From: Bacteroidota bacterium | Lineage (GTDB): Bacteria > Bacteroidota > Rhodothermia > Balneolales > HLUCCA01 | Assembly: GCA_020832235.1 (NCBI GenBank) | Contig: JAFIEZ010000007.1 | Coordinates: 310,001-374,000, forward strand | Length of the DNA stretch: 64,000 nucleotides | Direction: 5' to 3' | Shown here: positions 1-64,000 of the stretch, one piece after another | Numbering within the stretch: the stretch's first letter is position 1 | Layout of the letters: the number at the start of each line of letters is the position of its first letter | The notes under the pieces: model-generated | Seen by the model: the letters and a program-made list of their open reading frames with translations, nothing else | What the model was told of the DNA's origin: nothing | The model's database searches: none | Program-made: the position numbers and the translations under genes

Positions 1-549
1 GATAGAGCCCTCATTTACCCCGGTGTAAACACTGTCGCGCCTGAGGTAATCTAAACGGTCCATATCTAGCTGGGAGGATATAAGCTGATGTAAAAACGTT
101 TTTGGATGCTGACCCGTAAAAATGTCGATGGCTGTAGAAAGGCCGCCGTCAAACTCTTCATTTAGTTTGCGCATTAACGCGAGGGTCATCATTTCGTGAT
201 GAAAATCGCGTATGATGGTCTGTTCCAATGTGTGTGAAAACGGACCGTGGCCAATGTCATGCAGCAGGATACCTATGAGCACGGCCTCGTGTTCGGCCCT
301 GGTTATGGTGGTATCTTTTTCTCGAAGACTATTAATGGCTCGCTGCATAAGCCCGAGCGCTCCGATAGCGTGAGAAAAACGGGAGTGTTCGGAGCCGGGG
401 AACACCAGATAACCCAGACCAAGCTGCCTGATTCTGCGGAGGCGCTGCACGTAAGGGTGGTCCACCAGTTTGAGCACAATACCTTTAGGTACGCTTATAA
501 ATCCGTGAATTGGATCGGTAAAAATTTTGTAATGCGTGCGTTTATCCAT
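1..549 (-). CDS. HD-domain phosphohydrolase (dNTPase-like), 3' end beyond the window
   Basis: Reading the minus strand from an ATG at 549 gives 183 codons without a stop down to base 1, so the C-terminus lies outside the window. The protein starts MDKRTHYKIFTDPIHGFI, typical of the family of HD-domain metal phosphohydrolases related to dGTP triphosphohydrolase (YdhJ type). Metal-binding signature residues are visible: EHSRFSHAIG (H55, H60), the HD pair H97-D98 in LLHDIGHGPFSH, and a downstream SSQLDMDRLDYLRRDS segment that in the family supplies the last aspartate. Family members hydrolyse nucleoside triphosphates or other phosphate esters; the substrate cannot be read from sequence. It is divergent from the M42 peptidase gene, with about 110 bases between the starts. 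Confidence 0.88.
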   Translation of the reverse strand, partial: MDKRTHYKIFTDPIHGFISVPKGIVLKLVDHPYVQRLRRIRQLGLGYLVFPGSEHSRFSHAIGALGLMQRAINSLREKDTTITRAEHEAVLIGILLHDIGHGPFSHTLEQTIIRDFHHEMMTLALMRKLNEEFDGGLSTAIDIFTGQHPKTFLHQLISSQLDMDRLDYLRRDSVYTGVNEGSI

Positions 550-659
550 GTATTAAAACCTTATTCAGCAATATACAGTTTTATTTGGCTATTATGGGGT
601 AAGCTTAGTACTATTTAATCGTTAGAAATCATGCAAAATCAATTGAAATCAACGTATTT

Positions 660-1736
660 ATGACACTTAGCAAAGACGAATTTTCATTTCTTGAATCCCT
701 GCTCATCACGCCTAGTCCTACCGGTTATGAGCAGGCCGGCCAGACGGTTTGGGTAGATTACCTCAAACCCATAGCCGATGAAGTACTTACAGACGCGTAC
801 GGATCGGCTGCTGCGCGCCTGCAGGTAAACCCAGATGCTATTACGGTTATGATTGAGGCGCATTGCGATGAAATTGGTATGGTTGTACAGCACATAGACG
901 ACCAAGGTTTTTTGTGGATTCAGCGCATCGGGGGCAGCGATCCAACAATCGCGCGTGCCCGCAAGGTATTTATTCATGGCGAGAAAGGAGTAGTAACGGG
1001 TACGATTGGTCATACGGCTATTCATCTGCAGGATCGTGACAATAACAAGCCTTTTGCCTGGAAAGATTTGTTTATTGACATCGGAGCAGCAAACAGGGAA
1101 GAAGCTGAAGCTATGGTACGCGTGGGAGACCCGATTACGTATTCCGATGATTTTGATTTCCTCACCGAAGATATGATCTGCGGTCGTGCTCTAGATAACA
1201 GAATTGGAGGATTTGTGATTGCACAAGCCTTTAAACGGCTTGCCGAACGCAAAGACGAGCTGAGGGTCAATGTGTTGGCACTTAACGCAGTACAGGAAGA
1301 AATAGGCGGTTTCGGCGCCCGTATGATGAGTTACAGGCTTATGCCGGATGTTGCCCTTGTTACCGATGTCACTCATGCTACAGATACGCCGGGAATTAAT
1401 CAAAAGGAGCACGGGCGTATACTTCTGGGAGGCGGCCCCTCCGTTACGCACGGGTCTTCATCACATCCGAAGGTGGTAAAGCATCTCACTGATGTTGCCA
1501 CAAAGCACGAAATTGCCATTCAGCACGAGGCCAGTAGCGTTCGAACCGGTACCGACACCGACAGTATTTACTTCACCCGACAGGGGATTCCAAGTGCGTT
1601 AACGAGCCTGCCCCTGCGCTATATGCATTCACCGGTAGAAACGGCTTCCCTTAAAGATGTATCAAAACTCATTGATCTGATGGAGGCTTTTGTTTTATCC
1701 CTTCAGGCAGATCAGCGATTCAATGCCTTACCATAA
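660..1736 (+). CDS. M42 family metallo-aminopeptidase
   Basis: A 358-residue cytosolic peptidase of family M42 (glutamyl aminopeptidase / FrvX / deblocking aminopeptidase group), a full-length match to the usual size. The dinuclear metal-site residues are all present: H68 in EAHCDEIG, D179 in ALDNRIGG, the general base E213 with ligand E214 in VQEEIG, D236 in VTDVTH and H323 in RYMHSPVE. These enzymes normally form large tetrahedral shells that trim short peptides. There is no signal peptide. It starts with ATG at 660 without an obvious Shine-Dalgarno. It stands alone, divergent from the HD gene, and ends at a bidirectional terminator shared with the histone-like gene. Exact residue specificity is not predictable. 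Confidence 0.93.
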   Translation: MTLSKDEFSFLESLLITPSPTGYEQAGQTVWVDYLKPIADEVLTDAYGSAAARLQVNPDAITVMIEAHCDEIGMVVQHIDDQGFLWIQRIGGSDPTIARARKVFIHGEKGVVTGTIGHTAIHLQDRDNNKPFAWKDLFIDIGAANREEAEAMVRVGDPITYSDDFDFLTEDMICGRALDNRIGGFVIAQAFKRLAERKDELRVNVLALNAVQEEIGGFGARMMSYRLMPDVALVTDVTHATDTPGINQKEHGRILLGGGPSVTHGSSSHPKVVKHLTDVATKHEIAIQHEASSVRTGTDTDSIYFTRQGIPSALTSLPLRYMHSPVETASLKDVSKLIDLMEAFVLSLQADQRFNALP

Positions 1737-1780
1737 AACATTTAGGTTGAAAAAATCACCATCTCAGATAGCTTAAATAA

Positions 1781-1807
1781 AAAAAGCCACAGCATAGTGG
1801 CTTTTTT
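1781..1807. terminator. Bidirectional rho-independent terminator
   Basis: GCCAC (1786-1790) pairs with GTGGC (1797-1801) around a 6-base loop. The stem is flanked by an A run before and a T run after, so it works on both strands. It lies between the convergent M42 peptidase and histone-like genes. Confidence 0.8.
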
Positions 1808-1829
1808 TAATCTGTAGAAAATGTAACGA

Positions 1830-2003
1830 TTAGTCGTTTTTCTTCTCTTGGATTTCGACCCGAATTTCTTGAGCAATTTTCTTAAGATCTTGAAGGGTTT
1901 TGCGAGCACGGGTACCAGCTGTCTTGTTGCCCTTGTTATAGAACTTATCCATATCGCCTTCTAGAGAATCAACTAGACTTTTAACTTCTGCAAATCGACT
2001 CAT
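1830..2003 (-). CDS. Histone H1-like (Hc1 family) nucleoid protein, 57 aa
   Basis: A 57-residue lysine-rich protein beginning MSRFAEVKSLVDSLEGD and ending in a basic/acidic helix with KKND. It resembles the short histone H1-like proteins (Hc1/HctA Pfam family) found across Bacteroidota; the pattern FAEVKSLV...GNKTAGTRARKTLQDLKK is characteristic. It presumably binds DNA non-specifically and helps compact the nucleoid. The frame is open 35 codons further upstream, but the start at 2003 is chosen because it has a good Shine-Dalgarno (GGAG 7 bases upstream) and matches the family N-terminus. The gene is monocistronic and ends at the terminator at 1781-1807. Confidence 0.82.
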   Translation of the reverse strand: MSRFAEVKSLVDSLEGDMDKFYNKGNKTAGTRARKTLQDLKKIAQEIRVEIQEKKND

Positions 2004-2183
2004 ATTTAACTCCATTAATTTTTGTTGAGGTACTTTGTAATAACGTAAAGTGTTACGTATCTCGCTGAAGCTACTTAAAGACTGAACCTGAATCAAGCCT
2101 TTGGACAAAATTCTAATGAAAAAAACCGATTTTTTTGCGTCTAAAACCCGATTTTGATCGCTACATGGCTGGGCTGTACCTAA

Positions 2184-2867
2184 TTATGAAGTAATATCAG
2201 CAAGTACTTCGAAACTTTTTAAGTTGTTGTTATATAATGGCTTGCATAGGGTTGCCTGTATGTGATTCTCACTAAATTCTGTCGGAATTTTATCTCCGAT
2301 GTCAGAGCCTTTAATTTCTGACCATTTTATCGCTTTATCTGAGGAAATGGAGTGGTTTAAGATGATTTCATCGGCGGAATCAACCGAAAACAGGTGTGTT
2401 TGTCCGGGTTCCAGCTGACGCTGAACGGCGCGTGCAAGCGTGGGCAGTGGAATTACTTCGTACTCATTATTGAGGTCTTTAATCAGGCTCGACAATACAA
2501 TTACAGTTCCTTCAGGAAGTGATTTGAGGTAGCTCGTATTGATTTTGATGTCACCATCCTCGGTTCGCTTTACGGTGCCTCGCTGAAAACCATTAATACC
2601 TATGCAAGCGATTCCGTAATCGGCAAAGAAACTCACTAACCTGTGGTTCAGGTCCTGAACACTTCGAATAATTGCATCTTCCCGCATCATGCCGGTCTGA
2701 ATGAGACGATCGGTATAATCACTATCTCCGTGGACGAAAATAGCTTTAGAACTTCGCCTTTGAACAGCGGCCTCAGCGAAAGATTTTAAAAAAAGGGGAT
2801 TGTCAAGGTTCTTGTAGTCGATAATAGCCAGGTAGTCCATAAAATTATGTGGTGATGGATTTTCCAT
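2184..2867 (-). CDS. Amino-acid-kinase-fold-like protein, function unknown
   Basis: About 227 residues, starting MENPSPHNFMDYLAII (ATG 2867; a second ATG at 2840 is equally possible, and neither has a clear Shine-Dalgarno). The segment IFVHGDSDYTDRLIQTGMM followed by LNHRLVSFFADYGIACIGI resembles the substrate-binding half of acetylglutamate/aspartate kinase-fold proteins (VHGGG ... LN..LV..L...G). The usual glycine-rich GGG is replaced by GDS, so kinase activity is uncertain. It is the last gene of a minus-strand group; its start overlaps the end of the cytidine deaminase gene by 23 bases, implying translational coupling. I do not recognise a specific function; the fold assignment is an inference from motif resemblance. 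Confidence 0.5.
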   Translation of the reverse strand: MENPSPHNFMDYLAIIDYKNLDNPLFLKSFAEAAVQRRSSKAIFVHGDSDYTDRLIQTGMMREDAIIRSVQDLNHRLVSFFADYGIACIGINGFQRGTVKRTEDGDIKINTSYLKSLPEGTVIVLSSLIKDLNNEYEVIPLPTLARAVQRQLEPGQTHLFSVDSADEIILNHSISSDKAIKWSEIKGSDIGDKIPTEFSENHIQATLCKPLYNNNLKSFEVLADITS

Positions 2868-3546
2868 TGAAAAAAGCGGGTAAAAATTCAGCAGGAGTGT
2901 GTTCAGAAAGAGTTGCGTCGGGATGGTACAGGTACATTGTTTTGTAAGGCATATGTTCCACCAATACCTGCCTGCACGCACCACATGGACTAATAAAATC
3001 GCCTTTAGCGGCAGTAATGTGTATAGATAGTGCTTCATTGAACCCCATGGCGACAGCCTTTGCAAGTGCAATGCGTTCTGCACATAGTCCTAGCTGCCAG
3101 TCGCTCAGCTCAATATTCACCCCGGAGATAAACTTTCCGGGTTCTATTTCAAGAAGGCACGATACAGGAAAGTTGCTTTCCTGTATGCGGCATTTGCTCT
3201 GAAGCTCTCTCAAAACAGAAGGGAAAGAAACAGGTTCTTCCAAAACAATATCTGCAAATGCAGCAAATTTCAGCTCTTCGGTACGGATTACTTCGAGCGA
3301 GTATGCGTTTATCCATACCTGGGGTACGTTCGGATGAGCGGGTGGGATGTATAACCTGGATGGAATTTCTCCCTCAGACAAACATCCAAATATGCCAGCC
3401 TGATACTCGGTTATAGTTAAAGGGAATGAAGCATTTTCAATACGTACTCCTGCATAAACCTTACCTGTGTTGCTTTCTATCACACAAGCTGAGGGAGTAT
3501 TGCTGTACGGTACGTACGCACGTTGTTGTAAATCTGTCCAGTTCAT
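2845..3546 (-). CDS. cdd: Two-domain cytidine deaminase, C-terminal domain catalytic
   Basis: 233 residues containing two cytidine-deaminase-fold halves. The N-terminal half (about 1-60) keeps the YVPYSN and GVRIENAS family patterns but has ITEYQAG where the zinc-binding C/H-A-E should be, so it looks catalytically dead. The C-terminal half (about 125-215) has the active signature: C155-A-E157 in LGLCAERIA and the zinc cysteines C188 and C191 in SPCGACRQ. The reaction would be deamination of cytidine/deoxycytidine to uridine/deoxyuridine in pyrimidine salvage. The well-studied two-domain enzyme of E. coli has the opposite order (active first). Its ATG overlaps the TAA of the upstream glycosidase by one base (TAATG), so the two are co-translated. 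Confidence 0.85.
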   Translation of the reverse strand: MNWTDLQQRAYVPYSNTPSACVIESNTGKVYAGVRIENASFPLTITEYQAGIFGCLSEGEIPSRLYIPPAHPNVPQVWINAYSLEVIRTEELKFAAFADIVLEEPVSFPSVLRELQSKCRIQESNFPVSCLLEIEPGKFISGVNIELSDWQLGLCAERIALAKAVAMGFNEALSIHITAAKGDFISPCGACRQVLVEHMPYKTMYLYHPDATLSEHTPAEFLPAFFNGKSITT

Positions 3547-6494
3547 TAGTTCATGTAGCTGCTGAAGACCGCATCGGATACTGCAGCGCGAATACGGGCT
3601 ATACCTCCGGTTTGTCCGCGGTAGGGATACGTTCTGTTAGTAAGCAAAATTACACCTGTTTTCGTTTCCGGGTCAATCCAAAAACTCGTTCCGGTAAAAC
3701 CGAGGTGACCAAAGGTTTCGGAGCTGGAATAACTGCCGGCGCTGGTAAACCCTTCGAGGCTGCGTAAGTCAAAGCCTAGCCCTCTGCGATTTAGTGGAGG
3801 CTGCCTGGAGGTGAACATAGCAATTGTTTCACCAGTTAAAAAAGACATCCCACCGTAAGCACCGTTGTTAAGAAGCATCTGAACCAGCACCGCGAGGTCG
3901 GGTGCGGAGGAAAAAAGCCCTGCGTGACCGGCAATACCATTCAGGTAGTACGCCCTTTCATCGTGGACAAACCCCCTGATTTCAGCATTACGAAAAACGG
4001 TGTCTTTTTCTGTTGGCAATATTCTGCTGATGAAAGCAGCCCCTTTTCGATGTGGATTATACATCGTGTGTTCAAGGCCGAGCGGCCTGTAAAATGTTTC
4101 CTGCAGAAAGGAGTCCAGATCGGTTCCGGTAATGTGTTCAATGAGCAGCGCCAGTGTAATCATTCCCAAATCACTGTATACATAAACCTGTCCCGGCGGG
4201 TTAATCAAAGGCTCATTTAATATGGCTTCAACGAGGGCATCGCGGGTGCGAATACTATCAACATACACCCGAAAAGCGGGTAAACCGGAGGTGTGCTCAA
4301 GTAAGTGCCGAACCGTAATTTCCTCTTTTCCACCATATGTGAACGAAGGGAAGTAAGCTGCAATTCGGGTATCGAGCTGAAGACGGTTTTCATCTATCAT
4401 GCGCATGGTTGCCAGGGTGGTTCCCATTACCTTACTAACAGATGCCAGATCAAAGATATCGTCTTGCTGAACCCGGGTTCTTCTTTCGTAGGTATGAAAA
4501 CCAAAACTGCCCTGATATACGAGCACTCCGTCACGAACCACGGCGACAGCAGCCCCGGGGAAAACGCTGTCGGCAATTGCATTGTTTATGATAGTTTCAA
4601 TAGAGCGCAGACGATCCGATGACATTCCGGCAGCTTCGGGTAAGTCTGACCTTAAAATTGTTTGTGGCAAGTAATAGCCGTGGCCATTTTTATAGCGGTC
4701 ATTTATCGTAACCGGAAGTCTGCCACTAATAGCAGAAGCCCCAAAGATACTGTGTGTGAATGCTTCATACTGAGTGTCAGTAGCAGCCCACCCCATTATT
4801 TTGACATCCGCAAAGTCAGCGATTGGTAACACATACGGGTTCCCGAAAACACCTGCAATTACCGGAGTTGCAGCCTGGCTAAGTTGACGAAGAAGTCCAT
4901 GCTGCATGGCAGGATGTGAATTTGCATAACGGGCACCTACGCCGGTAGGCAACGCTAAAATAACCACGTCGGCGGCACGCGCATTTCGTACCGCGCGAAT
5001 TACATCTTCCCGGGTACTTCGGGTGTCTATGCCATCAGAGGTAGTATTGGTATTATACTGTCGTACAAACCTGGTTATCGTTGCTGCGGCCTGGTCGTCG
5101 CGGGTATTACTCACGGCGATAACGTGAATGCGTTGCCGGTTTGTGGGCAGAGGCAGTATGTTACGGTGGTTTTTAAGCAAGGTAATGGATTGCCTGGCGA
5201 TTTTATCGGAGGTGGCACGAAATTCCCGATTGTTTATGACTGAAGCGATTGACTCAACATCAATGGCTTCAGCTTCGAACAACCCGTGATTGCGCTTTAT
5301 GCTAAGAAATCGCAGTAAGGCTTTGTCAACGACTCCGATATCGAGACGGCCTTCCTGTATGGCTTGCTCGGCCTCATCCAATGCCTGTAGTGCGTCGCGC
5401 GGTGCCAGCAGCACATCGGCTCCGGCGTTTAGTGCCATTACTACGGCTTCTCCGGGTGAATAATGTGCTGATATACCACGCATTTCCAGTGCGTCCGTAA
5501 TGATCATACCGGTAAAGCCCAGAGAGTCACGTAAAACTCCATTCAGCATGGCCGCGCTCAAGGTGCCGGGTCTTGAGGGTTCTTCAGCAAGCTCCGGAAA
5601 AGCAATATGGGCACTCATCACACTGCCCACACCAGCGTGTATAGCCGATCGAAATGGGAGTAGTTCAACTTCCAACAACCGTTGCCAACCGTGTCGTATT
5701 ACAGGAAGTGCGTGGTGGGAGTCTACGTTGGTATCTCCATGACCGGGAAAGTGCTTGGCTGTAGCCATCAGGCCGGTCGACTGAACACCATGAATGAATG
5801 CATCGGCATAACGTGCCACCACCACAGGATCTTCCGAGAATGAACGAATATTGATAACAGGATTAGCTGCATTGTTATTGATGTCTACTACCGGAGCAAA
5901 AATCTGATGTACACCAACTGCTTTAGCCTCCAAAGCGGTTATACGACCTTTATGCCAGGCATTAAGTTCCATCCCGCTTGCGGTTATACCCATTGCCGGG
6001 GTTATACGGGTTGTGCCCTGAATGCGCATTGCAGCACCGAATTCCATGTCCTGCGTAATCCACAATGGTACCCGGGCAAGGCTCTGAAGACGATTCGTCA
6101 ATACAGCCTGATCGTAAATATTTCCACGAGAGAACATTAGTCCGCCAATCTGTTCTTCGGTTACCAGCCTTTCCAGATATTCAAATCGCTCAGAATCGGC
6201 GCTTTGATATTGCCCATGCGCCCAGACTATCATGAGCTGTGCTATTTTTTGTCGTGGGCTCAGGTTGGCCATCAACGTGTCGATATTTACCTGCGACGTT
6301 GCCTTCAGTGTCGGGTATTCGGGCAGCGGTTGCTGTTCTACAGAGCTGAAAGATGAAACGGGTACAGGTTCGGTTGATTGAGACTCTCCGGGACTATTCA
6401 GTACAACCATCGCACTCACAGCTAGTGTCGCTGCAATGGAAATTAAAACTAAAAGAATAATTTTTTTCTGAAGGGGCGAGGCAAGCAATAGCAT
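3546..6494 (-). CDS. Membrane-anchored GH3 beta-N-acetylhexosaminidase (NagZ-like) fused to a beta-lactamase-type serine hydrolase
   Basis: Residue numbers here count from a TTG at 6527, an alternative start. I prefer the ATG at 6494 (982 aa), which follows a weak GAAAG. A hydrophobic anchor (about 23-43) precedes a GH3 catalytic domain with the NagZ signature KHFPGHGDT (258-266), the D269/H271 acid-base pair and the nucleophile D345 in ITDALEMRG. A GH3 C-terminal domain (about 440-640) follows. The last third (about 635-990) is a class-C beta-lactamase/DD-peptidase fold with S696-V-S-K699, Y784-S-D and GHLGFTG. NagZ enzymes release GlcNAc from muropeptides; the serine hydrolase may act on the peptide part. 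This fusion is known in Bacteroidota. It is followed by cdd, and a sugar kinase and penicillin-acylase homologue lie upstream. Confidence 0.9.
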   Translation of the reverse strand: MLLLASPLQKKIILLVLISIAATLAVSAMVVLNSPGESQSTEPVPVSSFSSVEQQPLPEYPTLKATSQVNIDTLMANLSPRQKIAQLMIVWAHGQYQSADSERFEYLERLVTEEQIGGLMFSRGNIYDQAVLTNRLQSLARVPLWITQDMEFGAAMRIQGTTRITPAMGITASGMELNAWHKGRITALEAKAVGVHQIFAPVVDINNNAANPVINIRSFSEDPVVVARYADAFIHGVQSTGLMATAKHFPGHGDTNVDSHHALPVIRHGWQRLLEVELLPFRSAIHAGVGSVMSAHIAFPELAEEPSRPGTLSAAMLNGVLRDSLGFTGMIITDALEMRGISAHYSPGEAVVMALNAGADVLLAPRDALQALDEAEQAIQEGRLDIGVVDKALLRFLSIKRNHGLFEAEAIDVESIASVINNREFRATSDKIARQSITLLKNHRNILPLPTNRQRIHVIAVSNTRDDQAAATITRFVRQYNTNTTSDGIDTRSTREDVIRAVRNARAADVVILALPTGVGARYANSHPAMQHGLLRQLSQAATPVIAGVFGNPYVLPIADFADVKIMGWAATDTQYEAFTHSIFGASAISGRLPVTINDRYKNGHGYYLPQTILRSDLPEAAGMSSDRLRSIETIINNAIADSVFPGAAVAVVRDGVLVYQGSFGFHTYERRTRVQQDDIFDLASVSKVMGTTLATMRMIDENRLQLDTRIAAYFPSFTYGGKEEITVRHLLEHTSGLPAFRVYVDSIRTRDALVEAILNEPLINPPGQVYVYSDLGMITLALLIEHITGTDLDSFLQETFYRPLGLEHTMYNPHRKGAAFISRILPTEKDTVFRNAEIRGFVHDERAYYLNGIAGHAGLFSSAPDLAVLVQMLLNNGAYGGMSFLTGETIAMFTSRQPPLNRRGLGFDLRSLEGFTSAGSYSSSETFGHLGFTGTSFWIDPETKTGVILLTNRTYPYRGQTGGIARIRAAVSDAVFSSYMN

Positions 6495-6595
6495 ACTTTC
6501 AAGCAGTTTTAAGATTGGCCTGTTCAACGCGGCTGATGTAGGATAGCGTCTGTACAGTTGAATATCGCCAATAAGTGTATGCTAATCAATTTAAC

Positions 6596-7501
6596 TTACT
6601 GAACAGCAACAGATTTCGCATTGCTAATCATTAGTCTGCATGCACCCAGAGCCGGCTCATTGATATTGTCAATCCACTTCACATCACCGAGTGCATCTAC
6701 CAGACAGGAGGTCATAATTTCGCGAAAGTAGTTGTTATTAAAAAGACTTCCGATCACACAGATGGGGGTGGTTTTGAACTGCAATGTCTCGGATGCAAGG
6801 GCAACCTGAGAGGCTAGCTTAGTACAATTGTCGGTGATAATATGCTGGGCGATATCATCACCTTGTTCGGCAGCTTCGAGCAGAAGCGGGGCGACTTCGG
6901 CAGGAGCAATGGTATTGTCGTAAATTTTCAGGATAAGATCTTCGCGGGACAAGATATCGAAGCGGTCTTTGATTATATCTTCCATCACGGTGGGTTTGCC
7001 ACCATCCATAGCTGTACAAATTGCGTATAGCGATTCCTGACCCATTCTGTACCCGCCTGCGGGGTCTCCAATGAGAAAGCCATATCCCCCCGCACGGTCC
7101 CATCTTTTATCTTTGCGGCCTAATACAATACTACCGGTACCGGTAATCAGAAGAATGCCGTCACCGTTTTTAAATGCTTCAGCGTGGGCAACGTGTGCAT
7201 CTGACGTGACCATAATGGGGAAGTTCGGATAAAACTTCTCAAGGGCATTACGGAGCAGGTTCTGCTCAACTTCGCGTCCTCCTCCAGCGATACCTATGCA
7301 AAGCCCTTTCACTTCATGGGACTTGTTTTTCGCCAAGAAGTTTTCAATCAGCTGAAGTGCTCCGGAAACCTGATCGTCTAGTTTCATCATCCGGGCATGT
7401 AACGCACCACCCTGTTCTTTATGGATGATGTTCATCTTTTTATCAGTTGCCAAAAGGACCGACCGCGAGCCGTTGGCATCAATTCCTAGCCATACTTCCA
7501 T
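6596..7501 (-). CDS. BadF/NagK-type ATPase, probable N-acetylglucosamine (or N-acetylmuramate) kinase
   Basis: A 301-residue ASKHA-fold protein of the BadF/BadG family, which includes eukaryotic GlcNAc kinase and bacterial MurK. It has phosphate-1 motif LGIDANGSRS (D8), the candidate catalytic D101 in TSDAHVAHAEA, phosphate-2 motif GTGS (121-124) and GDPAGG (145-150). Expected role: phosphorylate GlcNAc or MurNAc in the cytoplasm. The neighbouring NagZ-like glycosidase, which would free such sugars, supports this, but the substrate is inferred from context. ATG at 7501 lies 6 bases after the TAG of the penicillin-acylase gene, so these two form an operon. An AGG stands 5 bases before the ATG. 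Confidence 0.8.
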   Translation of the reverse strand: MEVWLGIDANGSRSVLLATDKKMNIIHKEQGGALHARMMKLDDQVSGALQLIENFLAKNKSHEVKGLCIGIAGGGREVEQNLLRNALEKFYPNFPIMVTSDAHVAHAEAFKNGDGILLITGTGSIVLGRKDKRWDRAGGYGFLIGDPAGGYRMGQESLYAICTAMDGGKPTVMEDIIKDRFDILSREDLILKIYDNTIAPAEVAPLLLEAAEQGDDIAQHIITDNCTKLASQVALASETLQFKTTPICVIGSLFNNNYFREIMTSCLVDALGDVKWIDNINEPALGACRLMISNAKSVAVQ

Positions 7502-7507
7502 TCGTAC

Positions 7508-9946
7508 CTATGGTTTTAATGTCGTCGTTCGTCTCTGAACGTCGCCTGTAGTGAAATTGTAATGTCTAAAGATGCGGTATTTACCGGATAACCACAAATC
7601 TGTTTGATCACCGAAATGTGGTGCCAGGAAGTTCGCCGATTGTCCGGTAGGCAGAACTGACCAGGATTGATTAAGGTCTTGCAGGTCAATTATTCTGCGA
7701 ATAGAAGCACCTAAAATCTGGTCAAAGGGCTCTTCCCAGCTATATTGTGTATTATTCACACTCATTGCATGCCCGTTCATTGGGAAAGGTCCCCGACTCA
7801 GTAAATTGTTTACAATGAGGCGCAGCGGTGCAGGAGCCTCAGGGGATGCCGCTGCTTCTCGGAATAGAATGGGTGAAAGTGTGAGGGTGTGTAGATTGCC
7901 CCATTGCCAGGCAGCAGGGTCATCTCCAAGCAGGTTGCTAAGGGTGTCTATGGTATGCTGCATAGAGGCCACAATGAGGGAGTCGCGGTAGGTGGTTTCG
8001 CCCTGATCGGTTCGCAGCCAGACCGACCCATTTTTCAGCATTTGCGTAGTCACTCTGACCGGAAAGTTCTCTATTCGTATAAAATTCTGATATGCAACTT
8101 CACCCAGATATGGTTTGAATATATTTTCAACCAGTGTGAGGAAGAACATGTCATGCAGGGAGGCTGCCGTTGCAGCTCGAGTATAATTGAAATCCCAATT
8201 TTGCAGATACGGTAAGATATGGTCGAAGCGGCCGTCGTTAGATGCTTCCAATACAGGTAAAATGATGGCAGTGATGTCGGCGGCATGATAGGAGTATACA
8301 TCGTTCTGCAGCGCCTTAAACAGTTCCGGTGTATGCTGGTCATATTCGGTTAAAACAGACTGAATACGCCGTATCCGAGAGTCGGGTTCCCAAAATGCGG
8401 TAAGATAATAGGGGTAGTTTTCACTTACAACGGGATTATTGGCATTGGCAATGAAACCCGAGGCTGGATTTTCTACTTTGGGCAAGTGATTGCGGGGAAT
8501 GAAACGATCCCATCTGTGTCGAGAATCCCAACCGTTGCGGAGTAATAAAGATGGCTGCGCGCGAATGGGGAGAGTGGCTGCCGTGTACATGCCGATATTA
8601 CCGGCTTTATCTGCATACATGATATTTAAGGCTGGTACTCCAAATCCCTCTAACGCCTGTGTGAATTCATCTCTTGATGCAGCCCAGGCCATTTGCATCA
8701 GCGAACGAATTTCGTGCGTTATTTCAAAGCCGGTCCAACGCATGCTCAGGAGTTCATGTTCTACGAGCTCCTGGCTTGGGTAAACGTCGTTAATGATAGG
8801 TCCGTTTTGCGTGTATCGAATAGTATGCAATACCTCTTCGCCACCCTTGATTTTAATGAGTTCACGACGCGTGATGAATGCGGAGTACGTACCTCCTGCG
8901 CTGGTTGAATCAGACAAATATAAGGTTGAGTCAGCCGGATGCATCCGCTCACGGAAAAAATCGGTATCGTCGGCCATCAGACTGGTAAATGTCCACGCAA
9001 GATGTTCGTTTTGCCCCATAACTATGAGTGGGGCTCCGGCGATTGTAGCCCCGGATGTACTTCGTCCTCTCAGGTTGAGGTGGACCTCGTACCATTTGCC
9101 AGGCATATCCAGTCCGAGATGCGGATCGCCGGCAAGCAGTGGATACCCCGTACCCGTTCTGCTGCTGTCAGAAACCCAGGCGTTGGAACCTACATGGGTT
9201 CCGTCGTTGCCGATTAGTCGGCGTGAATACCGGTCGATTTGCAGTATAGGCAATGCTGCACCAATTAAGCGACGTGTTTCCTGGGGAGACAGGTTACGGG
9301 GAGCATCATCCTGCCATACCGGGAAAAGTTCTTGTAAAATGGGCTCATCAAAGTAAGCCTCCAGATAGCCCATCATTACTTTAGTCCACCAAGACACATT
9401 CAACTCCCATCCCAGGAGTCGGGATAATGCGATGGTATGTCGGGGTGTCCATTCTGGTGGATGTATTCCTGCAAGACTGAATTCAAGTGGAAGTGAATTG
9501 CGATGCTGCTTTACAAATGCGTTTACCCCTGCGCTGTATGATTCAAGATGGCGGAGCGTCTCACTATCCATACGCTGTTCAAGCTCTCCGGCGATTTTCC
9601 AAAAACCTATTGTTCTGCTGAACGTATCTAATTCGATGACATCCTCTCCCAAAAATTCGGCAAAACGACCTTCGGTAAACAGCTGGGCCACTGTCATTTG
9701 CCAGAGACGGTCCCGAGCGTGAACCCAGCCCAATGCCAGGTACATATCGTGTTCGTTGAGGGCAAAAATGGAAGGAACCCCAAACGCATCCCATTGTATG
9801 GAAACCTCCTCGTGAAGCTCTGGTAACGTGAGACTGGTCTCATATGGAAGCACAGGTTTGAATACCGTCCAGTATATGGCTACGGCTACAAATCCGGAAA
9901 TAACTATAATGATGAGTAAAAAGACTCGTATAAACGATTTTATCAT
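7508..9946 (-). CDS. Penicillin-acylase-family Ntn hydrolase, membrane-anchored
   Basis: 812 residues from ATG 9946 (MIKSFIRVFLLIIIVISG); the frame is open to a TTG at 10006, but the ATG directly precedes a perfect signal-anchor. Family S45 members are made as a precursor that self-cleaves, exposing a serine at the N-terminus of the beta chain. The expected cleavage site is THVGSNAWVSDS, with the nucleophile serine near residue 254 from this start. The alpha-chain pattern ALGWVHARDRLWQM is also visible. Such enzymes hydrolyse amides: penicillins, acyl-homoserine lactones or other N-acyl compounds. The natural substrate here is unknown. Linkage to the sugar kinase and GH3 gene suggests an envelope-derived or N-acylated amino-sugar/amino-acid substrate (inference). 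Confidence 0.88.
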   Translation of the reverse strand: MIKSFIRVFLLIIIVISGFVAVAIYWTVFKPVLPYETSLTLPELHEEVSIQWDAFGVPSIFALNEHDMYLALGWVHARDRLWQMTVAQLFTEGRFAEFLGEDVIELDTFSRTIGFWKIAGELEQRMDSETLRHLESYSAGVNAFVKQHRNSLPLEFSLAGIHPPEWTPRHTIALSRLLGWELNVSWWTKVMMGYLEAYFDEPILQELFPVWQDDAPRNLSPQETRRLIGAALPILQIDRYSRRLIGNDGTHVGSNAWVSDSSRTGTGYPLLAGDPHLGLDMPGKWYEVHLNLRGRSTSGATIAGAPLIVMGQNEHLAWTFTSLMADDTDFFRERMHPADSTLYLSDSTSAGGTYSAFITRRELIKIKGGEEVLHTIRYTQNGPIINDVYPSQELVEHELLSMRWTGFEITHEIRSLMQMAWAASRDEFTQALEGFGVPALNIMYADKAGNIGMYTAATLPIRAQPSLLLRNGWDSRHRWDRFIPRNHLPKVENPASGFIANANNPVVSENYPYYLTAFWEPDSRIRRIQSVLTEYDQHTPELFKALQNDVYSYHAADITAIILPVLEASNDGRFDHILPYLQNWDFNYTRAATAASLHDMFFLTLVENIFKPYLGEVAYQNFIRIENFPVRVTTQMLKNGSVWLRTDQGETTYRDSLIVASMQHTIDTLSNLLGDDPAAWQWGNLHTLTLSPILFREAAASPEAPAPLRLIVNNLLSRGPFPMNGHAMSVNNTQYSWEEPFDQILGASIRRIIDLQDLNQSWSVLPTGQSANFLAPHFGDQTDLWLSGKYRIFRHYNFTTGDVQRRTTTLKP

Positions 9947-10126
9947 CACGAAATGAGGCTTCGTTTTAGGTTCTATTTTGGTATTTTGGAAGCTCGAAAC
10001 AAGCAATCATTTACAGGCTGCATTTGCAGGTATCTTTCCGGGATATGTATATGAATGCCTAATTTCTGCCTGCTAAAGGTAATCACAATCTGACCAACGA
10101 ACCATTTAAAAACGAAGGATAGTCCA

Positions 10127-11368
10127 TTGTTTTCGCCAAAGCTTATTGCCTCACCCGATACACTTTCTAACCTGGCAGCAGTCTATGGTACACCGCTTTA
10201 TGTGTACGATAGCTCCATGATTCGTCAGCGTTGTCAAACGTTGGCCGCTGCTTTTAAGGGTTTGCCTGTGAAGTGGTTATACGCCATAAAGGCAAACGAT
10301 AATCCTCATGTTCTTAAGGTGATTAAGGATGAAGGATTCGGTTTCGATACCGTTAGTTTCGAAGAAGCACTGCTTTCTTTGAAGATTGGCCAACGGCCTG
10401 AAAAAATATTTTATACGGAAAACAACATGACCGATGAGGAAATGTTCGCGGCAGTTGAAGCGGGTGTTATTCTCAATATCGGCTCTTACTCACGTCTTGA
10501 GCAATTTGCCCGACTGAAAAATACCCGGGAGTGTTCCATTCGTGTGAATCCGCAGATTGGCGATGGTCATCATGCAAAAGTAGATACCGGAAACCGGGAC
10601 AGTAAGTTTGGAATACGACTGGATCTGATTCCCGCAGCTGTTGAAATGGCAGGAGAGCATGGTGTTAAAATAACCGGGATTCATATTCACATTGGAAGCG
10701 GCATCCAGAAGCCGGAAAACCTCACCCAAGCTATGAAGGTTTTACTTGACATCGGCAGGGTTCTTCCTGATCTGAAACGCATAAATTTCGGCGGTGGATT
10801 TCCAATTCCCTACAAAGAAGGTGATGCGCCTTTCTCCATCACCCGATTTGCAGAAGCTGCATCGCCATTGCTTAAAGAAGAGCTCGACAGGCGCGGCGGA
10901 GATTTGGTGTTTCATTTTGAACCCGGGCGGTGGATAGTAGCACCTGCCGGACTCTTGCTAACTCGCGTTAACACCGTTAAAGATCAGGGGCGTATTACCT
11001 TTCTGGGTACCGATACCGGATTTAACCATTTACTGCGTCCTGCAATGTATGAGTCGTACCACGCGGTAGTAAATGTAACACGTGCTGGTGAAGAAGCCGA
11101 CAAGACCTACACTATTGCCGGAAATATCTGTGAAACGGGTGATATTCTGGCCGAAGACAGAAAGCTGCCTGAAACCTCTAATGGAGAGCTGCTCGCACTA
11201 TGTGATGCCGGAGCATATGGCATGACCATGGCTTCGAATTACAACCGGCGCTCTGTTCCTTCTGAAGTACTCATAGCAGATGATGGAACGCCTAAGTTAA
11301 TCAGGGAACGTGAGACGGCTGAGGCCATTGTTGACCGCTTTTTGAAGGAATCATTTTTTGTTAAATAA
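10127..11368 (+). CDS. lysA: Diaminopimelate decarboxylase
   Basis: 413 residues, fold-type III PLP decarboxylase. K55 in YAIKAND binds PLP; HIHIGSGIQ (about 186-194), the glycine-rich FGGGFPIPY (about 221-229), FEPGRWIVA and the active-site cysteine C335 in GNICETGDI are all present. It converts meso-diaminopimelate to lysine, the last step of lysine synthesis. The start is TTG at 10127, supported by GAAGGA ending 7 bases upstream and by the family N-terminus. It is divergent from the penicillin-acylase gene. The next gene begins about 50 bases downstream, so co-transcription is likely. An ornithine/arginine decarboxylase role is less likely given the EPGRW and CETGDI patterns typical of LysA. 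Confidence 0.93.
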   Translation: MFSPKLIASPDTLSNLAAVYGTPLYVYDSSMIRQRCQTLAAAFKGLPVKWLYAIKANDNPHVLKVIKDEGFGFDTVSFEEALLSLKIGQRPEKIFYTENNMTDEEMFAAVEAGVILNIGSYSRLEQFARLKNTRECSIRVNPQIGDGHHAKVDTGNRDSKFGIRLDLIPAAVEMAGEHGVKITGIHIHIGSGIQKPENLTQAMKVLLDIGRVLPDLKRINFGGGFPIPYKEGDAPFSITRFAEAASPLLKEELDRRGGDLVFHFEPGRWIVAPAGLLLTRVNTVKDQGRITFLGTDTGFNHLLRPAMYESYHAVVNVTRAGEEADKTYTIAGNICETGDILAEDRKLPETSNGELLALCDAGAYGMTMASNYNRRSVPSEVLIADDGTPKLIRERETAEAIVDRFLKESFFVK

Positions 11369-11418
11369 TGGCTTCCATTTCGGGCAGATTGCCCCTATCA
11401 CAGTTAAACCAGTCTATT

Positions 11419-12276
11419 ATGAATATTAAAACAATTACAGTTGTCGGTGGCGGAACGATGGGAAACGGTATTGCCCATGTAGCTGCGATGAGTGGCCTTC
11501 AGGTAAACCTTGTTGACATCAGTGCTGCTCAACTCGAAAAAGCCTACGCCACCATTGAGAAAAACCTTGGCAGGATGGTTTCGAAGGAGAAAATAACCGC
11601 TGCGCAACAGCGCGAGGCACTGGCGCGCATCCTTACGTCAACAGATCTGCGTAAGGCCGCCTCGGAGTCGGACCTGATCATTGAGGCCATTAACGAGAAC
11701 TTCGAGCTCAAGAGGAAGATTTTTGAAACGGCCGACGCCTCAGCACCGGCGCATGCCATACTTGCCTCAAATACCTCCTCTATCTCCATCACCAAACTGG
11801 CCGCTGTTACCAACCGGCCTGATCGCGTGATTGGTATGCATTTTTTTAATCCCGTTCCGGTTATGAAACTGGTGGAAATCGTCTGCGGTTACGAAACCTC
11901 GCAGGAAGTTTATGAGCAGATTAAGCTATTGAGTGAGGTAATGGGGAAAACACCGGTAGAAGTACAGGATTTTCCCGGATTTGTGTCCAACCGTGTACTC
12001 ATGCCCATGATCAACGAGGCTATTTTCTGTGTGTATGAAGGGGTGGCAACTCCGGAAGCCGTAGATTCGGTTATGAAACTGGGTATGGCACATCCTATGG
12101 GGCCGCTTCGGCTGGCCGATTTCATCGGACTGGATGTGTGTCTGGCAATTATGAATGTGCTTTATGAGGGATTCAAAGACCCGAAATACCGTCCGTGCCC
12201 GTTACTCGTTAAGATGGTAGATGCCGGCAAGCTCGGCGATAAGACAGGTCAGGGCTTTTATACCTACGAAAAATGA
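11419..12276 (+). CDS. 3-hydroxybutyryl-CoA (3-hydroxyacyl-CoA) dehydrogenase
   Basis: 285 residues from ATG 11419. An upstream in-frame start would place 17 extra residues before the Rossmann fold, so the ATG is preferred. N-terminal NAD-binding GGGTMGNGIA (about 9-18), ANTSS-like ASNTSSISI, the catalytic histidine in MHFFNPVPVMKLVE and the C-terminal NRVLMPMINEA/GPLRLADFIGLD segment define the short monofunctional PaaH/Hbd class. It oxidises (S)-3-hydroxybutyryl-CoA to acetoacetyl-CoA or the reverse, in fatty-acid or butyrate/polyhydroxyalkanoate metabolism. Its stop overlaps the threonine aldolase start by 4 bases (ATGA). Confidence 0.92.
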   Translation: MNIKTITVVGGGTMGNGIAHVAAMSGLQVNLVDISAAQLEKAYATIEKNLGRMVSKEKITAAQQREALARILTSTDLRKAASESDLIIEAINENFELKRKIFETADASAPAHAILASNTSSISITKLAAVTNRPDRVIGMHFFNPVPVMKLVEIVCGYETSQEVYEQIKLLSEVMGKTPVEVQDFPGFVSNRVLMPMINEAIFCVYEGVATPEAVDSVMKLGMAHPMGPLRLADFIGLDVCLAIMNVLYEGFKDPKYRPCPLLVKMVDAGKLGDKTGQGFYTYEK

Positions 12277-13301
12277 GTGCATTCATAGATTTACGAAGCG
12301 ATACGGTAACTCGTCCTACCGAGGGCATGCGCAAAGCCATGTATGATGCCGAAGTAGGTGATGACGTATTTCGTGAAGACCCGACCGTAAACGCATTTCA
12401 GCAGAAAGTTGCGGCTATGTTTGGTATGGAATCGGGTGTCTTTGTGCCAAGCGGGACGATGGGCAATCAGCTGGCGCTGAATGTGCAGTCCCAACCCGGT
12501 GATGAGGTCATCTGCGATCGAACAGCGCATATCTATAATTATGAGTCGGCTGCCGGGCCATTTCTTTCCGGCATACAGTTCATGCTGCTGCAGGGTAAGC
12601 AGGGAATACTCTCGGCGGATCTGGTTGCATCCGGTTTCCGAGGTCACAACGACTGGGACCCGCGTACGAGCATCGTAGCTCTTGAAAATACCACCAATAA
12701 GGGTGGAGGCGCTTGGTACACGAAGCAGGCACTATCAGAAATTGCAACTGTTGCCCGTAACCATAACGTAGCATTGCACATCGATGGAGCTCGTATCTGG
12801 AATGCCGCCGTGGCTTCGGCCATACCGCTGAGCTTCTTCGGAGAAGTTGCGGATACCATATCGGTATGTTTCAGCAAGGCTCTGGGAGCACCGGTCGGAT
12901 CTATGGTACTCAGCCGTAACGAGCTCCGTGCCGATATCCTGCGCAAGCGTAAAATGTGGGGAGGAGGGATGCGTCAGGTAGGTGTGTTGGCCGCAGCCGC
13001 ATCCTACGGTATTCATAATCACCTGCCGCTGCTGGAAGAAGATCACCGTAGGGCACGGGAATTTGCGTTGTTCTTGCAAGAGTTTCGCATGTTTTCGGTG
13101 AATCCCTCCGAGGTACACACCAATATCGTATTGTTTGATGTAAACGAGGGCTCGGTTGCAGAAGTACTTGAAACACTCAGGAAGCATGGAGTAGGGATGG
13201 TACCATTTGGACCAAAAACCATCCGTGCCGTGTTTCATTTTCAGGTTGGAGACGAAGATCTTAATCGGGTGAAGCAGGTTTTTGCAAAGCTTTATACATG
13301 A
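12273..13301 (+). CDS. ltaE: Low-specificity L-threonine aldolase
   Basis: 342 residues, fold-type I PLP enzyme. The start FIDLRSDTVTRPTEGMR is the family signature. PLP-binding K202 lies in CFSKALGAPVGS; D171 and R174 in HIDGARIWNA contact the cofactor. It cleaves threonine/allo-threonine to glycine and acetaldehyde, a glycine source or threonine catabolic step. The start codon overlaps the upstream dehydrogenase stop, so these are co-translated. The gene ends just before a palindrome and tspO. Confidence 0.94.
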   Translation: MSAFIDLRSDTVTRPTEGMRKAMYDAEVGDDVFREDPTVNAFQQKVAAMFGMESGVFVPSGTMGNQLALNVQSQPGDEVICDRTAHIYNYESAAGPFLSGIQFMLLQGKQGILSADLVASGFRGHNDWDPRTSIVALENTTNKGGGAWYTKQALSEIATVARNHNVALHIDGARIWNAAVASAIPLSFFGEVADTISVCFSKALGAPVGSMVLSRNELRADILRKRKMWGGGMRQVGVLAAAASYGIHNHLPLLEEDHRRAREFALFLQEFRMFSVNPSEVHTNIVLFDVNEGSVAEVLETLRKHGVGMVPFGPKTIRAVFHFQVGDEDLNRVKQVFAKLYT

Positions 13302-13327
13302 TATTGTGTATGTTACGAGTACAATAT
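13301..13327. promoter_or_regulatory. Inverted repeat in front of tspO, candidate operator
   Basis: ATATTGT (13301-13307) and ACAATAT (13321-13327) are perfect arms around 13 bases; inside them TGTA (13307-13310) and TACA (13320-13323) form a second symmetric pair. The element fills most of the 41-base gap between the threonine aldolase and tspO, so it could bind a dimeric regulator of tspO. No regulator gene is adjacent. Confidence 0.35.
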
Positions 13328-13342
13328 TAAATCACGAACTGC

Positions 13343-13819
13343 ATGAATAAGCTCAAAGAAAGCGCCATTTTTATTGGTTTTCTGGTTTTACCACTGCTTA
13401 TTGGCGTAACGGCGAGCGTAGCTACGGCCAGCGGTGTAAGCACATGGTATGTGACGCTGGAAAAACCATTCTTTAACCCTCCGAACTGGATATTTGGTCC
13501 TGTTTGGACCGTCCTGTATCTGCTTATGGGGGTATCTTCCTATTTGGTTTACCGCTCACCGCACTCCGGCAACCGACGGTTGGGTCTTGATGTTTATGGA
13601 GTTATGCTTGCACTGAATTTCGCCTGGAGCTTCCTGTTTTTTTACTTTCAAAGACCCGGACTGGCCTTTATTGAAATCATCGTTTTGTGGCTGTCTATAT
13701 TTGCAATGATCGTATTTTTCTACCGGGTAAGACCTCTGGCGGGTTTATTGCAGCTACCTTACATTGCCTGGGTTTCATTTGCAACGGTTTTAAATGGAGC
13801 AATATGGTGGTTAAATTAA
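13343..13819 (+). CDS. tspO: TspO/MBR family tryptophan-rich membrane protein
   Basis: 158 residues with five predicted membrane helices and the family signatures: WYVTLEKPFFNPPNWIFGPV near the N-terminus, a FAWSFLFFYFQRPGLAF segment and a C-terminal LPYIAWVSFATVLNG. TspO proteins bind porphyrins and other tetrapyrroles and act in stress or light responses in several bacteria; the precise role here is unknown. ATG at 13343 lies 15 bases after the palindrome at 13301-13327. A small lipoprotein gene overlaps its 3' end by 16 bases. Confidence 0.93.
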   Translation: MNKLKESAIFIGFLVLPLLIGVTASVATASGVSTWYVTLEKPFFNPPNWIFGPVWTVLYLLMGVSSYLVYRSPHSGNRRLGLDVYGVMLALNFAWSFLFFYFQRPGLAFIEIIVLWLSIFAMIVFFYRVRPLAGLLQLPYIAWVSFATVLNGAIWWLN

Positions 13820-14283
13820 TACCTCTGCTGTTGGTTGTGTCGTTTTTTGCACTTACGACCGGTTGTGAAAAGGTTTTTGATGAAGAACGTTCTTTGCTCA
13901 TTGAAACCGACCGCTTGCTCTACAGTCTGGGAGATACCATGGCGGTTCGTGTTCACAACCCCGGGGAACAAGCCGTATATGTACGGCGATGTGGACCTCG
14001 ATCATTTCGGTTTGCTCTTATTCAACTAGATGAGTCAACCAACACAGAGGTAGAGATTGTACCCGATGTATGTCGGTCATTTAATCAATTGAGAGTTGGA
14101 ATAATGCCACGCACAGAAGAAGAATTGCGTATACCACTTGAGTTTGACTTGCCCCGAGGAGTACAGCTGGACGGACTTTATCAGATCAAATTATACTTAA
14201 TCGGCACACTACCGGTAGAGCCTGATACTACCTTGCCAAATCGCTCCAACACATTCGTCCTGACAACCGGAAGTGAGCCCTGA
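13804..14283 (+). CDS. Small secreted lipoprotein, unknown function
   Basis: 159 residues from ATG 13804 (MVVKLIPLLLVVSFF), with a lipobox LTTGC placing the lipidated cysteine at about residue 20. The mature part reads as an all-beta domain (YSLGDTMAVRVHNPGEQAVYVRRCGP), similar in style to small immunoglobulin-like intracellular-proteinase-inhibitor or DUF-type lipoproteins, but I do not recognise the family. The start lies inside the end of tspO (16-base overlap), implying translational coupling. The frame is open further upstream, but that part is a shadow of tspO. Confidence 0.7.
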   Translation: MVVKLIPLLLVVSFFALTTGCEKVFDEERSLLIETDRLLYSLGDTMAVRVHNPGEQAVYVRRCGPRSFRFALIQLDESTNTEVEIVPDVCRSFNQLRVGIMPRTEEELRIPLEFDLPRGVQLDGLYQIKLYLIGTLPVEPDTTLPNRSNTFVLTTGSEP

Positions 14284-14372
14284 CAAGCTATTAGCGAAAT
14301 TCAAACGGTATATTTTTAAGAAAACCCGTCTCTAGCATCCCGTTATGGATAAAGGCCAGCTAAGTTGGAAGC

Positions 14373-14411
14373 ATAAAAAAAAGTCCTGCCTTCGTGGTAA
14401 AAGCAGGACTT
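14373..14411 (-). terminator. Terminator of the men operon
   Basis: AAGTCCTGC (14381-14389) and GCAGGACTT (14403-14411) form a 9-bp stem with a 13-base loop. On the minus strand the stem is followed by eight T residues, so it ends transcription coming from menB. Confidence 0.85.
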
Positions 14412-14495
14412 CGTGATCTACTATCTGTTAATTACACAGACAGTAGCATCTTTTCATAAGCTTTAGCCTGTATGTGCAGTGTGCTATAATTGCAG

Positions 14496-15323
14496 TTACG
14501 GCAACCAGGGATATTTACGAAAATCTGGCTTCCTTTTCTCCAAATATGCCTTTTTCCCTTCCTGACCTTCCTCGCTCATATAGTATAACATGGTTGCGTT
14601 ACCTGCCAATTCCTGAATTCCTGCCTGTCCGTCAACATCGGCATTGAATGCTGATTTTAGGCAACGAATTGCGATTGGGCTTTTCTCCAGAATTTCCTGA
14701 GCCCACTTAACCCCTTCCTCCTCGAGTTTGTCAATCGGAACGACGGTGTTAACCAGTCCCATGTCAAGGGCTTCCTGAGCGTTGTACTGTCGGCAGAGAT
14801 ACCATATTTCACGAGCTTTTTTCTGCCCTACAATAGATGCCAGGTAACTAGAGCCGAACCCTCCGTCGAAACTACCTACTTTGGGTCCGGTTTGGCCAAA
14901 TATGGCGTTATCGGCCGCAATGGTAAGGTCACAGATCACATGAAGTACATGTCCACCGCCGATAGCGTACCCGGCTACCAGGGCGATTACCGGTTTAGGC
15001 ATACTTCGGATAAGGCGCTGCAGTTCAAGCACGTTCAATCGAGGAATACCATCATCTGAAATATATCCCGCATCACCTCTAATTTTCTGGTCACCGCCCG
15101 AACAGAAAGCGTATTTACCATCTTTTGCAGGACCTTCACCCGTTAGCAATACACACCCGATTGATGGATCTTCCCGGGCATCTAAAAATGCCTCGAACAT
15201 TTCAAAAATGGTTTTGGGTCGGAATGCATTACGAATTTCAGGTCGGTTAAATGCAATACGAGCAATACCGTCTGCTTTCTTGTAGGTTATATCTTCGTAC
15301 TCTTTGACAGTTTTCCAGTTCAT
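14496..15323 (-). CDS. menB: 1,4-dihydroxy-2-naphthoyl-CoA synthase
   Basis: 275 residues of the crotonase superfamily. It cyclises o-succinylbenzoyl-CoA to dihydroxynaphthoyl-CoA in menaquinone synthesis. MenB-specific patterns are present: FCSGGDQ (73-79), [10 protein letters not shown] (119-128) and [14 protein letters not shown] (145-158). The ATG at 15323 is chosen because the family N-terminus starts there and it overlaps the menH stop by 4 bases (ATGA); a longer open frame upstream only shadows menH. It is the last gene of menF-D-H-B and ends at a strong terminator. menC, menE and menA are not in this window. Confidence 0.96.
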
Positions 15324-16153
15324 GATGTTGTGTCTAAATGATTTAGAAAGTTGTTGATATGTTGAATATACGCATCGGGGCGGTCTAAATGAACGCGATG
15401 GCCGGCGCCCTGAACTACGATATGCTCTATGTTGGGGTGTGATTCCCACATCGTTGTGTAAACCGAATCAAGTTCCCCTGTGATAACTGCTAACGGTATT
15501 TGAAGTCCTAAAAGTTCGTCAGATACGGGGCTCAGTGTACCCGACCCGAAACCGATAAGGCTGTTAGCAAGTCCTTCCGGGTTATTGGATGCTTGTTCCT
15601 GAATAAATCGTGCCGCTAAATCAGCTGGAGCATCGTCTGGAGAGTTAAATAATGGCAAGCGATTCCAGCTGGTAAAAAAGCTGTGCATGTCGGCCTTAAT
15701 TTTACCCGCCAGTGTGTGATCCCGCTGCATACGGTTTTCTCGTTCAGCCGGTGAAGTAATGCCTGTATGGCTGCTTTCTATGATGAGTGAGCGGAATAGA
15801 TTGGGGTATTCAACAGCAAGTCGCATGGCCAGTCGTCCCCCCATACTGTAGCCCAGAAGGTCTGCTGGTTTGCCATCCGTACTCAGTGCCGTGATAATGG
15901 AGCCGATGTCGCGTAGTTGGTGTTTGAGCCTATATCGGGATGCATCACCTGGTGCATCGGACTGGCCGTGGCCAAGCTGATCGATAGCTAATACGGGTCG
16001 ACCCAATTTTTCGGCAAAAACATTAAACAACGCACCCGATCCGCCGAACCCATGCAGGTAAATAAGAGGTGTAACGGATGTTATATTGGAATTGAAGTGA
16101 TGTAAATGATACCAAACACCACCCACCTCAATCCGCAACTGCTTTATTTCCAT
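15320..16153 (-). CDS. menH: Alpha/beta hydrolase, SHCHC synthase
   Basis: 277 residues, alpha/beta-hydrolase fold. The nucleophile S103 sits in GYSMGG, the oxyanion region in LHGFGGSG, and the catalytic histidine in GAGHRVHLD near the C-terminus. MenH removes pyruvate from SEPHCHC to give SHCHC, the step after MenD. Assignment rests on the fold plus its place between menD and menB; it overlaps menD by 10 bases and menB by 4 bases. Confidence 0.88.
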
Positions 16154-17871
16154 AGAGCTTCACGCTGTTTCATAGATAGATCTGGATGGGTATTGCAGAT
16201 AATAATCTGAATAGCGGCATCATTCTTCAGACAAATTTCAAGTTCTTCGTGCGAATTAGCTTCGCTGGTTTCAATATGGAATGCTTTTGCCAGTGCACCG
16301 AGCTGGACGTTTTGCGGGGTTTCAAAAAAACGGGTAAACCAATCAGCTGGTTCATAAACCGGGAGCATTCTGAAAATACTGCCACCGTTATTGTTAACAA
16401 CGATTATTCGCATCCGTTTACCTGCCGGTAACTGATTAATGGTAAGCAGTGCGGTGGTATCGTGCAGGAATGCCAGATCACCGGTTATCAGGGTTACCGG
16501 CTTTTCTCCGGCCAGTGCAAGCCCTGCAGCGGTACTGGTGATACCATCTATTCCGCTGGCGCCCCGATTCATGTACACTTCATGACATAGCAGTTCAGGT
16601 GCAGCGAAATGATCGGCATCCCGGGCAGCAAAGGAATTGGATATCATGAATATTTGGGGAAGCGTGGTATGTTTGAGTACAGCACTATACACGTCCCCGT
16701 CTCTGAGATTTGTTTTATCGGCTGCGAGGTTGTTTCGTTTATTGAGTGCGGCTTCTGATTGATCCTTCCATTTTTGTTGCCATGCTGTATGGGTAAAAAC
16801 GGGAAGTGCTGCAGGACTCAGCTCACAAGGTCCGGGAGGTACCGATATACGTTGTCCTCCATTTTGGAAGGGGTCACTCCAGGCGCTGCCCATTTCAAAA
16901 CGAATGGTGGGAACACCGTTGAGCTCACCTAAATACAGCTCCAACCCTTTGCCAACCGGCGCGGCGCCCAGTCTTATGATGAGATCAGGTTTGAGTTCTT
17001 TCCGCTTCAGCGGATCTTTTAAAAATGCGTTGAACCCTACGATGTGCTCTTCTGCATGTGATAAGCCAGCTGCTGCCTCACGAAGAACAGGAATACCTGT
17101 TTTTTCAAAGCTGTCCAGAATTTTTTGTAAGAGACCATCCTGTGGCATGGGTCCTGCAATAACAATGGGGCGGTTCACCCGGGAAAGCTGCTCTGTAACT
17201 TGCAAGGGAACAGACCAAGTCTGTTTCAACGCCCGACTGACGGGGTCTGGATTTGTTTCGAGGGATTTTTCGAAATACGCTGGAAGCTCCGCACGAAAAT
17301 CGGCCTCCGGCTCAAGCGGTTTGCGAAAGGGGAAATTGATATGGGCCGCACCAGCTAGCGATATACTAGCCTCCCATGCTTGTGAAGCCAGAATTTCGAG
17401 TCTGCGAAAGTCATTGGCGCTGTTTACAGGCTCGCCTGCATCATGCTCAAAAACTGCGTATGAACCGAAAATACCATTTTGACGGATGGCCTGGTTTGCG
17501 CCAATATTTCTTAGATTTGGCGGTCGGTCGGCGCTCAGCACAAGCATAGGTACGCCCGACATGTGGGCTTCTACAACCGATGGCAGATAATTGGCAACTG
17601 CCGTACCGGAAGTGCATACCAGGGCAGCTGGTTCACGGGATTTCATGGCAATTCCAAGAGCGACGAATCCTGCAGAGCGCTCATCCACAACAACCTGGCT
17701 GTGAATGTGAGGATGTAAAGCAAACGCCAGTGTAAGTGGGGTTGAGCGGGAACCCGGCGAGATAACGGCATGGCGCAATCCATTGCGATACAGCTCGTTT
17801 ACGAATACCGCACACCAGTAGGTAGATAAATTCTGAGGCTGTTCAAAACGATTTGGGGCCAACTCAGGCAT
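16144..17871 (-). CDS. menD: SEPHCHC synthase (menaquinone)
   Basis: 575 residues, a thiamine-diphosphate enzyme joining isochorismate and 2-oxoglutarate. The N-terminal Pyr domain has SPGSRSTPL (39-47) and the conserved glutamate in VVDERSAGF. SADRPPNLRNIGANQ follows. The C-terminal PP domain has GDLAFLHDTTALL and the NNNGGSIFRMLP part of the ThDP/Mg motif. Length is normal for MenD. Its ATG overlaps the menF stop by 8 bases. Confidence 0.96.
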   Translation of the reverse strand: MPELAPNRFEQPQNLSTYWCAVFVNELYRNGLRHAVISPGSRSTPLTLAFALHPHIHSQVVVDERSAGFVALGIAMKSREPAALVCTSGTAVANYLPSVVEAHMSGVPMLVLSADRPPNLRNIGANQAIRQNGIFGSYAVFEHDAGEPVNSANDFRRLEILASQAWEASISLAGAAHINFPFRKPLEPEADFRAELPAYFEKSLETNPDPVSRALKQTWSVPLQVTEQLSRVNRPIVIAGPMPQDGLLQKILDSFEKTGIPVLREAAAGLSHAEEHIVGFNAFLKDPLKRKELKPDLIIRLGAAPVGKGLELYLGELNGVPTIRFEMGSAWSDPFQNGGQRISVPPGPCELSPAALPVFTHTAWQQKWKDQSEAALNKRNNLAADKTNLRDGDVYSAVLKHTTLPQIFMISNSFAARDADHFAAPELLCHEVYMNRGASGIDGITSTAAGLALAGEKPVTLITGDLAFLHDTTALLTINQLPAGKRMRIIVVNNNGGSIFRMLPVYEPADWFTRFFETPQNVQLGALAKAFHIETSEANSHEELEICLKNDAAIQIIICNTHPDLSMKQREALWK

Positions 17872-19351
17872 GACGCAGGGCCGACATCATCGGTATAAGT
17901 TTAAGGTTTGTTTCTTCCCACTCGCTTTTAGGATCAGAATCGGCTACGATGCCACATCCTGCATAAAAGCGGGCCTGACCGTTAAGAAGCAGACCACTGC
18001 GAATAGCTACACAGAACTCACCTCTTCCGTTCGTGTTCAGCCAGCCAACAGGTCCCGCATACCAGCCGCGGTCGAACTTCTCAAGTGTCTGTATATGCTG
18101 AACGGTTTTTTCCCGTGGGAAACCGCCAACAGCCGGAGTTGGATGTAACTTTTCTACAACATCGAGCGGAGAAATATCTTCATTTAAGCTGGCTGTGATG
18201 GGGGTATACAAATGCTGTACATTCGGATATTTTCGGATGCCGGGCTTACTGGGGTAATTCAGGTTGTGCGTCAGGTTACTCAGTCGTTCACCAATGGCTT
18301 CTACCACGAAACCGTGTTCACTCAAATCTTTTTCACTGTTAAGAAGCCTTCGCTCTAAAACGGTATCTTCCGAAGCAGAATTTCCACGGGATATGGTTCC
18401 GGCCAGCCCGTCTGTGAGTATGAATGTAGCACGCAGTGCAACAAGCTTTTCAGGAGTTGATCCCAGGAAAACGGCATCTTTGTTCAGCCTCATCATGAAT
18501 GTGAAGCAGGTTGGATACTCCTGACGCAGATAGTTTAACATTTGAGTCGCCTCGGGAGCGCGGGAAAAGCGGATTATGATTTCACGTGCGAGAACAATTT
18601 TTTTGAACTCATCCAGAGAAATACGTTGTTTTGCCGCGTTTACGGTGGCTATCCAATGGCCTTCCGCCTGAGCGGGCACATTGGCTGAGAAATATGACTC
18701 AAAGCCATTCAATGCATGACCGCCGGGGCAGTCAGACTTGTCAAATCCCCGAACCTGCTCAATTATATCAGTAAGCCTGTCGCGAACGTGAACGAGCAAA
18801 TCAGCCACCTCATCGGTGCTTTTTACGGGTGTTGTAAGCGTAAGCAGCGATAATTCTCCGTCACGAATAAGCAGCCACTCCGGAATGACAAAATTGGCTG
18901 TTCCAAAAGCTTTCCAATGATGTTGCTGAGGCTGGTCCTGAAAGGAAAATCCGCCCAAAAAATGAAGTCCGGATAAGCTGTGCGTAAGAGCCTTGTATGA
19001 GAACGTGCGCTCTTTCCAGTCTTGAATATGCGACTTAACCACGTTGAAGCGGTCTCGGTGATTCGAGCGGATTCTGGCAATTTCATTGCCGGCTGCAATA
19101 GCCAGTTTTTCGTCCGGATGTTCCCAGAAATACTGAAACTCAGTGTCTTCACCGAGCAGTTCAAGCGCTGCAAGAGGATCAATTCGCTCAAATGGGAGTG
19201 TTACCGTAACCAGCTGTGTTTGCAGCGTTTGCCTCGACTGCTCCGACGCCGTATCGAAAATGGCAGTTAACTCACCAAATTCAACCAAAGACTCCAATAA
19301 CTCGTCTGTAGTAAGCGATTCGCTGTATAAATTAAAAATACTGTAGGGCAT
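17864..19351 (-). CDS. menF: Isochorismate synthase
   Basis: 495 residues of the chorismate-binding family; the C-terminal half carries the signatures LTDGLAGTISRG, NSEKDLSEHGFVVEAI and KLHPTPAVGGFP, and ends with the GCGIVADSDPKSEWEET block that coordinates Mg. It converts chorismate to isochorismate, committing it to menaquinone. The N-terminal half is variable, as in the family. First gene of the operon; ATG 19351 has no clear Shine-Dalgarno. A 9-bp perfect inverted repeat lies 28 bases upstream. An anthranilate- or salicylate-synthase role is excluded by the menDHB context. Confidence 0.93.
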   Translation of the reverse strand: MPYSIFNLYSESLTTDELLESLVEFGELTAIFDTASEQSRQTLQTQLVTVTLPFERIDPLAALELLGEDTEFQYFWEHPDEKLAIAAGNEIARIRSNHRDRFNVVKSHIQDWKERTFSYKALTHSLSGLHFLGGFSFQDQPQQHHWKAFGTANFVIPEWLLIRDGELSLLTLTTPVKSTDEVADLLVHVRDRLTDIIEQVRGFDKSDCPGGHALNGFESYFSANVPAQAEGHWIATVNAAKQRISLDEFKKIVLAREIIIRFSRAPEATQMLNYLRQEYPTCFTFMMRLNKDAVFLGSTPEKLVALRATFILTDGLAGTISRGNSASEDTVLERRLLNSEKDLSEHGFVVEAIGERLSNLTHNLNYPSKPGIRKYPNVQHLYTPITASLNEDISPLDVVEKLHPTPAVGGFPREKTVQHIQTLEKFDRGWYAGPVGWLNTNGRGEFCVAIRSGLLLNGQARFYAGCGIVADSDPKSEWEETNLKLIPMMSALRHA

Positions 19352-19378
19352 GTGGTATGATTATGTCATGCTAATATA

Positions 19379-19400
19379 ACTTTCAATATAAATTGAAAGT
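19379..19400. promoter_or_regulatory. Perfect inverted repeat upstream of menF
   Basis: ACTTTCAAT (19379-19387) and ATTGAAAGT (19392-19400) are exact 9-bp arms around ATAA. The site lies 28 bases before the menF ATG. It could be an operator or a 5'-UTR hairpin; there is no T run, so it is not a terminator. Confidence 0.4.
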
Positions 19401-19456
19401 TCATTAAAAGCTACAGATCATACGATTATTTAACGATTTTCGCAGAAAAGTGTGCG

Positions 19457-19732
19457 CTATCTGGCCTCGTCGGGGGCGCCGGTAACGTAGGGGTTTTCAA
19501 TGCCGTAATCTTCGGGTCGGTAGTTAGCCATTTCAAAGAAATGGTCCCAGGCTTCTTTGCTGTTTCCCTTGGAATCGACCCAATTGATGTGGCTTTGTTT
19601 TATGAGCCCGACAATTCTATTGGCATACGCAATACGTTCTTCCTGATCTTGGATTCTAGGAAGTGCTTCAATCATTAAATCAAGATTATACCCACAGTCA
19701 TAATCCTGCGGTTTTCTTAGCGGTAAAAACAT
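19457..19732 (-). CDS. Short DUF4290-like protein
   Basis: 91 residues from ATG 19732. The stretch DYDCGYNLDLMIEALPRI, then ERIAYANRIVGLIKQ and later AWDHFFEMANY resembles the DUF4290 family of Bacteroidota (YGRN..QMVEYA..I.DRE.R...A..I; LWDHL..MS.F). Normal members are about twice this length, so this is either a minimal form or C-terminally shortened. The frame stays open upstream for many codons, but an exact -7 element (TATCTTTG) 33 bases before this ATG argues for the short form. Function of the family is unknown. It is divergent from the cystathionine beta-synthase gene. Confidence 0.6.
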   Translation of the reverse strand: MFLPLRKPQDYDCGYNLDLMIEALPRIQDQEERIAYANRIVGLIKQSHINWVDSKGNSKEAWDHFFEMANYRPEDYGIENPYVTGAPDEAR

Positions 19733-19764
19733 AATATGTGCGTGTCGTTTACGGTATTGCGAGA

Positions 19765-19772
19765 CAAAGATA
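19765..19772 (-). promoter_or_regulatory. Candidate Bacteroidota-type -7 box for the DUF4290 gene
   Basis: On the minus strand this reads TATCTTTG, an exact fit to TAnnTTTG, 33 bases before the proposed ATG at 19732. No perfect -33 TTTG is seen at the usual distance. Confidence 0.4.
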
Positions 19773-19875
19773 CGGTATAAATAATGCAAGTTCATATAAA
19801 TACCATAGGTACAGTTAAATCCCCATGAAATGTGCCGGTTTTCTTGGCTAAAATGCCTATTTTTACAATTGAATG

Positions 19876-19883
19876 TATATTTG
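19876..19883 (+). promoter_or_regulatory. Candidate -7 box upstream of cystathionine beta-synthase; only signal in a 331-base gap
   Basis: TATATTTG fits TAnnTTTG exactly. If used, the transcript would carry a leader of about 170 bases before the ATG at 20064. Within that leader CCGCAAAG occurs twice (19892-19899 and 19909-19916). I see no recognisable riboswitch fold or small gene in the divergent gap 19733-20063. Confidence 0.3.
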
Positions 19884-20063
19884 CTGAAATCCGCAAAGCT
19901 TGAGCAACCGCAAAGTACGCATAGAAGTGATTTCAGTTCATTAGCTATACCAGAATATGGAAATATTGCACGCTTTAATTGGTAATTTTTAGATATACGT
20001 TGCGTTAAGGCACCAAAGAAACCCGGTTGAAACCGACATAACAACACTGAGACAAAAATATTT

Positions 20064-21458
20064 ATGTGGTATAATTCTATACTCGAGACGATTGGAAACA
20101 CCCCCCTTATCAAACTAAACGTACTTGGAGCCGATACAAAGCCGACTATTCTTGCAAAAGTAGAGTATTTTAATCCCGGGCAGAGTGTAAAAGACCGAAT
20201 TGCTGTTAAGATGCTAGATGATGCAGAAAGTGCCGGACTGATTAAACCCGGCGGAACAATTATTGAAGGTACATCGGGCAATACGGGGATGGGGCTCGCC
20301 CTGGCTGCAGCTGTAAGGGGATACAAATGTATTTTTACAACGACCGATAAGCAGAGTATGGAGAAAGTAAATCTGCTTCGTGCCCTGGGTGCGGAAGTTC
20401 GTATTTGTCCTACAAATGTAGAACCGGACGATCCCCGAAGCTATTATTCAGTCGCTAAAAGGCTCAGTGAGGAAATTCCGAATTCCTGGTACCCGAATCA
20501 GTACGATAATCTAAGTAACTATCAGGCTCATTATGAGTCAACCGGTCCCGAACTTTGGGAGCAAACGGAAGGGAAAATTACCCACTTCGTTGCCGGTATG
20601 GGCACCGGAGGTACGATTACCGGCACGGCAAAATTCTTGAAAGAGCAAAATCCGGACATTAAAGTGATTGGTGTAGATTCCGTGGGATCGGTATATAAAT
20701 CGTATTTCGAAACCGGTGAATTCGATAAGACGCAGATAGCACCCTATCTCACCGAAGGCATTGGGGAGGATATTATTCCTGCAAATATTGATTTCAGCTA
20801 TGTAGATACGGTTGTACAGGTAGATGATCGCGATGCCATGGTTACAACCCGTGCTCTGGCCCGCAAAGAAGGATTATTTATCGGGGGATCTTGCGGAGCA
20901 GCGATGGCGGGTGCGTTAGATTACATCCGGACAAACCGTCTTGGGGAAAACGATGTCGTTGTGGTATTGCTTCCCGACAGTGGAACGCGCTACGTGTCAA
21001 AAATTTATAACGACGAATGGATGTATGCCAATGGATTTATGGGCGAGGCCACTACGTTAACCGCTTCTGAGGTGGTGCAGCATAAAGATGGTGGTCGGTC
21101 GGGTAATCTTCTGGCTGTAAAAAGCAACCAAACTGTATCTGAAGCTATTGAAATCATGCAATCTGAGGATGTTTCACAACTGGTTGTGACCGACGGGGAT
21201 GCGCATGTAGGAAGCCTTTCTGAAAACCACATTCTGAGCCTTATGATTGCCAATCCATCGGCAAGAGATCAACGCATTGGCGAACTTATGGAAAAACCTT
21301 TTCCTGAGGTTCACTGCGATACCAGCGTACATCATATCAGCACTTTATTCGATAAGCATACCAGTGCCGTTGTTGTGACTGGTTCGGCTGAGGGTGATTC
21401 CATCATTACAAAAAGTGACTTAATACGGGTACTTTCCCGGTCGGGTCAGGACTCATAA
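20064..21458 (+). CDS. Cystathionine beta-synthase with C-terminal CBS pair
   Basis: 464 residues. The N-terminal 320 residues are a fold-type II PLP enzyme: K43 in NPGQSVKDR binds PLP, EGTSGNTGMG (about 68-77) binds substrate/phosphate, and GGSCGAAMAG closes the active site. The C-terminal part (about 335-460) holds two CBS motifs. This architecture matches cystathionine beta-synthase, condensing serine (or O-acetylserine) and homocysteine; a cysteine synthase with regulatory CBS domains is the alternative. The CBS pair may sense an adenosyl ligand (inference from the family). A DUF3467 gene follows after 13 bases. Confidence 0.9.
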   Translation: MWYNSILETIGNTPLIKLNVLGADTKPTILAKVEYFNPGQSVKDRIAVKMLDDAESAGLIKPGGTIIEGTSGNTGMGLALAAAVRGYKCIFTTTDKQSMEKVNLLRALGAEVRICPTNVEPDDPRSYYSVAKRLSEEIPNSWYPNQYDNLSNYQAHYESTGPELWEQTEGKITHFVAGMGTGGTITGTAKFLKEQNPDIKVIGVDSVGSVYKSYFETGEFDKTQIAPYLTEGIGEDIIPANIDFSYVDTVVQVDDRDAMVTTRALARKEGLFIGGSCGAAMAGALDYIRTNRLGENDVVVVLLPDSGTRYVSKIYNDEWMYANGFMGEATTLTASEVVQHKDGGRSGNLLAVKSNQTVSEAIEIMQSEDVSQLVVTDGDAHVGSLSENHILSLMIANPSARDQRIGELMEKPFPEVHCDTSVHHISTLFDKHTSAVVVTGSAEGDSIITKSDLIRVLSRSGQDS

Positions 21459-21471
21459 ATTAAAGGATAGC

Positions 21472-21780
21472 ATGGACCAACAAAAAAGAAAACAACTCGA
21501 AATAGAACTACCAACAGAAGAAGCAACGGGAACCTATGCCAATCTGGTCATGATTACCCACTCAGCTTCGGAGTTTGTACTTGATTTTATCACGGTAATG
21601 CCCGGTTTACCCAAATCGAAAGTAGTTAAGCGTATCATTCTTACCCCCGACCATGCCAAACGATTGTCAGGTGCACTCTCCGACAACCTCAAACGCTACG
21701 AAGATCAGAACGGGGTGATCGACACCAAAGACAAACCGGATATGTCATTTAACTACCGCGGACCTGTACCGGAGGCTTGA
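21472..21780 (+). CDS. DUF3467 family protein
   Basis: 102 residues matching DUF3467: ANLVMITHSASEFVLDF, then MPGLPKSKVVKRIILTPDHA and the helix LSGALSDNLKRYEDQ. Members are small cytosolic proteins with an N-terminal strand pattern and unknown function. Codon use matches the neighbours. It probably shares a transcript with the cystathionine beta-synthase gene. A GGATAG lies a few bases before the ATG. It is convergent with the lptG-like gene, 11 bases apart, with no visible terminator. Confidence 0.85.
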   Translation: MDQQKRKQLEIELPTEEATGTYANLVMITHSASEFVLDFITVMPGLPKSKVVKRIILTPDHAKRLSGALSDNLKRYEDQNGVIDTKDKPDMSFNYRGPVPEA

Positions 21781-21791
21781 GTTTTTCGGCA

Positions 21792-22889
21792 TTACTTTTT
21801 AGCACGAATTAACGCTATAACAGCGATAGAGAAAAATACCGCATGTGGAAGAAGCACCGCATGCAGCGGGTCTATGGAACCGGCGATACCAAAAGGCTCC
21901 GCTAACTTCATGAGAGCCAGGTACATGAACATAACACCCAAGCCAATGCCCAAAATCAATCCTGTTCCGCCCGCTCTCCGTACCGATGCGATGGCAACAC
22001 CCAGAATGGTGATGACAATGATGGAGAAGGGGTAGGCGAGCTTGCCATAAAACTGAACCCGTGGGAGTTCCAGGTTGGCTGCACCGATGCGTTCCAGAGA
22101 GGCCAGATAACTTCGCACCTCAGGATACGTCATCAGATATACATCGGATGTCGTTCGGGAGAGATCTCTCGGCAGAATATTTAGCGTCGTATCTTTATAG
22201 GCCAGTGTTCGTTTTGTGTATCCATGCTCGTCGAATGTGCGGATTACCGAAGAAAACAGCGCCCATTGCTGGGTTGCATTCCGCCACTCCATTCTGCCCG
22301 ATTCAACCATTTGAGTAACACGGTCGTCGTCGAAGCTGATTAGTTGTGTTCTGTAGGCAATAGAATCGCTGGGCAGATAATAGTTTACGATCAGAATTGT
22401 ATTATCTGATTCCTGTCGAAAAATTTTGTTCCGGTCAATTCTGTCAGAGCGTGTCATCAGATACGTTCGTTCAAATTCAATCCGGTGCTGATTTGCAAGA
22501 GGCACTACGTTGGCATCCAGCCAGGCAATAGCCCCTGCACATACACCGGCAAACAACATAAACGGCACACTGATGCGATAAAGACTCACACCCGCTGCTT
22601 TAAGAGCTGTGATTTCGAATTGTTGAGCCATTTTTCCCAAAACCAGCAATGTTGCCACGAAAACGGCTGCTGGAGTAACCAAACGAATGATTTCGGGCAC
22701 GTACTGCAAGTAGTAATCTTTCCAGATTTCTGCCAGGGTGGCTCCGCGGTCTGTAAAATCATCGCTGTTTTCCGAAAAATCGATGATAATGTATATGATA
22801 ATCAACATGACCAGCACCATCAGCGTAATGCTTACCAGTCGAAGCAGAATAAAGCGATCCATACGATTCCCAATCACGATCGCCTCCAT
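21792..22889 (-). CDS. LptF/LptG family permease (LptG-like)
   Basis: 365 residues of the YjgP/YjgQ family: three N-terminal membrane helices (first about 11-31), a periplasmic beta-jellyroll region (about 130-265) and three C-terminal helices. Together with LptB it forms the inner-membrane ABC exporter that lifts lipopolysaccharide to LptA/LptC. The gene order lptF-lptG with a 16-base overlap indicates an obligate pair. The shorter, second member fits LptG. No ATPase gene is nearby, as is usual. Confidence 0.88.
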   Translation of the reverse strand: MEAIVIGNRMDRFILLRLVSITLMVLVMLIIIYIIIDFSENSDDFTDRGATLAEIWKDYYLQYVPEIIRLVTPAAVFVATLLVLGKMAQQFEITALKAAGVSLYRISVPFMLFAGVCAGAIAWLDANVVPLANQHRIEFERTYLMTRSDRIDRNKIFRQESDNTILIVNYYLPSDSIAYRTQLISFDDDRVTQMVESGRMEWRNATQQWALFSSVIRTFDEHGYTKRTLAYKDTTLNILPRDLSRTTSDVYLMTYPEVRSYLASLERIGAANLELPRVQFYGKLAYPFSIIVITILGVAIASVRRAGGTGLILGIGLGVMFMYLALMKLAEPFGIAGSIDPLHAVLLPHAVFFSIAVIALIRAKK

Positions 22890-24310
22890 AAGTCACTGAT
22901 TCTTCGCTCACTGGTTACCCGTATGAGCAGAATAATCCCCAGTATACCCAGCGTTATATTTCCAAACCACATACCGGTAAACGGCGCGATGATGAGGCGG
23001 TCGGCCAGCTTTTCTCCCTGAATAATGGTAATCCAGTAATATGTAAAGAGTACCGCGCTGATGACCACGTTCACGCCCAGGTTGCCCTTTCGGGTAAGCA
23101 TGCCTAATGGAGCACCAATCAGCACAAAAATAATACAACCGAACGGGATGGCAATTTTTTTAATGATTTCAACCCGGAATTGGGCAATGCGCTCTTCTCT
23201 CCATTCTGTATTTGTATTTACACCCGTAATTTTCGACTGTGTACCGCGCATACCGTTGATGGCATCACGCAGTACAATCTGTCTTGAATCATGGTCAGCA
23301 AGAAAACGAAGTGCCCGGTAAGGACCGTCGTATTCACTTGGGTTTGTAATGGTGCTGTCGGGATCGAAGATGGTCTGAATCGTCTGAATTTCACGAAGGG
23401 GGCGGTGACCGGGACCTAGTTCAAGGAGGCGAACTGCCTGGGTGTGGTCAATTAGCCGTTCAATTTCATTGTTGATCTCTCTGCGAAGGCTGTCAACTAC
23501 CACCTGCATAGCCTGGGCCGACATGGTACGATCATCGCGCCGACGTACATTCGGATTTGTGCGGGAAAAAGCCATATCACTGAGGTCAAACCGAATACGT
23601 TGACGTTCAAAGAGGCTTTCCTCATAGCGTGTCGTCGTATTTCTGGAATCAGGTAGCGCCCGGTGTACCGATCCGTTAAACAGATCTAAAATAAGAGCGT
23701 AATTACGTTCATCGCTGCTGAGAATACCCAATTCGGCCTTGATTATGGCCCGGTCGCGCGTTGGGGTTGCATCCTGATAGATGGTTACGTTGAACATGGT
23801 ATCGGCCTGGGCCGATAAATCACGCACCAGAAAGGTGTACCCCTCAATGCCGTCGTAAAAAATATTCGATTGCAGGTCAAATCCGGGTTTTTTCATGCGA
23901 ATATCCAAAAAAAGTGATCTCGCTTTGAAATTGGCTTCCGGCAGCACGCTGTTTGAAAACCAGGCAAGAAAAACGCCCAAAAGTACCGCCGTAAACAGCA
24001 CGGGTTTCATGAGTTGCAGAGGGGTAACCCCGGCAGCTTTTGTTGCGGTGAGTTCGCTGAGCTCAGAAAAACGACCGTATGCCATGAGTGTGGCCACCAG
24101 AACCGACATCGGTACAGCAAGAACAAGCATATATGCCAGCTGATAGGAAATCAGCTCCAGAACAATCCAGGGATCCAGACCTTTACCCACAAGCTTGTCG
24201 ATGTGCAGAATTAAAAACTGCAGCAAAAGCAAAAAAAGTATCGTCACCAGCGAGAACAGGAAGGGTCCGATATGTCTTTTTAAAATGTCGCGTTGTAGAG
24301 TATTGAGCAT
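22874..24310 (-). CDS. LptF/LptG family permease (LptF-like)
   Basis: 478 residues, first gene of the pair. The N-terminal block (about 13-110) has three helices with the conserved VPMSVLVATLMAYGRFSELSE coupling region that contacts the LptB ATPase. A long periplasmic region (about 140-370) with an insertion of charged helices follows, and then three C-terminal helices beginning at KKIAIPFGCIIFVLIGAPLG. It is longer than E. coli LptF (about 366), as commonly seen in Bacteroidota. It is divergent from sprA across a 282-base gap containing a small CCTGA-TTT-TCAGG palindrome (24469-24481). Confidence 0.88.
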   Translation of the reverse strand: MLNTLQRDILKRHIGPFLFSLVTILFLLLLQFLILHIDKLVGKGLDPWIVLELISYQLAYMLVLAVPMSVLVATLMAYGRFSELSELTATKAAGVTPLQLMKPVLFTAVLLGVFLAWFSNSVLPEANFKARSLFLDIRMKKPGFDLQSNIFYDGIEGYTFLVRDLSAQADTMFNVTIYQDATPTRDRAIIKAELGILSSDERNYALILDLFNGSVHRALPDSRNTTTRYEESLFERQRIRFDLSDMAFSRTNPNVRRRDDRTMSAQAMQVVVDSLRREINNEIERLIDHTQAVRLLELGPGHRPLREIQTIQTIFDPDSTITNPSEYDGPYRALRFLADHDSRQIVLRDAINGMRGTQSKITGVNTNTEWREERIAQFRVEIIKKIAIPFGCIIFVLIGAPLGMLTRKGNLGVNVVISAVLFTYYWITIIQGEKLADRLIIAPFTGMWFGNITLGILGIILLIRVTSERRISDLWRRS

Positions 24311-24592
24311 GAATCGTTAAAAACGGTTGATGTGCTGTGAAATTCCTGCTATTATTGAACGAATGCACAGCAATTCAGCGTATGTTGCCGTGGATAAAGG
24401 CAAGTTATTAACTCGAAGCATTCCTTTTGCCGAAATCTCACAATAATTCACTAATTTACACAAATACACCTGATTTTCAGGCTTGTCAAGCAGAAACTCT
24501 AAAGAATTTGCCTATTGAACATAGATACGACGCTGTTTACAGCTATTACATGTTTTCAAATTAACTGACCAAATTTCACGTATTCGTATTCT

Positions 24593-27500
24593 GTGTATTC
24601 CGAACGTAGTTTTTCTGCTGCACTCATTGTAGGGGCTCTGCTTTGGCTATTGAACCCGTATGCTCTTTCAGCCAATACTACAACCGAGGCAACTAAATCA
24701 ACACCCGGTTTTGAGCTTAGAAACCAAGCTGCATCCAATGGCGGGCTATGGCTGAGCTACGTCACTCCGGTCGACCTCCCGGAAACCGCCTTCGAGAAGT
24801 TAACTAAAGAGGAGGCTGCATTTGCACCGGGGCTCACGTTCTCCGGTTACCCGATATACGACGCCTCTATGGATACGCTGCTGTCATCTGCAGCTGATAC
24901 ACTGCAGGCCGATACGCTTCTTGCCAACGCCCCGGATACCACATTTCGTAGTCACATCCGAGGACCGCAGCATACGTTCTCACCGGTCCGATTTCCCCGT
25001 CAGCGTTCTCGTCTTGCTGAAATCCCGTTCAACAACATAGAAACAACCATCACACGCGATTCTTTGGGTAATTTTCGAATAAAAAGAGAATTACGTGGTA
25101 TTCCCATTGGGTATGCTGTTGAACTAACCTTCGATGAATTTGCCGCCCGTGAGCGGGAACGAAGCAAACAAACAAACTGGGCACGCGTGGTTCAGGAATC
25201 ACAGCGACGTCAGGACATCCGTCGTGGATTACTCGACTTCCGAATTAATATTCCGGGTGGACAGCGCTCGGCATTTACCACCATATTTGGTCGACCCGAA
25301 GTCAATCTGCGTGTAACAGGCACAGCCAATATGAATTTGGGAGTATCTATTCAGGAAACTGCTGACCCCGCCGTACCACCCGATCAGCAACGCCGAGTAG
25401 ACCCTACCTTCAATCAAAACCTGCGTCTGAATATACAGGGTACGATTGGTGATAAGCTTAACATCCGTACTGACTGGGATACTGAGCGGACCTTTAATTT
25501 TGAAAATCGCGTTAGTATTGTGTACACCGGATACGAAGACGAAATACTGCAATCGGTTGAGCTGGGTAACGTATCGATGGATACCGGAAACTCTCTGGTT
25601 CGTGGTGGAGGAGCGCTCTTCGGCATTAAATCCCGCTTTCAACTCGGTCCTCTCGAATTAACCGGTATTGTCTCGCAGCAGGAAGGGAACTCCGAATCGC
25701 AGACGGTTTCCGGAGGTTCCACCGATCAGCAATTTGACATCCGTCCGAATGCTTATGAAGACAACCGGCACTTCTTTATTGATTTCTTCGCCCGGCAGGA
25801 GTTTGAAGCAAGCCTCGCTGATCCCACGCTTACCCGAAGGCTCTTTAACATTACGAACATCGAAGTATGGGTGCTCAACGAAACTCTTTCCCCGCAGGAA
25901 GGTCAGCGCAATGCGGTTGCGTTGCTGGACTATGGTACCCGGCAGGAACTCGGACAGTTTTTGCCTCCGAATGAAGATCTGGATCCATTCGATCAGGCTT
26001 TTATCGATCAATTCAGACCGGAATCGGCCAGTGTTTCTTCCGATGATTTCGGGGTCCCCGCCGATGAATTTGCATCCGGTATATTTGTTCCGCTACGTGA
26101 AGGGGTAGACTATACGCTGGATGAAGCCCTCGGTTATATTTCGTTATCTTCGCCGCTGAGTCCGCGTCAGGCCCTGGCCATATCATTTTCGTACCGCGAC
26201 CCTCAGACCAATCAGATCATCTACGTAGGGGATGTAAATCAGGGCGATACCCAACGGTTATTTCTTAAGCTGTTGCGTCCTATAGGACTTACCCCCAGCT
26301 CGCGAGCCTGGCCGTTGACCATGCGGAACATCTACTCGCTGAACTCGACCAATCTCACCCGTGATGGCCTCGAATTAAATATTTTCTACACACAGGGTAC
26401 ACAGGAGCAGTTTAACCTGCCCGGATTCAGCAACGTATTGCTGCAGGATCTTGGGCTCGACAGGGTAGGCTCGCAGGGTCAGCTGGGTTCCGACAACCAG
26501 GTAGACTTTGGAACCGGAACACTGAATTCGCGCGATGGCCGCATTGTATTCCCGTATCTGGAGCCATTTGGTCAGCGCATCGTTGATATTATAAACAGTG
26601 CTGATTTACCCGAAGCCGAGCGTCAGGACGCTATCGACCGTCTTGCATTCCGTGAGCTCTATACCACCACCCGAACCAATGCCGGCAACAGCTCCAAAAA
26701 CAACATCTATCGTATTCGTGGCACCACAAGCGGTGGAGTTTCCGATAGTTATTTTCTAGGATTTCAGCTGGTACAAGGCTCGGTTCGTGTACTGGCCAAT
26801 GGTAGAGAACTCACCGAAGGACTCGACTACGAGGTAGATTACTCACTTGGAAACATCCTCATTACCAATCGTTCGTACCTGGCACCCGGCCAAGAAATTC
26901 GAATTGACTACGAAAGCAATCAGTTTCTTCAAATTCAGCAGACCACATTTACAGGGTTACGCGCCGAGTACACGGTGAGTCCAGATATACGAGTCGGGAG
27001 CACGCTGTTCCGCCAAAAAGATCGGCCTCTACAAGATAAGATTCCCGTCGGAGAGGAGCCCATCAACAACGCTGTTATTGGTTTCGATGCCCGTGCCCGC
27101 TTTGATGCCCCGTGGATAACCCGCACCATCGACCGTATCCCGCTGCTGCAAACCCGCGCCGAATCGAGCATCAGCTTCACCGGTGAATTTGCGCAGATTC
27201 GTCCTGGTGTAGCGCAAACCAACGCCGTTCAGCGAGCCATTGACCGTGGAATTCTGTATCCCGATGAGGAAAGAGGGGTTTCGTTTTTAGATGATTTTGA
27301 AGGTTCCAAAAACTCTGTTTCATTCATGAGTCCGGGGCGCTGGCATCTTGCCGCTGCACCATTTGCACTACCTCACATGGATGCCGATATGCGTAATGCC
27401 GATCAATCCATTCCATCCCGCATCGTTCGAAGCGACCATCGGGGCAAGTTTTCCTGGTACACGCTTCCTGTGAGTCTGGGTCGAATCACCGACGCAGCCC

Positions 27501-30500
27501 GAACCGTGGAGTCGCTGCCCGTTCTGGTAACCGATGTATTCCCCGATCGAGACGTACTCACGCAAGACAATATCTTGCAAACGCTGGATGTACACTTTGA
27601 TCCACGACAGCGAGGTCCGTACAACTATAATATGGACCTTAAAGACCTCCTCGAGAACCGTCCGGAAGAAACCTGGGGTGGATTTACCACCACATTGCCA
27701 AGCGGACTGGATGACCTCACCCAGAACAACATCGAATTTCTTGAATTCTGGGTTCAGCCAATTCTGCCCGACGGACGTCAGCCATCGGCACAAGACTTCA
27801 TGGATTATGCCGGAACCTTGTATTTCGACATCGGTGTGGTTTCTGAAGATGTGATTCCGAATAACGAAAACAACACAGAAGATGGTTTAGCCGAGCGAAG
27901 CGGTAATCTACGGGTAGATCAGTTTGGCCGGTCTTACATCTATCGGAATATTCCCGATCTGGATGGGCAGTTTTCGCAGGAAACTATCGCATTGGAGGAT
28001 GTCGGTCTGGATGGTGCACCCAACGAAGGCGGAATCGACGGTCTCAGCGAGCAAGTACTTTTTGCCGATTTCCTGAACAGAATGCGAATAATCTACGCCG
28101 ATGACCCTGAAATGCTGGCCAAAATCGAAGCAGATCCATCAAATGATGATTTTGTGTATTTCGATAATCCATCCGTACGGGATTTGCCGCTGCATCAACG
28201 GTTTCATCGTATGTTCGGCTTCCATGAAGGAAACGCGCAAACAGGAGAGGGACAACGCGCGGTGACAAATCGTCCCGACTCGGAAGGGCTCATCAATCCG
28301 GCTTTTGTGAACACCGAAAACGCGTTCTTCCAGTATCGTGTGCCCTTTAACCCGGCCGATACCACATCCCTGCAAATTGGTCAGAATTACATCATCGACA
28401 AAGTTGACGGCGATGAACAGTGGAATCGTTGGTATCAGGTGCGTATTCCGCTCCGTGACTTTGTAGAACGCGTAGGTAATATCGAAAACCTTCAGCGGGT
28501 TACACACCTGCGAATGTGGATGACGGGTTATCGCGAGCCGTTTACCATGCGTTTTGCAACCCTCGAACTGGTAGGAAACCAATGGAGGAAGGCTGAGGAG
28601 GTCGGCAACGAGGGCAATACCAATACGATCTTTGAAATCGCCACCATCAATATTGAGGAAAATTCCAATAGAAGACCGGTTCCCTATCGTGTTCCGGAAG
28701 GTGCCATACGATCTGTAAATCGTGGTCAGCAGCAGGAGGTACTGGCCAACGAGCAGTCGCTGCTGATGCGCGTGGAAGACCTTCGTGCCGGTGATGTGCG
28801 TTTAATCAAACGTGGGTTTCCGATGGGGCTAAACCTCACCAATTACTCCAATATGCGGATGTTTGTGCATGGCGAGGGGTATTCGCACCGTAATGATATA
28901 GAATTGGTAGTTCGACTCGGCAGCGACATAGAAAACAACTATTACGAGTATCGTCAGCCCATCACACCTACCGATACCCTGCACAATTTCTCTCCGGGAC
29001 TGGGTGTACGCGAAGATATACAAGCGATCTGGATACCCGAAGAAAACAGTATGAACCTGGTTCTGGGCGCGCTAAATGAGCTTAAACAGCTCCGAAATGA
29101 CCTTCAGGCCGATCCCTCACAGCCGTTTGAACGAATGGATATTGTGCGTGGAGCACCTCCCGGTACGGTGCTGGCTATTGTGGGTGAACCCTCGCTGAAC
29201 CGTATAACGGAGATAGGAATCGGTATACGAAATCCATTCGCCCCGGAGTCGCAGTCGCGACAGGGATTACAGCAGGCCGGAACCCCATCGCTGGATGCCG
29301 AAGTTTGGGTTAACGAGCTTCGTGTATCCGGATTTGAAGATGAATCGGGATGGGCAGCAAACCTTCGTTCGCAAGTAGTTTTGGCCGATTTTGCCAATAT
29401 CAATGCGACGCTGAATCGTAGTACCGACGGATTTGGTCCTATCGATTCACAGTTGGGTAATCGCCAGAATTTCGATCGGCTCAGTTACGACCTTACCGGA
29501 ACCATCAATATGCACCGTTTCATACCGGAACGATTCGGATGGAATATACCGGTGACCTTATCGGCGCGTCAGAATACCCAGACACCACGTTTTCTGCCAC
29601 GTGAGGGGGATATTCGCTTTGAGGACTTCCGTAGGGCTGTTCGCGCGAATGAGTCGCTTACCGGTGCGGAGCAGGATGCGCAGATTGCCGCCAAACTCCG
29701 TGAAATTCAGACGTACAGCGAAAGTTACTCCATCAACCTCTCCAATATTTCGAAACGTTTTTCGCGAACACGACTGGGACAGTACACACTCGATAACACC
29801 CGCTTCAATTACGTATATAATACCCGTAAAGATCGGGATTTCAGGACGGAGTTCAACGATAACTGGAATTACACTACCGGTGTAAACTACAATTTGAATG
29901 TGCGCAACGTACGCACCGTTCGACCTTTTGGCTTCCTTGCCGATACCCCGTTTCTTCGCTATCTGGATGAGCTTCAGTTCGCTTATCTGCCCAGCTCGGT
30001 AACAGCCGGTGCTACGCTGAACCGTAGCTACGGTGAGAGTGCCACCCGCGAGTTTCAGAATAATCCATCTCAGTTTCGCCAGCAGCACAACTTTACGTTT
30101 GCCAATAATTTTTCACTCAATTACAATGTTCTCTCTGTTGTGAGCCTGTCGTATTCCAATACCACCAATCAGGATCTGGCACTCATCGCCCAGGATAGTA
30201 TTCCCGGGGGTACAAACTATGTACTGCGGAACTCTTTTGATGTACTGGGCGATGTCTTCTCCGACGACACCGTTCGTCCACGTCGCAGCGACTATTCCGA
30301 AAATTTTACCGCTACCTGGCGACCGAGGCTCAATAAATTCAATAACCTCCGCTGGTTGAACTATTCGGCCTCATATCGTGGCGGGTTCCGCTGGACAAAC
30401 AGCTCATTGGGATCGGGTCTGGGCGCAAACTTGACCAATCAGTATTCGCTGGATCAGAATCCATCTATTCGTACGCAGGACTTACTACGGAAAATTCCAA

Positions 30501-32080
30501 TTTATGACCGTGCTTTCCGCACCGATGAAGCCGAACGCAGAGCGCGCGAGCAGGAGCGCAATCGACTCCGTCAGCAGCGCCAGCGTGAGCGGGAACAGCG
30601 CGCAGCTGCCCAAAACAATGCCCCTGAACAAGAAACCCGATCGGTTGGCGCGCGGCGTGGTAACCAACAGCAGCAACCGGTGCAGCCCACAGAGCGCACG
30701 CTCAACGAAAATCTGACTTACTACGGCAGAAGAGCTGCTTTATCGCTGCTAAGCTTTCAGAACCTGGACATGACGTACAGTCACTCGGTGCAGGCCGCTC
30801 AGCAGGGTTATGCCGGAGGGTCTTCCATGTGGACAGCCTTCGACGATGATCGTTTTTCCCCATCCTTCGGTTACCGGATTGGATTGAACAGTCGTATTCA
30901 GGAATCGCAGCTAATCCGGAGCCCGTCTGAGCAGGTCACACTACCGTTGAACCAGTCTATCCGAACATCCGATGATTTCCGTGTACGCACAACCATGCAG
31001 CCTATACGCGATATCACGATTGCGCTGGATTGGAATAATCAGTTCGACCGAACCACTCAAAATACGCTCACGGCCGGAGTCGATAACATTACAGCGCAGG
31101 AGAATCAGAGTGGTAATATCACGTCATCCGTTTGGGCATTTGGTGGCGGTTATGAATCATTCTTCCGACGGCAGCTGCAGACAGCCTTTGACGATATGGA
31201 TGGGTCTACCAATATCGTTGACCGAAATGAAGATGGCAGGGTAGTACTCGGAACACGCTCGTTGCAAGAAGACTTCCGCAGATCGTATGTTGCTATGTCA
31301 GATGGTGGCAGAGGCGCACAAGGGTTTAGCCCGCTGCCCTTACCCAACTGGCGCATTACCTGGTCGGGATGGGAGCGACGCATACGGTTCCTGGAGCAAT
31401 ACTTAAACCGGGCGTCCCTCACACATGTGTACACCGGGCGCTATCGGCTGGGATGGCAGTTTAATCCGGATTTTGGTCTCGAGCAAAACCGTTCGGTCGG
31501 GGTCTATCGCGCGCTGGATGAACGTCCGGAGTTTCAGCCCAACACGATTAACGTAGAGCGGCAATTCAATCCGTTACTGGGGGTTCAGCTGACCTGGAAA
31601 TCTGGGCTCGGTACCGACCTGCAGTACAGTAATTCCCGGGTGACTTCTTTCTCTCTGTCCAACACCAACGTTGTAGAAAATAAATCCCAAAGTTTGCGTT
31701 TTACAGCGCGCTATTCGAAACGGGGTTTCACACTACCGTTCTTTCCAAGACTACAAAACACGCTGGATATGAGTTTGACCGTGGCATATGTTGAGTCACT
31801 TACACTCACCTACCGTTTAAATCAGGATATTCAGGAGGTGCTCAGCCAGCCTATTGATCCATCTCTGCGCAATCCAAGTTTGTACACGCCTCAGGCGCCC
31901 AACGAGAGAGGGGATATTCGAATTGATGTGACCCCGCTCATCGGATACCAGTTTTCGCAGTCGGTGAAGGCAAATCTGGAGTACCGATACTCGCAGCTGA
32001 TTCCGAAATCAACCGGCGTATTCCCCAGAACTACCCAGGATATCCGTGTGAGTGTAATAGTATCGATCCGGTCGAATTAA
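24593..32080 (+). CDS. sprA: Outer-membrane type IX secretion translocon SprA
   Basis: 2495 residues, the usual giant size of SprA (about 2400). A signal peptide (RSFSAALIVGALLWLLNPYALSA) supports the GTG start at 24593; no ATG lies between it and the signal. SprA forms a 36-strand beta-barrel that passes folded cargo carrying a C-terminal sorting domain across the outer membrane, and in some species supports gliding. Repeated SprA-type strands are visible throughout (FNFENRVSIVYTGYEDEI, GNILITNRSYLAPGQEIRIDY), with an R/Q-rich insertion near residues 1980-2035. It is monocistronic. Other T9SS genes are not in this window, and none of the exported proteins here shows an obvious sorting domain. 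Confidence 0.96.
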   Translation: MYSERSFSAALIVGALLWLLNPYALSANTTTEATKSTPGFELRNQAASNGGLWLSYVTPVDLPETAFEKLTKEEAAFAPGLTFSGYPIYDASMDTLLSSAADTLQADTLLANAPDTTFRSHIRGPQHTFSPVRFPRQRSRLAEIPFNNIETTITRDSLGNFRIKRELRGIPIGYAVELTFDEFAARERERSKQTNWARVVQESQRRQDIRRGLLDFRINIPGGQRSAFTTIFGRPEVNLRVTGTANMNLGVSIQETADPAVPPDQQRRVDPTFNQNLRLNIQGTIGDKLNIRTDWDTERTFNFENRVSIVYTGYEDEILQSVELGNVSMDTGNSLVRGGGALFGIKSRFQLGPLELTGIVSQQEGNSESQTVSGGSTDQQFDIRPNAYEDNRHFFIDFFARQEFEASLADPTLTRRLFNITNIEVWVLNETLSPQEGQRNAVALLDYGTRQELGQFLPPNEDLDPFDQAFIDQFRPESASVSSDDFGVPADEFASGIFVPLREGVDYTLDEALGYISLSSPLSPRQALAISFSYRDPQTNQIIYVGDVNQGDTQRLFLKLLRPIGLTPSSRAWPLTMRNIYSLNSTNLTRDGLELNIFYTQGTQEQFNLPGFSNVLLQDLGLDRVGSQGQLGSDNQVDFGTGTLNSRDGRIVFPYLEPFGQRIVDIINSADLPEAERQDAIDRLAFRELYTTTRTNAGNSSKNNIYRIRGTTSGGVSDSYFLGFQLVQGSVRVLANGRELTEGLDYEVDYSLGNILITNRSYLAPGQEIRIDYESNQFLQIQQTTFTGLRAEYTVSPDIRVGSTLFRQKDRPLQDKIPVGEEPINNAVIGFDARARFDAPWITRTIDRIPLLQTRAESSISFTGEFAQIRPGVAQTNAVQRAIDRGILYPDEERGVSFLDDFEGSKNSVSFMSPGRWHLAAAPFALPHMDADMRNADQSIPSRIVRSDHRGKFSWYTLPVSLGRITDAARTVESLPVLVTDVFPDRDVLTQDNILQTLDVHFDPRQRGPYNYNMDLKDLLENRPEETWGGFTTTLPSGLDDLTQNNIEFLEFWVQPILPDGRQPSAQDFMDYAGTLYFDIGVVSEDVIPNNENNTEDGLAERSGNLRVDQFGRSYIYRNIPDLDGQFSQETIALEDVGLDGAPNEGGIDGLSEQVLFADFLNRMRIIYADDPEMLAKIEADPSNDDFVYFDNPSVRDLPLHQRFHRMFGFHEGNAQTGEGQRAVTNRPDSEGLINPAFVNTENAFFQYRVPFNPADTTSLQIGQNYIIDKVDGDEQWNRWYQVRIPLRDFVERVGNIENLQRVTHLRMWMTGYREPFTMRFATLELVGNQWRKAEEVGNEGNTNTIFEIATINIEENSNRRPVPYRVPEGAIRSVNRGQQQEVLANEQSLLMRVEDLRAGDVRLIKRGFPMGLNLTNYSNMRMFVHGEGYSHRNDIELVVRLGSDIENNYYEYRQPITPTDTLHNFSPGLGVREDIQAIWIPEENSMNLVLGALNELKQLRNDLQADPSQPFERMDIVRGAPPGTVLAIVGEPSLNRITEIGIGIRNPFAPESQSRQGLQQAGTPSLDAEVWVNELRVSGFEDESGWAANLRSQVVLADFANINATLNRSTDGFGPIDSQLGNRQNFDRLSYDLTGTINMHRFIPERFGWNIPVTLSARQNTQTPRFLPREGDIRFEDFRRAVRANESLTGAEQDAQIAAKLREIQTYSESYSINLSNISKRFSRTRLGQYTLDNTRFNYVYNTRKDRDFRTEFNDNWNYTTGVNYNLNVRNVRTVRPFGFLADTPFLRYLDELQFAYLPSSVTAGATLNRSYGESATREFQNNPSQFRQQHNFTFANNFSLNYNVLSVVSLSYSNTTNQDLALIAQDSIPGGTNYVLRNSFDVLGDVFSDDTVRPRRSDYSENFTATWRPRLNKFNNLRWLNYSASYRGGFRWTNSSLGSGLGANLTNQYSLDQNPSIRTQDLLRKIPIYDRAFRTDEAERRAREQERNRLRQQRQREREQRAAAQNNAPEQETRSVGARRGNQQQQPVQPTERTLNENLTYYGRRAALSLLSFQNLDMTYSHSVQAAQQGYAGGSSMWTAFDDDRFSPSFGYRIGLNSRIQESQLIRSPSEQVTLPLNQSIRTSDDFRVRTTMQPIRDITIALDWNNQFDRTTQNTLTAGVDNITAQENQSGNITSSVWAFGGGYESFFRRQLQTAFDDMDGSTNIVDRNEDGRVVLGTRSLQEDFRRSYVAMSDGGRGAQGFSPLPLPNWRITWSGWERRIRFLEQYLNRASLTHVYTGRYRLGWQFNPDFGLEQNRSVGVYRALDERPEFQPNTINVERQFNPLLGVQLTWKSGLGTDLQYSNSRVTSFSLSNTNVVENKSQSLRFTARYSKRGFTLPFFPRLQNTLDMSLTVAYVESLTLTYRLNQDIQEVLSQPIDPSLRNPSLYTPQAPNERGDIRIDVTPLIGYQFSQSVKANLEYRYSQLIPKSTGVFPRTTQDIRVSVIVSIRSN

Positions 32081-32194
32081 GCTGCATCGGAATTGGTCCA
32101 CCTCGGAATTACATGAACTCGGCTCCATCAAACAATGGATTAAGCTACCTCGAATTAAGTTACTTTGGCTGCATCGGCTTTAGTTCACCTCGAG
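32072..32194. repeat. Degenerate short-repeat stretch downstream of sprA
   Basis: TCGAATTAAG occurs at 32072-32081 and 32150-32159, and GCTGCATCGG at 32081-32090 and 32168-32177. Variants such as CCTCGGAATTACATG and CACCTCGAGCTAAT fill the space. The first copy overlaps the last sprA codons, so the stretch looks like reiterated, diverged copies of the sprA 3' end. It fills the whole convergent gap to lnt. Confidence 0.5.
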
Positions 32195-33874
32195 CTAATC
32201 CACGATGAAATTCCGTGATTTCCGGTGAACCGGTATCCACAGCAGAGAGAGAAGGGTAAGACTGGCTGAAAACCAACCAATCCAGTCGCCGTGCTGGGTG
32301 TAGAAGGTAATGCGATCGTAGGTTGCAACCTCCAAATTCAATGCGGAACGTACCCAGTAATCGGTTTTGGCCAAAACTTCTCCGCGCGGACCAATCATAC
32401 CACTGATACCGTTGTTGGCGCTGCGTAGTACCGTTCGCCGGGTTTCCACGGCACGTAACCGAGCAAAATCAAAATGTTGAACGTGTCCGCTGGTGTCGCC
32501 CCACCACCCGTCATTGGTGATAATGGTGATATAATCGGCGCCTTCCAGAACATGAAGGCGAACCCAGTCTGGGAATACGCTGTCATAACAGACCAACGCC
32601 GGACTCAACAACCCTCCCACATCAAAATTCACCACATCGTAACCGCGACCGTAACCGGAAAGGTTTGGCCAGTCGAACCATGGATTTTTCCACAGCGCCA
32701 ATATGTTAATGAATGGGAAGCGTTCTACGATGGGCACCAGTTTGGCCTTGCGGTACTGATTCATGCTCCCATCCGGATAAAAACCTACGGCGGCGTTGTA
32801 AACATTGAATAGCAGTCCACCGGCGCTGGTGCGATACACTCTGGGCAGCTCGTCTTCTTCGTAGTACTTATACCAGCTGGCACCGGTAATGACAGGCGCA
32901 TTCCAGTCGCGGGCTTCCAGCAGTAGTCGGCTGGTCGGGAATTGAATGCGGGTATCGAATACGGGTGATCGTAATGCGTTTTCTGGCCAGAAAATAGCTG
33001 CGGTGCTGTCTGTAACGATATCATCGGTAAGACCAATGATCGATTCGAGTGCCTCCGTCGCATCGGCGTATCCGCCTGCATCCAGGTAGCTGTCGAAATT
33101 GGGTTGCACCACAACCACTTCGGTGAATCCGGTCGGCTCGGGATTGTAATAGTAGTACCAGATGAGCGAGGCCAGAGGCAGGGCCAAAATCAGCACAGCG
33201 TATGACCATTTAAATCGTTTCAGGAAGGGGATTTCTTCGGTCAGGGTGACAAATTCACCGTCTTTAAACTGCATCCTGCCCATTGCACGGGCTACTAGCT
33301 GCTCCGGGGTGGGTTCGGTTGTGAGATAACGCGGATAAAGCAATAGCGCTGCGGCAAATACCGACCAAAAGCTCACGCCCATCACACCGGTTAATTCTAC
33401 GTACTGCACAATGGGAATCCAGTTGGCATAGGCATTCCCGATAATGAGCCAGGGCCAGGCCAGGTCCCATTGAAGATGGAAAAACTCATACGAAACCCAT
33501 ATAGATGCAACTGAAATCGCCATGCCTACCTGACCAAATCCGGCCCTTCTGACCTTATGAATGATTGCCATCGGTATTGTCATGAGAATGGCATTGGCCG
33601 TGATGGCGGCAATACCGCCTGGGAGCGTAGCATAAACCAGCCAGTACGTCGTTACGGCATTCCATACCAGAAAACCGGGGAAAGTCAGGTACATCACCTG
33701 TGGAATAGACAGGCTACGGTCGGCAACTCGCAGCAGCAGCATAAACCCCGGAATACTGAGGATGGCGATGTTGTATGGACTAAAACTCATGGCCAGCAAA
33801 AATCCCCCAAGCAGGGAAGAGACCCAGTTTGACCCGTACACACGGTTCAGATATGCTTCATAATCTGGTTTCAT
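32195..33874 (-). CDS. lnt: Apolipoprotein N-acyltransferase
   Basis: 559 residues: about six to eight N-terminal membrane helices, then a periplasmic carbon-nitrogen hydrolase domain. The catalytic triad is visible as E298 in FWPENALRSP, K378 in YRKAKLVP and C429 in ALVCYDSVFPDW, with the lid glutamate in VPIVERFPF. Lnt adds the third acyl chain to lipoproteins, consistent with the many lipoproteins here. It is somewhat longer than E. coli Lnt (512). Its ATG overlaps the rsmI stop by 4 bases (ATGA). Confidence 0.93.
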   Translation of the reverse strand: MKPDYEAYLNRVYGSNWVSSLLGGFLLAMSFSPYNIAILSIPGFMLLLRVADRSLSIPQVMYLTFPGFLVWNAVTTYWLVYATLPGGIAAITANAILMTIPMAIIHKVRRAGFGQVGMAISVASIWVSYEFFHLQWDLAWPWLIIGNAYANWIPIVQYVELTGVMGVSFWSVFAAALLLYPRYLTTEPTPEQLVARAMGRMQFKDGEFVTLTEEIPFLKRFKWSYAVLILALPLASLIWYYYYNPEPTGFTEVVVVQPNFDSYLDAGGYADATEALESIIGLTDDIVTDSTAAIFWPENALRSPVFDTRIQFPTSRLLLEARDWNAPVITGASWYKYYEEDELPRVYRTSAGGLLFNVYNAAVGFYPDGSMNQYRKAKLVPIVERFPFINILALWKNPWFDWPNLSGYGRGYDVVNFDVGGLLSPALVCYDSVFPDWVRLHVLEGADYITIITNDGWWGDTSGHVQHFDFARLRAVETRRTVLRSANNGISGMIGPRGEVLAKTDYWVRSALNLEVATYDRITFYTQHGDWIGWFSASLTLLSLLWIPVHRKSRNFIVD

Positions 33875-34554
33875 TCGGTATAATCCTTGCCGGCTACAAT
33901 TAAAACGAATTCTCCTTTAATGGAGGGACGTTCAGATAACGATGCTTTCAGCTCCGAAAGTGTACCTCTTCGATTCTCCTCGAACTTTTTGGTAAGTTCT
34001 CTGCCAAAACACGCCAGCCGGTCGGACCCGAAAACCAGGCTCAGCTCGTCCAGTAATTTCAAGATACGGTACGGGCTCTCGAAAAAAATCATGGTTCTAG
34101 CCTCCTCAGTCAGTTGCTCGATTCGCGTTTTACGTCCTTTCTTCTGAGGTAAAAATCCTTCAAAACAGAAGCGATCGGAGGGGAGCCCGCTGGCCGCCAG
34201 GGCACTGATAGCCGCACTCGGACCGGGAATTACAATAACTTCATGTCCAGACAGGTGTGCCTGTCGAACGGCCAGAAAGCCCGGATCGGATATGGCGGGC
34301 ATACCTGCATCAGATATCAGAGCTATATGATTACCCGCATCCAGCAGGTCAGATAAAGCCTGAAGTTTCTTGTGTTCATTATGCGAATGAAACGAAATAA
34401 GCGGCTTTTTAACCTCAAAATGATGCAGCAGAAATCCCGATGTACGGGTATCTTCGCAGGCGATGGTATCAACCTGTTTGAGTACTTCCACAGCGCGGGG
34501 ACTCAGGTCACCCAGATTACCAATTGGAGTTGCAATGAGATAAAGTGTAGCCAA
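33871..34554 (-). CDS. rsmI: 16S rRNA 2'-O-ribose C1402 methyltransferase
   Basis: 227 residues of the tetrapyrrole-methylase fold. The signatures IATPIGNLGDLSPRAVEVL, CEDTRTSGFLL and ISDAGMPAISDPG are those of RsmI, which methylates C1402 in the ribosomal decoding centre using SAM. It is shorter than E. coli RsmI (286), lacking the C-terminal extension. The start is TTG at 34554: the frame has no ATG before the conserved LYLIATPIGNL, and no Shine-Dalgarno is seen. First gene of an rsmI-lnt operon. Confidence 0.92.
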   Translation of the reverse strand: MATLYLIATPIGNLGDLSPRAVEVLKQVDTIACEDTRTSGFLLHHFEVKKPLISFHSHNEHKKLQALSDLLDAGNHIALISDAGMPAISDPGFLAVRQAHLSGHEVIVIPGPSAAISALAASGLPSDRFCFEGFLPQKKGRKTRIEQLTEEARTMIFFESPYRILKLLDELSLVFGSDRLACFGRELTKKFEENRRGTLSELKASLSERPSIKGEFVLIVAGKDYTE

Positions 34555-34657
34555 CGTGTTGATATGTGGAGGTTTGCAGGCACGTTTAACACGCTGTTTA
34601 TGTTATATTGTAAACCAGCGCATAAATAACCGTACATTACGGGTTAACGTGAAAAAT

Positions 34658-34688
34658 CAAAAATAGCAAAATAAGCACCATTGTGCTT
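34658..34688. promoter_or_regulatory. -7-like box and small hairpin in the rsmI/VOC divergent gap
   Basis: On the minus strand 34658-34665 reads TATTTTTG (fits TAnnTTTG), about 100 bases before the rsmI start. Next to it AAGCAC (34673-34678) and GTGCTT (34683-34688) form a perfect 6-bp inverted repeat. No good -33 box is visible. Confidence 0.22.
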
Positions 34689-34711
34689 GTGAACTTAGCT
34701 TTATTCAAATT

Positions 34712-35095
34712 ATGAGACCTTTTGTTGCCACCGGCCTTAATCACATCACCTTGCGTGTAAACGATATTAAGCGGGCTGAGGCTTTTTACACAGATATTCT
34801 GGGGTTTACCCTTGAAAAAAAGATGGGACAAAGCATGGCCGTGTACCGTATCGGTTCTGATTCGCTGGTAATTGTGGAGGCGGAAACCGCTTACGACAAT
34901 ACCTCGAAGGATTACCGCGTAGATCACTTCGGTTTTACGGTGTCGAATCCAGAGCAAATCGACGAGATTGCCGCCTACATGAGAGAAAACGACGTTTCAA
35001 TTGTTACAGGTCCGGCAAACCGCAAAAATGGTCGTTTTGTATTCATTACAGATCCCGACGGTAACTTAATCGAAATCTTCCACGAGAAGGTTTAA
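34712..35095 (+). CDS. VOC-superfamily (glyoxalase/bleomycin-resistance fold) protein
   Basis: 127 residues forming two beta-alpha-beta-beta-beta modules. Likely metal-site residues are the histidine of GLNHITLRV, the histidine of RVDHFGFTV and the glutamate of NLIEIFHEKV. FVFITDPDGNLIEIF is a hallmark of the fold. Members include lactoylglutathione lyase, fosfomycin-thiol transferases and dioxygenases; the substrate cannot be told from this sequence. It is monocistronic, upstream of hrcA in the same direction but 170 bases away. Confidence 0.88.
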   Translation: MRPFVATGLNHITLRVNDIKRAEAFYTDILGFTLEKKMGQSMAVYRIGSDSLVIVEAETAYDNTSKDYRVDHFGFTVSNPEQIDEIAAYMRENDVSIVTGPANRKNGRFVFITDPDGNLIEIFHEKV

Positions 35096-35200
35096 AACCA
35101 ATATTGATGCTATTTGGATGCGTTATCTGTTTGCTATGGTGAAACAGAGCGAATGAACGCGAGGTGCCCGTGTTACGCATGGCGAAAACGGCAAACCACT

Positions 35201-35227
35201 TTGAACAGATGAAACTCACCGTATAAT
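35201..35227 (+). promoter_or_regulatory. Candidate promoter of hrcA-grpE-dnaJ
   Basis: TTGAAC (35201-35206) and TATAAT (35222-35227) are 15 bases apart, 38 bases before the hrcA ATG. The spacer is slightly short for a sigma-70 promoter. No CIRCE element (TTAGCACTC-N9-GAGTGCTAA) is present in 35096-35265. Confidence 0.3.
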
Positions 35228-35265
35228 TCGTTATTTTAACAGGCTGTATAAAAGAAGTAGTATAC

Positions 35266-36321
35266 ATGAGTTTTTTTGAATACCCGGAACTGAGTCAGCG
35301 AGAGAAAGAAGTACTTCAGTTCATTATTCAGGATTTTATAAAGACAGCGAACCCGGTCGCATCCAAGACCCTGGTATCGCAGCATCAGCTCAATGTGAGC
35401 TCGGCTACGGTGCGTAATGCCATGAGTAGTCTGGAAAACAAGGGCTACCTGGATCACCCGCACACCTCAGCCGGCAGAGTACCAACCGATCTGGGCTATC
35501 GCTTTTATGTGCATTCACTCATGCGCAACGATCGCCTCTCGCGGCAGGAACAAAATCAGCTCGACCACCTCACCGCCCGCTTCACCAACGATCTGGATGA
35601 CGGCATCATAACGGCAGCCCGTCTGCTGGCCCGTCTTTCTAATCTATTGGCCGTTGTGGTTGCTCCCAAACTAGCCAACGGGGTGTTCAACAAGCTTGAG
35701 ATTATATCGCTCAGCAGTACACGCCTGCTGGTTGTTCTTACCATTCAGAGCGGACTGGCCAAAACCGTTAACATAGAGGTGGACTCTGAAATCAGCCGTG
35801 ATGATCTGGACAAAGCATCAGCGTTTCTCAATGAGCGTCTTCAAGGACAAAAACTAGCTGAAATCGCGCGCCACATACGGCAGATGCTTAGTGACTATGA
35901 GCATGATTCCGGCAGCGGGCTCATCCGGGTTTTCATCGACAGTGCCGATACCATTTTTGAAGACCAGCACGTGCGTAAATTTCACTTCGGAGGCGCTGAA
36001 TATATCGCTATGCAGCCCGAATTCAGTGATTTGAGCCAGTATCGCAGCATCGTAGAACTTATTGAAAATGAAGATATGATCATCCACCTGCTTGAAAATC
36101 AGGCCGATGGATTAACCGATTCGGAGGTTCGTGTACGCATCGGGTCGGAGCATAAAGTACAGCAAATTGAGCAGTGCAGTGTTGTTTCTGCAAGCTATAC
36201 ACTGGGATCGGTTACCGGCACGATAGGACTGGTCGGACCGAAGCGAATGAATTATCCCAGAATGATTGCACTGGTCGAGCAGCTGGCAAACCGTTTTAAC
36301 AAAGCAAAATTCGATTACTAA
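35266..36321 (+). CDS. hrcA: Heat-inducible transcription repressor HrcA
   Basis: 351 residues. The N-terminal winged helix (about 1-80) has the family patterns LSQREKEVLQFIIQDFI, VASKTLV and SSATVRNAMSSLENKGYL, then HTSAGRVPTDLGYRFYV. A GAF-like dimerisation region and the inserted domain follow, ending with GSVTGTIGLVGPKRMNYPRM. HrcA normally represses chaperone operons through the CIRCE operator, with GroEL as its folding sensor. It leads an hrcA-grpE-dnaJ operon (grpE starts 5 bases after its stop). Confidence 0.95.
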   Translation: MSFFEYPELSQREKEVLQFIIQDFIKTANPVASKTLVSQHQLNVSSATVRNAMSSLENKGYLDHPHTSAGRVPTDLGYRFYVHSLMRNDRLSRQEQNQLDHLTARFTNDLDDGIITAARLLARLSNLLAVVVAPKLANGVFNKLEIISLSSTRLLVVLTIQSGLAKTVNIEVDSEISRDDLDKASAFLNERLQGQKLAEIARHIRQMLSDYEHDSGSGLIRVFIDSADTIFEDQHVRKFHFGGAEYIAMQPEFSDLSQYRSIVELIENEDMIIHLLENQADGLTDSEVRVRIGSEHKVQQIEQCSVVSASYTLGSVTGTIGLVGPKRMNYPRMIALVEQLANRFNKAKFDY

Positions 36322-36326
36322 AAACT

Positions 36327-36962
36327 ATGAGTAAGACAAAACAACAACGTATTGAGACAGAAGAACAGTTGAGTCCGGAGGCTGTGGCAGACCAACAAAC
36401 CGAGCAACCATTAGAGCAGGTGAATGATTCATCATCAGATCAGCAGCCTTTAGAGGAGGTCAACGATTCTTCTAAGGCCGATGACTCCAAAGAGGATCAG
36501 GAAAAAGCAGATCCGCTTGCACTTCTTCAAGGCGAAGTAGAGCAGCTCAAAGATACCCTCCTCAGAAGAACTGCCGAGTTTGAAAATATCAAAAAACGCA
36601 TGCTTCGCGAGCGAATGGAGTTGCTAGAGGGCGCTAAAGTTGAAGCGCTCAAGCAGTTCCTTCCGGTTAACGACGACCTTCAGCGTACCTTGCAAGCGGC
36701 TGATGGACAAGATATTCCCGAAGGATTTCTACAGGGTGTGAGCATGGTAGCCGAAAAATTTGGATCCATCCTTACTGCCGCCGGTGTGGAACCCATCAGT
36801 GAAGCAGGAGTACCTTTTGACGTGAATTTGCATGATGCACTTATGCGTCAGCCTTCACCAGACGGTAAAACACCATCCGACACCGTGCTGCAGGTACTGG
36901 AAATCGGATACAAAGTGGGTAATAAAATAATACGTCACGCCAAAGTAATAGTGAGTGAGTAA
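36327..36962 (+). CDS. grpE: Nucleotide exchange factor GrpE
   Basis: 211 residues: an acidic, low-complexity Glu/Gln/Asp-rich N-terminus (about 1-65), a long coiled coil (about 65-120, LLQGEVEQLKDTLLRRTAEF with the NIKKRMLRER basic segment) and the C-terminal beta domain (GVEPISEAGVPFDVNLHDAL, then VLQVLEIGYKVGNKIIRHAK). GrpE releases ADP from DnaK; dnaK is not in this window. ATG 36327 is 5 bases after hrcA. dnaJ follows immediately. Confidence 0.95.
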   Translation: MSKTKQQRIETEEQLSPEAVADQQTEQPLEQVNDSSSDQQPLEEVNDSSKADDSKEDQEKADPLALLQGEVEQLKDTLLRRTAEFENIKKRMLRERMELLEGAKVEALKQFLPVNDDLQRTLQAADGQDIPEGFLQGVSMVAEKFGSILTAAGVEPISEAGVPFDVNLHDALMRQPSPDGKTPSDTVLQVLEIGYKVGNKIIRHAKVIVSE

Positions 36963-36963
36963 T

Positions 36964-38124
36964 ATGAGCAAACGAGATTATTACGAGGTACTTGGTGTAT
37001 CAAAGTCGGCCACAGCCGATGAAATAAAAAAAGCCTACCGAAAAAAGGCTATGGAATTTCATCCGGACCGGAATAAAGACAATCCGGATGCCGAGAAGAT
37101 GTTCAAGGAAGCAGCCGAAGCCTTTGATGTGCTCAAAGATCCCAATAAAAAAGCCCGTTACGATCAGTTCGGTCATCAGGGAATGAATAGCGGCGGATTT
37201 CGTGAGCCTGATTTTCAAGGCTTTTCGATGGAGGATATTTTCTCGCAGTTCGGCGATATTTTTGGTCAGGATGTGTTTGGTGGTCGTCGGGGCGGAGGCG
37301 GTCAATCGCGCGCGCGACGCAGTGCGGGCAGACCTGGCGACGATATGCGCATCAACCTGAAGCTTTCACTGGAAGACATCGCATTTGGTGTTGAGAAGAA
37401 GCTGAAAGTGAAAAAATACCTGAAATGCGATAGTTGCAGCGGAACAGGAGCGGAATCTACATCCGACTTCATGACCTGTGGAACTTGTAATGGTATGGGT
37501 GAAGTACGTCAGGTAAGTCGCACGATGTTCGGTCAGTTCGTGAACGTGCAGCCGTGTCCAACCTGTAGTGGTGAAGGGCGGACCATTAAGAACAAGTGTA
37601 AGAAATGCAGCGGCGAAGGTCGTACCAAAGGCGAAGAAACTGTGAAGGTGAAAATTCCATCCGGTGTAGCCCGTGGCAACTACCTCACGCTTCGTGGCCA
37701 GGGTAATGCCGGACTTCGGGGCGGTGACGCCGGTGACCTGATTGTTGTGATTGATGAAGCGGAGCATCAGTTTTTTGAGCGAAAAGGCGATGACATTTAT
37801 TACGATACGAACATCTCGGTGCCGGAAGCCATTTTGGGGACTGAAATCGAGGTACCTACCCTCAAGGGCAAGGCCAAACTTCGTGTAGAGTCAGGAACCC
37901 AGCCGGGTAAATTGCTGCGGATGCGCGAGAAGGGCATTAAAAGCCTGAATACACAGCGATTCGGCGATCAGTATGTGCGTATTAACATCTATATGCCCGA
38001 AAAAATATCGGATGAGGAGCGCAAAATGCTGGAAAAACTCAAAGCCGCCAAGAATTTTGATCCCAAGCAAAAGCATGAGCAAAGCAAGGGGTTCTTCACA
38101 CGGATTAAAGAAGCCTTTTCGTAA
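36964..38124 (+). CDS. dnaJ: Chaperone DnaJ (type I)
   Basis: 386 residues from ATG 36964, one base after the grpE stop; a GTG three codons earlier would overlap grpE and is less likely. J domain with HPD at 33-35, a Gly/Phe-rich linker (about 72-125), four zinc-finger CxxCxGxG repeats (C155/C158, C172/C175, C198/C201, C212/C215) and the C-terminal substrate-binding domains. It stimulates DnaK ATPase and binds unfolded clients. It closes the heat-shock operon at a strong terminator. Confidence 0.97.
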   Translation: MSKRDYYEVLGVSKSATADEIKKAYRKKAMEFHPDRNKDNPDAEKMFKEAAEAFDVLKDPNKKARYDQFGHQGMNSGGFREPDFQGFSMEDIFSQFGDIFGQDVFGGRRGGGGQSRARRSAGRPGDDMRINLKLSLEDIAFGVEKKLKVKKYLKCDSCSGTGAESTSDFMTCGTCNGMGEVRQVSRTMFGQFVNVQPCPTCSGEGRTIKNKCKKCSGEGRTKGEETVKVKIPSGVARGNYLTLRGQGNAGLRGGDAGDLIVVIDEAEHQFFERKGDDIYYDTNISVPEAILGTEIEVPTLKGKAKLRVESGTQPGKLLRMREKGIKSLNTQRFGDQYVRINIYMPEKISDEERKMLEKLKAAKNFDPKQKHEQSKGFFTRIKEAFS

Positions 38125-38132
38125 GATGTAAC

Positions 38133-38170
38133 ACGGCTCTTCGGACACAACCGGGGAGCCGTTTTTATTT
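38133..38170 (+). terminator. Terminator after dnaJ
   Basis: ACGGCTC (38133-38139) pairs with GAGCCGT (38156-38162), followed by TTTTATTT. Loop 16 bases. Confidence 0.85.
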
Positions 38171-38257
38171 GAGGCCTTTTCGTGCAGGCGAGTAGATCAT
38201 GTTGCCGGGAAGACCATCCTTTTCAAAAACTTCACGCCTCAGATAGGCCCATTTACG
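38165..38257 (-). pseudogene. Possible 3' remnant of a lost gene between purE and dnaJ
   Basis: On the minus strand a 30-codon frame without a start codon (it follows a TGA at 38258-38260 that overlaps the purE end) reads like real protein: [20 protein letters not shown], then YSPARKGLK and a stop. Composition is typical of coding sequence, but with no start and so short a length it can only be a decayed fragment or chance. No homologue is recognised. Confidence 0.2.
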
Positions 38258-38738
38258 TCAAATGCTGCGTTTTGGCGCGCGACTCAGCCGCCATAGTCTT
38301 GTGATAGTCCTCCAGTTTTACGCGCAATATCTCATCAAAAGCGCCCAGTATGCGCACGGCCAGCAGTCCGGCATTGGTCGCATTGCTGATGGCTACCGTA
38401 GCCACGGGAATGCCCTTGGGCATCTGAACAATCGATAGCAGACTGTCCATCCCTTTCAAATGGCGGGTCTCCACGGGAACGCCGATCACAGGCAGGGTGG
38501 TGTAAGAGGCTACCATGCCGGGCAGATGGGCCGCTCCGCCCGCCCCTGCAATAATCACCCGAATACCGCGAGAGGCTGCTTCCTTGGCGTACACAGCCAT
38601 ATCGTCGGGGGTTCGGTGCGCCGATACTACCTTTGTTTCAAAATCAACGCCGAAATCCCGGCATACCTCTGCTGCCAGTTTCATAACGGGCCAGTCCGAG
38701 TCGCTGCCCATAATTATTCCAATCTGAGGAGTATTCAT
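38253..38738 (-). CDS. purE: N5-carboxyaminoimidazole ribonucleotide mutase
   Basis: 161 residues, class I PurE. The start [17 protein letters not shown] and the phosphate/CO2-site segments [16 protein letters not shown] and [17 protein letters not shown] are diagnostic. It moves the carboxylate of N5-CAIR to C4 to form CAIR in purine synthesis, with PurK making N5-CAIR. It begins one base after the purK stop, so purK-purE is an operon. Confidence 0.96.
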
Positions 38739-38739
38739 A

Positions 38740-39900
38740 TCAAATTTGAATGTTTTCGGCCAGTTCCCGGGCCTTGGTTAAGGTTGCATCCACATCATCG
38801 CCCGTTACCGTAAGGTGAGCCATTTTACGTCCTGTCCGCGTTTCAGCCTTGCCGTAAATATGAAGGTGGGCGCCGGGTTGTTGCAGTACATCCTGTGTGC
38901 CAACGGCCTCCGCCTTCCCGTTTCGTAAGCCTAGCAAATTAATCATCGCCGCAGATGAAACCTTCATCGAAGGATCACCCAGGGGCAGACCGCAAACGGC
39001 ACGAACGTGATTTTCGAACTGACAGGTATGACAGGCCTCAATCGTATAATGACCGGAGTTATGCGGCCGCGGCGCCGACTCATTCAAAATAAGCTGATTA
39101 TCATGAGTGAGGAAAAACTCGAATCCGAATAGTCCGATGCCGTCGATAGCTTCCACCGCAATCTTTGCCAGCTCCTGCGCCTGAACCTGTATAGCTTGCG
39201 GAACCCGCGCCGGGGCGATAATCTCTTTGCAAATATGGTCCTGCTGTATCGACTCCACGCATGGATACACCACCATACCTGTCTGGTTACGCGCAACCAT
39301 CACCGCCAGCTCGGTAGTAAAGGGTACAAAGGCCTCTGCCATCACCACCCGACCGTCGCTGCCACCCAGTTTCGACCAGGCGCCAACGGCATCCTCGCCC
39401 GAGCGCACCGTGGCATTGCCGTAGCCATCGTATCCACCCTTGGCGGATTTCAGCAGAAAGGGCCAGCCGAACTCCTCCCCGAAGGTATCAATATCGGAAG
39501 GGGAGGTGATGCTGCGATGGGGGGCCACCGGGATGCCGGCTGCCGCAAACGTATCCTTTTCGGTCAACTTATCCTCAATCTTGGCAAAACTTGCAGGTGT
39601 TGGATAAATGGGCGTGCCCGTTTTTTCAATAACCCGCTGCAGCACCGCAGAATCCACAAACTCGTTCTCAAGTGTTATGACGTCACATGCCAGTGCAAAG
39701 TCTGCCAAGGCACGCTCATCGTTAAGGCTCCCTCTGAACACCAACGGCGTCATATTTTCCACCGGTTCGGTTGCTTTGGATGTTGCATAAACGGCCACCT
39801 TCATGCCGAAACGGAACGCTTGCAGGGCCGACATCCGGGCCAGTTGTCCTCCGCCAATAAATCCGAGGGTAAATCCGGCCTGAAAAGGAGTGTGTTTCAT
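38740..39900 (-). CDS. purK: N5-carboxyaminoimidazole ribonucleotide synthase
   Basis: 386 residues with an ATP-grasp fold. The N-terminal [19 protein letters not shown] and central [19 protein letters not shown] (nucleotide-binding) are PurK signatures; [19 protein letters not shown] carries Mg/ATP and substrate-contact residues. It carboxylates AIR to N5-CAIR with ATP and bicarbonate. A 7-bp inverted repeat lies 30 bases upstream, shared with the divergent prfA region. Confidence 0.96.
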
Positions 39901-39929
39901 AGGTTGGTTTAACTGAATCGTGACGCGAA

Positions 39930-39950
39930 AATTTGTTATTTTTACAAATT
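39930..39950. promoter_or_regulatory. Inverted repeat in the purK/prfA divergent gap
   Basis: AATTTGT (39930-39936) and ACAAATT (39944-39950) surround TATTTTT. On either strand the sequence contains a near-match to TAnnTTTG (TAATTTGT on minus, TATTTTTA on plus), so the symmetry overlaps possible promoters in both directions. Confidence 0.3.
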
Positions 39951-40081
39951 ACTGAATACTTGAGACGAATTCAGCATTTTCATGCACCGCCGACAGATTA
40001 AGTCGGTCAAAGCAAGGGTGCCCGCACTCAGGTTCAATGCTGCACGAATCCACAAAACCAAATTACACGCTCCCCTATACG

Positions 40082-41161
40082 ATGAACATCGACCAGAAAC
40101 TTGCCCAGCTCAAATCCCGCTTCGAAGAGCTCACCGTAGCCCTGGGTGATCCCGATATTTACGGAAATCAGAAGAAATTCGCCGAATACAGCAAAGAACA
40201 CAGCGACTTGAGGGAAGTGGTTGATCTGTACAACAAGCTGCAGCGGGTGCGCACCGACATCCGGGGGAATACCGAAATCATAAAAACCGAGAAGGATGCC
40301 GACCTCATTGAAATGGCCCGTGAGGAAATGGACGGGTTGCAGGATGAGGCGCAGAAACTCGAAGATGAAATCAAATTTAAACTGGTGCCCCGTGATCCGG
40401 AAGACAAACGCAACGCCATTGTGGAAATTCGGGCAGGAACCGGTGGTGATGAAGCTGGAATTTTTGCCGGCGACCTGTTCAATATGTATCGCCGTTATGC
40501 CGACACCCAGGGATGGCAGCTGGAAATTCTAAGTCTGAACGAGGCGGCCAAGGGCGGCTTCAAAGAAATTGTGTTCTCGCTGCAAGGCGCCGAAATTTTC
40601 GGCAAGATGAAATACGAAAGCGGGGTGCATCGGGTGCAGCGTGTTCCCGAAACCGAATCGCAGGGCAGGGTGCATACCTCGGCGGCCACCGTGGCGGTAT
40701 TGCCGGAAGCCGAAGAGGTGGATGTCGTTATTAATCCGGCTGACCTCGAATACGATACCTTCCGGGCATCGGGCGCCGGAGGACAGCATGTGAACAAGAC
40801 CGACTCGGCCATTCGTATCCGTCACATTCCCTCCGGCGTGGTGGTTGAATGTCAGGAGGAACGCTCGCAGATCAAGAACCGGGCAAAAGCCCTCACGATG
40901 CTGCGTACCCGTCTGTTCGATATGGAATATGAAAAAAAGGCTAAAGAACGGGCTGCTGCGCGGAAAAGTCAGGTCTCTACCGGCGACCGCAGCGCGAAAA
41001 TCCGCACGTATAACTATCCCCAGGGGCGCATTACCGATCACCGCATCGGGCTCACCCTGTATAATCTGGATGACGCCATGAAAGGCAACATCTCGGAGGT
41101 TATTGACGGACTCAAACTGGCCGATAATCTGGAGCGGCTGAGCGCACTGGCGGAGTCGTAG
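40082..41161 (+). CDS. prfA: Peptide chain release factor 1
   Basis: 359 residues from ATG 40082 (MNIDQKLAQLKSRFEEL); an upstream ATG would add 15 residues not typical of the family. The codon-recognition tripeptide is PET within RVQRVPETESQGRVHT, fitting the RF1 PxT motif rather than the RF2 SPF. The peptidyl-hydrolysis GGQ is in SGAGGQHVNKTDSAIR. RF1 ends translation at UAA and UAG. It is followed by an unusual repetitive gap and then a lipoprotein gene. Confidence 0.96.
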   Translation: MNIDQKLAQLKSRFEELTVALGDPDIYGNQKKFAEYSKEHSDLREVVDLYNKLQRVRTDIRGNTEIIKTEKDADLIEMAREEMDGLQDEAQKLEDEIKFKLVPRDPEDKRNAIVEIRAGTGGDEAGIFAGDLFNMYRRYADTQGWQLEILSLNEAAKGGFKEIVFSLQGAEIFGKMKYESGVHRVQRVPETESQGRVHTSAATVAVLPEAEEVDVVINPADLEYDTFRASGAGGQHVNKTDSAIRIRHIPSGVVVECQEERSQIKNRAKALTMLRTRLFDMEYEKKAKERAAARKSQVSTGDRSAKIRTYNYPQGRITDHRIGLTLYNLDDAMKGNISEVIDGLKLADNLERLSALAES

Positions 41162-41174
41162 CAGGACGGGTGGG

Positions 41175-41304
41175 TAGTTCCATCGGGGCTGGTTGCGAAA
41201 GACCACCGGGGTTGTTGAAATATTCCATCAGCTTGGTTGCGAAATATCACCGGGTTGGTTGAACTATCACCCGGGCTGGTTGGGTAATACCACTTGTGGC
41301 GAAA
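41175..41304. repeat. Six degenerate 17-25-bp tandem repeats downstream of prfA
   Basis: Units begin at about 41175, 41200, 41221, 41245, 41265 and 41288. The core is TATCACCGGGTTGGTTG(CG)AAA, with alternate units reading TTCCATC-GG-CTGGTTGCGAA. They fill the gap between prfA and the next lipoprotein gene. No long open frame or clear hairpin explains them. Confidence 0.6.
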
Positions 41305-41329
41305 TTTGAATTAAAAGCAGGTTGTCAGC

Positions 41330-43147
41330 ATGAAAAATGTAGTCGTTTTAGGATGTATGCTCGTAGTGATAGCCTGTTCAGGCACACCCGAAAGCCCTTC
41401 GAGGGAGAAGAGTGGAGGAAGTGCGTATGGCGAAGATGGTCTTGCTGCCGATACCGTGTTGCCCGTTGATATACTGAGCAGCGGAGACATCGCCACGGGT
41501 GACGAAGTGGATATTACGATTCCGCCAAACGGTGCGACCAGCGCGGATGACGACCGGGAATCGGGCTCCGCTGCAGATACCGCATCAGCGCCCTCCGATA
41601 CCGGTTTGGGAGACACCCCTTCGGCACCTGTACCACCGAGCGATACGGCTTCGGGATCGGTGCCATCCCCATCCCCATCCCCTGAAACCGATACCTCAGC
41701 AGCAACAGGGACTGAATCTTCGCTGCGCTCCAGATTATTTCCGCCGGATGATGCTCCCGGACCGGGATCCACGCACGATGATCGTGCCTGCGAATATACC
41801 AACGGCATGTTTCTTCCCTCAAACGGCGTGATGAACGCCCTGGTTCTGTTCATCCGCTACGAAGACGAAGACATCGACAACGCCTGGTGGCCCGCCGATG
41901 GCTTTCCGGACGGATGGCAGACCTTCATCGACGAAACACCCGAGCAGCGCCGCACCAATACCCACAACCTTACCCATTTTTATCGCGAAGTCAGTCGAAA
42001 CGCCGCCACGCCGTTTACCCTCATCGGCACCGTAGATACCGTCACGGCCCGCATCCCGCTTCCCAACGGGATGGATTATGGAGAATCGAACAGGGCCGTG
42101 CTCCAGCAGGTGGAGTCTCGCTATAATGCGGAGCTGGGCCACAGACTCGACCAGTGGACGCGCGCCGAAAACTGCCACAATCGGGTGTCTAACGGCGACA
42201 TCGACCTGATTATCATGATCTGGCGCACCAATCGGTTCCGAAACAGCACCATCAACTGGAGCGGCATCGCGCACATTGGCGGATCCCGCACGCCGGCGTA
42301 CACCTTTCTGGGCAAGAACGTAAAATTGCCGGCTTTTAACGCCAATTTCAGTTCGGGCGTTACCGTAGCCACCCGGGAGCGATCGGTACGCGACCGTCTC
42401 CTCAATGCCGACGTTGTGTTTAAGTCCACTGTGCACGAAATTGCCCACCAGCAGATTACCTACAACCATCCGCAGGGCGGCTCTGACGGGCAGCAGCGAT
42501 TCCCCTCCATGCTGGCCTACGCCGAGCAGGAAATTCATTCGCATAACGGTCTGGAAGCCGATTTGCTGGGCTGGGGTCGGGCTATTCGTGTAAGCCGCGA
42601 TACGACCATAACCCTGGGCGATTTCTTCCAGACGGGCGAGAGTGTGTGGGTGGAAACCTCCGGTTACCGCTACCTCATCGAAAACCGGCAAAATACCAGT
42701 ATTTACGACGATGCCAGTGTGAATCCCGACGATAAGGGACTGTTTGTGTATCAGTACCGCTCAGAGCGCAATCTAACCCTGGGTTACGATGGCAGTAACA
42801 ATAATATCTTTTCGATGGTGTCGGACGGATTTTACGATTGGGAGTTCAGCGGGAGGTGGTTGCCGGGCTGGAGGGCTATTTTCAACAGGGGGGATGCCAA
42901 TGCAAGCGAAGGCAGTGGGTTTACCCGCAAGCAACCCTCAACCGGAAACAACCATCACTGGATATCGGCCATGGTGATTGACGGGGATGAGCGCCCATAC
43001 GATTTTCGTGGCGCTGGACTGCGGGCGGCGTTCAACATGGATCGACCGAGGCTGGGGGCCGATACGAATCCGTCTGTGAACGACCTCGAGCTGGAAGTGC
43101 TCGGGCAGGAGGGGAATGCTGTTCGGTTTCGGGTGAGGGTGAAATAA
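41330..43147 (+). CDS. Surface lipoprotein with M6-like HExxH metallopeptidase domain
   Basis: 605 residues. A lipobox VIAC puts the lipidated cysteine at 16. Residues about 20-150 are a disordered Asp/Ser/Pro/Thr-rich stalk, followed by a globular domain. HEIAH (369-373) fits a zincin, and H405 with E409 in HSHNGLEADLLGW resembles the end of the M6 (immune-inhibitor-A-like) domain, where an acidic/His ligand precedes LGW. FPSMLAYAEQ before it resembles the M6 PS-LM- segment. Proteolysis at the cell surface is therefore inferred; the third ligand is not certain. There is no T9SS sorting domain. The stop codon touches a 230-bp repeat that supplies its terminator. Confidence 0.72.
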   Translation: MKNVVVLGCMLVVIACSGTPESPSREKSGGSAYGEDGLAADTVLPVDILSSGDIATGDEVDITIPPNGATSADDDRESGSAADTASAPSDTGLGDTPSAPVPPSDTASGSVPSPSPSPETDTSAATGTESSLRSRLFPPDDAPGPGSTHDDRACEYTNGMFLPSNGVMNALVLFIRYEDEDIDNAWWPADGFPDGWQTFIDETPEQRRTNTHNLTHFYREVSRNAATPFTLIGTVDTVTARIPLPNGMDYGESNRAVLQQVESRYNAELGHRLDQWTRAENCHNRVSNGDIDLIIMIWRTNRFRNSTINWSGIAHIGGSRTPAYTFLGKNVKLPAFNANFSSGVTVATRERSVRDRLLNADVVFKSTVHEIAHQQITYNHPQGGSDGQQRFPSMLAYAEQEIHSHNGLEADLLGWGRAIRVSRDTTITLGDFFQTGESVWVETSGYRYLIENRQNTSIYDDASVNPDDKGLFVYQYRSERNLTLGYDGSNNNIFSMVSDGFYDWEFSGRWLPGWRAIFNRGDANASEGSGFTRKQPSTGNNHHWISAMVIDGDERPYDFRGAGLRAAFNMDRPRLGADTNPSVNDLELEVLGQEGNAVRFRVRVK

Positions 43148-43152
43148 AAAAC

Positions 43153-43185
43153 AAGCCCCGACACCTTCCGGCGCCGGGGCTTTTC
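43153..43185. terminator. Terminator after the HExxH lipoprotein gene (repeat copy 1)
   Basis: AAGCCCCG (43153-43160) pairs with CGGGGCTT (43175-43182), with an inner CCGGCGCCGG palindrome, then TTTT. The A run before it makes it usable on both strands. Confidence 0.85.
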
Positions 43186-43245
43186 ATTAGTCACATTTAA
43201 CTAAGATGTTTGTGACCGGCTGCATAAGCGCAGCCTGTTCAGGAA

Positions 43246-43377
43246 TCATACAACACGTTCGGGGGCGAGCTCCCAATGTTCGGGGGAGCGCCATAAACCG
43301 GATAGCAACAGCTCACGCATGTAGGTAAATTCTTTCGGCAACTTGTCATACAACTTGCTAAAAAGTTCTTCGTGCGA
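43246..43377 (-). pseudogene. Truncated 3' fragment of pckG
   Basis: The last 43 codons and stop of GTP-dependent PEP carboxykinase, in the same orientation as the intact gene at 46274-48115 and almost identical to it. There is no start and no upstream coding part; the fragment ends at the repeat boundary 43377. It is non-functional as a gene but marks a duplication or integration event. Confidence 0.9.
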
Positions 43378-43446
43378 ACGTGGCAGCCTCAGTATGGAAC
43401 TCCGGAGGAAGAGGTGTTTAGTTTGGGTGATATGGAGATATTTTGA
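43378..43446 (+). pseudogene. Possible 3' end of another gene at the repeat junction
   Basis: Directly after the repeat boundary a plus-strand frame reads [20 protein letters not shown], then IF and a TGA at 43444-43446. It has protein-like composition and no start, as if the 3' tail of a gene had been cut by the rearrangement. No family recognised; chance cannot be excluded. Confidence 0.25.
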
Positions 43447-43505
43447 TCAAGAATTGCTTTAATTGCCAATTCTATCAAAATCTGTAATGGGCAAATTCGC
43501 GTGAT

Positions 43506-43533
43506 TTTGAAGTATGTGCAATGTTTAATTTTG
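43506..43533 (+). promoter_or_regulatory. Candidate Bacteroidota-type promoter of the Ig-repeat lipoprotein gene
   Basis: TTTG at 43506-43509 and TAATTTTG (exact TAnnTTTG) at 43526-43533, separated by 16 bases, 60 bases before the ATG. The surrounding gap 43447-43593 is AT-rich and otherwise shows nothing. Confidence 0.45.
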
Positions 43534-43593
43534 TTAATTTAGAAACTACTTTAGTTTAGATTAAAAGCACCTCTCACATACAATTTTCAGGTC

Positions 43594-46059
43594 ATGAAAT
43601 TAAACCGTCCGTTCGTTTTCATTCTTCCGCTACTGGGGCTCATTATTTTATTTGTGTACTCCTGCGATACCACGTCAGCATCCAAGTTCGAACCTGTTAC
43701 CTTTTCGGGTTTAGTCACCGATGTTAATGATAATCCGCTGCCTAATACCATCGTGCGCATTACCAATCCGCGTCCGGAGCGCATTACGATAACCGATCAG
43801 CAGGGAATCTATGGCTTTACAGTAGATGTAGATTCAACTATTACGTTTACTGTTGAAGCTCAGAAAGAGGGTTTTCAACCGGCCTCTCAGCAATTTTTGG
43901 CAATACCCGAGCGAGACGTTACTTTGCCGGTCTTTAAATTAAGCCGAGTTGGCGGAGACGAGGGAGACGAGGGAGACGATGGTGACGGAGGTACTGTTGA
44001 GCCTACGCCTCCCGATGACGATTCCAATACAGGTTCAGCCTTTATTACCTTGCAGAGCCTGCAAACAAATACCATTCAGGTCCGGGAAACCGGTGGTGTT
44101 GAGCAAACAAAGTTTGAATTCATCGTTACCGATTCTCTTGGTAATCCGGTGAGTAATAATCGGTCTGTCTTTGTTCATTTTGAGATATTATCTGGTCCTG
44201 ATGGCGGAGAGGGCGTTTTCCCGGATTCTATTCGCACAGAGAATGGCATAGCTCGCGGTACATTGAGTAGTGGTACCGTATCGGGTGTTGTGCAGGTTAG
44301 GGCGTCTTTCATGCGAGATGGTGTTATGGCGCGGTCAAATCCTGTGAGTATTACTATTGCAGGAGGCCTGCCCGACGATAATCATTTTGAGGTGTACGCC
44401 GATCCGATGAACGTTCCGGCTGCGAATCGTGCCTCGGTACCGGTTTCGGTGCTGCTGGGCGACCGCTACGGCAATACGGTACCGGCCGGCACGGCAGTAT
44501 TTTTCTCCACCGACCGCGGGAATATAGACGGATCGGTGACGACCAATGCCGAGGGTATTGCCACCGGAGTATTGCGAACGAATACGACCGCTCGTGCGCT
44601 TGCCACCGTGCGTGTGGAAACGGCCAACGACCAGGGCGACAAGCTCACCCGCACGGTACAAGTGCGCTACTCGGGCACCCCGCAGCTCACGGTGAGTCCG
44701 TCGGGCGTCGATCTGGCCACCCTGAGCACCCAGACCTTCCAGGTGAGCCTGAGCGATGAGGATGGTAATCCGCTGGCAGCCGGCACGAACCTGCAGGTAA
44801 GCGTTGATAACCCGGGACTGCAGCTCACCGGCACGGTACAGGCCACAGTACCCGATGCGGTAGAACCGGGAGCGAAGATTACCGATTTTGAGGTCAGCCT
44901 TCGCAAGCCCGATGGCCTGGAGATTACCGAGATGGTCACGCTGAGTTTCAGCGCGGAGGGTCCCAACGGCTCGGCATTGGTAGAATTCTACCTGGATCCG
45001 CCTCCGCCGCCGAGTGATCCGGTACTTCCGTCCACCGAGCCGGCCAGTATGTTCCTGCTGGAAGCCAGCCTCAAGGAAATCGGTGTTCAGGGCACCGGTC
45101 AGCGCGAAGATACCCAGCTGACCTTTCAGATTGTTGATGTGAACGGCAACCCGCTGGGCAGCCACAATGCCGTTGATGTGAGCTTCCGATTCGGAGCACG
45201 TCCTGACGGTGGCGAGAGTATTACGGCCGGTCCGGTGAGCAGCAATGCCGACGGACAGGTTACGGCCACGCTGGTGAGCGGCACACGCTCGGGAGTGGTA
45301 CAGGTGGTCGCCGAGACCCAGACCAGCACCGGTACCGTGATCCGATCTCAGCCGGCCCAGGTTGTCATTCATGCCGGCCTGCCTAGTCAACAGCACTTTA
45401 GCTTACTCACAGAGTCAAGAAACGCACCCTTCGGAACTGGAGCTACAACCAACTGGACCGTTATGGTCGGGGACCGATATGGAAACGTCGTACCCGACGG
45501 AACCGCCATCTATTTCACCACTACGGGTGGGTTCATACAAGGCTCTGCATTTACCGTTAACGGAAGAGCCACTGCACAACTACAGGTTGGTAGTCCATTC
45601 CCAACCGACGGTCGAGCGACCATTACGGCCACAACGGCTGATGATGATGGCACAATGATTAGTACCTCCGGACAGATGATATTCTCGGGATCACCGATTA
45701 TAACAGTCGACCCCACAACATTCAGTATTCCAAATGCTGAAGATCAGCGCTTTACCTACACCGTAATGGATAGTGAAGGTAATCCAATGGTTGAAGGAAC
45801 AACCATCAGCGTAACCGTAGAAGGCGATGAGATATCGGTACTCGGGGATGTGAATATAACGCTGGGTCGCCTGAATGCAGGGTTCTCCAATATATCACAG
45901 CTTACTGATTTTAGTTTCATTATTGATGATGCGGAGCCTGATGTAACAAACGATACGCCTGTGCAGATCACCATTGAAGTAAGCGGACCAAATGGTGATG
46001 CCCGATTTACATTAAATGGGCGTAAAGCAAAAATACCGGCAGGCGGAGACAACGACTAG
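43594..46059 (+). CDS. Ig-like repeat surface lipoprotein with N-terminal carboxypeptidase-regulatory-like domain
   Basis: 821 residues. A lipobox VYSC puts the lipid at C24. A carboxypeptidase-regulatory-like beta domain (about 33-115, SGLVTDVNDNPLPNTIVRIT), an acidic Gly/Asp/Glu linker (about 120-150) and two tandem modules of bacterial Ig-like (Big_1/invasin-type) domains follow. Each module contains a DSLGNPV/DVNGNPL strand, a SGVVQVRA/SGVVQVVA strand and GDRYGNTVPAGTAVFFST/GDRYGNVVPDGTAIYFTT. It is probably a stalk or adhesin on the outer surface. Residues about 258-594 are markedly GC-richer than the rest. The whole gene lies between direct repeats of the pckG 3' end. No catalytic domain is seen. 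Confidence 0.85.
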   Translation: MKLNRPFVFILPLLGLIILFVYSCDTTSASKFEPVTFSGLVTDVNDNPLPNTIVRITNPRPERITITDQQGIYGFTVDVDSTITFTVEAQKEGFQPASQQFLAIPERDVTLPVFKLSRVGGDEGDEGDDGDGGTVEPTPPDDDSNTGSAFITLQSLQTNTIQVRETGGVEQTKFEFIVTDSLGNPVSNNRSVFVHFEILSGPDGGEGVFPDSIRTENGIARGTLSSGTVSGVVQVRASFMRDGVMARSNPVSITIAGGLPDDNHFEVYADPMNVPAANRASVPVSVLLGDRYGNTVPAGTAVFFSTDRGNIDGSVTTNAEGIATGVLRTNTTARALATVRVETANDQGDKLTRTVQVRYSGTPQLTVSPSGVDLATLSTQTFQVSLSDEDGNPLAAGTNLQVSVDNPGLQLTGTVQATVPDAVEPGAKITDFEVSLRKPDGLEITEMVTLSFSAEGPNGSALVEFYLDPPPPPSDPVLPSTEPASMFLLEASLKEIGVQGTGQREDTQLTFQIVDVNGNPLGSHNAVDVSFRFGARPDGGESITAGPVSSNADGQVTATLVSGTRSGVVQVVAETQTSTGTVIRSQPAQVVIHAGLPSQQHFSLLTESRNAPFGTGATTNWTVMVGDRYGNVVPDGTAIYFTTTGGFIQGSAFTVNGRATAQLQVGSPFPTDGRATITATTADDDGTMISTSGQMIFSGSPIITVDPTTFSIPNAEDQRFTYTVMDSEGNPMVEGTTISVTVEGDEISVLGDVNITLGRLNAGFSNISQLTDFSFIIDDAEPDVTNDTPVQITIEVSGPNGDARFTLNGRKAKIPAGGDND

Positions 46060-46077
46060 AAGTATTTGCAATAACTG

Positions 46078-46149
46078 TACTCAATTAACATCGCTAACTA
46101 ATACGCGGTAGCCCTTGAAGGCTTCCGCGTATTGTCGATGTCTTGAGTA
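46078..46149. repeat. Long composite inverted repeat after the Ig-lipoprotein gene
   Basis: Nested arms: TACTCAA (46078-46084)/TTGAGTA (46143-46149), CATCG (46089-46093)/CGATG (46136-46140), AATACGCGG (46100-46108)/CCGCGTATT (46125-46133), AGCC (46110-46113)/GGCT (46120-46123). Together they give about 25 base pairs. It may end transcription of the Ig gene, although no T run follows. Confidence 0.6.
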
Positions 46150-46170
46150 TTATTTCTTAGTATAGCTGCT

Positions 46171-46405
46171 ATAAAAAAACAAACCCCGACACCTTCCGGC
46201 GCCGGGGCTTTTCATTAGTCACATTTAACTAAGATGTTTGTGACCTGCTGCATAAGCGCAGCCTGTTCAGGAATCATACAACACGTTCGGGGGCGAGCTC
46301 CCAATGTTCGGGGGAGCGCCATAAACCTGATAGCAACAGCTCACGCATGTAGGTAAATTCTTTCGGCAACTTGTCATACAACTTGCTGAAAAGCTCTTCG
46401 TGCGA
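46171..46405. repeat. Direct repeat, copy 2 (pckG 3' end plus terminator)
   Basis: The counterpart of 43144-43377. Differences include A for G in the terminator stem (46183) and T for G in the second hairpin, so copy 1 has the better-paired stems. Confidence 0.92.
46181..46213. terminator. pckG terminator (repeat copy 2)
   Basis: CCCCG (46184-46188) pairs with CGGGG (46203-46207), flanked by a T run for the minus strand. One base pair is weaker than in copy 1. It lies 60 bases past the pckG stop. Confidence 0.8.
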
Positions 46406-48115
46406 CAGAAGCTCTTGCTTCCAGGCCTCACGATCTACCGACATCAGGTGCTGGAAATCATCCCGGCTGAATCCCTCCAGTCCGGTCCAGTCGATGTCTT
46501 CATAACGTGGCATCCAGCCCAATGGGCTTTCTACAGCAAAAGAGCGACCGCGAACCCGGCCAACAATCCATTGCAGTACGCGCATATTCTGCTTGTAACC
46601 CGGCCACAGAAACTTTCCGTTTTCGTCTTTTCGGAACCAGTTTACCGAGAAGATCCGTGGTGAGTTAGGTAAGGTACGGCCCATCTGCAGCCAGTGGTTG
46701 AAATAATCGCCCATGTGATACCCGGCAAACGGCAACATCGCAAACGGATCCCGTCGTACCGTACCCACATTTCCAAAGGCAGCAGCCGTAGTTTCAGAAC
46801 CCATGGTGGCCGCAGCATATACACCAAAGTTCCAGTTAAAGGTCTGATACACCAGCGGAGTAACTCCCGCGCGCCGTCCACCAAAAATGAGCGCGCTAAT
46901 CGGGACTCCGGCCGGATCTTCCCACTTCTCGTCAATAGAAGGACAATTCGATGCAGGCGCTGTAAACCTTCCGTTCGGATGGGCCACGGGCTTGCCGGAA
47001 GACGGATCGTGAACCTGACCCTGCCAGTTAATCGTGCCCTCCGGACAATCATAGCCGATGTCTTCCCACCAAACATCTTTGTCGGGCGTTAAGCCAACAT
47101 TCGTGAAAATCGTACCGCTCTGCACGGTATCCATGGCAATCGGATTCGTATTTCGATTCGTACCCGGAGCCACACCAAAGTATCCGGCCTCAGGATTAAT
47201 CGCGCGAAGCTGACCGTTATCGTCTTTTTTAATCCATGCAATGTCATCACCAACAGTGGTAACCTTCCATCCATCAATGCCTTTCGGAGGAACAATCATC
47301 GCAAAGTTGGTCTTGCCGCACGCGCTCGGAAACGCTGCTGCAACGTACGTTTTCTCTTTGTGAGGACTTTCAACGCCCAAAATCAACATGTGTTCAGCCA
47401 ACCATCCTTCGTCTCTGGCCATGGAGGAGGCGATACGCAACGCAAAGCATTTCTTGCCAAGCAGAGCGTTACCTCCGTAACCGGATCCGTACGATATAAT
47501 AGAACGCTCTTCGGGGAAGTGACAGATGTACTTGGTGGTCGGATTACACGGCCATGATACATCCTTGTCTCCCGGTTTGAGCGGGGCGCCCACACTGTGC
47601 AGCGCTTTAACAAAATCTCCATTTCCAAGCACATCCAGAACCTGCTGGCCCATGCGGGTCATAATGCGCATGTTCACAACCACGTAGGGGGAATCGGTTA
47701 TCTCAACTCCAATCTGCGAAATAGGTGAGCCTAATGGCCCCATGCTGAACGGGATAACATACATCGTTCTGCCGGTCATGCAGCCATCAAACAGCTTACT
47801 TAGCGTCTTTTTCATCTCCCGCGGATCTTCCCAGTTATTGGTCGGACCGGCATCGCTTTTTCGAAGGCTGTTTATAAAGGTCTTGTCTTCAACACGGGCA
47901 ACATCAGATGGGTCAGAAAATGCGAGGTAGCTGTTGGGACGTTTCTCAGGGTTTAACCGGATAAATGTTCCAGCATCTACCATTTCCTGGCAAAGTTGGT
48001 CGTATTCTTCCTGCGATCCATTACACCACACAACGTTATCGGGCTTCGTAAGCTCAGCAGTCTGGCTTACCCACTCGATCAATCGTTTGTTTTTGGTTGG
48101 TGCTGGTGTACTCAT
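46274..48115 (-). CDS. pckG: Phosphoenolpyruvate carboxykinase (GTP)
   Basis: 613 residues, normal for the GTP class. It converts oxaloacetate and GTP to PEP, GDP and CO2, opening gluconeogenesis. The kinase-1a loop is [13 protein letters not shown], containing the mobile cysteine typical of GTP enzymes; [11 protein letters not shown] lies near the N-terminus, and [14 protein letters not shown] and [17 protein letters not shown] further on. The ATG at 48115 has a strong Shine-Dalgarno (AAAGGAG), rare in this window and suggesting high expression. Its 3' 132 bases are duplicated at 43246-43377. Confidence 0.97.
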
Positions 48116-48180
48116 AAAAAATCTCCTTTGTCAGATTCTTTAAGCTCCCTCAGTCTGCTGGCAGCCTGCGAAGCTGTGAT

Positions 48181-48215
48181 TAAATATATTGGGTTAACGG
48201 CTTGGTTTCATCAAA
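48181..48215 (-). promoter_or_regulatory. Candidate promoter of pckG
   Basis: On the minus strand TTTG (48212-48215) and TATATTTA (48181-48188, one base off TAnnTTTG) are 23 bases apart, giving a leader of about 60 bases. The rest of the 412-base divergent gap 48116-48527 shows no gene. Confidence 0.35.
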
Positions 48216-48420
48216 ACCACTCAGCAATTCCTGCATTAAGAAGCTCGATTGTAAGCGCTTTTTCAAGCCAAATTTGATAGTTCGCAATATACGTGAAAAA
48301 TTGCACAATAAATGTTCACGCAAAAAGCGTCATTTGCGGCCATTCAGGTGAGACCGATGAAGGTCAAATGGATCTATACTATGCATATGACTCGATTTTG
48401 CCGTTATTTATTTTTTTGAT

Positions 48421-48486
48421 TTGTCCGTATTTTTATAGGCTAGAGTATAATTTTTTAACAACCTCCGCGTAAGGTCGGGGAGGTTG
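48421..48486 (+). promoter_or_regulatory. Candidate promoter and leader hairpin before aguB
   Basis: TTGTCC (48421-48426) and TATAAT (48446-48451) are 19 bases apart. Just after, CAACCTCC (48459-48466) and GGAGGTTG (48479-48486) form a perfect 8-bp hairpin with a 12-base loop, 41 bases before the ATG. No T run follows, so it is more likely a leader structure or operator than a terminator. Confidence 0.3.
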
Positions 48487-48527
48487 CTCCGTACTGAAGT
48501 CCCACCTTTTAATATCACCTTTTCGGA

Positions 48528-49391
48528 ATGGCAAAAAACGTACACCTTGCACTGATTCAGATGAGTTGTTCGCCCAACCCTCAGGAAAACCAGCAGAAAG
48601 CCGAAGAGCGTATCCGCCAGGCAGCTTCCACCGGTGCGCAGATAATCTGTTTGCAGGAGCTCTATCGTAGCGAGTATTTTTGCCAGCATTTTGATGAGCA
48701 GTATTTTGATCTGGCGGAGGACATGTCCGGCGAAACTACCCAACGGCTTTCGGACCTTGCCGCTGAACTGGGCGTCGTTATTATTGCATCCCTTTTCGAA
48801 AAACGTACCGAGGGAATTTATCACAATACCGCGGTGGTGTTGGATGCCGACGGGAAAAATCTGGGAATATATCGCAAGGCACACATCCCCGACGACCCTA
48901 TGTTCTACGAGAAGTACTATTTCACACCCGGCGACACCGGTTATAAGGTGTTCGATACCCGTTTTGGTCGTATCGGTGTGTTGATATGCTGGGACCAGTG
49001 GTACCCAGAGGCCGCGCGTCTAACCGCACTGCAGGGGGCGAAGATTCTGTTTTATCCCACTGCCATCGGGACCTTGCCCAATGAAGGCGCTGAAGAGCGT
49101 GAGGAATTCATGCAGGCCTGGCAGACCATTCAGCGCTCGCATGCCGTGGCCAACGGCTGCTACGTTGCCAGTGTAAATCGCGTGGGAACCGAGGGCGAAC
49201 TCACCTTCTGGGGCGACTCCTTTATTTGTGGTCCGTTCGGAAAGGTACTTGCCAAAGCCGGCGACGGGGAAGAAATTCTGTCGGCTGATGTAGACCTCGA
49301 AGCGGTTGAAAAACAACGCAGAACCTGGCCGTATTTCCGTGATCGCCGAATCGACACCTACGGCGATCTCACCAAACGCTATATCGATTAA
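48528..49391 (+). CDS. aguB: N-carbamoylputrescine amidase
   Basis: 287 residues of the carbon-nitrogen hydrolase family, with the triad E44 (CLQELYRSEYF), K117 (YRKAHIP) and C154 (VLICWDQWYPEAARL). It hydrolyses N-carbamoylputrescine to putrescine, CO2 and ammonia. Family patterns HIPDDPMFYEKYYFTPGDTG and the neighbouring agmatine deiminase make this assignment firm. aguA begins 7 bases after its stop. Confidence 0.95.
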   Translation: MAKNVHLALIQMSCSPNPQENQQKAEERIRQAASTGAQIICLQELYRSEYFCQHFDEQYFDLAEDMSGETTQRLSDLAAELGVVIIASLFEKRTEGIYHNTAVVLDADGKNLGIYRKAHIPDDPMFYEKYYFTPGDTGYKVFDTRFGRIGVLICWDQWYPEAARLTALQGAKILFYPTAIGTLPNEGAEEREEFMQAWQTIQRSHAVANGCYVASVNRVGTEGELTFWGDSFICGPFGKVLAKAGDGEEILSADVDLEAVEKQRRTWPYFRDRRIDTYGDLTKRYID

Positions 49392-49398
49392 ACGTACT

Positions 49399-50463
49399 AT
49401 GACTCCAGCAGAACTAGGCTACCGCATGCCGGCAGAGTGGGATCCTCATTCCGGCACGCTGCTAAGCTGGCCGCAAAATCCCGACACCTGGCCCGGGGAA
49501 CGCCTCCAGCGCGTTGAAAACGTATACCTCCAGATAATCGCGGAACTCCACCGCTGTGAACCCATTCACCTGTTGGTAACTAACGAAGAGCTCCGGGAGC
49601 ATGTGCGCAAGCGTTTCAGTGAGAACGGGTTGCCGGAGGATGCCGTGGTGTTTCATGTGGTGCCCTGTAACGATGTGTGGGCCCGTGATTTTGGTCCGAT
49701 TCTGGTGCGAAACGAGTCCCTCAAGGGCACACCGTCAGAATTTGCCATCACCAACTGGGGACATAACGCCTGGGGTGGGAAATATCCTCCCTATCACAGC
49801 GACAATGCCGTTCCGGCTTATTTGTCGGGATATGCCCGAATCAAGCGTTTCGATCCGGATATGATTCTGGAGGGAGGTTCCATCGAAACAAACGGCAACG
49901 GCATAATGCTGGTGACCGAGTCGGTGCTGCTCAATGAGAACCGAAATCCACACCTCTCCAAAGCTGAAATCGAGCAGTATCTCAAGGATTATCTGGGTCA
50001 GGAAAAGATTATTTGGTTAAAAGACGGTCTTGCCGGCGACGATACCGACGGACACATCGACGATCTGAGTCGTTTTCTGGATGAGCGTACCATTATGACG
50101 ATGATTACCGACGATCCGGACGATGTGAACTATGAGGCGTTGCAACATAACCTGGAAATTCTGAAAAAGGCTACCGACGCGCAGGGAAGGCCTTTCGAAA
50201 TCGTGACCTTGCCCATGCCAACCACTCGCATTGAAGGCACAACGGTTGATGGCAGCGAGTATGTGCCCGCCAGCTATGCCAATTTCTACATCGCTAATGG
50301 ACTTGTACTGGTGCCTGTATACGACCCCCGTTACGATCAGCAGGCGCTGGATCTCATTCAACGCTATTTCAAAGACCGCAGGGTAGTCGGCATCGATTGC
50401 CGCGATCTGGTATGGGGTCAGGGCTCCATCCACTGTATAACTCAGCAGTTGTACGGTATTTGA
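49399..50463 (+). CDS. aguA: Agmatine deiminase
   Basis: 354 residues from ATG 49399 (MTPAELGYRMPAEWDPH); the open frame extends upstream into aguB but the family starts here. Guanidine-modifying (peptidylarginine-deiminase-like) fold with WARDFGPI, EGGSIETNGNG, GDDTDGHIDDLSRF and the catalytic C346 in GQGSIHCITQQ. It converts agmatine to N-carbamoylputrescine, so the two genes make putrescine from agmatine. The agmatine source (arginine decarboxylase) is not in this window. Confidence 0.95.
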   Translation: MTPAELGYRMPAEWDPHSGTLLSWPQNPDTWPGERLQRVENVYLQIIAELHRCEPIHLLVTNEELREHVRKRFSENGLPEDAVVFHVVPCNDVWARDFGPILVRNESLKGTPSEFAITNWGHNAWGGKYPPYHSDNAVPAYLSGYARIKRFDPDMILEGGSIETNGNGIMLVTESVLLNENRNPHLSKAEIEQYLKDYLGQEKIIWLKDGLAGDDTDGHIDDLSRFLDERTIMTMITDDPDDVNYEALQHNLEILKKATDAQGRPFEIVTLPMPTTRIEGTTVDGSEYVPASYANFYIANGLVLVPVYDPRYDQQALDLIQRYFKDRRVVGIDCRDLVWGQGSIHCITQQLYGI

Positions 50464-50518
50464 ATAGTGCTTAAAATGAATCGAAATTTGCCGTGTTAAC
50501 ATCCTAAGTCAATATCTT

Positions 50519-51187
50519 ATGCAACGCATCATCCTGTCGGTCTTCTTCGTACTTGTGTTGGTATCCACTGCCGTATCGCAGGATTCATCGTACCGCGCAT
50601 CCGATAACACACTGTTCATTCTTCCTACAGGTCAGACTGTACCGAAGGGCACCCATCAGCTGAACAGTTTTCAGCTGTTTTTTATCGGGTATAATTACGG
50701 TGTCACCGATCGCTTGCAGCTTGGAGTATTTTCTTTTTTTCCACTGAATATGACCCTGTTTACCCAATCGTTTTCAGTATCCGCCAAGTATAAGTTTTAC
50801 AGCAACGACCGTTTTGACGTTGCCGCCATGGGAGCTGTCTTGCCTGCAAATGGGGTAACCCTGGCTATGACCTCCGGATCGTACTCCATTAATAAGACCA
50901 GACTGCATGCCGGACTCGGACTGGCGTTTGAGTTTAATGATCCAGCTAATAATTCACCGATTATTTCCATGCTGGGCATAAACCACGGACTGTCGGAGCG
51001 GGTTTCTCTTATGGGGGAATTTGCTTCGCTGGGGTCTAGTCTTATCGACGATGCAAGTGGCCTTTTTACGTTCGGTGCCCGCTTTCATTTCGAGAGTGGC
51101 AATATTGATTTTGGAGGGATGCGTCCTTCAGGCACTGGGGATGATTTCTTCGCTTTCCCGTTTCTACGCGGAACAATTGAGTTTTAG
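50519..51187 (+). CDS. Exported small outer-membrane beta-barrel-like protein
   Basis: 222 residues with a clean signal peptide (MQRIILSVFFVLVLVSTAVS, then Q). The mature part consists of alternating amphipathic strands with glycine/aromatic ends (GYNYGVTDRLQLGVFSFF, LHAGLGLAFEFND, LFTFGARFHFESGNID) and ends in a strand with a terminal phenylalanine (FLRGTIEF), as in outer-membrane barrels. Family not recognised. It is monocistronic, between aguA and gatB. Confidence 0.75.
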   Translation: MQRIILSVFFVLVLVSTAVSQDSSYRASDNTLFILPTGQTVPKGTHQLNSFQLFFIGYNYGVTDRLQLGVFSFFPLNMTLFTQSFSVSAKYKFYSNDRFDVAAMGAVLPANGVTLAMTSGSYSINKTRLHAGLGLAFEFNDPANNSPIISMLGINHGLSERVSLMGEFASLGSSLIDDASGLFTFGARFHFESGNIDFGGMRPSGTGDDFFAFPFLRGTIEF

Positions 51188-51269
51188 CGGATAACCGCAG
51201 TTATTTGCATGATAAATCCTGCAATCTTTGTTATTTTCATGCAAACCAACTTGAATAAAAAACAGTCTT

Positions 51270-52745
51270 TTGGAAGCTTCAGCTCTCTCAGATTTGTCGA
51301 CCGCCGAATTTGAAACCGTTATCGGTCTGGAAGTACACGCACAACTGCTCACGCAAAGCAAGGCGTTTGCACCTGTTTCTAACCGTTTTGGCAATGAACC
51401 CAATACCAATGTAACACCGCTGTGTCTGGGGCATCCGGGTACCTTGCCCGTGCTCAATGAAAACCTGGTGAATTATATTGTGAAAATGGGTCTGGCTACC
51501 AACTGCAGCATCGCCCCCAAATCAATTTTCGCCCGAAAGAACTATTTTTATCCGGATATGCCCAAGGGCTATCAGATATCTCAGTTCGACAAACCAATCT
51601 GCCACGACGGCTACATCGACATCGAACTGGAAGATGGTACCACCAAGCGTATCCGCATCAAACGCATTCACATGGAGGAGGATGCCGGGAAATCCATTCA
51701 CGATATGGATCCTTATAATACCCTGGTCGACCTCAATCGCGCCGGAACCCCCCTGATTGAAATTGTAACCGAACCCGATATATCCAGTCCGCAGGAAGCC
51801 TATGCGTATTTGGTGAAAATCAAACAGATTGTACAATATCTGGGGATTTGCGATGGTATTATGGAGGAGGGAAGTCTTCGCTGTGATGCCAACATATCCA
51901 TCCGTCCGGTGGGCGAAACCCAGCTTGGAATCCGCACGGAGCTCAAAAACATGAACTCCTTCCGGAACGTGGAACGAGCCCTCATCTATGAAATCGACCG
52001 ACAGCAGCGCGTCGTTCGTGGCGGCGGCAAGATTATTCAGCAAACGCTGCTATGGGATGCCAACAAGATGGAGACCCGCCAGATGCGCTCCAAGGAGGAA
52101 GCCCACGATTATCGCTACTTCCCGGAACCCGATATACCCCCGGTTATGGTTACCGAGCAGATGCTGCAGGACCTTCGTGCAGAACTACCCGAATTACCCG
52201 AGCCGCGTAAGCTTCGGTTCGTTTCTGAGATGGGACTCTCGCTCACCGACGCCGAAATTCTCACCGACAGCCGCGTTATGGCCGACTATTTCGAGGCTGT
52301 TTGCAAGGGAGTAAAAAGCGCCAAGGCTGCCGCCAATATGGTGTTGTCCGAAGTTCGCCGAGTGCTTAACGAACAGGGAACAGAAATAGATGCATTCCCC
52401 ATAGAACCCGGTCGACTGGCTGAACTCGTTCGGCTCAAAGAAGACGATGTTATCAGCTCTTCTGCCATGCAAACGGTGTTTAACACCATGCTAACCGACC
52501 AGCGTAACGCACAGACTATTGCCAAAGAACTGAACCTCATTCAGGTTTCAGATACATCCTTTCTGGAGCCGATGGTTGATAAAGTGCTGGCCGCGAATCC
52601 CGATAAAGTGCAGGCCTATCTTGGCGGCAAAACGGGACTTATGGGCTTCTTTGTTGGACAAATTATGCAGCAGTCGCAGGGTAAGGCTAATCCGAAACTG
52701 GTTAGCGAAATGATAACAAAAAAAATACATGAACAAGGTGCATAA
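51270..52745 (+). CDS. gatB: Aspartyl/glutamyl-tRNA amidotransferase subunit B
   Basis: 491 residues. Signatures are VIGLEVHAQLLTQSKAF, CLGHPGTLPVLNE, FARKNYFYPDMPKGYQISQ and RTELKNMNSFRNVERAL. GatB binds the misacylated tRNA and, with GatA and GatC (not in this window), amidates Glu-tRNA-Gln or Asp-tRNA-Asn. C-terminal YqeY-like tail domain from about 350. The start is TTG at 51270; there is no in-frame ATG before the conserved core, and the only nearby upstream ATG (51239) is in another frame. Confidence 0.95.
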   Translation: MEASALSDLSTAEFETVIGLEVHAQLLTQSKAFAPVSNRFGNEPNTNVTPLCLGHPGTLPVLNENLVNYIVKMGLATNCSIAPKSIFARKNYFYPDMPKGYQISQFDKPICHDGYIDIELEDGTTKRIRIKRIHMEEDAGKSIHDMDPYNTLVDLNRAGTPLIEIVTEPDISSPQEAYAYLVKIKQIVQYLGICDGIMEEGSLRCDANISIRPVGETQLGIRTELKNMNSFRNVERALIYEIDRQQRVVRGGGKIIQQTLLWDANKMETRQMRSKEEAHDYRYFPEPDIPPVMVTEQMLQDLRAELPELPEPRKLRFVSEMGLSLTDAEILTDSRVMADYFEAVCKGVKSAKAAANMVLSEVRRVLNEQGTEIDAFPIEPGRLAELVRLKEDDVISSSAMQTVFNTMLTDQRNAQTIAKELNLIQVSDTSFLEPMVDKVLAANPDKVQAYLGGKTGLMGFFVGQIMQQSQGKANPKLVSEMITKKIHEQGA

Positions 52746-52752
52746 ATATAGA

Positions 52753-54123
52753 ATGCCGTTTCAACGCAGAACCCTTTCCGGGTTTACGGCGCTGTTGATC
52801 ACATTGGCGGTTATTTCAGGATGCGCGTCTGAGTCTGACACTCCCGACTCTACCCTGGTTTCCGGGACCATTGTAATTGCGCAGGATGCCAACGGCGATG
52901 AGCCGGATTTCAGCGGTATTCAACTGTTAATTGTTGCCGGTCAGGAGCAGCCTCGTGATACCTTGCTGAACGCATTCACCGATATAGATGGCAATTTCAG
53001 CTCGGTTGTGCGCGTTCCCGAGCGGGGTGTGTATCCGCTTGTTGTGAGCCGCAATAACAGAGTTATTCACATTGGCAGTATGGTACTGGCACCATCCGAT
53101 ACCGTCACTGTAACCGGAGAGCTTCCGAATCTGGATCGTACCCTGCGTATTGATTCTCCGGAGAACAGAGCTATGGCAACTTATGAACGCCTGCAGCGAC
53201 TCTACGGACGGGTTGCAACGCTGGCATTTGGCGGAGTCGTCTCCCAGGATAGTATCCCCATCCTTATGAATCAATGGAGCGATCTTTTTTGGTCGATGCG
53301 TGCTGAACACCCTTCAACCTATGCATCTCGTCTGGCATCCATCGATGCTATTGACATTTTGGAAGGCTGGAACGACCCGATGGTTCTGGAAAGGCTGGGG
53401 GAACTGGATGGAAACGATATGTATTTCACGGTGAAACTGGCCTACGGTGGTCATATTCGAGCGAGAACGGAGGGCATTCAGGCCGGCGTAGATTACCTTA
53501 CACAGTTACGAAGATCGGTGCGTGATACCGATCGCAGGCGCGCTGTAGATACCCGTATTATTGAATTGATGGTTGATTATGGGGAATACGAAATGGCGCT
53601 CGATCAGGCCCGGCAACTGGTGCGGTCAACCCGTAACGACACACTTCTTTCCGAGTGGGCTGAAGACGCTGTGTATCGCCTGGAAAACCTTATGCCTGGT
53701 CGTATGCTTCCTCAGGTTTCCATCGCTTTCGATGATGAGGCACTGGCAATTCCTCTGGAGGATGCACCTGCAGTTACGGTACTGGAAGTAGTTTTACTGG
53801 CCGATCGCAACTATCAGCAGACGTATCCGGAGCTGCAACGCCTCTTTCGCTCCATGCCAACGGGCACGGCCCGCTTTTTGACCGTTCCGCTGGATCAGCG
53901 ACAAACAACAATCAATGCTTTTTTTGAAGAACGATCGCGCAGCTGGCCCTTTGCATCAGCTGGTGCGTACGAAGCTTCCGGTGTGATAGACACGCTGAGA
54001 ATAGAGGAGGTTCCCACACGTATTGTGTTGGACAGGGATGGAAGGATTATCGCTCGTCTGGTGGGGCATGATATGACCGCACTTGCAGAGGAGTTGGATA
54101 TTATTTTACAAACGATTAATTAA
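52753..54123 (+). CDS. Lipoprotein with DUF4369-like N-terminus and redox-inactive thioredoxin-like domain
   Basis: 456 residues from ATG 52753 (MPFQRRTLSGFTALLI); an ATG at 52729 inside gatB is possible. A lipobox VISGC marks a lipoprotein. An N-terminal beta domain (about 35-125) is followed by a helical segment (about 130-310). The C-terminal 140 residues look like a TlpA/AhpC-type thioredoxin fold, with VTVLEVVLLADRNYQQTYPE where a CxxC would sit and a cis-proline loop VPTRIVLDRDGRIIARLVG. No cysteine pair is present, so disulfide chemistry is not expected. Probably a periplasmic-side scaffold or binding lipoprotein. Confidence 0.65.
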   Translation: MPFQRRTLSGFTALLITLAVISGCASESDTPDSTLVSGTIVIAQDANGDEPDFSGIQLLIVAGQEQPRDTLLNAFTDIDGNFSSVVRVPERGVYPLVVSRNNRVIHIGSMVLAPSDTVTVTGELPNLDRTLRIDSPENRAMATYERLQRLYGRVATLAFGGVVSQDSIPILMNQWSDLFWSMRAEHPSTYASRLASIDAIDILEGWNDPMVLERLGELDGNDMYFTVKLAYGGHIRARTEGIQAGVDYLTQLRRSVRDTDRRRAVDTRIIELMVDYGEYEMALDQARQLVRSTRNDTLLSEWAEDAVYRLENLMPGRMLPQVSIAFDDEALAIPLEDAPAVTVLEVVLLADRNYQQTYPELQRLFRSMPTGTARFLTVPLDQRQTTINAFFEERSRSWPFASAGAYEASGVIDTLRIEEVPTRIVLDRDGRIIARLVGHDMTALAEELDIILQTIN

Positions 54124-54131
54124 TTACTGTT

Positions 54132-54902
54132 ATGAGACAATTTCTTATTGCCGGAAACTGGAAAATGAATCTGGGACCGGCCGAGTCGAAAGCATTTTTT
54201 ACCGATATGAGCGCGCTCACCAACGATGTAGGCACAAAAGCAGAAGTGCTTGTTTGCGCTCCTTTTGTAAGCCTGAGTACAGCATTGGAAGCGGCAGCTT
54301 CCGTTAAAGGATTTCAGGTGGGGGCGCAAAACCTTCACTTTGAAAACAACGGCGCCTACACCGGTGAAACCAGCGCCAGCATGCTTAAAGAGCTGGGATG
54401 CCAATATGTAATCGTAGGTCACTCCGAGCGACGCGAATATTTCGGTGAAACCGATGAAATCGTTGGCAAAAAAGTAGCTAAAGCATTGCAGGAAGGCTTA
54501 ACTCCAATTCTCTGCGTGGGCGAAGTACTGGCAGAGCGCAAGTCCGGCGAACAAAACAAGGTCGTCGAAACCCAGCTAAAAGGTGCCTTAGACGGATTAT
54601 CGGCCGACCAGATTGCTAAAACCGTTATCGCGTATGAACCTGTATGGGCCATCGGTACCGGTGAGGTAGCATCACCCGACCAGGCACAGGAAATGCATAA
54701 ATTTATCCGCGCGGTACTCGCAGAACTGGCCGACGAAAACGTAGCCGCATCTGTTCGTGTACTCTACGGTGGCAGTATGAAACCCGATAATGCCGAAGAA
54801 CTGCTCGGTCAGCCCGATGTTGATGGTGGTCTCATCGGTGGCGCCAGCATGAAAGCCGACAGTCTGTTTAAGATTGTTGAAATTGCGAACAAACTAACCT
54901 GA
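54132..54902 (+). CDS. tpiA: Triosephosphate isomerase
   Basis: 256 residues; K11 in AGNWKMN, H97 in VGHSERREYFGE and E169 in AYEPVWAIGTG are the catalytic residues. It interconverts dihydroxyacetone phosphate and glyceraldehyde-3-phosphate. LYGGSMKPDNAEEL binds phosphate near the C-terminus. ATG 54132 lies 8 bases after the lipoprotein stop; purD follows 3 bases later, so they are probably one transcript. Confidence 0.97.
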   Translation: MRQFLIAGNWKMNLGPAESKAFFTDMSALTNDVGTKAEVLVCAPFVSLSTALEAAASVKGFQVGAQNLHFENNGAYTGETSASMLKELGCQYVIVGHSERREYFGETDEIVGKKVAKALQEGLTPILCVGEVLAERKSGEQNKVVETQLKGALDGLSADQIAKTVIAYEPVWAIGTGEVASPDQAQEMHKFIRAVLAELADENVAASVRVLYGGSMKPDNAEELLGQPDVDGGLIGGASMKADSLFKIVEIANKLT

Positions 54903-54905
54903 CCT

Positions 54906-56201
54906 ATGGAACAACGTAAAGTGCTGCTGATTGGTGGAGGTGGACGTGAACACGCTTTGGCGCACGCACTGTCTAAGTCCTCATTACTGGATAAACTTTA
55001 CATCACGCCGGGAAATCCCGGCACAGCGCAGCACGGTGAAAATGTTTCACTGGATATCAACGAATTCGACGATGTGGTGGACTTTTGCGAGGACCACCAC
55101 ATCGATCTCGTTATTGTAGGACCTGAACAACCCCTTGTTGAAGGAATTACAGACTATCTGCACGATTATGGCATCAAGGTTTTTGGTCCAACCAAAGGCG
55201 CTGCCATGCTGGAAGGCAGCAAATCGTATGCGAAGTCGATCATGCAGAAGTATAACATACCCACTGCTGGAAGCGAGGTCTTTGAGCGACACGAAGTTTC
55301 AAAGCTCGATGCCTATCTGGCAGAAGAAGTGCGTTTTCCGGTTGTTATAAAAGTCGACGGACTGGCTGCCGGAAAAGGAGTATTCATCTGTAATGACATC
55401 GATCAGGCCAGAGAATACATCGATAAAATAATGAACGATGTAGACCTCAGTGCCGCAGCCCCGCTTATTGTAGTAGAAGAGTTTATGCAGGGAGAAGAGG
55501 TATCCGTTTTTGCTATATCCGATGGCTCAACGGCCCATTACCTCATGCATGCTCAGGATCATAAACGTATTGGCGATGGGGATACCGGTCTGAATACCGG
55601 TGGTATGGGAGCGTATGCACCGGCTCCGGTACTAACGGAGCAGATGAGAGACCATGTTATGAAAACCATCGTTCAGCCCACGATCGATGGGATGGCGCAG
55701 GAAGAAACCCCGTATCTGGGTATTTTATATGTAGGTTTGATGATGACAGCAGACGGACCCAAGGTTGTTGAATACAACTGCCGTTTCGGAGATCCGGAAG
55801 CGCAGGTAATCTTGCCGGCGATTAAGTCAGATGTGCTTGAATTGATGATAACAGCCGTAAATGGTAAGCTGGAATATGTATCGCTCGATATAGACACCGA
55901 TTATTACTGCTCCGTTGTGCTGGCATCGAAGGGATATCCCGGTTCATACGAAAAGGGCAAAATCATAACCGGTCTGAACGATTTGCCTGAAGATGTTTAT
56001 GTATATCACAGCGGTACAGAAATGTCGGAAGAAGGGCAGTTGCTTACCAAAGGCGGTCGTGTACTTAATGTGGTGGGCAGTGGCAGCTCACTAAAAGAAG
56101 CCATCGACAATGCGTACGCCGGAGTCGCTGCTATTTCATTTGATGGTGCGTATCACCGAAAAGATATTGGCGCAAAGGGTCTGGCTCATTTCAACAAGTG
56201 A
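54906..56201 (+). CDS. purD: Phosphoribosylamine-glycine ligase
   Basis: 431 residues, ATP-grasp family. The N-terminal LLIGGGGREHALAHALSKS, GPEQPLVEGITDYL, the ATP loop VIKVDGLAAGKGVFIC and the Mg site VEYNCRFGDPEAQVILP are PurD signatures. It joins glycine to phosphoribosylamine, the second step of purine synthesis. The following lipoprotein gene overlaps its stop by 4 bases (GTGA). Confidence 0.97.
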   Translation: MEQRKVLLIGGGGREHALAHALSKSSLLDKLYITPGNPGTAQHGENVSLDINEFDDVVDFCEDHHIDLVIVGPEQPLVEGITDYLHDYGIKVFGPTKGAAMLEGSKSYAKSIMQKYNIPTAGSEVFERHEVSKLDAYLAEEVRFPVVIKVDGLAAGKGVFICNDIDQAREYIDKIMNDVDLSAAAPLIVVEEFMQGEEVSVFAISDGSTAHYLMHAQDHKRIGDGDTGLNTGGMGAYAPAPVLTEQMRDHVMKTIVQPTIDGMAQEETPYLGILYVGLMMTADGPKVVEYNCRFGDPEAQVILPAIKSDVLELMITAVNGKLEYVSLDIDTDYYCSVVLASKGYPGSYEKGKIITGLNDLPEDVYVYHSGTEMSEEGQLLTKGGRVLNVVGSGSSLKEAIDNAYAGVAAISFDGAYHRKDIGAKGLAHFNK

Positions 56202-57139
56202 GACGGATCATGCCTGCACCGCTACAATACAGCAAGGGGTTCAGCAAATGGCGTCTGCCGTTGTTGCCTTTGCTGCTTATTGCTGTGCCTTTCGTAATGC
56301 ACCTTACTGGATGTCGATCCGTTGACGCCCCGCCTCGTTCACTGCAGCTCTCCGGCGAAGTATTATCCGCCCTGCCGGCAGATACGCTGTATTGCACGCA
56401 TGTAGCAGGTAATTTTTCCCGTATTTCAGATCTGTTCGTAGCGGCTTCCGGTACAATGTATGTGGCTGATGCAGGCAGACATCACATCATACGACTGAAC
56501 GCAACAGGAGAGAGGCTCGATTCGCTCGGAGGGAGAGGTGTCGGAAATGTACAGTTCGACAATCCCACGCACATAGATGCTGGTAATGAGCTTAAAATTT
56601 ATGTCTCAGATGTCGGAAATCAACGTATCTCCATGTTCGACAGAAGATGGCAGCCGCTCGGCTTTCTCGATTTAACCCCCGGCAGGTACGAGCCCGGTGC
56701 TCTCGTACAAACCCCGCAGGGGGAGGTCATATTCTGGGATCAGGAGGGACAAAGGCTACGAAAGGTAAGGGCTGATGCGCAGCCAGACCAATTTTATCAA
56801 CCGGATGTCTCGGAGGTTGAGCATGCCCCGGTAGCTCTACTCCAGCTTGAAAGCACGCTATGGCTTGTGGATGGTACTGCTGGAGTAGTACATCGGTTTG
56901 GGATGAATGGCCGCAGGTTGGGTTTTATTCACGTGGGTGCAGAAATGTCGGATGGTGCCGTAAACAAAGGAGAGGTACTGCTGCTCACACCGCAAGGGCT
57001 TTTGAGGATGCGGGCATCAGGAGAGATCATTCACCTTTATGTATTCGGCTCGGACAAAACGTATACCCGTATCTCTGTTCATGAGAACATACTTTATCTG
57101 GCAACCCCGACCGATTTATACAAAACCACACTGCCGTAA
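56198..57139 (+). CDS. NHL-repeat beta-propeller lipoprotein
   Basis: 313 residues from GTG 56198 (GTGA overlap with purD); an ATG four codons later is an equal candidate. A lipobox LTGC follows the hydrophobic segment at about residues 18-36. The mature protein is a six-bladed propeller of the NHL/6-bladed type: LFVAASGTMYVADAGRHHII, then IYVSDVGNQRISMFDR and later blades. These domains usually bind proteins or small ligands; no catalytic site is visible. It is the last gene before the amidoligase cassette, which has its own candidate promoter. Confidence 0.75.
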   Translation: MRRIMPAPLQYSKGFSKWRLPLLPLLLIAVPFVMHLTGCRSVDAPPRSLQLSGEVLSALPADTLYCTHVAGNFSRISDLFVAASGTMYVADAGRHHIIRLNATGERLDSLGGRGVGNVQFDNPTHIDAGNELKIYVSDVGNQRISMFDRRWQPLGFLDLTPGRYEPGALVQTPQGEVIFWDQEGQRLRKVRADAQPDQFYQPDVSEVEHAPVALLQLESTLWLVDGTAGVVHRFGMNGRRLGFIHVGAEMSDGAVNKGEVLLLTPQGLLRMRASGEIIHLYVFGSDKTYTRISVHENILYLATPTDLYKTTLP

Positions 57140-57160
57140 AAAATATTTTTCGTGCGCATA

Positions 57161-57189
57161 TTTACTTGTTAGGATTGTGCGTAATTTTG
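57161..57189 (+). promoter_or_regulatory. Candidate promoter of the peptidase-ligase cassette
   Basis: TTTA (57161-57164) and TAATTTTG (57182-57189, an exact TAnnTTTG) are 17 bases apart, 46 bases before the ATG of the C39-like gene. This suggests the three-gene cassette is transcribed independently of purD. Confidence 0.45.
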
Positions 57190-57235
57190 ATTTCGGGAGG
57201 CAAACATACCCCCGAGTTAACGCTTCTCTCAAACT

Positions 57236-57952
57236 ATGAACAGCAGCCTTTCGCTGAAAATGCAAAATCAGCCCGATGATTACTCATGTGGGCCGACCTG
57301 CTTGCATGCCGTGTATAATTACTACCAAAAATCGATTGATTTACAACAACTTATTGATGAAACGGAAAAGCTGGAAGATGGCGGAACGCTCGGTGTTTTA
57401 TTAGCCAATCACGCACTTGAACGCGGCTTTCGGGCACGTATTTATTCTTATAATCTGCTCATTTTCGATCCTACCTGGTTTGACTTACCTTCCATCAGAC
57501 TTCGTGAAAAGTTGGTAGAACGGGCACGGGCCAATCCCGCTAATGAGCGAATGACGCGGGCCGCGGAGGCGTACATTCGTTTCCTGGATCTTGGAGGTGA
57601 ACTTCGCTTTCGGGATCTGAATATCATGCTCATCCGTAAATATCTGGTTAAGGGTATTCCCATTCTTACCGGGCTCAGCTCCACCTGGCTGTATCGATGT
57701 GCCCGTGAACGTGATGATGCGGAAAACATGGTCTACGACGACATCAAGGGGAGTCCCTGTGGTCATTTCGTTGTGCTGAGTGGCTACGACAAAGAGCAAC
57801 GGAAAGTTCAGATATCTGATCCTTATCATGGAAATCCAGCTTTTGAAACCAGCACCTACTGGGTAGAGCGAAACCGTCTTATCAACGCCATACTGCTTGG
57901 AATTGTCACTTACGATTCCAACTTACTCATCATTCAACCTTCGGGAGAATAA
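57236..57952 (+). CDS. C39-like cysteine peptidase domain protein of an amidoligase cassette
   Basis: 238 residues, no signal peptide or membrane segment. The papain-like triad of family C39 is visible: C18 in QPDDYSCGPTCLHAVYNYY, H177 in GSPCGHFVVLSGYD and D195 in VQISDPYHG. Between residues about 70 and 170 lies a charged insertion not typical of bacteriocin-processing C39 domains, and there is no ABC transporter. It may cleave or transfer an amide in the cytoplasm. Its gene ends 3 bases before the ATP-grasp ligase. What it cuts is unknown: a peptide made by the two ligases, or a precursor, is an inference. Confidence 0.8.
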   Translation: MNSSLSLKMQNQPDDYSCGPTCLHAVYNYYQKSIDLQQLIDETEKLEDGGTLGVLLANHALERGFRARIYSYNLLIFDPTWFDLPSIRLREKLVERARANPANERMTRAAEAYIRFLDLGGELRFRDLNIMLIRKYLVKGIPILTGLSSTWLYRCARERDDAENMVYDDIKGSPCGHFVVLSGYDKEQRKVQISDPYHGNPAFETSTYWVERNRLINAILLGIVTYDSNLLIIQPSGE

Positions 57953-57955
57953 TCG

Positions 57956-59419
57956 ATGTTACCATTGATCGTTGTGAATAATCCTGCCGACTGGAATTTG
58001 AGTCTGGAAAATGTACGGGTTGTTTCGGCCCGCCAATACTTGACTGAGGTCGCCGCAGAATACCCAGAAAAGGTGAGGGTCTATAATTTGTGCCGGTCGT
58101 ACCGCTATCAGAGCGCGGGCTATTACGTGTCGCTGCTTGCCGAAGCACGCGGACATAAACCCATACCGGGCATCGCCACCATCGAAGACATGAAATCGCA
58201 GCACATGGTGCGATTTGTGTCGGACGACCTCGACGAGTTAATTCAGTCGAGTCTGGCCCCGATAAAATCCGAAGCATTTACCTTGAGCATATATTTCGGT
58301 CGAAATCTGGCCAAACGGTACGACAGACTTTGTTCTTACCTGCATGCCTCATTTCCGGTTCCATTTGCACGTGCACAGTTCACACTTACGCAAGGGAAGT
58401 GGGTGCTTAGGCATTTTGCACCCATACCAGCCAGTGAAATTCCTCAGGAGCATAAACCCTTTGTAGTGGATGTGATGCGCGGCTATTTTGCCGGAAAGAA
58501 ACCATCTGTTCCCAAAAAAACGGCCCTTCGTTACGATATGGCTATTTTGTGGAACCCTGATGAGGCAGATGCACCCTCCGACGAACGTGCACTACAGAAA
58601 TTCATAAAGGCAGCGGAATCACTGGGAATGGGCTGTGAACGCATAACACGGCACGACTACGGCAGACTTGCAGAATTTGATGCCCTATTTATTCGGGAAA
58701 CGACCAACGTAAATCATCATACGTATCGATTTGCCCGTCGTGCTCAGGCAGAAGGATTGGTTGTGATGGACGATCCCGACTCCATTCTCAAGTGCACCAA
58801 CAAGGTGTATCTGGCCGAGCTGCTGGCCCGTCACCGCATTCGCGGTCCGAAAACCGTAATCATTCATCGCGATAATCTGGGGGATGTGGAGCTTCATCTC
58901 GGGTTTCCCTGCGTGCTTAAACAGCCAGACGGCGCGTTTTCAACGGGTGTTATCAAAGTGGCCGATTCTCGTGAACTCACCGAAAAAGCAACCGCCATGC
59001 TGGAGAAATCGGATCTGGTTATTGCTCAGGAGTTCGTGAAAACCGACTTCGACTGGCGAATAGGCATTATCGATCAGAAGCCATTGTATGCCTGTAAGTA
59101 TTTCATGGCCAGGAAACATTGGCAAATTATCAAAAGAGATCAGGCCGGAAAGACATCTTTTGGTATTAGTGAGACGGTACCGGTTGAATTGGTACCCAAG
59201 CAGGTAATTAAAACAGCGCTGAAGATCGCCAACCTCATGGGGAACGGACTCTATGGCGTAGATCTCAAGCAAATTGGTAATGAATGTGTAGTTATTGAAG
59301 TAAACGATAATCCGAGTATCGACAGTGGTCTGGAGGACGCCCTTCTAAAAGATGAGCTCTACAAAAGAATTATGGAAGTATTCTTAAAACGCATAGAAGA
59401 AAAAAAGGCAGGTCGCTGA
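57956..59419 (+). CDS. RimK-family ATP-grasp ligase with RLAN N-terminal domain
   Basis: 487 residues. Residues 1-185 match the RLAN (RimK-like ATP-grasp N-terminal) type: VVNNPADWNL, then VYNLCRSYRYQSAGYYVSLL and FARAQFTLTQGKWVLRHFAP. A pre-ATP-grasp segment (about 190-270) and an ATP-grasp domain (about 270-475) follow, with the ATP lysine K322 in PCVLKQPDGAFSTGV, IAQEFVKTDFDWRIGI and the Mg site D435...E448-V-N450-D-N452 in VIEVNDNPSID. Such enzymes activate a carboxylate as acyl-phosphate and join it to an amine. The substrate is unknown. Its stop and the next start share a base (TGATG), so the pair is co-translated. Confidence 0.88.
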   Translation: MLPLIVVNNPADWNLSLENVRVVSARQYLTEVAAEYPEKVRVYNLCRSYRYQSAGYYVSLLAEARGHKPIPGIATIEDMKSQHMVRFVSDDLDELIQSSLAPIKSEAFTLSIYFGRNLAKRYDRLCSYLHASFPVPFARAQFTLTQGKWVLRHFAPIPASEIPQEHKPFVVDVMRGYFAGKKPSVPKKTALRYDMAILWNPDEADAPSDERALQKFIKAAESLGMGCERITRHDYGRLAEFDALFIRETTNVNHHTYRFARRAQAEGLVVMDDPDSILKCTNKVYLAELLARHRIRGPKTVIIHRDNLGDVELHLGFPCVLKQPDGAFSTGVIKVADSRELTEKATAMLEKSDLVIAQEFVKTDFDWRIGIIDQKPLYACKYFMARKHWQIIKRDQAGKTSFGISETVPVELVPKQVIKTALKIANLMGNGLYGVDLKQIGNECVVIEVNDNPSIDSGLEDALLKDELYKRIMEVFLKRIEEKKAGR

Positions 59420-60717
59420 TGGGCATACTACGCTTATTTGAAGGCTTTGGTGTTGAGTTAGAATACATGATTGTAGATCGTACAACACTGGAAATCAAGC
59501 CCATTGCACATGAACTCCTGAGGGATGCAGACGGGGAGGTAGTTGCGGAGATTGATAAAGGTCCCGTGGCCTGGTGTAACGAATTGGTTGCGCATGTCAT
59601 TGAGCTCAAAACGAATGGTCCGGCAAGCAGTCTCACTGATCTGGCATCCCTTTTTGCCCGCGAGATTGCTGAAATCAATCGCCTTCTTGAACCTCACCAT
59701 GCCTGCCTGATGCCAACGGCTATGCACCCCTGGATGGACCCGCTCACGCAGACCGTTATCTGGGAGCACGAGTATAACGAGGTTTATGAAGCATTCAACG
59801 CCATTTTCGACTGCCGCGGTCATGGGTGGTCGAATCTCCAAAGTACCCACTTGAACCTGCCGTTTTCAAACGATGAAGAATTCGGCAGACTCCACGCCGC
59901 CATCCGTGCTATTTTACCTTTATTACCCGCTTTATCGGCCAGTTCCCCTGTAATGGAAGGGCGTATAACCGGAATTCTGGATAACAGGCTGGATGTGTAT
60001 AAAACGAACGCTTTGAGGGTTCCGGAAGTAAGTGGTATGGTAGTTCCCGAACCCATGTTTAGCAGGTATGAGTATGAACATATTTTACTGGGAAGTATTT
60101 ACGAAGCCATAAAACCGTTTGATACGAAAGGAATTTTGCAGGAAGAATGGCTCAACGCCAGAGGTGCTATCGCTCGGTTCGACCGAAATGCCATTGAAAT
60201 AAGGGTTCTCGACGTACAAGAGTGTCCCGCAATGGACCTTGCCATTTTACAGGCAATCGTATCGGTAATCAAACTTCTCTGTATGCCAGGCGATACTCCT
60301 CAAGCTGGCGATATGCTGAAGCAGGATGATTCCTCGGGTGATGAACTGCAACGTAAACTCAGGCAGCTGTCTACCGAGAAGCTGGCTTATGTACTCAATG
60401 AAGTCATTCTTACAGGAGGCGATACCGTGATTTCAGATGCAGCATACATCCGGGCACTAGGACTGCATGAAAAAACGGGGCTAACGGTTTATGACGTTTG
60501 GAGAATGCTTTTGAGTAAAGCCTCGTCTAGTGGTTTTGCATTGGCAGACGACCAGGCGGCACACCTTGAAATCATCTTTAAACACGGTAATCTTTCTCAA
60601 CGCCTGCTTAATGCCTTACGGCGGCAGCCAAACGGGAAAACACTGGCGAGTGTTTATCGTAGGTTAGTGGAATGTCTTCACGGTAATCAACCCTTTTTGC
60701 CGGAATCACCCCCATAA
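59419..60717 (+). CDS. GCS2-type carboxylate-amine ligase
   Basis: 432 residues of the glutamate-cysteine ligase 2 / COOH-NH2 ligase fold (glutamine-synthetase-like). The start GFGVELEYMIVDRTTLEI has the paired glutamates of the family. ACLMPTAMHPWMDP, then HGWSNLQSTHLNLPF and IARFDRNAIEIRVLDVQECP provide further metal and substrate-site residues. Relatives include YbdK and EgtA (gamma-glutamylcysteine formation). It could add glutamate or another acid to an amine. With the RLAN ATP-grasp ligase it forms a two-ligase pair, as in predicted peptide-synthesis operons. Confidence 0.85.
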   Translation: MGILRLFEGFGVELEYMIVDRTTLEIKPIAHELLRDADGEVVAEIDKGPVAWCNELVAHVIELKTNGPASSLTDLASLFAREIAEINRLLEPHHACLMPTAMHPWMDPLTQTVIWEHEYNEVYEAFNAIFDCRGHGWSNLQSTHLNLPFSNDEEFGRLHAAIRAILPLLPALSASSPVMEGRITGILDNRLDVYKTNALRVPEVSGMVVPEPMFSRYEYEHILLGSIYEAIKPFDTKGILQEEWLNARGAIARFDRNAIEIRVLDVQECPAMDLAILQAIVSVIKLLCMPGDTPQAGDMLKQDDSSGDELQRKLRQLSTEKLAYVLNEVILTGGDTVISDAAYIRALGLHEKTGLTVYDVWRMLLSKASSSGFALADDQAAHLEIIFKHGNLSQRLLNALRRQPNGKTLASVYRRLVECLHGNQPFLPESPP

Positions 60718-60804
60718 TACGATAGTCAAGTAACCGGTTAATAAGACTAAGATAAAGAGATGCAATGCGATAGTTTGCCTCAGATCTGTTTTTATTCGGC
60801 ATAC

Positions 60805-60951
60805 TTAAAGCCTTGTTTGCTCGTTGTACTGATAACTTCTTTTGTTCGGAACCTTTCTTAATGTAGAGTCAGTCAAAATAAGGTCTTCCAGGGTATGCTT
60901 TTCAGGTAACTCAATGTTATTTACGTTATATTGGTAGTGCTCAAAAAGCAC
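60805..60951 (-). CDS. Possible 48-residue small protein, minus strand
   Basis: From GTG 60951 to TAA 60805: VLFEHYQYNVNNIELPEKHT, then LEDLILTDSTLRKVPNK and a basic/aromatic tail. Composition is protein-like and free of low-complexity, but there is no Shine-Dalgarno or recognised family, and it lies antisense in the gap between two plus-strand operons. The GTG sits on one arm of a small hairpin (GTGCT/AGCAC, 60937-60951). Otherwise the gap 60718-61003 shows nothing clear. Confidence 0.22.
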   Translation of the reverse strand: MLFEHYQYNVNNIELPEKHTLEDLILTDSTLRKVPNKRSYQYNEQTRL

Positions 60952-61003
60952 AAATAAACCGTTATTGAGCTTACATTATTCACTATTTAAACGCACGTTA
61001 ACT

Positions 61004-61735
61004 ATGTATTCGTTACTCACCGCGTTTCAGAATTCAGTTGGTCGTAAAATTCTAACCGGAGTTACCGGAATAGCCCTAACCGGGTTTTTGATTGTACACC
61101 TTCTCGGAAACCTGACATTATTTACTATTGACTACAGCAATGCTGATAACGCCTTTAATCGATATGCCCATTTTCTTCATGAATTAGGGTTTTTATTGTA
61201 CGTAGCTGAAGCTGGCTTGCTCGCAATTTTCCTGATTCACGCCTATTTGGGAATTGCCATTTATCTTCGCAAGAAGAAAACCCGACCCGACAAATACGCA
61301 ATGGAAAAAAGTCGTGGCGGTGCCAGTAAAGTTGGTTTCAGTTCACGAACCATGCTTATTTCCGGTTCGCTGCTGTTATTATTTACTGTTTCCCACGTGA
61401 ACCATTTCAAATTTGGTCCCGGATGGTCAGGAGAAGCCGAGTACGTTCAGGTAATGAATGTAGGAGGTGAACAGGCCGAAGTTCGTGACCTTTCGAAGCT
61501 GGTTTTTGAAACGTTTAATCGTCAGTACGACGGCGCGATATTTTACGTGCTTGGCTATGTTGGTATCATGATACTTCTCGGGTTCCACTTGCGCCACGGT
61601 ATCTGGAGTGCATTACAATCGCTCGGAGCCATGAACAAGAATCTAACTCCGGTTATCTATGCCGTTGCCGGAACGCTAGGGATTCTAATAGCCCTGGGCT
61701 TCCTTGTGTTGCCCATCTATATCTATTTTTTATAA
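61004..61735 (+). CDS. sdhC: Succinate dehydrogenase cytochrome b subunit (type B)
   Basis: 243 residues from ATG 61004 (MYSLLTAFQNSVGRKILTGV); a TTG 13 codons upstream is unlikely. Five membrane helices with candidate haem-ligand histidines H32 (VHLLGN), H79 (FLIHAYLG), H131/H134 (SHVNHF) and H195/H198 (GFHLRHG) fit the single-subunit, two-haem type-B anchor. It passes electrons between the Fe-S subunit and menaquinone. It leads sdhC-A-B; the men operon in this window makes its quinone. Confidence 0.94.
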   Translation: MYSLLTAFQNSVGRKILTGVTGIALTGFLIVHLLGNLTLFTIDYSNADNAFNRYAHFLHELGFLLYVAEAGLLAIFLIHAYLGIAIYLRKKKTRPDKYAMEKSRGGASKVGFSSRTMLISGSLLLLFTVSHVNHFKFGPGWSGEAEYVQVMNVGGEQAEVRDLSKLVFETFNRQYDGAIFYVLGYVGIMILLGFHLRHGIWSALQSLGAMNKNLTPVIYAVAGTLGILIALGFLVLPIYIYFL

Positions 61736-61756
61736 TTCGCTTAATACGGAAGTAAT

Positions 61757-63709
61757 ATGAGTACGCAAACAAAAAAAGCTAACAAAACTTCTCCTAAGCT
61801 TGTCTCAAAGATTCCTGATGGCCCCATCGACAAGAAGTGGAGCACGCACAAGAATAATGTGAAACTGGTTAATCCCAACAACAAGCGGAAGTACAAAATC
61901 ATTATTGTTGGAACCGGTCTTGCCGGCGCATCTGCCGCTGCCTCACTTGCCGAGCTTGGATATAACGTTGAAACGTTTACCATCCTTGATTCCCCAAGAA
62001 GAGCTCACAGTATAGCCGCTCAAGGTGGAATTAACGCTGCCAAAAACTATAAAAATGACGGTGACAGTGTCTATCGTCTGTTTTATGATACGGTTAAAGG
62101 CGGTGACTACCGCTCCCGTGAAGCCAACGTACATCGCCTGGCTGAGGTTAGTAACGCCATCATCGATCAGTGTGTAGCACAGGGCGTTCCTTTCGCACGT
62201 GAATATGGCGGACTGCTCGACAACCGCTCGTTTGGCGGAGCCCAGCTATCCAGAACATTCTACGCCAGAGGCCAAACCGGTCAGCAACTTTTGCTTGGTG
62301 CCTACTCGGCCATGATGAAAAATGTTGATTCCGGTGCTGTTAAAATGCACAACCGTAGCGAAATGCTTGAATTGGTTGTCGTTGACGGTAAAGCGCGTGG
62401 TATCATCACCCGCAACCTGGTCACTGGCGCTATTGAGCGACATGCCGCTGATGCCGTACTGCTGTGTACCGGTGGCTATGGTAACGTTTATTACCTGTCA
62501 ACCAATGCCAAAAACTGTAACGTAACGGCCGCCTGGCGCTGCTATAAGAAAGGCGCCATGTTCGGTAATCCTAGCTTCACACAGATTCACCCGACCTGTA
62601 TTCCTGTTTCTGGTGACTACCAGTCAAAACTCACCCTCATGAGTGAGAGTCTCCGAAATGATGGTCGCGTATGGGTACCACGCAAGCCCGATGATAAACG
62701 CCACGCAAGTCAAATTCCCGATGAGGAGCGCTATTATTTCCTTGAGGAGCGTTACCCAAGTTTCGGTAATTTGGTTCCACGTGATGTTGCTTCCCGAAAT
62801 GCCAAAGACGTTTGTGATAAAGGACACGGTGTAGGTCCATCTGGACTCGCCGTTTACCTGGATTTCCGCGACAGTATCAAGCGCTATGGTCGCGACAAAA
62901 TTGCCGAGCGTTATGGAAACCTTTTTGATATGTACGCTAAAATTACCGGTGACAACCCATACGAAGAGCCAATGCGCATCTTCCCGGCCGTGCATTACAC
63001 GATGGGCGGTCTCTGGGTAGATTACAACCTGCAAACTACCATTCCTGGTTTATATGCACTGGGTGAGGCTAACTTCTCCGATCATGGTGCCAATAGATTG
63101 GGCGCAAGTGCCCTGATGCAAGGTCTGGCCGACGGGTACTTCGTAATTCCCTACACCGTAGGTGATTACCTGTCAAGTGAAAAAGCCGGTGAGGTAGATA
63201 CCTCTCACGAAGCCTTTGAACAGGCTGAACAAGAAGCCGTTGAACGCATCGACAAACTGCTCAAGTCTAAAGGAACAAAAACAGTACTCGACTACCACAG
63301 AGCACTTGGTAAAATCATGTGGGACAAAGTGGGTATGTCACGAAGTGAAGCTGGCTTGAAAGAGGCTATTGCTCAAATTAGTGCCATGCGTAAAGAGTTC
63401 TGGAACAATGTTTATGTTCCTGGTGAGAAGTCTACATGCAATAAGTATCTGGAATACGCTAACCGTGTGGCTGACTTCCTTGAACTGGGCGAGTTGATGG
63501 CACACGATGCTCTCGACAGAAATGAATCTTGTGGCGGTCACTTCCGTGAAGAATATCAGACACCGGAAGGGGAAGCACAACGTGACGATGAAAACTATTG
63601 CCACGTATCTGTATGGGAGTATCCTGGAAGCCCGGATGCCGACCCTGTGTTGCACAAAGAAGCATTAGAGTTTGAATACGTCAAACTCACTCAGCGTAGC
63701 TATAAATAA
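61757..63709 (+). CDS. sdhA: Succinate dehydrogenase/fumarate reductase flavoprotein subunit
   Basis: 650 residues. The FAD dinucleotide motif GTGLAGAS (52-59), the covalent-FAD histidine H84 in [29 protein letters not shown] and the active-site region [16 protein letters not shown] are present. The C-terminal [20 protein letters not shown] is typical of the type-B enzyme. It oxidises succinate to fumarate (or the reverse) on the cytoplasmic side. The 40-residue N-terminal extension before the Rossmann fold is usual for this type. Confidence 0.97.
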
Positions 63710-63736
63710 CGACTTTAAACCGACGAAAAGAGTATT

Positions 63737-64000
63737 ATGAGTACAATGACAATAAATCTGAGAGTCTGGAGACAGAAAAATGCTTCAACGCCCGGTAAAC
63801 TCGTCGACTATAAAGTCGATGGCGTGAGTGAGCATATGTCGTTTCTGGAAATGTTCGACCATCTCAACGAACAACTCATGAAAAAAGGGGAGGAACCCGT
63901 TGAATTTGATCATGACTGCCGCGAAGGAATCTGCGGTTCATGTAATATGGTCATCGACGGTCAAGCGCATGGACCTCAAAAAGGAACGGCTGCTTGCCAG
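63737..64000 (+). CDS. sdhB: Succinate dehydrogenase iron-sulfur subunit, 5' part
   Basis: 88 codons from ATG 63737 to the window end ([18 protein letters not shown]). The 2Fe-2S ligands appear in [19 protein letters not shown]. The C-terminal 4Fe-4S and 3Fe-4S part lies beyond the edge. It carries electrons from SdhA to SdhC. It begins 27 bases after the sdhA stop. Confidence 0.96.

Follow-up and report, generated by a model that had tools for sequence, protein, structure and literature searches.

A C39-like peptidase, an RLAN-RimK ligase and a GCS2 ligase in one gene cassette: a probable small-peptide pathway in a Bacteroidota bacterium

RimK-type enzymes form an amide between a carboxylate and the amino group of glutamate, and the tails that RimK makes on ribosomal protein S6 are trimmed by RimB. 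The GCS2 enzymes whose function is known act on glutamate by activating its gamma-carboxyl. The 2009 amidoligase survey by Iyer, Abhiman, Burroughs and Aravind reportedly predicted operons that combine RLAN-RimK with other amide ligases and peptidases, and is said to have proposed them as makers of peptides or tags. Operons of the kind reported here were likely already described in that survey. We know of no established product, and the literature that we searched held neither an experimental study of a C39-RLAN-GCS2 operon nor an identification of what one makes. Two characterised systems offer points of reference. In RimK, R189 and N262 contact the last bound glutamate (PMC10092738). NAGGN synthesis relies on Ngg, which N-acetylates glutamine and also ligates it (PMC8070244). 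Here we document a fourth partner gene encoding an N-formylglutamate amidohydrolase family protein (FGase), locus counts, an empty site and a difference within one genus.

Layout and conservation of the cassette

The window is a 64,000-nucleotide stretch of DNA from a Bacteroidota bacterium of the Balneolales. An earlier note, made from the letters of the window, described three same-strand genes at 57236-60717 separated by a 3-base gap and a 1-base overlap, and the open reading frame (ORF) coordinates are exactly as it claimed. On the + strand, the ORF call places a C39-like papain-fold cysteine peptidase (57236..57952, 238 aa) first, then after a gap of +3 an RLAN-RimK ATP-grasp ligase (57956..59419, 487 aa), and then, at a spacing of -1, a GCS2-family carboxylate-amine ligase (59419..60717, 432 aa); Pfam assigns all three to the families that had been named. 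The genome carrying the window (3.4 Mb) encodes one RLAN protein and two GCS2 proteins by genome family searches, and each absence that we report for this host is likewise the outcome of a family search. A promoter of the cassette's own had also been proposed. The 96-base gap upstream holds no sigma-70-like site on the + strand and a single TAnnTTTG motif (TAATTTTG, 57182..57189, + strand), a weak, possible Bacteroidota-type -7 box with no clear -33 box to partner it. Because there is no sigma-70-like site, and because the -7 motif is no commoner in the window than expected by chance, the promoter proposal is weak.

The arrangement of the genes is a different matter. RLAN occurs in 43 genomes of an even sample of 394 from the phylum, with one copy in each, and in none of 14 well-known control genomes. 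It comes in two kinds: RLAN-RimK proteins are about 490 aa long, and GNAT-RLAN-RimK proteins about 655 aa. At the non-GNAT RLAN loci examined in the phylum survey, GCS2 was adjacent in 28/28 and C39 was upstream in 25/28. A scan of named genomes gave at least 582 candidate relatives, and contributed 80 further loci that were chosen by likeness to the window RLAN protein and are therefore a non-random set. The two surveys together comprise 88 non-GNAT RLAN loci with enough flanking sequence: RLAN and GCS2 adjoin in 83, and the full C39-RLAN-GCS2 triplet is present in 72. Among the named loci the triplet order spans at least 13 named phyla, including Planctomycetota, Pseudomonadota, Bacteroidota, Thermodesulfobacteriota, Spirochaetota and Nitrospirota. 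Median intergenic distances in triplet loci are +2 and -4 bases, and the three proteins diverge in parallel, their pairwise distances being correlated (Mantel r 0.60–0.74, 0/999 permutations). The adjacency of these genes is far beyond chance, and the window has the same order, with the C39-like peptidase directly upstream and GCS2 directly downstream of RLAN-RimK.

These results bear directly on the proposal that the genes form an uncharacterised peptide or amide-bond pathway acting as a unit, which was to be given up if the triplet were not conserved in relatives. The triplet is kept together, so this ground for rejection fails; the conserved order, the retained catalytic residues and the Mantel result all speak for the proposal. 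Because the order is kept across at least 13 phyla, the cassette probably provides a metabolite or modification of real physiological value. The GCS2 partner is not always needed by an RLAN ligase, since lone RLAN ligases occur: RLAN was found without a cassette-type GCS2 in 6/7 genomes tested, and stands alone in Pseudomonas.

No transporter or regulator recurs beside the cassette loci, and a search of the small ORFs in these loci for a conserved carrier or precursor returned only pieces of FGase, DUF155 and other, unrelated genes. We set aside the idea of a small carrier or precursor peptide encoded next to the cassette. The same results bear on whether the cassette might be a graspetide-like RiPP or secreted-peptide system. 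There, a ribosomal precursor would be modified by the ATP-grasp enzyme and would lose its leader to the C39 protein. C39 peptidases do cut double-glycine leaders, and the RLAN domain counts MdnB, an ATP-grasp macrocyclase, among its fold matches. However, the loci lack a conserved small ORF and an adjoining transporter, and Pfam finds no ABC transporter domain fused to the C39 protein. We regard this reading as highly improbable.

The three proteins and a frequent fourth partner

The 238-aa protein matches Peptidase_C39_2 (Pfam, E=3e-13). Q12, C18, H177 and D195, which would supply the oxyanion Gln and the Cys, His and Asp of an active papain-like peptidase, are invariant across 29 C39 relatives. 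Three of these (C18, H177 and D195) had been named in the earlier note, as had K322, E448, N450 and N452 of the RLAN-RimK ligase, which are invariant across 14 relatives of that protein. The AlphaFold2 model of the C39 protein (pLDDT 94) has as its PDB neighbours, at modest TM, C39-like peptidases, the pseudomurein endoisopeptidase PeiR and phytochelatin synthase, the last in an acyl-enzyme form with a glutathione-derived group.

The 432-aa protein matches GCS2 (Pfam, E 6e-31) and keeps E13, E15, E55, E62, R163, R253, R256, E260 and R262 invariant among relatives, of which YbdK and plant glutamate-cysteine ligase have solved structures. It scores 57 bits against the YbdK subfamily model (NCBIfam cut-off 176). 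Since matches to known ligases are weak and fall far under the cut-offs, gamma-glutamyl chemistry for this protein is an extrapolation. All three cassette proteins are divergent members of large families rather than known enzymes, as their sub-threshold NCBIfam matches indicate.

Could the cassette, like gshA/gshB, make a low-molecular-weight thiol, though an unusual one? GCS2 would then form gamma-Glu-Cys, RLAN-RimK would add a residue, and the C39 protein would act like phytochelatin synthase. The structural neighbourhood of the C39 model and a weak Pfam phytochelatin match are consistent with this, as is the membership of glutamate-cysteine ligases in the GCS2 family. However, the phytochelatin match (PF05023) reaches 13.4 bits against a cut-off of 24.9, the likeness is generic to the papain fold with other C39 peptidases matching better, and the glutamate-cysteine ligase and glutathione synthetase models all score below cut-off. 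The neighbourhoods show no recurring redox or metal gene. Moreover, the host genome encodes BshC, an enzyme of bacillithiol synthesis, which makes bacillithiol the likely thiol here. With nothing pointing to cysteine, and with BshC in the host, this option of the earlier note is weakened and we consider it improbable.

In the 487-aa protein an RLAN domain (residues 25–171; PF14401, E 1e-45) is fused to a RimK-like ATP-grasp (about 190–480; PF08443, E 8e-10), both matches lying above the curated cut-offs. Its invariant positions also include K283, R368 and D436, and R368 and N450 align with the glutamate-contacting R189 and N262 of RimK. The match to the RimK family model rimK_fam (TIGR00768) reaches 70.2 bits against an NCBIfam cut-off of 143.4; the Ngg model TIGR03103 is not among the NCBIfam matches of the ligase. 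An HW motif at 388–389 is shared with LysX/ArgX. The RLAN domain model (pLDDT 87) is weakly like ArgX, LysX and RimK (TM 0.55–0.59 by query, E 3e-4, rmsd 9–11 Å), and on this model RLAN is possibly a degenerate ATP-grasp domain. That RLAN is an internal duplicate of the ATP-grasp half is thus a tentative lead, which profile comparison does not support: it gives no sequence link.

Two features of related loci went unnoticed in the earlier note: a partner that is common elsewhere, FGase, and an alternative, GNAT-fused form of the ligase. Neighbour clustering identifies a gene of about 239 aa directly 3' of GCS2 as FGase (PF05013, E 1e-21; nearest solved structure 2ODF). It follows GCS2 in 54/88 non-GNAT RLAN loci of both surveys, and a Legionella plasmid record carries the consecutive annotations RimK family protein, glutamate-cysteine ligase family protein and N-formylglutamate amidohydrolase. 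A family search found no FGase at the locus or anywhere in the genome carrying the window, and none adjoins the cassette in several of the nearest relatives of the window ligase (loci L052, L054, L071 and L074). FGase is common, not universal, and is not a defining feature of the cassette. It nevertheless hints at the chemistry of the product, an acyl-glutamate amide, and so narrows what to look for: FGase would cleave acyl-NH-glutamate, the bond expected from a RimK-type step.

An empty site and a GNAT-fused ligase within one genus

A relative of the same genus, G223, has the flanking genes in the same order (TPI, PurD, an NHL gene, SdhC and SdhA, with identities of 79, 77, 41, 90 and 95%, respectively). 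The NHL gene and sdhC are 135 bases apart in G223; the upstream region of sdhC begins about 40 bases past the NHL gene and aligns with the window from 60859 onward. Because the flanks match across this empty site, as judged by tblastn synteny and empty-site alignment, the cassette occupies a block at about 57140..60858 (+ strand) that is absent from G223. In the RLAN tree the window RLAN, whose exact position is uncertain, does not fall with most Balneolales triplets. The cassette was likely gained here by transfer; alternatively, it may have been lost in G223.

A sporadic distribution and an apparent insertion are what might be expected of an anti-phage defence or conflict module. Yet none of the three proteins has a PADLOC or PHROG match, phage genomes carry only generic RimK relatives that cover about half of the ligase, and the neighbours of the cassette are metabolic housekeeping genes. 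A defence or phage origin is unsupported, and of the readings that we weighed it strikes us as the least probable.

G223 carries a GNAT-RLAN-RimK single-gene fusion at another site. In the RLAN tree the GNAT-RLAN-RimK clade is nested among triplet ligases as sister to one of their families (f36; SH-aLRT 98). The contrast within the genus, a triplet in one genome and an empty site with a GNAT-fused ligase in the other, is a natural experiment for the product. Two further ideas about the fused form were set aside. GNAT-C39 (DUF3335) is absent as a partner of the fusion in relatives (0/12 genomes). The triplet and the GNAT type occur together in 0 surveyed genomes, a count that does not establish mutual exclusion because co-occurrence by chance would be expected in only about one.

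The fusion also bears on a second option of the earlier note, modification of a protein end. RLAN-RimK would extend the C-terminus of a housekeeping protein by an amino acid such as glutamate, or GCS2 would modify a side chain, and C39 and FGase would trim. The ligase is of the RimK type with R368 and N450 conserved, RimK and RimB are a precedent for pairing a ligase with a protease, and the GNAT part of the fusion in relatives is RimI-like (TIGR01575, E 3e-19, below cut-off). The target of RimI is a ribosomal protein. Nevertheless, no target or carrier gene recurs beside the cassette, a sporadic and mobile cassette is an odd fit for an essential conserved target, and the GCS2 enzymes known to us all act on small molecules. 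On balance we think protein-end modification unlikely.

A proposed pathway and its closest known counterparts

We favour, with moderate confidence, the view that the cassette is a self-contained pathway for the non-ribosomal synthesis of a small peptide and travels as one unit. The chemistry of FGase, the conservation of R368 and N450, and the GNAT-fused form together indicate a capped short peptide. Of the three options put forward earlier, the one in which the ligases build a short peptide that the peptidase handles is the best supported, and we infer its substrates and product; the core of the earlier reading stands, and its thiol and promoter components do not fare as well.

The substrates, order of steps and product would be as follows. 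GCS2 would phosphorylate glutamate at its gamma-carboxyl and attach this to the amino group of an amine or amino acid, so that the intermediate carries a gamma-glutamyl cap. RLAN-RimK would then phosphorylate the free carboxylate of this intermediate and couple it to another amino acid through the amino group of the latter; glutamate is the likeliest candidate for this second residue. The C39-like enzyme would form an acyl-enzyme on the product, followed by hydrolysis or transfer. Where FGase is present, it would cleave acyl-NH-Glu and take the glutamate off, reversing the RimK-type step. The predicted product is a soluble di- or tripeptide of the gamma-glutamyl-X-Glu type, and in relatives an acetyl cap from the GNAT fusion could replace the gamma-glutamyl cap.

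A more elaborate version, which we offer tentatively and rate as doubtful, is a metabolite cycle of two ligases and two hydrolases. C39 would undo the gamma-Glu addition by GCS2 and FGase would undo the Glu addition by RLAN-RimK, and the product would be a new class of gamma-glutamyl peptides, whose gamma-glutamyl cap a GNAT-made acetyl cap could replace within one genus. As FGase is absent here, this scheme is inapplicable as such to the genome carrying the window.

How does the favoured small-peptide pathway compare with known systems? RimK/RimB shares with it a RimK-type ATP-grasp enzyme whose glutamate-contact positions are also kept in the cassette ligase, and a hydrolase able to undo the ligation. 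In contrast, the cassette ligase has an extra RLAN domain and about half the RimK family cut-off score, the peptidase has an unrelated fold, and there is a GCS2 partner. LysX and ArgX of the LysW carrier system are, with RimK, the nearest characterised ATP-grasp relatives; the cassette, however, has no LysW-like carrier gene nearby and is not a lysine or arginine operon. YbdK, EgtA and plant-type glutamate-cysteine ligases have the GCS2 family and metal-binding glutamates in common with the cassette protein, which sits on a branch of its own and has a longer C-terminus. The papain-like fold with Gln-Cys-His-Asp is common to the cassette peptidase, phytochelatin synthase (C83) and C39 peptidases, but the likeness is at the level of the fold (TM about 0.45–0.53), and the cassette protein is free-standing and linked to ligases. 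The operons reportedly predicted in 2009 are of the kind to which the window cassette belongs.

The closest counterpart in logic is the NAGGN system (AsnO; Ngg, a GNAT plus ATP-grasp protein; and an aminopeptidase; PA3459–PA3461), a small operon that yields a capped dipeptide. Neither an AsnO-type asparagine synthetase nor an M42 aminopeptidase lies in the cassette operon or its flanks, and the cap would come from GCS2 rather than a GNAT. Both systems nonetheless pair an ATP-grasp-type peptide ligase with an N-capping activity and a peptidase, and the domain logic of Ngg is that of the GNAT-RLAN-RimK fusion of relatives. By analogy, the cassette resembles NAGGN osmolyte synthesis in its logic rather than in its membership.

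A DUF155 gene near the cassette

A gene of the DUF155 (RMND1/Sif2) family occurs near the RLAN cassette at seven loci from three phyla, and lies upstream in six of the seven. Five of these (L059, L061, L063, L092 and L146) carry it ∼0.9–1.2 kb upstream of RLAN on the same strand; at L119 it is upstream on the opposite strand, and at L073 it is ∼7.8 kb downstream. DUF155 is a possible fifth gene associated with the RLAN cassette.

Related parts in the host and other genomes

The host genome encodes a second GCS2 protein outside the window (G000:C11:46229-47065, stretch L155; 380-aa frame, 208 bits). Beside the cassette, AATGTAGAGTCAGTCAAAATAAG (window 60859-60881), 5' of sdhC, is found with the same sequence in a same-genus relative; it is a conserved element upstream of sdhC.

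In a genome of the Ignavibacteriales, a 419-aa open frame that lies 3' of the cassette (L089:9705-10964) joins an N-formylglutamate amidohydrolase-family hydrolase to an HD-domain hydrolase. The relative G155 has a GNAT-C39 (DUF3335) fusion (L070:4571-5689) immediately 3' of an RLAN-containing ligase fragment, a second way in which these parts are combined.

A Pseudomonas aeruginosa plasmid encodes a stand-alone RLAN ligase (L153:5902-7491), with gamma-glutamyltransferase and glutamate ABC transporter genes nearby. Judging by gene order, PA1345 may be its counterpart. PA1345 is listed as a hypothetical ATP-binding protein for which a Cpx site is predicted (PMC12802237).

The RLAN fold

At the sequence level, no support was found for RLAN as an ATP-grasp copy. 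The predicted fold of the domain (window 57956-58525) resembles the ATP-grasp enzymes LysX, ArgX and RimK (TM about 0.55–0.59, high rmsd), and RLAN may therefore be a degenerate ATP-grasp copy.
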